A program made the position numbers and the translations under genes. A model generated the notes under the pieces. The model had not been told where the DNA came from. It was given only the letters and a program-made list of their open reading frames with translations, and made no database searches. Of a stretch of 27,502 nucleotides of DNA, positions 1 to 27,502 are shown piece after piece; within the stretch, counting starts at the first letter, position 1, and every line of letters begins with the position of its first letter. Origin of the DNA: a virus; IMG/VR virus record IMGVR_UViG_3300031963_008174, positions 1 to 27,502 of that record; one strand, given 5' to 3'.

Positions 1-2
1 GA

Positions 3-2402
3 GCAAATTTAATTTCAAATAATGTTTTAATTCGTGGTTATGATCCAGTTAATCATACGAATAACGCATATCAAGTAGCAAATAGTGGTTCTTCTTACGC
101 TAATGGTGCTTTTGCTGCTGCTAATACCGCAGATCAAAGAGCCGTTACATCAGGCACCTATGCCAATGCGGCCTTTGTTGTTGCTAATTCTGCATCTTCA
201 TACGCTAATGGAGCTTTTGGTGCAGCCAATGTTGCAGACCAGAAAGCTGTAACATCTGGTGATTATGCTAATTCAGCTTTCTTAGCTGCAAATACTGCCG
301 ATCAGAAAGCAGTTTCAGCAGGTTCATACGCCAACTCTGCATTTGGAGTGGCTAATTCTGCCAGTTCTTATGCGAATGGTGCCTTCACAGCTGCAAATAC
401 AGCCGATCAAAAAGCGGTTACATCTGGTTTATATGCTAATAGTGCTTACATTCATGCCAATGCGGCCTTTAATGCGGCTAATGCAGCTAGTTCTTATGCC
501 AACGGTGCTTTTGCGGCGGCCAATACGGCCGATCAAAGAGCAGTAACTTCTGGATCTTATGCGAATAGTGCATACCAAACTGCTAATAGTGGATCATCTT
601 ATGCTAACGGTGCCTTTGCTGCCGCTAACACCGCAGACCAAAGAGCTGTAACTTCTGGAATATATGCTAACTCAGCTTTTGCAGCTGCTAACTCAAATTA
701 CACAAGTGCTGTAACAAGATTAACCGTCACAAATAGTGGTGCTTCGGCATTTTTAATTGATCAATATACAGGAAATAATCCAACAATTTACGTATCAGCT
801 GGAGAAACAATTGCTTTCCAGTTAAGTGGTATTACTGGTCATCCATTTATGATTCGTGTATCATCAGGCGGATCAAATTACGATACTGGATTAACTCATG
901 TATCTACAACAGGAACAGTTTCAACAGATTCAAGTGCTCAAGCTAAAGAATCTGGCACTTTATATTGGAAAGTTCCTTTTGACTTAGTTGGATTAACTTA
1001 TGTTTATCAATGTCAAGCTCATTCAGGAATGGTTGGAAGTATTGTTATTCAACAACCAGCTTCTTTTGTCGCATCAAATACTCAATTAGCATTTACAGCA
1101 GCCAATACCGCAGATCAAAGAGCAGTAACATCTGGTTCATATGCTAATTCTTCTTATATTCATGCTAATGCTGCTTTCAATGCCGCTAATAGTGCAACCG
1201 ATACATGGGTACGTAATGCGGCTAACGCTGCTTCAAGTTATGCCAACTCAGCATATGCTCAAGCGAATACCGGAACAACACTAGCACAAGCCGCCTTTGA
1301 TCAAGCAAATACAGGTGGTGGTGCAGGTACAGATTCTTATGCTAGAAATACAGCAAATGCGGCATCTTCTTATGCTAATTCTGCATATCTTCATGCTAAT
1401 GCTGCGTTCAATGCTGCAAATACTGGTGGTGCCGCAACGGATAGTTTTGCTAGAACGCAAGCTAATGCTGCTTTCAATCAAGCAAATTCAGCCGCATCTG
1501 GTGGACAAACAATTTACGTTGCTGCTATAGACACATTTACAAGTAACGGTCAAAATACAACATTTACTTTAAGTACTACACCAACATCTGCAAACCAAAT
1601 TATGGTGTATATTGATGGTGTTTACCAACAATCATCTGGATATACATTAAGTGGTGCAACACTTACAATGTCTGAAGCTGTTGATGCAAATTCATCACTA
1701 CAAGTTAGAACATTTGCTAACACAGCAACTTCACAACTTGGTGTTACAATTGATACATTTACTGGTACTGGTGCATGTACTACATTTACATTATCTACTG
1801 TACCTACAAGTAAAAATCTTACATCAGTAATTGTTGGTGGTGTACCACAACTTAAATCCGCTTATAGTATTACTGGTACTTCTTTAGTATTTACTGGCGC
1901 TCCTGCAAACAACTCTGTTATTGAAGTGGCCACATACAAAGGTGGTGGTTCATACGCAACATCGTTTACAGCTGTTGTTGATAAATTTACAGGTAATGGT
2001 GCTCAAACAACATTTGGTCTATCAACAATACCTAATTCTGAAAATGAAACCTTTGTTTATTTAAATGGTGTTTATCAAAATAAAGATACATATTCTGTAT
2101 CAGGTGCAAATGTCGTATTAACTGGTACTGCAACATCAAATGATACGATTGAAGTCGTAACAGTTGCTGGTTCAGAGATGAATGTAACATCTTCTCGTTA
2201 CAATAGTAGAGTTTATACTGGTACAGGTGCATGTACTCAATTTACAATTTCTTCAAGTCATAGTGCAAATTCTGTTCTTGTATTTGAAAATGGTATTTGC
2301 CAAGAACCAATTACAGATTATACAGTTTCAGGTACAACATTAACATTTACAACTGCACCAGGAAATGGTTTTAAAATTCAAATTAGAGAGCTACCAGTTT
2401 AA
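3..2402 (+). CDS. Long tail fibre / adhesin with heptad repeats and cupredoxin-like domain (5' partial)
   Basis: The frame is open from the first bases of the window, so the true start lies upstream; 799 residues are visible. Residues 1-230 or so are unbroken seven-residue repeats of the type YANGAFA-AANTADQ-RAVTSGS. Residues about 235-353 form a cupredoxin-like beta domain with His280, Cys337, His340 and Met343. A second heptad block follows to about residue 500. Four beta-rich repeats of about 75 residues complete the C-terminus, with recurring elements such as FTGTGACTTFTLS and DGVYQ or similar. Repetitive Ala/Asn heptads are typical of trimeric phage fibres; the C-terminal repeats resemble those seen in other phage fibre and baseplate proteins. 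The role as a virion fibre or receptor-binding protein is inferred from this architecture and from the structural genes downstream. Confidence is high for a structural fibre-like protein and low for any specific T4 counterpart. Confidence 0.8.
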   Translation, partial: ANLISNNVLIRGYDPVNHTNNAYQVANSGSSYANGAFAAANTADQRAVTSGTYANAAFVVANSASSYANGAFGAANVADQKAVTSGDYANSAFLAANTADQKAVSAGSYANSAFGVANSASSYANGAFTAANTADQKAVTSGLYANSAYIHANAAFNAANAASSYANGAFAAANTADQRAVTSGSYANSAYQTANSGSSYANGAFAAANTADQRAVTSGIYANSAFAAANSNYTSAVTRLTVTNSGASAFLIDQYTGNNPTIYVSAGETIAFQLSGITGHPFMIRVSSGGSNYDTGLTHVSTTGTVSTDSSAQAKESGTLYWKVPFDLVGLTYVYQCQAHSGMVGSIVIQQPASFVASNTQLAFTAANTADQRAVTSGSYANSSYIHANAAFNAANSATDTWVRNAANAASSYANSAYAQANTGTTLAQAAFDQANTGGGAGTDSYARNTANAASSYANSAYLHANAAFNAANTGGAATDSFARTQANAAFNQANSAASGGQTIYVAAIDTFTSNGQNTTFTLSTTPTSANQIMVYIDGVYQQSSGYTLSGATLTMSEAVDANSSLQVRTFANTATSQLGVTIDTFTGTGACTTFTLSTVPTSKNLTSVIVGGVPQLKSAYSITGTSLVFTGAPANNSVIEVATYKGGGSYATSFTAVVDKFTGNGAQTTFGLSTIPNSENETFVYLNGVYQNKDTYSVSGANVVLTGTATSNDTIEVVTVAGSEMNVTSSRYNSRVYTGTGACTQFTISSSHSANSVLVFENGICQEPITDYTVSGTTLTFTTAPGNGFKIQIRELPV
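60..716 (+). repeat. Tandem 21-bp-period heptad-coding repeats, block 1
   Basis: About 30 consecutive heptads can be read without a phase break, each close to x-A-N/V-x-A/S-x-x. Longer super-units recur, such as YANGAFA, AANTADQ, RAVTSGx, YANSAFx. Near-identical DNA copies, for example accgcagatcaaagag, recur through the block. Heptad periodicity suggests a trimeric coiled-coil or similar shaft. Confidence 0.85.
705..1062 (+). other. Cupredoxin-like domain within the fibre gene
   Basis: This stretch interrupts the heptads in phase. It contains TGHPFMIR, with the His codon at 840-842, then a Gly/Ser/Thr-rich beta region, then YQCQAHSGMVG, with Cys at 1011-1013, His at 1020-1022 and Met at 1029-1031. 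Plastocyanin-type blue-copper sites use one upstream His followed by a Cys, a His and a Met near the C-terminal end, and all four are present here in that order. Spacing is C-x2-H-x2-M, shorter than the C-x2-H-x4-M of plastocyanin. Copper binding is inferred, not shown. Confidence 0.65.
1086..1500 (+). repeat. Heptad-coding repeats, block 2
   Basis: After the cupredoxin-like domain the heptads resume (AANTADQ, RAVTSGS, YANSSYI, HANAAFN). The phase slips around TWVRNAANAASS, where there are 12 rather than 14 residues. Gly-rich breaks such as TGGGAGTD also interrupt the block. It links the cupredoxin-like domain to the C-terminal beta repeats. Confidence 0.75.
1518..2399 (+). repeat. Four tandem beta-domain repeats of about 75 residues
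   Basis: Repeats begin near 1518, 1743, 1971 and 2193. Each has an FTxxGxxTTFxLS-like strand, a Pro/Ser-Asn turn, a VYxxGVYQ-like strand, a YxxSGxxLxx strand and a final xVxT strand. Copies 2 and 4 share nearly identical DNA around ggtgcatgtact (1770 and 2226 regions), which suggests recent internal duplication. They probably form beta-sandwich or stacked beta modules at the fibre tip; function is not known. Confidence 0.7.
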
Positions 2403-2411
2403 GAGATAACT

Positions 2412-4139
2412 ATGGCATTTACACAAATATCAACTACAAATATTAAAGAAAATACGGTAGTTTCTTATGCCGAATATGCAGCATTTACGGCGAATGTTTT
2501 GCCCAAAATTTCGTCTGTTCAGTACGCAGACGAAACTTTTACTGCACTTGATGATACTGCTGCCAATACTTCTGGTACTGCAAGATTGGTTATCAATGGA
2601 AGTGGATTTCAAACTGGTGCAACTGTTATTGTAGGAACAACATCAGCTTCAAGTACTGCAAGAGTAAGCACGGAACAATTAAGAGCAAACGTAACTGCAT
2701 TAAGTTCTGGTAGTTATACTTTGTATGTACAAAATCCAGATGGCGGCACAGCTATTCGTGTAAATGGAGCTACATTTTCAAATACTCCTGTTTGGAGTAC
2801 TGCAGCTGCATTAAGCAATCAAGAGGCTAATACTGCCTTTGCTGTAAGTATTAGTGCAAACTCTGATTCTAATGTAACTTATTCTAATACTACATCATTA
2901 CCTGCTGGTACCACATTATTGGCTAACGGACTATTTTATGGTACTGTTACAGTTGGAGTAGAAACAGCCTTTACTTTTGGTGTTAAAGCTACTGACGTTG
3001 AATTACAAGATGAAACAAGAACATTTAGTTTGACGGTGACAGTTGGACCCCCAGCAGGACAATTGTTTGCTTTTGGCCAAAATAATCGTGGCCAATTAGG
3101 ATTTAATGATACAACGTATAGATCTAGTCCAACTCAAGTTGGTTCTTCTACAAATTGGATTTCATTAAATTTAATAGGACCAACAGGTTATTCAGGTTTT
3201 GGTATTAAGTCTGACAATACTTTGTGGTCATGGGGACAAAATGGACACGGTCAATTAGGACTTGATGATACAACATATAGATCTAGTCCAGTTCAAGTTG
3301 GATCTGCTACAAACTGGAATTTAATTTCTTCATCTACTAATTACCATGTTTTATTGACAAAAACGAATGGAACATTGTGGGGTATGGGTAGGAATACATT
3401 TGGCAATTTAGGATTAGGAAATAGTACATATAAATCTAGTCCAACTCAAGTAGGAACTGATACTAATTGGAATAATATATCTCAAGGAACATTTCGTTCA
3501 GCAGCGACCAAAACAGATGGTACTTTATGGTTGTGGGGACGTAATAATTATGGAACTTTAGGTTTAAATGATACGACAGACAGAAATAGTCCAACTCAAG
3601 TAGGAACAGGAACTAATTGGAGCAAAGTTGCAGTAACCGGAGCAGATGCACTTGCAACTAAAACTGATGGCACATTATGGGCCATTGGTGGATCTAATGA
3701 TGGAGGAAGATTAGGACTTAGTGAAATACCTTATTCTTCACCTGGAGCAATATTTAGATCAAGTCCAGTTCAAATAGGAGCTAATACTAATTGGAATTTA
3801 CTAGTACCAGCAGGAGAATCTTTTGCAGCTACAAAAACGGATGGAACATTGTGGTCTTGGGGACCAAATATTAACGGCCAATTAGGACATAATAATTCTT
3901 CATATAAATCCAGTCCAGTACAAGTAGGAACAAATACTAATTGGAGTAAAATAGATGGTGGTTCTACTAGTTTTGGTGGAATTAAAACAGATGGTACTTT
4001 GTGGTTATGGGGAAATAATGGTCAAGGACAGTTAGGACTTAATGATAGAGTTAATAAATCAAGTCCTACTCAAGTAGGATCAGGAACTACTTGGGTTTTA
4101 GTTGCGACTGCTCGTAGTACTCTTGCAATAAGACAATAA
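2412..4139 (+). CDS. RCC1-type beta-propeller adhesin-like protein, copy 1
   Basis: 575 residues. Residues 1-60 are a divergent N-terminus shared with the paralogue at 9209. Residues about 60-117 resemble an IPT/TIG domain (INGSGFQTGATVIVG, then SYTLYVQNPDGGT). Residues about 118-211 resemble a putative-Ig domain (LPAGTTLLANGLFYGTVT). From about residue 213 to the end there are seven RCC1-like blades of about 50 residues, each starting TDGTLWxWG and containing GQLGLND and RSSPxQVG. RCC1 propellers are protein- or ligand-binding scaffolds. Here the protein starts nine bases after the fibre gene, so a secreted or virion-attached host-binding role is likely but inferred. There is no signal peptide, as expected for a virion protein. 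The ATG start has only a weak purine-rich leader (aagaga). Confidence 0.8.
   Translation: MAFTQISTTNIKENTVVSYAEYAAFTANVLPKISSVQYADETFTALDDTAANTSGTARLVINGSGFQTGATVIVGTTSASSTARVSTEQLRANVTALSSGSYTLYVQNPDGGTAIRVNGATFSNTPVWSTAAALSNQEANTAFAVSISANSDSNVTYSNTTSLPAGTTLLANGLFYGTVTVGVETAFTFGVKATDVELQDETRTFSLTVTVGPPAGQLFAFGQNNRGQLGFNDTTYRSSPTQVGSSTNWISLNLIGPTGYSGFGIKSDNTLWSWGQNGHGQLGLDDTTYRSSPVQVGSATNWNLISSSTNYHVLLTKTNGTLWGMGRNTFGNLGLGNSTYKSSPTQVGTDTNWNNISQGTFRSAATKTDGTLWLWGRNNYGTLGLNDTTDRNSPTQVGTGTNWSKVAVTGADALATKTDGTLWAIGGSNDGGRLGLSEIPYSSPGAIFRSSPVQIGANTNWNLLVPAGESFAATKTDGTLWSWGPNINGQLGHNNSSYKSSPVQVGTNTNWSKIDGGSTSFGGIKTDGTLWLWGNNGQGQLGLNDRVNKSSPTQVGSGTTWVLVATARSTLAIRQ
3060..4130 (+). repeat. Seven RCC1 blade repeats (about 150-bp period)
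   Basis: A near-constant DNA word, agatctagtccaactcaagt or a close variant, recurs at about 3120, 3281, 3431, 3583, 3757, 3906 and 4057, once per blade. It encodes (R/K)SSP(T/V)QV. Seven blades match the canonical RCC1 propeller count. Blade 5 carries a short insertion (SEIPYSSPGAIF). Confidence 0.85.
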
Positions 4140-4148
4140 GTATGCCTC

Positions 4149-4156
4149 ACTAAATA
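4149..4156 (+). promoter_or_regulatory. Weak candidate late promoter (ACTAAATA)
   Basis: Six of eight positions match the T4 late box TATAAATA. It lies in the 58-base gap before the sulfotransferase gene, 41 bases upstream of its ATG. The same C-TAAATA variant occurs in two other intergenic or junction sites in this window, which raises its credibility slightly. Confidence 0.35.
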
Positions 4157-4197
4157 CTTGTAGTACAATATAATAATGTTTTTGATGGAATTTTAAA

Positions 4198-5967
4198 ATG
4201 AAAAATATATACTTTCTTGCCGGATTGCCACGGTCTGGTTCTACTTTACTTGCGGCAATTCTCAACCAAAATCCAAAGATTCACGCATCTTCTACCTCAG
4301 GTCTTTTAGACACAATGGTAGGCACACTTCGTGCATGGGCAGATAGCTTCAACACTCTTGCTCAAAAAGACCGTGATGCTTCTGAACAAGAAATTCAGCG
4401 TATACTGAATAACATTACGCAAACCAAATATGCACACATAGACAAACCAATTATTCTTGATAAGGCTCGTGGTTGGGCAGATGATACTAACATTCGCACA
4501 ATGACCCGAGTGTTTGAGCGTAAGCCTAAAATTATTGCTACGGTTAGGAATGTCGAAGATTGTGCTGCATCATTTGTTCGTATTGCCAAACCAACCGATT
4601 TAGATGATTTCTGTGTCAATGGTGAATTAATGGGACACCTTAAAGAATCATATCAAACATTTCAAAAAGGATATTCATTTGCACCTGAATGTTTTTTAAT
4701 TGTTGACTATGATGATTTACTATCAAACCCCAAAAAAGAAATTGAAAAAATACATCAGTTTCTAGAAATTGAAAATGATTTTGAATATGATTTTGATCAT
4801 ATAGATGGTTCAAATTTACAAGAACGTGATGAAGAAATTTGGATGGTACCTGGTTTACATGATGTAAAGCCAAAACTAGGGTACCAACACAAAAAAGATT
4901 CACAAGAAATACTTAAACATCGTTTCTATGATTTTGTTCAACCAAGATTCTGGTTAGGTGAAGAAAAGGCTAATAAACCAGCCCACAAACTAGACACGCA
5001 ATTAGCAGCCGGACTCATGGGTGATTTCCAGTTAGGTCTTAAAATTGCAAATGAATTAGAAGCAGAAGAACCATGGAATAATCGTGCTGCGTTTAATCGT
5101 GGTTGGTACAGAATGTATGAAGGTAAATTGTTAGAGGGTGAACAATTACTTTTCCGTGGACGATTAGAGAAAGTATTTGGTAATGAACCGCCAAGGTCAC
5201 CAATGCCAATGTGGGATGGCGAATCAAAAGGAACAATACTCTTAAATCTTGAAGGCGGTCTTGGCGACCAGATTCATGGTGTAAGATATGCAAGAGAATT
5301 TGCAAAAAAAGGATGTGAAACTATTGTTGCATGTTCTGGCCCGCTGGCCACTATGTTTAGGAATGTTGAAGGTGTCGTTGCTGTATGCCAGCATGAAGCA
5401 ACATTTGGTATTGTTCATGACTTTTGGGTACCATCTATGTCAACAATACCTATTCTCAAGTATGAATATAAAGACATTTCTGGAAAGCCATATATAAGTA
5501 AACCAGAAGTGGCACCACATAAAGGTCTGAGAATTGGCCTAAGATGGCAAGGAAATCCACAGTTTGAGCATGAACAACATAGGATTTTCCCACCTAAATT
5601 ATTATTTGATGCAGTAGAAGATATTGATGCTGAATTTATTTCTCTCCAGCGTGATGAAGGTTCACAGTATTGTCCTTATTGGGTCAAGAAAGTTCCTTTG
5701 GGTCATTGGGAAGAAACAAGAATGGCAATTGCATCATGTGATTTGGTGATTACTTCTTGTACATCTATTGCTCACTTGTCTGGTGCGATGGGTGTACCAA
5801 CTTGGATTATTCCACCAGTTTTACCTTATTACTTGTGGGCTTATCCAATTAACAAAACAGTATGGTATAATAGTGTGAGATTGTTTAGACAAAAAATGTA
5901 TGGTTCTTGGAATGAACCATTTAAACAAATTAAACTAGCATTACAAAAAGGAGAAATAAATGCCTAA
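4198..5967 (+). CDS. Sulfotransferase fused to a GT9/GT41-like glycosyltransferase
   Basis: 589 residues. The N-terminal domain (about 1-250) is a PAPS-dependent sulfotransferase: the 5'-phosphosulfate loop PRSGST is at 11-16 after a beta strand (IYFLAGL), and a 3'-phosphate-binding-like VRNVEDCAASF is at 116-126. A short helical linker, possibly TPR-like, spans about 265-325. The C-terminal domain (about 345-589) reads as a heptosyltransferase-like or TPR-associated GT: LEGGLGDQIHGVRYA (351-365), RIGLRWQGNP (445-454), SCDLVITSCTSIAHLSGAMG (513-532) and a final WYNSVRLFRQ. The likely role is to transfer a sugar and a sulfate to a glycan or protein. It is the first gene of the block between the two RCC1 genes and overlaps the next gene by 8 bases. 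The target is unknown. Confidence 0.8.
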   Translation: MKNIYFLAGLPRSGSTLLAAILNQNPKIHASSTSGLLDTMVGTLRAWADSFNTLAQKDRDASEQEIQRILNNITQTKYAHIDKPIILDKARGWADDTNIRTMTRVFERKPKIIATVRNVEDCAASFVRIAKPTDLDDFCVNGELMGHLKESYQTFQKGYSFAPECFLIVDYDDLLSNPKKEIEKIHQFLEIENDFEYDFDHIDGSNLQERDEEIWMVPGLHDVKPKLGYQHKKDSQEILKHRFYDFVQPRFWLGEEKANKPAHKLDTQLAAGLMGDFQLGLKIANELEAEEPWNNRAAFNRGWYRMYEGKLLEGEQLLFRGRLEKVFGNEPPRSPMPMWDGESKGTILLNLEGGLGDQIHGVRYAREFAKKGCETIVACSGPLATMFRNVEGVVAVCQHEATFGIVHDFWVPSMSTIPILKYEYKDISGKPYISKPEVAPHKGLRIGLRWQGNPQFEHEQHRIFPPKLLFDAVEDIDAEFISLQRDEGSQYCPYWVKKVPLGHWEETRMAIASCDLVITSCTSIAHLSGAMGVPTWIIPPVLPYYLWAYPINKTVWYNSVRLFRQKMYGSWNEPFKQIKLALQKGEINA

Positions 5968-6382
5968 GATTAATACTGGATATTGGGTTCGTGTTGTAGA
6001 CGGCCGAGTATATGATGTTTGGGATTCCGCACCTGATGAAAGACCAGGTTGGAGAGAAGCTATTGAGGTTGTGCCTGATGTTATTGGTCGTGACCGTGAA
6101 GTAATTGAAGGACATATTTTTGATTTGGAAAAAACGCCTGTTGAGATTGTATATCAGAAGCGTCCTGTTTCTTTTGAAGAACGCCAAGGTTCTTACATTT
6201 CTCATGCAGAATTCAAAGCAAAGATGGTTGAGCGTGACCAAGAAATGCGTCAGAACTTAAACAATCCAGAAATGCCATTTGATCAGTCTGCCATTGATGC
6301 TGCAAATGCTGAGCGTGATGCTCGTGTTGCCGCACTCAGAGCATGTAATAATCACGATGATTTGGATGCACTAGACGCTTAA
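5960..6382 (+). CDS. Hypothetical protein, possible tail-fibre assembly/chaperone-like
   Basis: 140 residues, acidic, soluble, with no membrane segment. A strong Shine-Dalgarno (aaaaggag, about 5948-5955) supports the ATG, which overlaps the end of the sulfotransferase gene. The N-terminal half is beta-rich (TGYWVRVVDGRVYDVWDS), followed by a segment IFDLEKTPVEIVYQKRPVSF and a charged helical C-terminus ending in an Asp-rich tail. The layout of a small beta domain with a helical tail, next to fibre genes, resembles small fibre-assembly proteins of other phages, but I do not recognise a family with confidence. Function is unassigned. Confidence 0.7.
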   Translation: MPKINTGYWVRVVDGRVYDVWDSAPDERPGWREAIEVVPDVIGRDREVIEGHIFDLEKTPVEIVYQKRPVSFEERQGSYISHAEFKAKMVERDQEMRQNLNNPEMPFDQSAIDAANAERDARVAALRACNNHDDLDALDA

Positions 6383-6397
6383 CTTTAAAGGTTTGTT

Positions 6398-7117
6398 ATG
6401 GATTCGTTATTTTTTAAATATGATTTGGCAGTAGAAAAGGCTTATATTATTCGGGTCAAAGAGAATGAAAGATCCGAAAGTATGGCCAAAAGGTGTTCTG
6501 ATTCTTGTAACTCTGTAGGCATGCCATGGGAATATTGGGATGCCTACAATGGTTATAATCGCCGCATTAAAGAGCCTGATAATTCCAAAAACAACCCTCT
6601 GATGAAGATGATGAAGGTAACAGATCATTATCTCACCAGAGGTGAAGTTGCTTGTGCGTTATCACATATCTCTCTTTGGTCACATTGTGCTGAGATTGAT
6701 AAACCAATTGTAATTTTAGAACATGATGCTATAATGATACAATCATATCCTTTGCATCAAGTTTATAATTCAATTTGTTATCTTGGTGGTAATGAACAGG
6801 TGAACCTTGGTTGGAAACAATTACCAACACCTCCACATGCTTCAGAAGGACCAAACTATCATTTTATTTGCCGTGCTCATGCATATGCAATTGATCCTTG
6901 TGTAGCAAAAAATCTTCTTTCACATGCACTTAAATTTGGTATCTGTGCGCCGCTTGACATTATGATCCGTGCAGATATATTTCCTATTCACCAGATGGGA
7001 GTGTTTGCGTATGATATGAAAGAAACTGAAGAAGATAATAAAACTCTTAAAACAACCATACTTGGCCGGCCATTAGAAGGCCGTTCAACAGTTCGAAACG
7101 ATGATCTAAGTATCTGA
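6398..7117 (+). CDS. Glycosyltransferase family 25-like protein
   Basis: 239 residues. The N-terminal strand KAYIIRVKENERSESM and the conserved LTRGEVACALSHISLW (79-94), followed by KPIVILEHDA (102-111), are the hallmark motifs of GT25 enzymes, the family that contains LPS galactosyltransferases and collagen hydroxylysine galactosyltransferases. The acidic EHD triad takes the place of the usual E-D-D/DxD metal-binding group. Length is typical for bacterial and phage GT25 proteins. The start is supported by taaagg 7-12 bases upstream. Its stop overlaps the next ATG by one base, so translation is probably coupled. The acceptor is unknown: LPS, capsule or a hydroxylated virion protein. Confidence 0.8.
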   Translation: MDSLFFKYDLAVEKAYIIRVKENERSESMAKRCSDSCNSVGMPWEYWDAYNGYNRRIKEPDNSKNNPLMKMMKVTDHYLTRGEVACALSHISLWSHCAEIDKPIVILEHDAIMIQSYPLHQVYNSICYLGGNEQVNLGWKQLPTPPHASEGPNYHFICRAHAYAIDPCVAKNLLSHALKFGICAPLDIMIRADIFPIHQMGVFAYDMKETEEDNKTLKTTILGRPLEGRSTVRNDDLSI

Positions 7118-7734
7118 TGTACCCATTAAACATAGATGAACGAATGTATATTGTCGATGGATTTTATACAAATCCTGATGGTATTCGTCAATATGCTATC
7201 AATGAACAAAAAGAACCTGAAAGCGGTGGAAACTATGCAGGTGTAATGACCGAAAGCAGATTCATTACAGATGAGCATTTAGAAATACTTGGTCGTTTGG
7301 TTGGCCATTTTGTAGAACCAAGTACAGGTTTATCTGGTAAATTTAGATTCACAAAAGAAGGTGACACATACAGTCAAGATATACATTTTGATGCAGGTGA
7401 TAATTTATGGGCAGGTGTTTGTTATCTCACGCCAAATATTGAAACTGATGGTACTATTTTTTGGCGGCATAATCGAACTGGTCTTGAATCTATACCGCAT
7501 ACGCAAGAAGGTATAGAAAAACATGGTTGGTATAATGTTGATGACCTTAAAAAATTCCTTGAAACTGACGGTATAAATCATTCTTTATGGACAAAAACAT
7601 TGACAATTCCTTTCAGATATAATAGACTAGTATTGTTTAGGCCTTGGATGTTTCATTCACCAGGCAAAGCATTTGGTGATACTTTACAGAATTGCCGACT
7701 TATACAAACATTTTTTCTTAAAGGAAAGTTGTGA
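7117..7734 (+). CDS. 2-oxoglutarate/Fe(II) oxygenase-like protein
   Basis: 205 residues. It opens with IVDGFYTNPDGIRQYA, typical of small phage and bacterial 2OG-Fe(II) dioxygenase-like proteins (the DUF6445 type). Candidate metal ligands are His90 and Asp92 in IHFDAG and His180 in FRPWMFHSPG; Arg194 in RLIQTFFL would bind 2-oxoglutarate. Strands WAGVCYLT and GTIFWRH lie between them as expected for a double-stranded beta-helix core. It overlaps the GT25 gene by one base and the methyltransferase gene by four. It probably hydroxylates a protein side chain or a small molecule; the substrate is unknown. Confidence 0.7.
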   Translation: MYPLNIDERMYIVDGFYTNPDGIRQYAINEQKEPESGGNYAGVMTESRFITDEHLEILGRLVGHFVEPSTGLSGKFRFTKEGDTYSQDIHFDAGDNLWAGVCYLTPNIETDGTIFWRHNRTGLESIPHTQEGIEKHGWYNVDDLKKFLETDGINHSLWTKTLTIPFRYNRLVLFRPWMFHSPGKAFGDTLQNCRLIQTFFLKGKL

Positions 7735-8312
7735 AATTTACAGTTCGTTTTCATGATCATATAATTACAAGTATTGAAAGTATATGCCGACAAGTAGGAT
7801 ATCCAAAAACTGTAATTGAAATTGGAGTATTTCAAGGTGAAACAACCTTTAATATGGTCAATCAAATATCTAAAAAAATTAATGATTATAAGCATTATGC
7901 TATCGATACATTTGATACAAGTACCGATTTACCAGAAGAAAACATTGAATCGACAAAAGAAATTTTCTTAAACAATCTAAAAGAATCACCACCAGGATTG
8001 GTTGAGTTTATGAATATGAAATCTTTTGATGCTTTAATTGAATTGAGAAACCGTGGTGTCAAAGCTGATTTAATCTATGTAGATGGTGATCATAGAGCAC
8101 CAGAAGTATTACAAGATGCGGTTCTTGGTTTTGAGTTACTCAGTATAGGTGGTGTTATGTTGTTTGATGATTCTGTAACTTGGAGATATAAAGGTGATAT
8201 TACAAACTCCCCTAAAATTGCAGTAGATAATTTTATACAATGTTATTGGGATCGTTTAGAAGTGATAGAAGTGTCTAATGGTTACCAATTAGCAATAAGG
8301 AGAAAAAAGTGA
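7731..8312 (+). CDS. Class I SAM-dependent methyltransferase
   Basis: 193 residues with a GTG start inside a GTGA overlap with the preceding stop. The SAM-binding motif I is EIGVFQGETT (30-39). An acidic strand end, YAIDTFD, is at 56-62. Motif ADLIYVDGDHRAPEV (112-126) and GGVMLFDD (140-147) match the Methyltransf_24/TylF-like group, which often O-methylates sugars or small molecules and uses the DGDH region for metal binding. Its place between an oxygenase and a sulfate-activation gene suggests it methylates the same modified group, but the acceptor is not visible from sequence. Confidence 0.8.
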   Translation: MKFTVRFHDHIITSIESICRQVGYPKTVIEIGVFQGETTFNMVNQISKKINDYKHYAIDTFDTSTDLPEENIESTKEIFLNNLKESPPGLVEFMNMKSFDALIELRNRGVKADLIYVDGDHRAPEVLQDAVLGFELLSIGGVMLFDDSVTWRYKGDITNSPKIAVDNFIQCYWDRLEVIEVSNGYQLAIRRKK

Positions 8313-9139
8313 AAAAGATTTTAATTATGGGTTTACCTGGTTCAGGTAAAACTATGTTGGCATCAGCATTACAAAAATATTTACAAGATCATAGTATATT
8401 GTTTCATGTAAATTCAGAATCAATTGATGCAAGTAAAGCAGTAGTTAAATGGATTAATGCTGATGATGTACGTAAAAAATATAATGATTGGGACTTCTCT
8501 CATGAAGGTCGTATCCGTCAATCTATTCGTATGCGTGAATTAGCTGATAGTTTTCTAAATGATTTTGTGATTGCAGATTTTGTTGCACCATTACCAGAAA
8601 TGCGTAATAATTTTAAGGCTGACTGGACAATTTGGGTTGACACGATTGATAAAGGTCGTTTTGAAGATACAAATAAAATGTTTGTGCCGCCTGAAGTATA
8701 TGACTTCCGTGTGACAGAACAAAACTGTGAAAAATGGGCTGAGTTTATTGGCAACCATATTTTAGAAAATCGCCGTAGACCGGTATTTGATTGGAAAAAA
8801 GAAACTGTTGAAATGTTAGGTCGTTGGCAACCATGGCATCCTGGCCATCGTGCATTATTTGAGCGTGCGATTGCAAAAACTGGTCAGGTTTGCATTATGA
8901 TTCGTGACTGCCAAGGTTGGAATGGTTCAAATCCTTTTGCTGCGAATCAAGTAAAAGAATTAATTAAACGTGACCTTGATCCACTTTTTCAGGGTCAATA
9001 TGAGATTCTTTTGGTACCAAATATCGTCAATATAACTTATGGTCGTGATGTAGGATATAAAATTGAACAAGAGGTTTTTGATGATCAAATACATGCCATC
9101 TCTGCTACGAAAATTCGTGAGCAAATGGGTCTAAAATAG
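8309..9139 (+). CDS. APS kinase-like P-loop domain fused to HxGH nucleotidyltransferase
   Basis: 276 residues with a GTG start, preceded by ataaggaga and overlapping the methyltransferase stop. Residues 1-150: Walker A GLPGSGKT (8-15), then INADDVRKKY (49-58), FSHEGRIRQSIRM and FVAPLPEMR, the layout of adenylylsulfate kinase (CysC). Residues about 160-276: GRWQPWHPGH with His177 and His180, then NPF at 208-210, YGRDVGY (244-250) and ISATKIRE (264-271). This is the HIGH-superfamily nucleotidyltransferase fold shared by ATP sulfurylase, NMN adenylyltransferase and cytidylyltransferases. The pairing with an APS kinase, and the GRD and ISxTxxR elements, make an ATP-sulfurylase-like role tempting, giving PAPS for the sulfotransferase at 4198; an NMNAT-like or cytidylyltransferase role is the alternative. 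Confidence 0.75.
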   Translation: MKKILIMGLPGSGKTMLASALQKYLQDHSILFHVNSESIDASKAVVKWINADDVRKKYNDWDFSHEGRIRQSIRMRELADSFLNDFVIADFVAPLPEMRNNFKADWTIWVDTIDKGRFEDTNKMFVPPEVYDFRVTEQNCEKWAEFIGNHILENRRRPVFDWKKETVEMLGRWQPWHPGHRALFERAIAKTGQVCIMIRDCQGWNGSNPFAANQVKELIKRDLDPLFQGQYEILLVPNIVNITYGRDVGYKIEQEVFDDQIHAISATKIREQMGLK

Positions 9140-9147
9140 TAACCTGA

Positions 9148-9204
9148 AATCGACCAGAGGGAATAAATTATAAATAGACTATAAAACACCCCTCAGGATC
9201 GATT
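9148..9204 (+). promoter_or_regulatory. Hairpin enclosing a late promoter and sequestering a ribosome binding site
   Basis: Left arm 9148-9161 (AATCGACCAGAGGG) pairs with right arm 9190-9204 (CCCTCAGGATCGATT). There are 13 base pairs, one A-A mismatch (9156/9195) and one bulged A (9198). The 28-base loop holds the perfect late box TATAAATA. The right arm holds the Shine-Dalgarno AGGA (9195-9198) for the ATG at 9209. Read-through RNA can fold and hide the ribosome binding site; RNA started at the late promoter lacks the left arm and cannot. Confidence 0.65.
9169..9176 (+). promoter_or_regulatory. T4-type late promoter (TATAAATA)
   Basis: An exact match to the T4 late promoter box, in an intergenic gap 33 bases upstream of the second RCC1 gene. 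Transcription would begin about 9182-9184. Confidence 0.8.
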
Positions 9205-9208
9205 CAAA

Positions 9209-10921
9209 ATGACAACAAAAATTTCTGGCGCACAGATTCAAAATTATACAGTTGAAACAGAACAACTATCTAATACCGCAGTAGCTGCCTTTGCAAAATC
9301 TCTAGCACCAAAAATTACCACAGTTAATGTTGCAAATAGTTCTTATACTGTACTAGACGATACAGCTGTAAATGTAGGTGGTGGTTACATTGTCATTACT
9401 GGTGCTGAATTTCAATCGGGAGCATCCGTATTAATTGATGCTACTCCTGCAACTTCTGTAACATACATAAACTCAACAACACTTAGAGCAGAAGTTCCTT
9501 CAAAGTCTGCTGCATCATATAATCTCTACGTGGTCAATCCAGATGGAGGCACAGGTATTCGTGTTGCTGGGATTACTTATTCAGCAACACCAACTTGGGT
9601 TACTGCAAGTCCATTATCAAATCAACCTGCTAATGTATCATTTAATGTATCTTTAAGTGCTACATCAGCAACATCTTATTCTAATACCACAGCATTACCA
9701 GCAGACACTCAATTATTAAGTAACGGTTATTTTTATGGTACAGTTACAATTGGTGCCGAAACTACTTATACATTTACTGTAAGAGCAACTGATGCTGAAT
9801 TGCAAGATGCGGATAAGACATTTCAGGTTACGGTGACGGTTGGGCCGCCACCTGGATCTTTGTATATTTTAGCATGGCTATCTGAATTTGGAGGTTCTGG
9901 CTTAAATGATACAGTAAGTAGATCCAGTCCAGTTCAACTTGGATCTAGTACAAATTGGTCAATTCTTGCTACAAGAAACTATAGTGTAGCAGCAATTAAA
10001 ACTGGTGGCACGCTATGGACATGGGGTTACAATGGCCAGGGCCAGTTAGGACTTAATGCTATAGTAAATATATCCAGTCCAGTTCAAGTAGGAGCCAGTA
10101 CTAATTGGAGTTCAGTTAGTGAGGCAGCTCAAACTTATTGTTCAATTAAAACCGATGGCACTTTATGGGTCTGGGGGACTGCTGATAGCGGTAAGTTAGG
10201 ACTCAACTCAATTACAGTACATAGATCCAGTCCAACTCAAGTAGGATCTGCTACCAATTGGAGTAAAGTAGTAGGTGATTATAATACAAGATTTTTAGCA
10301 CTTAAAACGGATGGTACATTGTGGGGATGGGGAAATAATACCTGGGGCGAGCTAGGACTTGGAGATAGAATCAATAGATCCAGTCCGACTCAAGTAGCTG
10401 GTATTACTTGGAATAATATTTGGGCCGGCCGCAATCATGTAATGGCTTCAAAAACAGATAATACTATATGGGGTTGGGGATATGTTGCGGCAGGCTCATT
10501 AGGAAATAATTCTATTGTCAACAGATCCAGTCCAGTTCAAGTTTTGTCTACAATTGATTGGAGTAAATTAGTTTTAGGTGATTATTTTACGGTTGGTTTA
10601 AAAAGTAATGGCACTCTTTGGTCTTGGGGTAGTGATACTTATGGAAATTTAGGATTAAATAGTCGAAATGTTTATAGATCTAGTCCAACTCAAATTGGAA
10701 GTAACACGACATGGAGAAATGTTTTTCTGGAACCAGGATCATCGAGTCCAATAGCCATTAAAACTGATGGCACTTTATGGGTATGGGGTGGTAATATGGG
10801 CACTCTTTTAAATTTACCATTGGCAACTCATAGATCCAGCCCCGTTCAAATAGGAACACAAACATATTGGGCAAATACTAATATCTTCGGAACTAATTAT
10901 GCATATTTAGCCAAATTTTAA
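9209..10921 (+). CDS. RCC1-type beta-propeller adhesin-like protein, copy 2
   Basis: 570 residues, a paralogue of the protein at 2412 over its whole length. The N-terminus shares TVLDDTAVNVGGG-like sequence, the IPT-like segment ITGAEFQSGASVLI, VVNPDGGTGIRV, and the Ig-like LPADTQLLSNGYFYGTVT. Seven propeller blades follow from about residue 215, with TDGTLWVWG, GQLGLN and RSSPxQV elements. Blade 1 (LYILAWLSEFGGSGLND) and blade 7 (LWVWGGNMGTLLNLPL) have drifted from the consensus. The start is supported by AGGA at 9195-9198, which sits in a hairpin arm. It is the last gene before the neck operon and probably encodes an alternative or partner virion adhesin. Molecular ligand unknown. Confidence 0.8.
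   Translation: MTTKISGAQIQNYTVETEQLSNTAVAAFAKSLAPKITTVNVANSSYTVLDDTAVNVGGGYIVITGAEFQSGASVLIDATPATSVTYINSTTLRAEVPSKSAASYNLYVVNPDGGTGIRVAGITYSATPTWVTASPLSNQPANVSFNVSLSATSATSYSNTTALPADTQLLSNGYFYGTVTIGAETTYTFTVRATDAELQDADKTFQVTVTVGPPPGSLYILAWLSEFGGSGLNDTVSRSSPVQLGSSTNWSILATRNYSVAAIKTGGTLWTWGYNGQGQLGLNAIVNISSPVQVGASTNWSSVSEAAQTYCSIKTDGTLWVWGTADSGKLGLNSITVHRSSPTQVGSATNWSKVVGDYNTRFLALKTDGTLWGWGNNTWGELGLGDRINRSSPTQVAGITWNNIWAGRNHVMASKTDNTIWGWGYVAAGSLGNNSIVNRSSPVQVLSTIDWSKLVLGDYFTVGLKSNGTLWSWGSDTYGNLGLNSRNVYRSSPTQIGSNTTWRNVFLEPGSSSPIAIKTDGTLWVWGGNMGTLLNLPLATHRSSPVQIGTQTYWANTNIFGTNYAYLAKF
9860..10910 (+). repeat. Seven RCC1 blade repeats, second gene
   Basis: The word agatccagtccagttcaagt or a close variant recurs at about 9920, 10073, 10223, 10376, 10522, 10676 and 10832, once per blade of about 150 bases. 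It is nearly identical to the corresponding words in the gene at 2412. Confidence 0.85.
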
Positions 10922-10952
10922 GTAATTATAACAAGTATAATACAGGACTATT

Positions 10953-11903
10953 ATGGCCGCTCCAGCTACCAGACAACAATTCAAAGATTACTGCCTACGT
11001 AGGTTAGGGTTTCCAGTAATTCAAATTAACGTTGATGATGATCAAGTAGAAGATCGTATTGACGATGCACTTCAGTTTTTTCATGACTATCATTTTGAAG
11101 GTTGTGAAAAAATTTACATGAAGCATAAATTTATACAAGAAGATATTGATAGACAATGGATATATTGTCCTGATCCAGTTCTTTTTGTAATTGGTGTTAT
11201 GCCATTCGATGATTCTAATTCATCGGTAAATATGTTTGACTTGCGTTATCAATTGCGCCTGCATGACCTCTATGACTTTACATCAGTATCTTATGTGTCA
11301 TATGAAATTACTATGCAACACATTCGTACATTAAATCTGTTGTTCTCAGGTACTCCACAGTTTCGTTTCAATCGTCACCAAAACAAACTCCATCTTGACA
11401 TTGATTGGGAAAGAGATGCGACAGTTGGTGAATATGTTGTCATCGAATGTTATCGTAAAATGAATCCAGATACCGTGTCAATTACAGGTTCAGTATCGGC
11501 CACAAATGCAGCCAATACACTTACAGGTACAAATACTAAATTTGACCAGGAATTATTAGAAGGTGATATTGTAACGGTCAATGGTACTGATCTACAAATC
11601 AAAAGAATTTTATCACCAACAGAAATACAATTAACAAAAACACCAACAGAAGGCATTTCTGGTACAGCAACGATTGCTGGACTTTCAGATGTTTGGGACA
11701 ATCGTTTTATGAAAAGATATACCACCGCTCTTATCAAAAAACAATGGGGTGAGAACATGAAAAAGTTTGGTGGTATACAAATGCCAGGTGGTGTAACATT
11801 AAATGGTAAAGAAATTTATGATGAAGCAGTTGAAGAAATTACAAAGATAGAAGAAGAAATGATTGCAAACAATGTTCTGCCATCAGACTTCATAATGGGA
11901 TAA
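10953..11903 (+). CDS. 13: Neck protein gp13
   Basis: 316 residues against about 309 in T4. It contributes to the neck that closes the filled head and joins it to the tail. Conserved features include RQQFKDYCLRRLGFPVIQIN at the N-terminus, DRIDDALQFFHDYHFEG (35-51) and, near the end, KKQWGENMKKFGG and GGVTLNGKEIYDEA, all characteristic of T4-like gp13. Residues about 175-243 look like an inserted beta-rich domain between the conserved CYRKMNPDT and SDVWDNRFMKRYTTALI. AGGA at 10944-10947 supports the ATG. It starts the neck/packaging operon and is followed after 3 bases by gp14. Confidence 0.9.
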   Translation: MAAPATRQQFKDYCLRRLGFPVIQINVDDDQVEDRIDDALQFFHDYHFEGCEKIYMKHKFIQEDIDRQWIYCPDPVLFVIGVMPFDDSNSSVNMFDLRYQLRLHDLYDFTSVSYVSYEITMQHIRTLNLLFSGTPQFRFNRHQNKLHLDIDWERDATVGEYVVIECYRKMNPDTVSITGSVSATNAANTLTGTNTKFDQELLEGDIVTVNGTDLQIKRILSPTEIQLTKTPTEGISGTATIAGLSDVWDNRFMKRYTTALIKKQWGENMKKFGGIQMPGGVTLNGKEIYDEAVEEITKIEEEMIANNVLPSDFIMG

Positions 11904-11906
11904 TGT

Positions 11907-12857
11907 GTGGCTACAAACTTTTATTTCCAACTTTTCCCACAAGAGCAGATCACCAATGAACAACTGCTTGTTGAAGATTTAGTGATTGAAGCTATGGGAA
12001 TCTATGGCATGGATGTTTACTATCTGCCAAGATCCAGTCGAGCAACAGAAGATTATTTGTATGGTGAAGATACAGTAAAACAATATCGTTCAGCACATCC
12101 AATTGAAATGTACCTTGAAAATGTCACAGGTATGGATGGCGAACAAGATTTTATTTCTAAATTTGGTTTAGAAATTCGTGATGAAATTACATTCTTAGTT
12201 TCTCGCCGCAGATTCAAGTATACTGTAGGCGCCACAAACTTTCAAACACCTATTCTTGGTGATATTATACCAGAAGAAAACAGAGCACCAACTCGACCAA
12301 GAGAGGGAGATTTAGTTTACATTCCTCTCATGAGGAACTTCTTTGAGATTACATTTGTAGAACATGAAAACGATCAGGCCATGTATTATACTTTAGGCCG
12401 TGGTCGTGGCGGTAATGTTTATGTCTATGCACTAAAATTAAAACAATACGTATTCTCTGAAGAAATTATTTCTACAGGTATACAAGAGATTGATGATGAA
12501 GTATTTGACCTGTACAAGAGAACAAGACTTACAGTACAATTAACTGGGGGTTCTGGTACATTTACACCAGGAGAAATAGTATATCAAGGTGCAGATTTGG
12601 CCAATGCAAGTGTTCAGGCAGTTGCACATACATGGAAACAAGGCCAATGGCTTGATGTAATTAAAACACAAGGTACATTTGTTGCCAATGTTCGTGTAAA
12701 AGGTGCAGACAGTAATGCATCTTGGACAATGGCAAGTACAGATGATAAAGTTAATTTTGATACCGCATTTGAAGATATTGCAGATAATAATCGTATAGAA
12801 ACTGAGTCTGATTTAATTGTAGATTGGACAGAAACAAACCCATTTGGTGGTGATTAA
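11907..12857 (+). CDS. 14: Neck protein gp14
   Basis: 316 residues, longer than T4 gp14 (about 256). It partners gp13 in the neck. The N-terminus FYFQLFPQEQITNEQLLVED and the segment MGIYGMDVYYLPR are typical of T4-like gp14, as are ARGxxxRPREGDLVYIPL-like and ENDQAMYYTLGRG-like segments in the middle. The C-terminal third contains a beta-rich stretch (GTFTPGEIVYQGADLANASV) that is also common in aquatic T4-like gp14. The start is GTG three bases after the gp13 stop; a competing GTG two bases earlier is out of frame. The stop overlaps the gp15 ATG by one base. Confidence 0.88.
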   Translation: MATNFYFQLFPQEQITNEQLLVEDLVIEAMGIYGMDVYYLPRSSRATEDYLYGEDTVKQYRSAHPIEMYLENVTGMDGEQDFISKFGLEIRDEITFLVSRRRFKYTVGATNFQTPILGDIIPEENRAPTRPREGDLVYIPLMRNFFEITFVEHENDQAMYYTLGRGRGGNVYVYALKLKQYVFSEEIISTGIQEIDDEVFDLYKRTRLTVQLTGGSGTFTPGEIVYQGADLANASVQAVAHTWKQGQWLDVIKTQGTFVANVRVKGADSNASWTMASTDDKVNFDTAFEDIADNNRIETESDLIVDWTETNPFGGD

Positions 12858-13696
12858 TGTTAAACAACCCTTTTTATTATAATCGAACAATAAGAAAGGT
12901 GGTTGTTGCCTTTGGTACTTTGTTTAATGATATACAGGTACAAAGATTTGTAAACAATACACCAAAAGAAATTTTTAAAGTGCCGTTGTCATATGGTTCT
13001 AAAGAAAAATATATGACACGACTGGCTGCTGACCCCAATTTGACCAAGTCGGTTGCAACAGTTGTACCGAGAATTTCATTTGATCTTACAGGTATAAGTT
13101 ATGATACTAGCAGAAAACAAATTACAACACTAAAAAACTTTTCTGCAAATACTTCTACGGCTTTCAATAGACAGTATGTTCCTGTACCATATGATTTTAA
13201 TTTTTCTATGTCGATCTATGTTCGGAATACAGAAGATGGTACACAGATATTAGAACAGATTTTACCATTCTTTACACCAGATTTTACGGTAACTGTAGAC
13301 TTTATTCCTACAATGGATCAAAAATATGATTTGCCTATCATATTGAATTCTGTAAATACGATCACAGATTATGAAGGCGATATGATGAGTACTCGTTTAA
13401 TTACATGGGACTTAGAGTTTACTGCAAAAGGATATATTTGGCCAATTCTTAAAACTGGTAAAGTTATTCGTCAGGCCAATACCAATATATACTTACAAGG
13501 TGATAATCTTGTATCAAATGGTTACTCATATGTAACAAATAATCTTGTATCAGGACTTATTACACTTCCTGACCCATACGATGCGATGCCTGATGATGAA
13601 TTTGGTTTCTCAGAAGAAATTCAAGGTGAAACTTACCTTGTTGCAAATACAGGTGAGTATATTTTAACCGAAGATAATTTAAAAATAAGAGTTTAA
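12857..13696 (+). CDS. 15: Tail sheath terminator/stabiliser gp15
   Basis: 279 residues, close to T4 gp15 (272). It caps the contractile tail and joins it to the neck. The N-terminus NPFYYNRTIRKVVVAFGTLF and the following NDIQVQR are the family signature. RKQITTLKNFSANTSTAFNR and PVPYDFNFSMSIYVRNTEDG lie in the middle, and LDFEFTAKGYIWP-like sequence (LEFTAKGYIWPILK) lies near residue 190. It overlaps gp14 by one base, and one base separates it from the fibre-like gene that follows. Confidence 0.9.
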   Translation: MLNNPFYYNRTIRKVVVAFGTLFNDIQVQRFVNNTPKEIFKVPLSYGSKEKYMTRLAADPNLTKSVATVVPRISFDLTGISYDTSRKQITTLKNFSANTSTAFNRQYVPVPYDFNFSMSIYVRNTEDGTQILEQILPFFTPDFTVTVDFIPTMDQKYDLPIILNSVNTITDYEGDMMSTRLITWDLEFTAKGYIWPILKTGKVIRQANTNIYLQGDNLVSNGYSYVTNNLVSGLITLPDPYDAMPDDEFGFSEEIQGETYLVANTGEYILTEDNLKIRV

Positions 13697-13697
13697 A

Positions 13698-14246
13698 ATG
13701 CCAAGTAAAAATATAAATCAACTTACTGCATTGGATGTTGTAGCATCTAATCTATCAAATACACTTTTTGTTGTATATGATAGTGAAACAGGCACAACAA
13801 AAAAGGCCACGCTATCTCAAATTGATACTGCAATAGAGAGGTCAATTCAAAATGTATCATCTGCGGCAGTATATGCTAATGCTGCATTTATGGCTGCTAA
13901 TACTGCAAATGTTAAATTACAATCAGCATATGATGTTGCTAACACACTATTTAATGCCACAGCTTACGCAAATGTGGCAGCAATTACTGCAAATACTATT
14001 TCTACGATAGATTTAGTTTCATCAAATACTGTTGTAGCAAATAATGTAATTATTAGTGGAATATTAGATGTTGATGGAGTACAGTTAGTTTGGCACGCAC
14101 CACCAACAACTTCTAAAGGATCTTCTGGTGATGTTGCAGGCTTGATTGCAATCGATAATGATAAACTTTATCGTTGTGTTGGTACATATGATGGTACTAC
14201 AGACATTTGGAGATTTATAAACTTTACTGGTGGTACTTGGGGTTAA
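13698..14246 (+). CDS. Small fibre-like protein with Ala/Asn heptads
   Basis: 182 residues. The N-terminal part (INQLTALDVVASNLSNTLFV then DSETGTTKKATLSQ) resembles attachment domains found at the N-terminus of phage fibres. Residues about 55-105 carry heptads YANAAFM-AANTANV-KLQSAYD-VANTLFN of the same kind as the long fibre at the start of the window. The C-terminus (GSSGDVAGLIAIDNDKLYRC to FTGGTWG) is a small beta domain of the type found at fibre ends. It sits between gp15 and the small terminase, so it may be a neck or collar fibre, in the way T4 fibritin is; this is inference. It is not homologous to T4 wac by eye. Confidence 0.7.
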   Translation: MPSKNINQLTALDVVASNLSNTLFVVYDSETGTTKKATLSQIDTAIERSIQNVSSAAVYANAAFMAANTANVKLQSAYDVANTLFNATAYANVAAITANTISTIDLVSSNTVVANNVIISGILDVDGVQLVWHAPPTTSKGSSGDVAGLIAIDNDKLYRCVGTYDGTTDIWRFINFTGGTWG

Positions 14247-14249
14247 TAA

Positions 14250-14636
14250 TTGAAAAAGATTAATGAAAAGTTGTCCGATATTCTTGATGTGGAACCAATA
14301 GAGGTAACTTCTGCTGTCACCGAGGTAGTAGAAGTTACCGATCCTATCCAAAACGATGCAGACTTTGCTCGTAAAAATATTCGACAATTAATTGATAAAG
14401 GTAATGTGGCTATGGACAATCTTTTGCATGTGGCAAAAGAATCTGAACATCCAAGAGCCTATGAAGTGGCAGCCAACATGTTAAAAAATTTGGCAGAAAT
14501 GAATAAAGATTTGATGGAAATACAAAAAAGAAAACGTGACTTAGAACCAAAACAATCTAAAGATGTAAACATTGATAAAGCAGTATTCATTGGTTCTACC
14601 GAAGATTTAATTAAAATGATCAAAGCGAATAAGTAA
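14250..14636 (+). CDS. 16: Small terminase subunit gp16
   Basis: 128 residues, slightly shorter than T4 gp16 (164). It recognises concatemeric DNA and regulates gp17. The middle (RKNIRQLIDKGNVAMDNLL and HPRAYEVAANMLKNLAEMNK) is the predicted helical oligomerisation core. The C-terminal VNIDKAVFIGSTEDLIKMI matches the conserved T4-like NIxxAxVFxGSxxEL element. The start appears to be TTG: no in-frame ATG occurs before residue 55, and the nearest ATG (14263) is out of frame. The stop overlaps the gp17 ATG by one base, so the two are probably translationally coupled. Confidence 0.88.
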   Translation: MKKINEKLSDILDVEPIEVTSAVTEVVEVTDPIQNDADFARKNIRQLIDKGNVAMDNLLHVAKESEHPRAYEVAANMLKNLAEMNKDLMEIQKRKRDLEPKQSKDVNIDKAVFIGSTEDLIKMIKANK

Positions 14637-16270
14637 TGGCAGAAGAAGGTTACCTAGGTAACGCAAGTTTAAAAAAACCTGGCACAGAAATATCCTATAC
14701 GCAAGAGCAGTTAATTGAAATTGCTAAGTGTATGGATGACCCCGTATATTTTATTCGAAACTACGTTAAAATTGTGAACGTAGATAAAGGTCTTGTGCCT
14801 TTTGATATGTGGAATTTCCAAGAAGATATGGTTCGAGATTTTCACCAGAACCGTTTCTGTATTGCAAAGATGCCTCGACAGGTTGGTAAAACTACTACAA
14901 CAGTTGGTTATATGTTGTGGTGTGTTTTGTTTAATGATAACTATTCAATTGCAATTTTGGCCAATAAAGGGTCATTGGCTCGTGAAATCCTTGGTCGTAT
15001 ACAATATGCCTATGAATATCTACCTCTTTGGATGCAACAAGGTATTTTAGTTTGGAATAGAGGTAATATAGAACTTGAAAACAAATCTAAGATTTATGCA
15101 TATGCAACATCAGGAGCTGGTGTGCGAGGCGGTACTTACAATCTAGTATTCCTTGATGAGTTTGCTTTCGTGCCAAACAATATTGCAGAAGAATTTTTCA
15201 CATCTACTTACCCTGTAATTTCTTCTGGTAGCACAACAAAAGTTATTATTGTTTCTACACCAAATGGTCTTAATCTTTTCTACAAAATGTGGAAAGATGC
15301 CACAGAAAAAAGAAGTTTCTACAAACCTATTGAAGTTCATTGGTCTATGGTACCAGGCCGTGATCAAAAATGGAAAGAAGAAACGATACGCAACACTTCT
15401 GAAGAACAGTTTAGACAAGAGTTTGAAACTGAGTTTATTGGTTCTACCGCAACACTTATCTCTGCGGCTAAACTTAAATCGTTGACCTATGAAACTCCTA
15501 TAGAATCATCTGATGGTTTTGACATTTATGAATACCCTAAAAAGAACCACATGTATGTCATTACGGTTGATAGTTCAGAGGGTGTTGGTCTAGATTACTC
15601 AGCGTTTTCAATTATTGATGTGACTCAGATACCTTATGTGCAAGTTGCAAAGTATCGAAGTAACCAGATACCTACTCTGATCTACCCTACTTTGATTTAT
15701 TCGGCTGGTATGAGGTATAATGAGGCCTTTATTTTGGTGGAAACAAATAATATTGGTCAACAGGTGGTGGATATTCTTCACCATGACCTAGAATATGACA
15801 ATATTTTCAAACTCGAACATCATAATATCAAAGGGCAACATATATCAGCAGGTTTTAAAAGGTCTGTTTCTTTTGGGTTGAAAACAACAGTTTCGGTCAA
15901 GAAAATTGGATGTGCAAACTTTAAAGCGATGATTGAAAGTGACAAGTTGATACTCAATGATGGCGATACTGTCACCGAATTATACACCTTTTCAAGAGAT
16001 AAAGACACTTATAGAGCCGAAGAAGGTAATCATGATGACTTAGCAATGACTATGGTAATGTTTTCATGGTTAGCCGCACAAAGTTTCTTCAAAGAAACTA
16101 CAAATAGTGACATTCGCCGCAGATTAGTTGAAGAACAGAACCTTTTAATCGAAGAAAATTTATCACCTGTTGGGTTTATGGACAACGGATTGCCACCAGA
16201 AGAAGTAGATGACGGTAGAGATAGATGGTCTTTTGTTAAGGATCGTGGTTATCCTTCTTCAATTTTATAA
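14636..16270 (+). CDS. 17: Large terminase subunit gp17
   Basis: 544 residues (T4: 610). It is the packaging motor ATPase and headful nuclease. Walker A is RQVGKTTT (81-88). Walker B is LVFLDEFAF (170-178), with Asp174 and Glu175. A coupling motif, IIVSTPNG, is at 204-211. The C-terminal RNase H-like nuclease starts with ITVDSSEGVGLDYSAF (309-324; Asp312 is the likely metal ligand), and a late acidic motif, EEGNHDDLAMTMVMF, supplies the remaining catalytic Asp. The N-terminus is shorter than in T4. Confidence 0.95.
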   Translation: MAEEGYLGNASLKKPGTEISYTQEQLIEIAKCMDDPVYFIRNYVKIVNVDKGLVPFDMWNFQEDMVRDFHQNRFCIAKMPRQVGKTTTTVGYMLWCVLFNDNYSIAILANKGSLAREILGRIQYAYEYLPLWMQQGILVWNRGNIELENKSKIYAYATSGAGVRGGTYNLVFLDEFAFVPNNIAEEFFTSTYPVISSGSTTKVIIVSTPNGLNLFYKMWKDATEKRSFYKPIEVHWSMVPGRDQKWKEETIRNTSEEQFRQEFETEFIGSTATLISAAKLKSLTYETPIESSDGFDIYEYPKKNHMYVITVDSSEGVGLDYSAFSIIDVTQIPYVQVAKYRSNQIPTLIYPTLIYSAGMRYNEAFILVETNNIGQQVVDILHHDLEYDNIFKLEHHNIKGQHISAGFKRSVSFGLKTTVSVKKIGCANFKAMIESDKLILNDGDTVTELYTFSRDKDTYRAEEGNHDDLAMTMVMFSWLAAQSFFKETTNSDIRRRLVEEQNLLIEENLSPVGFMDNGLPPEEVDDGRDRWSFVKDRGYPSSIL

Positions 16271-16273
16271 AAA

Positions 16274-16281
16274 CATAAATA
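16274..16281 (+). promoter_or_regulatory. Late promoter candidate before gp18 (CATAAATA)
   Basis: Seven of eight bases match the T4 late box. It lies in the 59-base gap between gp17 and gp18 and would start RNA near 16288, leaving about 40 bases of leader that includes AAGGAGA ahead of the gp18 ATG. Confidence 0.6.
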
Positions 16282-16329
16282 CTAGATAAAAAAATGCACG
16301 ATTCAGCCTGAAAAAAAGGAGATTAAAAC

Positions 16330-18021
16330 ATGGCTTTTCAACTATCACCAGGCGTGAATGTTTCAGAGGTTGACTTAACAACTGCTATTCCTTCTGTCTC
16401 TAGTACTGTTGGTGCTTTTGCCGGTAACTTTCAATGGGGACCTGTTGGCGAGATTGTACAAATCAGCAACGAGGTTCAACTAGTAGAAAGATTTGGTAAA
16501 CCAGACAGTAATACATTCACAAGTTTTTTTACAGCTTCAAACTTTTTGCAATATGCTAATGATTTGCGTGTTGTTCGTTCTGTTGGATCTGGAGCACTAA
16601 ATGCCACAACAACAGGAACAGGTGTTTTAATTGAGAATAGAATTGACTATGATGAAAATCATTCAGATGGAACAAGTGCTTCAGTATTTGCAGCAAAATG
16701 TCCAGGTACTTTAGGTAATTCCATCAAAGTTTCAGTATGTGATGCAAATAACCAAATAAAAACAACTTGGGAATTTAGATCGTTATTTGATTCTGATGCT
16801 GGTACTTCAGATTATACTGGAGATAATAATTCTAATGGTACAAATGCAAATGATGAAATTCATATTGTAGTTGTTGATACAACAGGTAGAATTAGTGGTA
16901 CTGCAAATACGGTTATTGAAAAGTTTGCTTTCTTGTCCAAAGCTAATGATGCTAAAGCCGATGATGGTAGTTCAATTTATTATAAAGATGTAATAAATTC
17001 TAAGTCAAAATATATTTGGTGGTTATCACATCCGGTAACAAGTTCAAATTGGGGAAGACCAGCCACAGACAATTTAGTATACAACGCTCTTTCTTCTACC
17101 GATTTTACTTTAACTGGTGGTGTAAGTGTAGCTCCTACAGCAGCAAATAGAAATTCTAGTTATGATTTATTTTCAAATCCTGATTCAACAGATGTATCGT
17201 TAATTCTTGCTGGTGAAACTACTGGTGCAACAATACCAACTCATCTTGCTAGTTTAGCTGAAAGTAGAAAAGACTGTATGGTTTTCTTATCGCCAGATAG
17301 ATCTTTAGTTGTTGATAATTTAGGAAGTGAAGCTACTGCTGTTGCAGCTTGGTCAACAAATACACTAGCTCTATTTAACACTTATGTTGTTGCTGATTCT
17401 GGTTGGAAATATCAATTTGACAAATACAATGATGTATATCGTTGGGTACCATTAAATGGTGACGTTGGAGGTTTATGTGCGAGAACAGACCTTGAGCGTG
17501 ATCCTTGGTTTTCTCCAGCTGGTTTAAATCGTGGTCAAATTAAAAACACAATTAAATTATCTTGGAATCCAACAAAATCGGAAAGAGATACTATTTACAA
17601 AGTTGGTATAAATCCTGTCGTAACTTTTCCGGGTGAAGGTACAATATTATACGGAGACAAAACATTAGTCAACAGGCCATCTGCTTTTGATAGAATTAAT
17701 GTTCGCCGTTTATTCATCGTTTTAGAAAAAACAATTGCTCGTGCTGCACGTTCTTCATTGTTTGAATTTAATGATGATTTTACAAGATCGCAATTTATTA
17801 ATCTTGTAGAACCTTTCTTACGTGATGTTCAAGGTCGCAGAGGAATATTTGATTTTCGTGTTGTGTGTGATACAACAAACAACACACCTGAAGTAATAGA
17901 TCGTAATGAATTTGTTGGTGATATTTACATTAAACCTGCTCGTTCCATTAACTTTATTCAACTTAATTTCGTTGCAACAAGAACAGGTGTTGCGTTTGAC
18001 GAGATTGTTGGCCGCTTCTAA
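16330..18021 (+). CDS. 18: Tail sheath protein gp18
   Basis: 563 residues (T4: 659). It polymerises around the tail tube and contracts on infection. The N-terminus LSPGVNVSEVDLTTAIPSVS followed by GAFAGNFQWGPVGE is the sheath-family signature. The C-terminal RSSLFEFNDDFTRSQFINLV and the following GIFDFRVVCDTTNNTPEVID form the conserved sheath core that interlocks neighbouring subunits. The variable protruding region in the middle (about 90-300) is shorter than in T4. A strong Shine-Dalgarno AAGGAGA precedes the ATG. Confidence 0.95.
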   Translation: MAFQLSPGVNVSEVDLTTAIPSVSSTVGAFAGNFQWGPVGEIVQISNEVQLVERFGKPDSNTFTSFFTASNFLQYANDLRVVRSVGSGALNATTTGTGVLIENRIDYDENHSDGTSASVFAAKCPGTLGNSIKVSVCDANNQIKTTWEFRSLFDSDAGTSDYTGDNNSNGTNANDEIHIVVVDTTGRISGTANTVIEKFAFLSKANDAKADDGSSIYYKDVINSKSKYIWWLSHPVTSSNWGRPATDNLVYNALSSTDFTLTGGVSVAPTAANRNSSYDLFSNPDSTDVSLILAGETTGATIPTHLASLAESRKDCMVFLSPDRSLVVDNLGSEATAVAAWSTNTLALFNTYVVADSGWKYQFDKYNDVYRWVPLNGDVGGLCARTDLERDPWFSPAGLNRGQIKNTIKLSWNPTKSERDTIYKVGINPVVTFPGEGTILYGDKTLVNRPSAFDRINVRRLFIVLEKTIARAARSSLFEFNDDFTRSQFINLVEPFLRDVQGRRGIFDFRVVCDTTNNTPEVIDRNEFVGDIYIKPARSINFIQLNFVATRTGVAFDEIVGRF

Positions 18022-18024
18022 ATA
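18017..18024 (+). promoter_or_regulatory. Late promoter candidate before gp19 (TCTAAATA)
   Basis: The box overlaps the gp18 stop codon (TAA at 18019-18021). It matches TATAAATA at seven of eight positions. RNA would start near 18031, leaving only about 12 bases before the gp19 ATG, with AGGAG at 18032-18036. Confidence 0.45.
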
Positions 18025-18042
18025 GAGAGATAGGAGAAAAAA

Positions 18043-18588
18043 ATGGCATTTAATGTAAATCAGTTCCGCTCTCAAATGACAGGAGATGGTGCTCGCCCAA
18101 ATTTATTTGAGGTGACTTTACCGTTTCCTGCTTTCTCAGCACCAGGAACAGCGCAACAAAAAACTACATTTATGGCTCGAAGCGCACAGTTACCAGGTTC
18201 AACACTTGGTATTGTACCTATAAATTACTTTGGCCGTGAATTAAAATTTGTTGGTAATAGAACATTTGCAGATTGGACTATTAATATCATTAATGATGAA
18301 GATTTTGTAATTCGCAATGCATTTGAAAGATGGATGAACGCAATTAATAGTCATTCACTTAATGTTCGCAGCCCAGCTGCACAAACACCAGTTAATTATA
18401 GTGTTGATGCTGGTGTTACACAATATGGTAAAGCTGGCGATGTTTTGAAGAAATACAAATTTGTAGGAGTATTTCCAACCGACTTAGCTCCAATCGAACT
18501 TGATTGGGGTTCAAACGATGCGATTGAGGAATTTACAGTAACTCTCACCTATCAATGGTGGGAATCTGTGGAAGACGCTGTGGTATAA
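18043..18588 (+). CDS. 19: Tail tube protein gp19
   Basis: 181 residues (T4: 163). It forms the inner tube through which DNA passes. Recognisable elements are FRSQMTGDGARPNLFEVTLP at the N-terminus, ARSAQLPGSTLGIVPINYFG, and LKFVGNRTFADWTINIINDE followed by FERWMNAINSH, and a C-terminal beta strand (EEFTVTLTYQWWE). AGGAG 7-11 bases upstream supports the ATG. A strong terminator follows directly. A second, more distant gp19-like protein lies at 25442. Confidence 0.94.
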   Translation: MAFNVNQFRSQMTGDGARPNLFEVTLPFPAFSAPGTAQQKTTFMARSAQLPGSTLGIVPINYFGRELKFVGNRTFADWTINIINDEDFVIRNAFERWMNAINSHSLNVRSPAAQTPVNYSVDAGVTQYGKAGDVLKKYKFVGVFPTDLAPIELDWGSNDAIEEFTVTLTYQWWESVEDAVV

Positions 18589-18589
18589 G

Positions 18590-18621
18590 AGTAGGGGATT
18601 TTCCCCTACTTTTATTTTTTT
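18590..18621 (+). terminator. Rho-independent terminator after gp19
   Basis: A perfect 9-bp stem, AGTAGGGGA (18590-18598) with TCCCCTACT (18602-18610), has a TTT loop and is followed by a T-rich tract at 18611-18621. It lies between gp19 and gp20 and separates the tail genes from the prohead genes. Confidence 0.9.
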
Positions 18622-18635
18622 AGGATGATTGAATA

Positions 18636-20306
18636 ATGGCAATAAAACTTTTCGGATTCACATTCGGGCAGAAGGATGTTGTAAGGGTTGAAAACCCACA
18701 ACAATCCTCTTTTGCACTTCCAACTGAAGCAATGGAAGATGGTGCAGTTACCATCACTCAGAACGCTCACTACGGTACGTATATTGATTTAGAAGGTTCT
18801 ATTCGCAACGAATTAGAACTCATTACTCGTTACCGTGAAATGGCAAATCATCCAGAATTAGAAATGGCAATTGATGAAATTGTCAACGAAGCCATTACAC
18901 AAGACAATGATGGCACTTGTGTTGATATTAATATGGACAAACTGAAACAACCAGAGTCCATTAAGAAAAAAATTAAAGAAGAATTTGACAACGTTCTTCG
19001 CATGATGAACTTTAATAATTTATCGTCAGATCTTTTCAAACGTTGGTATATTGATGGTAGAATTTATTATCATGTTGTAGTAGATAAAACAAATCCAAAA
19101 GAAGGCATACAAGAACTTCGATATATTGACCCACGTAAGATTCGTAAAGTACGTGAAATACAAAAAGATAGAGATCCGCAAACAGGTGCAATGGTGATTA
19201 AATCTATTGCCGAATATTATGTTTACAATGATCGTGGCACAACTACACAAACTTATACTGCTCAAGTAAGCACAGGTCTCCGTATTGCACCAGAAGCTGT
19301 ATTGAATACTAATTCTGGTTTAATGGATGCAAAAAATACTTTTGTTATTTCTTATCTGCATAAGGCAATAAAACCTCTTAATCAATTAAGAATGATTGAA
19401 GATGCAGTTGTTATTTACCGTATTTCTAGAGCACCTGAGCGCCGCATATTTTACATCGATGTAGGTAATTTACCAAAAGGCAAAGCAGAACAATATTTGC
19501 GTGATATTATGGTCAAGTATCGCAATAAAATGGTTTACGATGCTGAGACTGGCCAACTGCGTGATGACCGTAAACACATGTCGATGCTTGAAGATTTTTG
19601 GTTACCACGCCGTGAAGGTGGAAAAGGCACAGAGATTACAACATTACCTGCTGGACAGAACTTAGGTGAAATGGAAGATGTTAAATACTTCCGTAATAAA
19701 TTATTAAACGCATTGAATGTCCCTATTAGCCGTTTAGAACCACAAGGTGGTGGTCTGATTGGTGTTGGTCGCAGTACAGAAGTGACCCGTGATGAAGTTA
19801 AATTTATGAAGTTTATTGGTAGACTTCGTAATAAATTTACACAATTATTTGATGATGCATTACGTGTTCAGTTAGTGCTTAAAAATATCTGTACGCAAGA
19901 AGAATGGGATGAGTTTAAAGAATACATTTATTATGACTTTAGAAAAGATAATAATTTTACCGAATTAAGTGAAGTAGAATTAACTAGAGAAAGATTAAAT
20001 CTTTTAACATTAGTTGATCCATTTGTAGGTAGATATTACTCACAACAATGGATTAAAAAACATGTGTTGAGATTTACTGATGAAGAAATAAAACAAATGG
20101 ATAAGGAACTACAAGATGAAAGCGAAAACCTCCCCGAAGCCCAACAAGGCCCCGTTCTCGGTGCCAACCAACCCCAAACAGAAGGGGTTTCAGCAACAGA
20201 ATTTCCTCCCCAAAACAACACTCAAGAGGACGGCACCACGGAGTCGTTAACACCACAACTTGATGCTGAGGTAGAGAAGTATTCCTTAGGCATAAATAGA
20301 AGATAA
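18636..20306 (+). CDS. 20: Portal protein gp20
   Basis: 556 residues (T4: 524). It forms the dodecameric portal at which head assembly begins and through which DNA is packaged. Diagnostic T4-like segments are ELELITRYREMANHPELEMA with IDEIVNEAI after it, ELRYIDPRKIRKVRE, YRISRAPERRIFYIDVGNLP followed by AEQYLRDIMVKYRNK, and EMEDVKYFRNKLLNALNVP. The C-terminal 70 residues, rich in Gln, Pro and Glu, are low-complexity and probably disordered. AGGATG 10-15 bases upstream is the likely ribosome binding site. No late box lies between the gp19 terminator and this gene, so its promoter is not obvious. Confidence 0.95.
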   Translation: MAIKLFGFTFGQKDVVRVENPQQSSFALPTEAMEDGAVTITQNAHYGTYIDLEGSIRNELELITRYREMANHPELEMAIDEIVNEAITQDNDGTCVDINMDKLKQPESIKKKIKEEFDNVLRMMNFNNLSSDLFKRWYIDGRIYYHVVVDKTNPKEGIQELRYIDPRKIRKVREIQKDRDPQTGAMVIKSIAEYYVYNDRGTTTQTYTAQVSTGLRIAPEAVLNTNSGLMDAKNTFVISYLHKAIKPLNQLRMIEDAVVIYRISRAPERRIFYIDVGNLPKGKAEQYLRDIMVKYRNKMVYDAETGQLRDDRKHMSMLEDFWLPRREGGKGTEITTLPAGQNLGEMEDVKYFRNKLLNALNVPISRLEPQGGGLIGVGRSTEVTRDEVKFMKFIGRLRNKFTQLFDDALRVQLVLKNICTQEEWDEFKEYIYYDFRKDNNFTELSEVELTRERLNLLTLVDPFVGRYYSQQWIKKHVLRFTDEEIKQMDKELQDESENLPEAQQGPVLGANQPQTEGVSATEFPPQNNTQEDGTTESLTPQLDAEVEKYSLGINRR

Positions 20307-20318
20307 CAGGAGATAAAA

Positions 20319-20510
20319 GTGGAACAAATTAGATCATTCATTAGTCAAGTGAGTACCGGTCAAGCTGCTGAAGCAAAGCAGACATTGAACGACATGATTT
20401 CTTCTAGAGCATTAGATGCATTACAGGCAAAAAAACAAGAAATGGCATCTAATGTTTTTAACGGACAACAAGAAACACAAGAAGAACCCGCTACAGAACA
20501 GACTGAATGA
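20319..20510 (+). CDS. 67: Prohead core protein gp67-like
   Basis: 63 residues with a GTG start and a strong AGGAG leader. T4 gp67 is a small acidic core protein of about 80 residues encoded directly after the portal gene. This product shows the same plan: a short helical head (IRSFISQVSTGQAAEAKQTL then SRALDALQAKKQEMA) and an acidic Glu/Gln-rich tail. Position, size and pattern agree. It is a probable internal scaffold component cleaved by gp21. Its stop overlaps the next ATG by 4 bases. Confidence 0.75.
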   Translation: MEQIRSFISQVSTGQAAEAKQTLNDMISSRALDALQAKKQEMASNVFNGQQETQEEPATEQTE

Positions 20511-21286
20511 AAACATTAAATGAATTTGTACATATCGTTGAGGAAGAAAAAACAGACTACACTAAGTTTGATACACTAGTACGAGCTGGTCTTGCCAATA
20601 AGGCACAGATACAAAGAATACATGCCGTATTAGAAAAAATGAAAGAAGATAAACCTGTTTTCACTCAAGCAGAAAGAGAAATTGTACAAAGTTTATTTAA
20701 TAAAATGGTAAATACAATTGTTAATAACAAACAAATTTACCAACAAGCACGTAGGGTTGTAAAAGAAGCAGGTGAAGCAGTAGTAGATTCTTCTGATTAC
20801 AAAGTAACGCCAAGTGGTCGTAAAGTTAGAGCACATCGTATTAATTTGGCAACTATTAAAGAAGAAGATGAAGTTATAGAGGAAGCATTAGATAAAGATC
20901 CTCCTTATACAATCATTTTAAAACGTGAAGCAATTCGTTTGTTTCCAAATGGTACAAAAATTGCTTTATATTACAATAAAAAATTAGATCGTTACTTTAG
21001 TATACCTTATGGTGAAGGTGTTAATGCACCAATACAGGCAGAAGAAACGATACAAGAAGCAGTAATAGATCAACTACATAAGATTGTCTCAAGCAAATCG
21101 GCACAAAGAGTAAAATTTGCTGATGGTTCAACAAGAAAAGTTGATCACTTTACGGCATCTGCTATTACACAAGTACATAATGCTTTGAATGATGATAACA
21201 AAAAGAAGTTTGCAGATATGGTTCATAAATCACCTGCACATTTGATGAAAGCTTCCGATTTTGCTTTTAAACATTCAAAAAAATGA
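20507..21286 (+). CDS. Hypothetical protein of the prohead operon
   Basis: 259 residues, starting in an ATGA overlap with the gp67-like gene and overlapping the gp68-like gene by 4 bases, so it belongs to the core-protein operon. The N-terminal part is helical and charged (KMKEDKPVFTQAEREIVQSL). The middle has a basic patch, TPSGRKVRAHRINLATIKEE. The C-terminal half contains a compact mixed segment (FPNGTKIALYYNKKLDRYFS) and a Lys-rich end (FAFKHSKK). The Ile-Lys-Glu at the end of the basic patch fits the (I/L)-x-E pattern cut by gp21 proteases, so it may be processed in the prohead. No family recognised; an internal head protein is the best guess. Confidence 0.7.
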   Translation: MKTLNEFVHIVEEEKTDYTKFDTLVRAGLANKAQIQRIHAVLEKMKEDKPVFTQAEREIVQSLFNKMVNTIVNNKQIYQQARRVVKEAGEAVVDSSDYKVTPSGRKVRAHRINLATIKEEDEVIEEALDKDPPYTIILKREAIRLFPNGTKIALYYNKKLDRYFSIPYGEGVNAPIQAEETIQEAVIDQLHKIVSSKSAQRVKFADGSTRKVDHFTASAITQVHNALNDDNKKKFADMVHKSPAHLMKASDFAFKHSKK

Positions 21287-21705
21287 ACTTTGTAAAAGCA
21301 TTAGTTGCCAATAAATTAGATGAAGCTAAGCAACATCTAATGAATAGATTAAATGAAATTGCTTCTCAGCGTTTAAAAGAAGCAAAGAATTATGTTGTTG
21401 AAGATATGTTAGAAGAAGCAAGTAACCCTAACATAATTAAACAAGGTAGAATTCAAAAGATTCGCCGTAGAATTAGAAGAAATAAAGCTGGGCGTATTGT
21501 AGTTCAAAAGAATCGTAGACGTTCAGGCATTAAAGGTTATAGAATTGCAGGTAATCGTGTAGTTCGTATATCTGCAACAACAAGATTAAGGAAGGCTCGC
21601 TTACTAAAGCGTTCATGGAAAACAACTAGAAGAGCTAAACTTCGCCGTTCATTGTTAAAGAGAAAACTTTCAATGCGTAGGCGAACATCAATGGGACTAA
21701 GATAA
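21283..21705 (+). CDS. 68: Prohead core protein gp68-like, Arg-rich
   Basis: 140 residues, the size of T4 gp68 (141). The N-terminal third is helical (FVKALVANKLDEAKQHLMNR) and resembles the gp67-like protein at 20319. After LEEASNP the rest is strongly basic, with RIQKIRRRIRRNKAGR and LRRSLLKRKLSMRRRTSMGL, suited to lie against packaged DNA. Aquatic T4-like phages encode comparable Arg/Lys-rich core proteins at this position. ATGA overlap with the preceding gene implies coupled translation. Confidence 0.75.
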   Translation: MNFVKALVANKLDEAKQHLMNRLNEIASQRLKEAKNYVVEDMLEEASNPNIIKQGRIQKIRRRIRRNKAGRIVVQKNRRRSGIKGYRIAGNRVVRISATTRLRKARLLKRSWKTTRRAKLRRSLLKRKLSMRRRTSMGLR

Positions 21706-21706
21706 A

Positions 21707-22075
21707 ATGCCATACGAAATTGTTAATAGTAAAAGAAGTAAATCGGTAATTAGAGTTACTGGCCAAACCAGTCAGTTAATTACTCTACAACAACTTTCTA
21801 CAAACACTACAACAGAAGTAATTAGTGGCGCTGCAATTACACATTATGTTTCTACTGGCGATGGTGTTGTAAAAGTTTATCGAGGTGACAATGCAAGTGG
21901 TGTTTTAGTATTTGATTCTGTTGGTGCAAATGATTTGCCGTTTGCACAATATGATGTGGCGATTGCCAACACTTCAACAGCAAATATTTACGTAACAAAT
22001 TCTAGCACAAACGGTACAGTTATGTTGATTGTATCTAAAACAGCTACTTACGAACCTGCACTAACGGAACTGTAA
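21707..22075 (+). CDS. Hypothetical beta-rich protein between gp68 and gp21
   Basis: 122 residues, predicted all-beta, rich in Thr, Ser, Val and Asn (SVIRVTGQTSQLITLQQLST; DVAIANTSTANIYVTNSSTN). No signal peptide, membrane segment or catalytic motif. It begins one base after the gp68-like gene and ends one base before gp21. Size, composition and location fit a small virion surface or decoration protein, but no family is recognised. Confidence 0.65.
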   Translation: MPYEIVNSKRSKSVIRVTGQTSQLITLQQLSTNTTTEVISGAAITHYVSTGDGVVKVYRGDNASGVLVFDSVGANDLPFAQYDVAIANTSTANIYVTNSSTNGTVMLIVSKTATYEPALTEL

Positions 22076-22076
22076 A

Positions 22077-22727
22077 ATGAAACTAATTAGAGAAACAGTT
22101 GAGAACGTAAAGTATCTCACAGAAGAATCAGAAAACGGCAAAAAACATTTGTACATCGAAGGTACTTTCCTTGTTGGAGATACCGTAAATAGAAATAATC
22201 GTATGTACAAAATGGACACCTTGCGTGGTGAAGTTGACCGTTATAACGAAGAATATATCAAGACGAATCGTGCTCTTGGTGAACTAGGACATCCAGATAC
22301 ACCTACAATTAACCTTGAGCGTGTATCTCACAAGATTGTATCACTCGTAGAAGATGGAAGTACATTCTACGGTAAAGCTCTTATACTTGAAACACCTTAT
22401 GGTCAAATCGTTAAAAACTTTATCGACAACGATGTAAGTATTGGTGTTTCTTCAAGAGCTTTGGGTTCTGTCATTCAAACAAAAGAAGGTTATAATCTAG
22501 TACAAGATGATTTAAAGCTTGCAACTGCCGCAGACATTGTTGCCGATCCATCAGCACCAGGTGCTTTTGTGAACGGTATTATGGAGAATAAAGAGTGGAT
22601 GTTTGTTGAAGGTCAATTTGTAGAAGCAGATTTTGACCGTGCAAAAAAAGAGATTAAGAGAGCATCTAAACAACAGATAGAAGAAGTTGCGCTTAAATTG
22701 TTTGAAAATTACCTTCGAAAACTTTAA
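22077..22727 (+). CDS. 21: Prohead protease gp21
   Basis: 216 residues (T4: 212). It is the serine protease of the herpesvirus-protease-like fold that cleaves scaffold, core and capsid proteins during head maturation. Candidate catalytic elements are GELGHPDTP (68-76, His72) and SIGVSSRALGSV (121-132, with Ser125 or Ser126). The N-terminal LYIEGTFLVGDTVNRNNRMY and the conserved ADIVADPSAPGAFVNGIME (152-170) are family signatures. Confidence 0.93.
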   Translation: MKLIRETVENVKYLTEESENGKKHLYIEGTFLVGDTVNRNNRMYKMDTLRGEVDRYNEEYIKTNRALGELGHPDTPTINLERVSHKIVSLVEDGSTFYGKALILETPYGQIVKNFIDNDVSIGVSSRALGSVIQTKEGYNLVQDDLKLATAADIVADPSAPGAFVNGIMENKEWMFVEGQFVEADFDRAKKEIKRASKQQIEEVALKLFENYLRKL

Positions 22728-22732
22728 TTTTT

Positions 22733-22740
22733 ATAAATAA
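22733..22740 (+). promoter_or_regulatory. T4-type late promoter before gp22 (TATAAATA)
   Basis: An exact late box in the 34-base gap between gp21 and gp22. RNA would start near 22747, only about 15 bases before the gp22 ATG, with AAGGAG at 22749-22754. Confidence 0.78.
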
Positions 22741-22761
22741 GAAATCATAAGGAGATTCCTA

Positions 22762-23796
22762 ATGGCAACATCAAAACTCATGGAAGCAGCTGCCGAGATC
22801 CTGTCTGGATCTAAAGGTAAAGCCGCAGCTATGCCACCAGAAAAACTAGGCGGAGAAGTCCAAGATTTGGGCGGTCCTACTCCACAGAATGCTAAACCAG
22901 ATGACGATTCGCATAAGATTGATGCGACTAAAGGTGCAAAGAGCGCTACTGCTCCTACCACAAAGCCATCTGACGCATCACCAGATACTCAACTGAAGAT
23001 GAAAAAAGAAGAATCTGAAGAAGCAAAAGGCGAAGAAGTTATTGCTGAAGAACAAGATGAAACTCTTGATCTGTCAGAAGATATTACTGCCATGTTTGCT
23101 GACGATTCTACTATCTCAGAAGAATTCAAATCAAAAGTCGCTACAATTTTTGAAGCTCGTGTAACTGATCGTGTTAATCAGATTGCTGAAAAGATTGAGG
23201 CTGACTATGCAAAACAATTGGAAGAAGCTGTTGAGTCTATTCAACAAGATCTTACCGAAAAAATTGATGACTACCTCAACTATGTTGTTGAACAATGGAT
23301 GGACGAAAATGAAATCGCCATCGAATCAGGACTGCGTGCTGAAATCACCGAAGAATTTATCGCTGGTCTCCGCAACCTGTTTGCAGAGCATTACATTGAT
23401 GTTCCTGCCGAAAAAGTTGATCTAGTCGATGAGCTTGCTGGTAAAGTTGAAGAACTTGAAAGCAAACTGAACGAAGAAATTGAGCGTGGTGTTGATTTAA
23501 ATAAACAATTAATCGAATCACGTAAAGTTGAAATTACTCGTAGTGTGTGTGAAGGTCTTACAGAAACTCAAGTTGAAAAAATCAAATCACTCGCAGAGAG
23601 TGTTGAATTCTCCACAGAGGAAGAATACAAAGAAAAACTTGAAACAATCCGTGAGAATTATTTCCCATCTGGTGTAAAGAAAGCCGATGAGTCACAGTTA
23701 AACGAGAAGATTGAAGATGTTGAAGGCGAGAAAAAAGTCATTGCTGACCCATTTGTTGCCGCAGTATCTCAAGCAATTTCGAAAACAAAAATTTAA
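22762..23796 (+). CDS. 22: Prohead scaffold protein gp22
   Basis: 344 residues (T4: 269). It is the main internal scaffold, degraded by gp21 before packaging. The protein is acidic and largely helical, with long charged coiled-coil stretches (ELAGKVEELESKLNEEIERG). A C-terminal helix (SLAESVEFSTEEEYKEKLET) and the end PFVAAVSQAISKTKI match T4-like gp22. The N-terminal 80 residues hold a Pro/Lys-rich linker (PKLGG- and PTTKPSD-like) that is absent from T4. A strong Shine-Dalgarno and late promoter precede it. Confidence 0.92.
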   Translation: MATSKLMEAAAEILSGSKGKAAAMPPEKLGGEVQDLGGPTPQNAKPDDDSHKIDATKGAKSATAPTTKPSDASPDTQLKMKKEESEEAKGEEVIAEEQDETLDLSEDITAMFADDSTISEEFKSKVATIFEARVTDRVNQIAEKIEADYAKQLEEAVESIQQDLTEKIDDYLNYVVEQWMDENEIAIESGLRAEITEEFIAGLRNLFAEHYIDVPAEKVDLVDELAGKVEELESKLNEEIERGVDLNKQLIESRKVEITRSVCEGLTETQVEKIKSLAESVEFSTEEEYKEKLETIRENYFPSGVKKADESQLNEKIEDVEGEKKVIADPFVAAVSQAISKTKI

Positions 23797-23813
23797 TAAC
23801 TAAGGAGATTTAA

Positions 23814-25148
23814 ATGTATTTGTCCGAAGATCTACAGAAAAAATGGGAAGGTGTGTTAGATCACCCAGATCTGCCATCGATTAAAGACCCATATCGTAAG
23901 GCTGTTACAGCCGTTATTCTTGAGAACCAAGCTCAAGAGATGCAAAAATCTGGTGCCATTCTGCAAGAAACAGCACCGCTTAACTCTCTTGGTGGTACAG
24001 GTTTCTCGGGTGGTTCGGCTGCTAGTGGTCCAGTTGCCGGTTTTGATCCGATCCTGATTAGCTTGGTTCGCCGTTCGCTGCCAAACCTGATCGCTTATGA
24101 TCTGTGTGGCGTTCAGCCAATGACTGGCCCAACAGGTTTAATTTTCGCAATGCGTTCTACCTATGCAGCACAAAACGTTGCTGCTGGTGCTGTTGAAGCT
24201 TTCTACAACGAAGCCAACACAGGCTTCTCTGGTACAAAAGCAGAGCAGTCGGCTATTTCTCTTGCTGCTAACACAGCTCTTGGTAACCAAAACGTATTTT
24301 CATCGGCAATGACAACTGGTGCTGCAATGGCCACTTCAGTTGCTGAAGATCTGACATTCAACGAAATGGCATTTAGCATTGAGAAAGTTTCTGTTACTGC
24401 TAAGTCCCGTGCTCTGAAGGCTGAGTACTCTATGGAACTGGCACAAGACCTGAAAGCAGTTCATGGTCTGGATGCTGAAACAGAATTAGCAAACATTCTG
24501 TCCACAGAAATTCTTGCTGAAATCAACCGTGAAGTTATTCGCACAATCTATACATCTGCTAAAGTTGGTGCTCAAGTTGGTACCACTACAGCAGGTACTT
24601 TTGACCTCGACACCGATTCTAACGGCCGTTGGATGGTTGAAAAAATCAAAGGTCTGGCCTTCCAACTCGAGCGTGAAGCAAACGTTATTGCCAAAACGAC
24701 TCGTAGAGGTAAAGGTAACGTCATGATTTGTTCGTCTGACGTTGCATCTGCTCTCGCAATGGCTGGTCTGTTAGACTATCAATCTGCTCTCGCTGGTCAA
24801 GTTAGCCTGACCGTTGACGATACAGGTAACACATTTGCTGGTACCCTGTTTGGTCGCATCAAGGTTTATATTGATCCGTATTTTGCTGCCAATTCGACAG
24901 CTGAGTTTGCTGTTCTTGGTTACAAAGGTTCTAACGCATATGACGCAGGTCTGTTCTACTGCCCATACGTTCCTCTGCAAATGGTTCGTGCAGTTGACAC
25001 AAACAACTTCCAACCAAAAATTGGCTTTAAGACCCGTTATGGTCTGGTTGCTAACCCATTCGCAGAAGGTGCTACACAAGGCCTCGGCGTTATTAATGCT
25101 AAGAGCAACCTGTACTACCGTGCGTTCAAGATTGCAAACTTAATGTAA
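23814..25148 (+). CDS. 23: Major capsid protein gp23
   Basis: 444 residues (T4: 521), HK97 fold, building the hexamers of the head. Key landmarks: GFDPILISLVRRSLPNLIAY followed by the conserved DLCGVQPMTGPTGLIFAMRS; VTAKSRALKAEYSMELAQDL; and a C-terminal LVANPFAEG. A gp21 cleavage site of (I/L)-x-E type is visible at AILQE-TAP, predicting removal of residues 1-52. Codon use differs from its neighbours: more CTG, AAC and GGT, and higher GC, as expected for the most abundantly made protein. AAGGAG precedes the ATG. Confidence 0.96.
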   Translation: MYLSEDLQKKWEGVLDHPDLPSIKDPYRKAVTAVILENQAQEMQKSGAILQETAPLNSLGGTGFSGGSAASGPVAGFDPILISLVRRSLPNLIAYDLCGVQPMTGPTGLIFAMRSTYAAQNVAAGAVEAFYNEANTGFSGTKAEQSAISLAANTALGNQNVFSSAMTTGAAMATSVAEDLTFNEMAFSIEKVSVTAKSRALKAEYSMELAQDLKAVHGLDAETELANILSTEILAEINREVIRTIYTSAKVGAQVGTTTAGTFDLDTDSNGRWMVEKIKGLAFQLEREANVIAKTTRRGKGNVMICSSDVASALAMAGLLDYQSALAGQVSLTVDDTGNTFAGTLFGRIKVYIDPYFAANSTAEFAVLGYKGSNAYDAGLFYCPYVPLQMVRAVDTNNFQPKIGFKTRYGLVANPFAEGATQGLGVINAKSNLYYRAFKIANLM

Positions 25149-25191
25149 TCTTAATAAGTCCTATAATAAGAATTATAAAAAGGGACTACTT

Positions 25192-25222
25192 AAAAGAGGC
25201 ATCGAAAGGTGCCTCTTTTTTT
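25192..25222 (+). terminator. Rho-independent terminator after gp23
   Basis: Stem AAAAGAGGCA (25192-25201) with TGCCTCTTTT (25210-25219), extended by T-G and C-G pairs to a GAAA tetraloop (25204-25207), followed by T's to 25222. A second weaker hairpin (25157-25187, AGTCC with GGACT around an AT stem) lies just upstream. Confidence 0.9.
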
Positions 25223-25225
25223 ACG

Positions 25226-25233
25226 CCTAAATA
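25226..25233 (+). promoter_or_regulatory. Weak late promoter candidate (CCTAAATA)
   Basis: Matches six of eight positions of the late box, directly after the gp23 terminator. RNA would start about 25239-25241, which leaves no leader for the ATG at 25239 and would favour the ATG at 25257. Confidence 0.4.
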
Positions 25234-25238
25234 TACAC

Positions 25239-25445
25239 ATGAGTGAAATACTTTTAATGTCTGATTTACTGGACATTCGTGCCAGAAAATTAAAAGAGTT
25301 GGAGTTCTACAATCATCAATTAAAAGAACTTCAATTAAAGATGGCATTTATTCAACAAGAAATAAATCTTACCAATAAAATTGTTGATATGATACAAAAA
25401 GAAACAATCATTGATATTGGTTTGTATATTAAAAAGAACATATGA
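25239..25445 (+). CDS. Small coiled-coil hypothetical protein
   Basis: 68 residues from the ATG at 25239; an in-frame ATG at 25257 is an equally good start, and neither has a clear Shine-Dalgarno. A start at 25209 would lie inside the terminator stem and is rejected. The sequence (LLDIRARKLKELEFYNHQLK, then QLKMAFIQQEINL) is a single amphipathic helix of coiled-coil type. It overlaps the next gene by 4 bases (ATGA). No family recognised. Confidence 0.6.
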   Translation: MSEILLMSDLLDIRARKLKELEFYNHQLKELQLKMAFIQQEINLTNKIVDMIQKETIIDIGLYIKKNI

Positions 25446-25981
25446 CTGCACTTACAAGAAACCCGTCTAACCCTAACTTTTTACATCCGCATAAGTTTCA
25501 ATTAAACTTTGCACGGGTACCTAATGTGCAATACTTTTGCCAATCTGTAAGTATTCCAGGTATATCAACAGGTGAAATACCTAGAAACAATCCATTTCTA
25601 GATTTGTATTCACCTGGAGAAAAATTAATTTATGATGTTATGAATGTGACCTTTTATGTTGATGAAGAACTTAAAGCATGGTTAGAAGTACATGATTGGC
25701 TTCGTGCTATGACTTTTCCTACTGAGTTTGAAGAATACCAAAATTTAAATAACTTAAATAATTTTACTCGGTATGCTAACTCAGATAGGCCACAATTTTC
25801 AGAAGGCTCTTTAACACTCTTATCTTCTGCGAATACACCGTATTATAAATTTAAATTTATAGATTTATTTCCTGTTTCACTTTCTTCTTTCGTAGTGGCA
25901 ACATCAGATAGTCCTGACACTATTATTACTGCCGATGCTACATTCAGATTTGCCTATTATAATGTTGAAAAACTATTTTAA
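25442..25981 (+). CDS. gp19-like tail tube fold protein
   Basis: 179 residues. Segments FQLNFARVPNVQYFCQSVSI, PGISTGEIPRNNPFLDLYSP and YDVMNVTFYVDEELKAWLEV with HDWLRAMTFP resemble the T4 gp19/gp54 tube-fold family: a receptor-binding-free beta barrel with the SVxIPGI turn and a late WLxxMxxP-like helix. It is not a close copy of the gp19 at 18043. In cyanophages the gene between gp23 and uvsY is annotated as gp3 (tail completion), so by position this could be the gp3 counterpart; a baseplate-proximal tube protein is the alternative. Translation is probably coupled to the preceding small gene. Confidence 0.7.
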   Translation: MTALTRNPSNPNFLHPHKFQLNFARVPNVQYFCQSVSIPGISTGEIPRNNPFLDLYSPGEKLIYDVMNVTFYVDEELKAWLEVHDWLRAMTFPTEFEEYQNLNNLNNFTRYANSDRPQFSEGSLTLLSSANTPYYKFKFIDLFPVSLSSFVVATSDSPDTIITADATFRFAYYNVEKLF

Positions 25982-25984
25982 ATA
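25977..25984 (+). promoter_or_regulatory. Late promoter candidate before uvsY (TTTAAATA)
   Basis: Seven of eight positions match the late box. It overlaps the stop of the preceding gene, and RNA would start near 25991, exactly at the base of the hairpin that follows. Confidence 0.4.
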
Positions 25985-25990
25985 GTGTAT

Positions 25991-26014
25991 GATCTCCATA
26001 CAAGGAGATTTTTT
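25991..26014 (+). promoter_or_regulatory. Hairpin over the uvsY ribosome binding site, with T-run
   Basis: ATCTCC (25992-25997) pairs with GGAGAT (26004-26009) around a six-base loop, with a possible G-U pair outside. The right arm contains the uvsY Shine-Dalgarno GGAG, and T's follow directly at 26009-26014. It could act as a translational brake or as a weak terminator/attenuator. Confidence 0.5.
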
Positions 26015-26018
26015 ATTC

Positions 26019-26453
26019 ATGGAAAAACTTGATGAACTTTTGAACATGTGGGCTAAAGATGCCAATATTGACCGTACTGAACCTGGCAAAGCACTCATAG
26101 ATATTCCAAAATTACACAGTAAGTATTTAAACATACTGAGTAAGCATCGTATGCTTGCCAAAGAAGCTGAGTTCAAATATAATAAAATGAAAAAGCTTAA
26201 GTGGGAATATTATACAGGTAAATTAGATGATGATGAATTACAAAAACGTGGATGGGAACCATTTCCATATGTCATCAAAGCCGAGTTGTCTACATATATG
26301 GAAGCAGATGAAGATGTAAATAAATTTCTTGCATCTAAATTAGTGCATGAAGAAATAGTTGATGTATGCCAAGCAATACTTAAAGAACTTAATAATCGTG
26401 CTTGGGAATTAAAATCATTTATTGATTGGGAAAAATTTATACAAGGTGTCTGA
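26019..26453 (+). CDS. uvsY: Recombination mediator UvsY
   Basis: 144 residues from the ATG at 26019, close to T4 UvsY (137). UvsY loads the UvsX recombinase on gp32-coated single-stranded DNA. The sequence aligns with T4 UvsY by pattern: KLHSKYLNILSKHRMLAKEA, KKLKWEYYTGKLDDDELQKR, KAELSTYMEADEDVNKFLAS and a C-terminal LKELNNRAWELKSFIDWEKF. A start ten codons upstream (25989) would add MISIQGDFLF and lie on the hairpin; AAGGAG at 26002-26007 supports the ATG at 26019. It precedes uvsW as in T4. Confidence 0.88.
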   Translation: MEKLDELLNMWAKDANIDRTEPGKALIDIPKLHSKYLNILSKHRMLAKEAEFKYNKMKKLKWEYYTGKLDDDELQKRGWEPFPYVIKAELSTYMEADEDVNKFLASKLVHEEIVDVCQAILKELNNRAWELKSFIDWEKFIQGV

Positions 26454-27502
26454 TTTAACATTACATAAACTTGATGAAACGTTTATAAAATTTGAATGTG
26501 AAAAAAGTCTAGCTCAAGAATTATCAGACTACTTTACTTTCTTCGTTCCAGGTTATCAATTTGTTCCTGCCTATAAAAATAGATTATGGGATGGTAAAAT
26601 ACGTCTAGCCGATCTTAGATCGTTTACTATTTACCATGGTCTAACTCCTTACATTCAAAAATTTTGCAACGAAAGAAATTACTCTGTAGATGTAGATTCT
26701 AAAATTAATTCTACAGAAAACTTTTCTTTAATTGAGGCAGTAGAGTTCATTAAAACATTAAATTTACCGGCATCAATTGAAGTTCGTGACTATCAATTAC
26801 AATCATTTGTTCAATCAATACGAAACAAAAGAATATTAATTCTATCACCTACAGGTTCAGGTAAATCATTAATACTTTATCTCATATTGAGATACTTACA
26901 GAGTATAGATTATAAAAAAGGTTTGTTAATTGTACCTACTACATCACTCGTAGAACAAATGTATTCTGATTTTATATCGTATGGTTATGATTCAGAAAAA
27001 TATTGCCATCGACAATACTCTGGTAAAGAAAAACATTCAAACAGTTTGTTAACCATAACAACCTGGCAGTCTATATATAAGCTAGATGCTGATTATTTTG
27101 AACAGTTTGATTTTGCGATGGGTGATGAGTGCCATTTATTTAAAGCCAAATCACTCACCACAATTATGACTGGTTTAAAAGGTGCTTCATATCGTATTGG
27201 TTGTACAGGTACATTAGATGGCACACACACGCATCGATTGGTACTTGAAGGTCTATTTGGTACTGTATATCAAGCAACAACCACGAAACAGTTGATTGAC
27301 AATAAACAGCTGGCAGATTTTAAAATTAAATGTTTGATTTTAAAATACCCAGAACACCTCTGTAAAATGTCTAGGCAATGGGATTACAATACAGAAAAAG
27401 AATTTATTGTAATGAACAAGGCGAGAAATGATTTTATAAAAAATCTAACACTTTCATTGGAAGGTAATACACTTGTTCTCTTTCAACTTGTCGAAAAACA
27501 CG
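26446..27502 (+). CDS. uvsW: UvsW RNA-DNA / branch-migration helicase (3' partial)
   Basis: 352 codons are visible and the frame runs off the window. UvsW is a superfamily 2 helicase that rewinds D-loops and R-loops and helps shut down origin-dependent initiation. The N-terminal domain contains FFVPGYQFVPAYKNRLWDGK, which matches the UvsW fold. Motif I is SPTGSGKS (about 26845-26868), motif Ia-like LLIVPTTSLVEQM, motif II GDECHLF (DECH rather than DEAH, as in T4 UvsW), and motif III GCTGTLDG. The start is GTG at 26446, overlapping the uvsY stop by 8 bases; no in-frame ATG occurs early. Later helicase motifs are outside the window. Confidence 0.92.
   Translation, partial: MSDLTLHKLDETFIKFECEKSLAQELSDYFTFFVPGYQFVPAYKNRLWDGKIRLADLRSFTIYHGLTPYIQKFCNERNYSVDVDSKINSTENFSLIEAVEFIKTLNLPASIEVRDYQLQSFVQSIRNKRILILSPTGSGKSLILYLILRYLQSIDYKKGLLIVPTTSLVEQMYSDFISYGYDSEKYCHRQYSGKEKHSNSLLTITTWQSIYKLDADYFEQFDFAMGDECHLFKAKSLTTIMTGLKGASYRIGCTGTLDGTHTHRLVLEGLFGTVYQATTTKQLIDNKQLADFKIKCLILKYPEHLCKMSRQWDYNTEKEFIVMNKARNDFIKNLTLSLEGNTLVLFQLVEKH

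Follow-up and report, generated by a model that had tools for sequence, protein, structure and literature searches.

The DNA analysed here, a window of 27,502 nt spanning positions 1 to 27,502 of the viral record IMGVR_UViG_3300031963_008174, raises the question of why a putative late promoter of the T4 type should lie inside a hairpin that also holds the Shine-Dalgarno (SD) sequence of the next gene. The gap concerned (9140-9208) separates a kinase/nucleotidyltransferase-like gene (8309-9139, + strand) from a gene of 570 aa (9209-10921, +) with a TIG/Ig-like N-terminal part, kept in relatives, followed by RCC1 repeats. Judged from TIG, a sub-threshold Ig-like match and the RCC1 repeats, the product is a probable receptor-binding structural protein or adhesin. 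Its gene occupies the slot immediately 5′ of gp13, which encodes the neck protein (head-tail adaptor Ad2; 10953-11903, +) and in many relatives lies directly 3′ of such promoters. Downstream follow genes for a gp14-like head closure protein (11907), tail sheath stabilizer (12857), terminase (14636), tail sheath (16330), tail tube (18043), portal (18636), protease (22077), scaffold (22762) and major head protein (23814). The 15 best matches of the terminase among named phages, at 53.7-56.0% identity, are Synechococcus phages, Pelagibacter phages and one marine single-cell virus, which points to an uncultured T4-like phage. No named phage was matched when 8300-10921 was searched directly as DNA, and among named phages the adhesin N-terminal part matched only four distant Pelagibacter phage records.

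The bases named in the original prediction are all correct on the sequence: the box TATAAATA (9169-9176, +), AGGA as SD (9195-9198, +) and, ten bases after it, the ATG at 9209, a few tens of bases downstream of the box. TATAAATA would be a T4-type late promoter core by comparison with the T4/cyanophage consensus, whose cyanophage form is given as NATAAATA in the relevant part of PMC2984593. The minimum-energy fold of the leader (9140-9230) takes up bases 9145-9206 at −17.5 kcal/mol (z −3.56), and none of 200 whole-leader shuffles is as stable. Its predicted left arm (9145-9161, +) is present only in RNA arriving from upstream and missing from RNA starting near 9182; the right arm is predicted at 9190-9206 (+). 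In the outer helix 9145-9148 and 9150-9155 pair with 9196-9197 and 9199-9206, with A9149 and A9198 bulged, and in the middle helix 9157-9161 pair with 9190-9194, with A9156/A9195 mismatched. The arms first proposed (9148-9161 and 9190-9204) are real in that they form the core of this slightly longer structure. The box was thought to sit in the loop; it is enclosed by the hairpin yet not wholly looped, since an inner AT helix (9168-9172/9180-9184) takes in part of it. The SD is likewise in the right arm as claimed, but only its two G (two of four bases) are paired in the predicted fold, together with the eight bases after AGGA, and the AUG is unpaired.

Late transcription is expected to start at 9180-9183 (+), which presupposes an offset that we take to be that of T4 late RNA (box start +12 to 13) and is consistent with a 5′-end scan of 26 masked leaders described below. 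Folded as read-through RNA with 5′ ends at 8900, 9000, 9080, 9120 or 9140, the leader requires 13.0-14.9 kcal/mol for opening a 30S-size footprint, against 1.7 kcal/mol for late RNA from the assumed start (5′ ends 9180-9183), a contrast in line with the original prediction. The cost at the 9209 start is the second highest among 26 window starts tested; the highest belongs to a GTG ORF at 25209, probably a miscall on a terminator-like hairpin. In an own-half test, the downstream half of a leader was combined in turn with each of 100 upstream halves taken from other promoters, and the SD-to-AUG opening cost was compared. None of the 100 masks the window leader as well as its own half, and neither do any of 70 donors of the gp13 and adhesin classes (p 0.014). 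When the 45 bases 5′ of the box are dinucleotide-shuffled, 30 of 1000 versions reach the window's SD-to-AUG cost.

A narrower measure, opening only the four SD bases, gives p 0.109 for the window; it proved too restrictive, with 3 of 37 promoters reaching p ≤ 0.05 against shuffles, and was replaced by SD-to-AUG opening with swapped natural upstream halves, and then by within-class swaps. T4 e served as positive control (15.4 kcal/mol on read-through RNA, 3.8 on late RNA, p 0.02). T4 soc, a textbook case of such masking, is not significant in the same test (p 0.119), which means that genuine cases can escape the measure and that no individual case can be decided by it. Taken alone, the window leader is suggestive of a masking switch and does not prove one.

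The reading that we favour, with moderate confidence, is that the leader of the 570-aa gene contains a protein-free RNA switch, masked on read-through RNA and open on late RNA, whose likely purpose is insulation. Polymerase coming from the upstream genes would copy both arms and the hairpin would form, pairing part of the SD and its flank, so that ribosomes would start poorly. Transcription from TATAAATA would begin at about 9182, past the left arm, and leave the leader open for translation. The gene, first of an adhesin-neck operon, would thereby be tied to its own late promoter and not to read-through from a long upstream block of tail, baseplate and other genes. In this scheme we infer promoter activity, start site, repression in cells and purpose; its core, a ribosome site hidden in read-through RNA and exposed in local late RNA, was already part of the original prediction and is supported by the folds, by the fit between leader halves and by an enrichment at gp13 promoters described below.

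What the hairpin is for depends on the RNA that enters it. The original prediction took this RNA to be early and the hairpin to delay the adhesin, that is, early or middle RNA would enter the gene and its translation would be held until late infection, as with T4 gene e. The anatomy is indeed that of T4 e, soc, 49 and I-TevI, and for e and I-TevI the longer RNA is early or middle according to the relevant parts of PMC3014915 and PMC2988022. The upstream genes argue otherwise. A sister contig (G001, 62.7 kb), in which the window starts at 48085, carries four ORFs on the opposite strand and then, from 2676 to 47290, ORFs that share the strand of the window throughout. Ten of 26 upstream ORFs of at least 90 aa were scanned, and nine of the ten proteins have tail or baseplate matches (three of them weak), the tenth being a radical SAM protein. 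NATAAATA stands close before four upstream genes (2641, 11880, 17171 and 45000 of the sister contig). The pattern TATAAATANNNTATAAA occurs once per record in G001-G003 and is absent from G004-G005. No early promoter was identified in 2000-11100, where sigma-70-like sites number 26, fewer than the 38.3 of shuffles. The modification-enzyme genes just upstream could nonetheless be early, since across 348-9139 the 150 bases 5′ of the other gene starts contain no box differing from TATAAATA by at most one mismatch, and non-late genes are possible farther upstream, given that just 10 of the 26 are identified. The incoming RNA is thus probably late at least in part, as judged from sequence, and an early origin is not supported. 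Because the same-strand upstream genes include many for tail and baseplate, some with late-type boxes, insulation is at least as likely as timing, and we regard a gene e-type timer as unlikely.

A second possibility is that an inverted repeat happens to surround an ordinary late promoter and has no effect. The promoter core is itself nearly palindromic (TTATA...TATAA), and 3% of the shuffles of the 45 bases reach the window's value; the stability of the whole leader and the own-half test speak against chance. Exact copies of TATAAATA are no commoner in the window than chance predicts (2 found, 3.15 expected), and the second one, at 22732, 5′ of the scaffold gene, is without such a hairpin. Ten boxes with at most one mismatch, including that at 9169, lie within 150 bases of a gene start. 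The claim that no other late box in the window is so structured holds for the only other exact copy; the one-mismatch TATAAAAA at 25174 (within 25149-25208, after the major head gene) also sits in a hairpin, AGTCC...GGGACT. A strong terminator-like hairpin directly follows that of TATAAAAA, and the GTG ORF at 25209 begins inside this second hairpin.

Relatives of the adhesin gene speak on both sides of the chance explanation. Related proteins were found at 45 loci by the gene finder, and a pattern of box plus start gave 16 stretches; a DNA pattern that fixed the distance from AGGA to ATG was too strict, returning five stretches, none of the adhesin family. Among the loci examined, an exact box precedes an MTTKI start in seven distinct leaders. 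The stop of the kinase gene lies 59-244 bases before the adhesin start in all 13 loci listed, which makes the gap orthologous. The window leader is identical in L001-L003, hence fine-scale covariation is unavailable for the window itself. L025, L112 and L374 have arms almost unrelated to those of the window and still form a long hairpin pairing across the SD, which L112 and L374 keep with a right arm differing from that of L025 (own-half test for L025, p 0.01-0.02). In L022/L028 a stem of 7 bp surrounds the box and leaves the SD outside, and L020 and L021 pair less, with the SD not in the promoter hairpin. The narrow measure gives p 0.57, 0.76 and 0.69 for L020, L021 and L022, and the wide one 0.36 for L022. 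Masking of the start site by the fold is thus found in four of the seven adhesin leaders and is absent from L020, L021 and L022/L028. The expectation that relatives retaining gene and promoter would also retain the structure came true by half: long hairpins persist with new arms in L025, L112 and L374, whereas L020, L021 and L022/L028 keep gene and promoter without start-site masking.

Several features of these loci deserve mention in their own right. By eye, the left arm of L022/L028 resembles the 3′ end of coding sequence inserted there. L028 (5001-7592) matches only residues 1-213 of the 570-aa protein; L028:5001-7592 and L022:757-2481 share the same type of adhesin N-terminal part and leader and have different C-terminal parts (RCC1-like repeats in L022), which suggests that the distal domain is exchanged under one leader. 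In L374, L378 and L026, adhesin frames of 76, 177 and 66 aa follow an intact promoter hairpin and are possibly disrupted genes or assembly errors. The gap between the window's adhesin gene and gp13 (10922-10952) contains TTATAACAAGTATAA, resembling a decayed promoter core, and L025 retains an exact box before gp13 (6815).

The slot before gp13 allowed the masking logic to be examined as a class. The listed matches of a gp13 pattern and the loci examined gave at least 164 distinct leaders, or 128 after similarity reduction: 68 gp13 leaders from uncultured T4-like contigs, 3 adhesin leaders and 57 other late promoters, the last including the gp13-like L116 (p 0.07). Boxes were included if a start codon with SD and an ORF of at least 80 aa lay 24-70 bases downstream, other boxes being skipped and left uncounted. 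Among the matches listed, the leader's own upstream half masks best at p ≤ 0.05 in 24 of 68 gp13, 2 of 3 adhesin and 4 of 57 other leaders (gp13 against other late promoters, Fisher p 1.7e-4, odds ratio 7.2); 44 of the 68 gp13 promoters are not significant, and the 24 that are masked are not all independent, as L301, L304, L305 and L328 share arms and so do L280 and L350. Within-class donors give 20/68, 2/3 and 3/57. Leaving the five bases that separate the box from the assumed start on the downstream half changes the counts to 11/68, 2/3 and 4/57, so that the class result leans on the assumed start, the gp13 contrast shrinking to 11/68 against 4/57. The number of base pairs between the two leader halves does not separate the classes.

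By eye, the gp13 leader hairpins include a perfect one of 13 bp (L271), two of 12 bp (L114, L289) and a split longer helix (L367). In the 26 masked leaders (24 gp13, 2 adhesin), opening cost halves upstream of the box in 12 cases and between box and assumed start in 14, and its mean reaches a floor when the RNA 5′ end is at box +11 to +12, presumably where T4 late RNA begins. The masking logic is supported by this comparison and seems to recur, with changing sequences, before gp13 of many uncultured T4 relatives. Together with the arms that differ in L025, L112 and L374, an excess at gp13 promoters that is not seen at other late promoters makes a chance repeat distinctly improbable, even with three of seven adhesin leaders unmasked.

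Some masked gp13 leaders have features of terminators. A U-run stands between SD and start in 8 of 24 masked gp13 leaders, against 1 of 44 unmasked ones and 5 of 57 other late promoters; this simpler count replaced an automatic one of stems with T-tails (3/71 against 2/57), in which few were found because stems absorbed the Ts. At L116:6099, L118:6627, L121:5832, L173:4970 and L081:1753 a separate terminator-like hairpin, recognised by eye, lies directly 5′ of the late box, and read-through may be blocked twice there.

Some cultured cyanophages carry the terminator form. In twelve of them, hand-chosen among 60 listed of 861 matching records, NATAAATA lies within 110 bases before gp13 in four and no box was found there in eight; the three that could be scored in the own-half test gave p 0.01 (S-RIM44), 0.129 (S-RSM4) and 0.545 (S-B43). 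We then folded 15 gaps jointly, namely 12 BLAST relatives of S-RIM44 and S-RSM4 together with S-RIM44, S-RSM4 and S-MbCM7. An intrinsic-terminator hairpin with the late-box core TAAATA at its tip is formed in 13 of the 15 (L387:340-406, L401-L406 with S-PM2 in L406, L393, L394 and L409-L412), twelve of the 15 having been chosen as BLAST relatives; the gaps of S-SM2 and DSL-LC03 show no terminator hairpin in this fold. TAAATA is wholly unpaired in seven of the 13 and partly paired in six, and the box has the full form GATAAATA (the NATAAATA type) in five and CTAAATA in eight. In the alignment TAAATA is invariant in all 13 and the stem varies, with 96.4% of its cells paired and 18 cells changed on both sides, values each reached by none of 500 shuffles. 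The covariation score of the stem is 0.300, against 0.007-0.151 for slid versions and reached by 0 of 500 shuffles, though the structure was read from the same related sequences, which favours it. Pairs with two-sided change (4) and further pair types (10) show no excess over shuffles (264/500 and 443/500).

The cyanophage leaders (S-PM2, S-RIM44 and others) resemble that of the window in enclosing the late-box core in a hairpin in the slot before gp13, and differ in that their hairpin is an intrinsic terminator with a U-run. That the window's hairpin is itself mainly a 3′ end, terminator or processing element of the upstream kinase RNA is very improbable, for in spite of the U-runs of masked gp13 leaders and of the cyanophage hairpins (13 of 15 gaps, twelve picked as BLAST relatives of two showing it), its right arm is followed by ATCGATTCAAAATG, which is not T-rich and has no U-run, as an intrinsic terminator (G+C-rich stem plus U-run) would need, and a terminator scan of 2000-11100 lists none there, although that scan covers loops of 3-8 only and is blind to this hairpin.

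Insulation of the window's gene can be widened, tentatively and at a little under even chances, to the slot before gp13 in many T4-like phages and some cyanophages. The slot would be an insulator in which a late promoter is nested in a hairpin and incoming RNA is silenced by start-site masking, by termination or by both, while polymerase starting inside escapes; the arms would turn over rapidly with the core box kept, and the window's adhesin gene would have been placed under this element. If so, a post-transcriptional trick known from a few T4 genes would be a regular part of one operon boundary across many T4 relatives, readable from sequence alone as a late box enclosed by arms that change and still pair. 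A single element would combine the roles of promoter and ribosome mask, with that of terminator added in some cyanophages. Late genes protected from read-through could then be predicted, and true late starts in uncultured phages would be easier to place.

Recurrence before gp13 and the terminator form in some cultured cyanophages are the less expected part. Late promoters and terminators have been predicted across cyanophage genomes, as given in the relevant part of PMC3037559, whose supplements may list some of these sites; a PMC literature search found no account of hairpins of this type at gp13 or in cyanophages. Gene e is noted in PMC3014915 as not apparent in cyanophages such as syn9 and S-PM2.

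Established examples of ribosome binding sites masked by hairpins are T4 e, soc, 49 and I-TevI, and late promoters relieve the masking in e and I-TevI, according to the parts of PMC3014915 and PMC2988022 concerned with them. The closest likeness is to T4 e, in which TATAAATA also lies 5′ of the start codon, the late start comes after the 5′ strand of the helix, and the 3′ strand holds the SD. The left arm of e, however, lies mostly in and just after the box, whereas that of the window is upstream of it. T4 e further has an early long RNA and a measured effect (100-fold, as cited in part of PMC3014915), while the window has a probable adhesin before a neck operon, possibly late incoming RNA and predicted folds. 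The leaders of soc, 49, I-TevI and other homing endonucleases are like that of the window in having SD or AUG in a helix, and in I-TevI the sequestered site is free in RNA from an adjacent late promoter, as described in parts of PMC3014915 and PMC2988022; all these leaders differ in gene and position. The seg43 leader of Aeromonas phage 25, in the account given in part of PMC2988022, has a hairpin directly 5′ of the ribosome binding site and excluding it, like L022/L028 and unlike the window, whose right arm contains the SD. The window's element would thus work like the switch of T4 e and soc and, as modelled here, belong to a kind already known.
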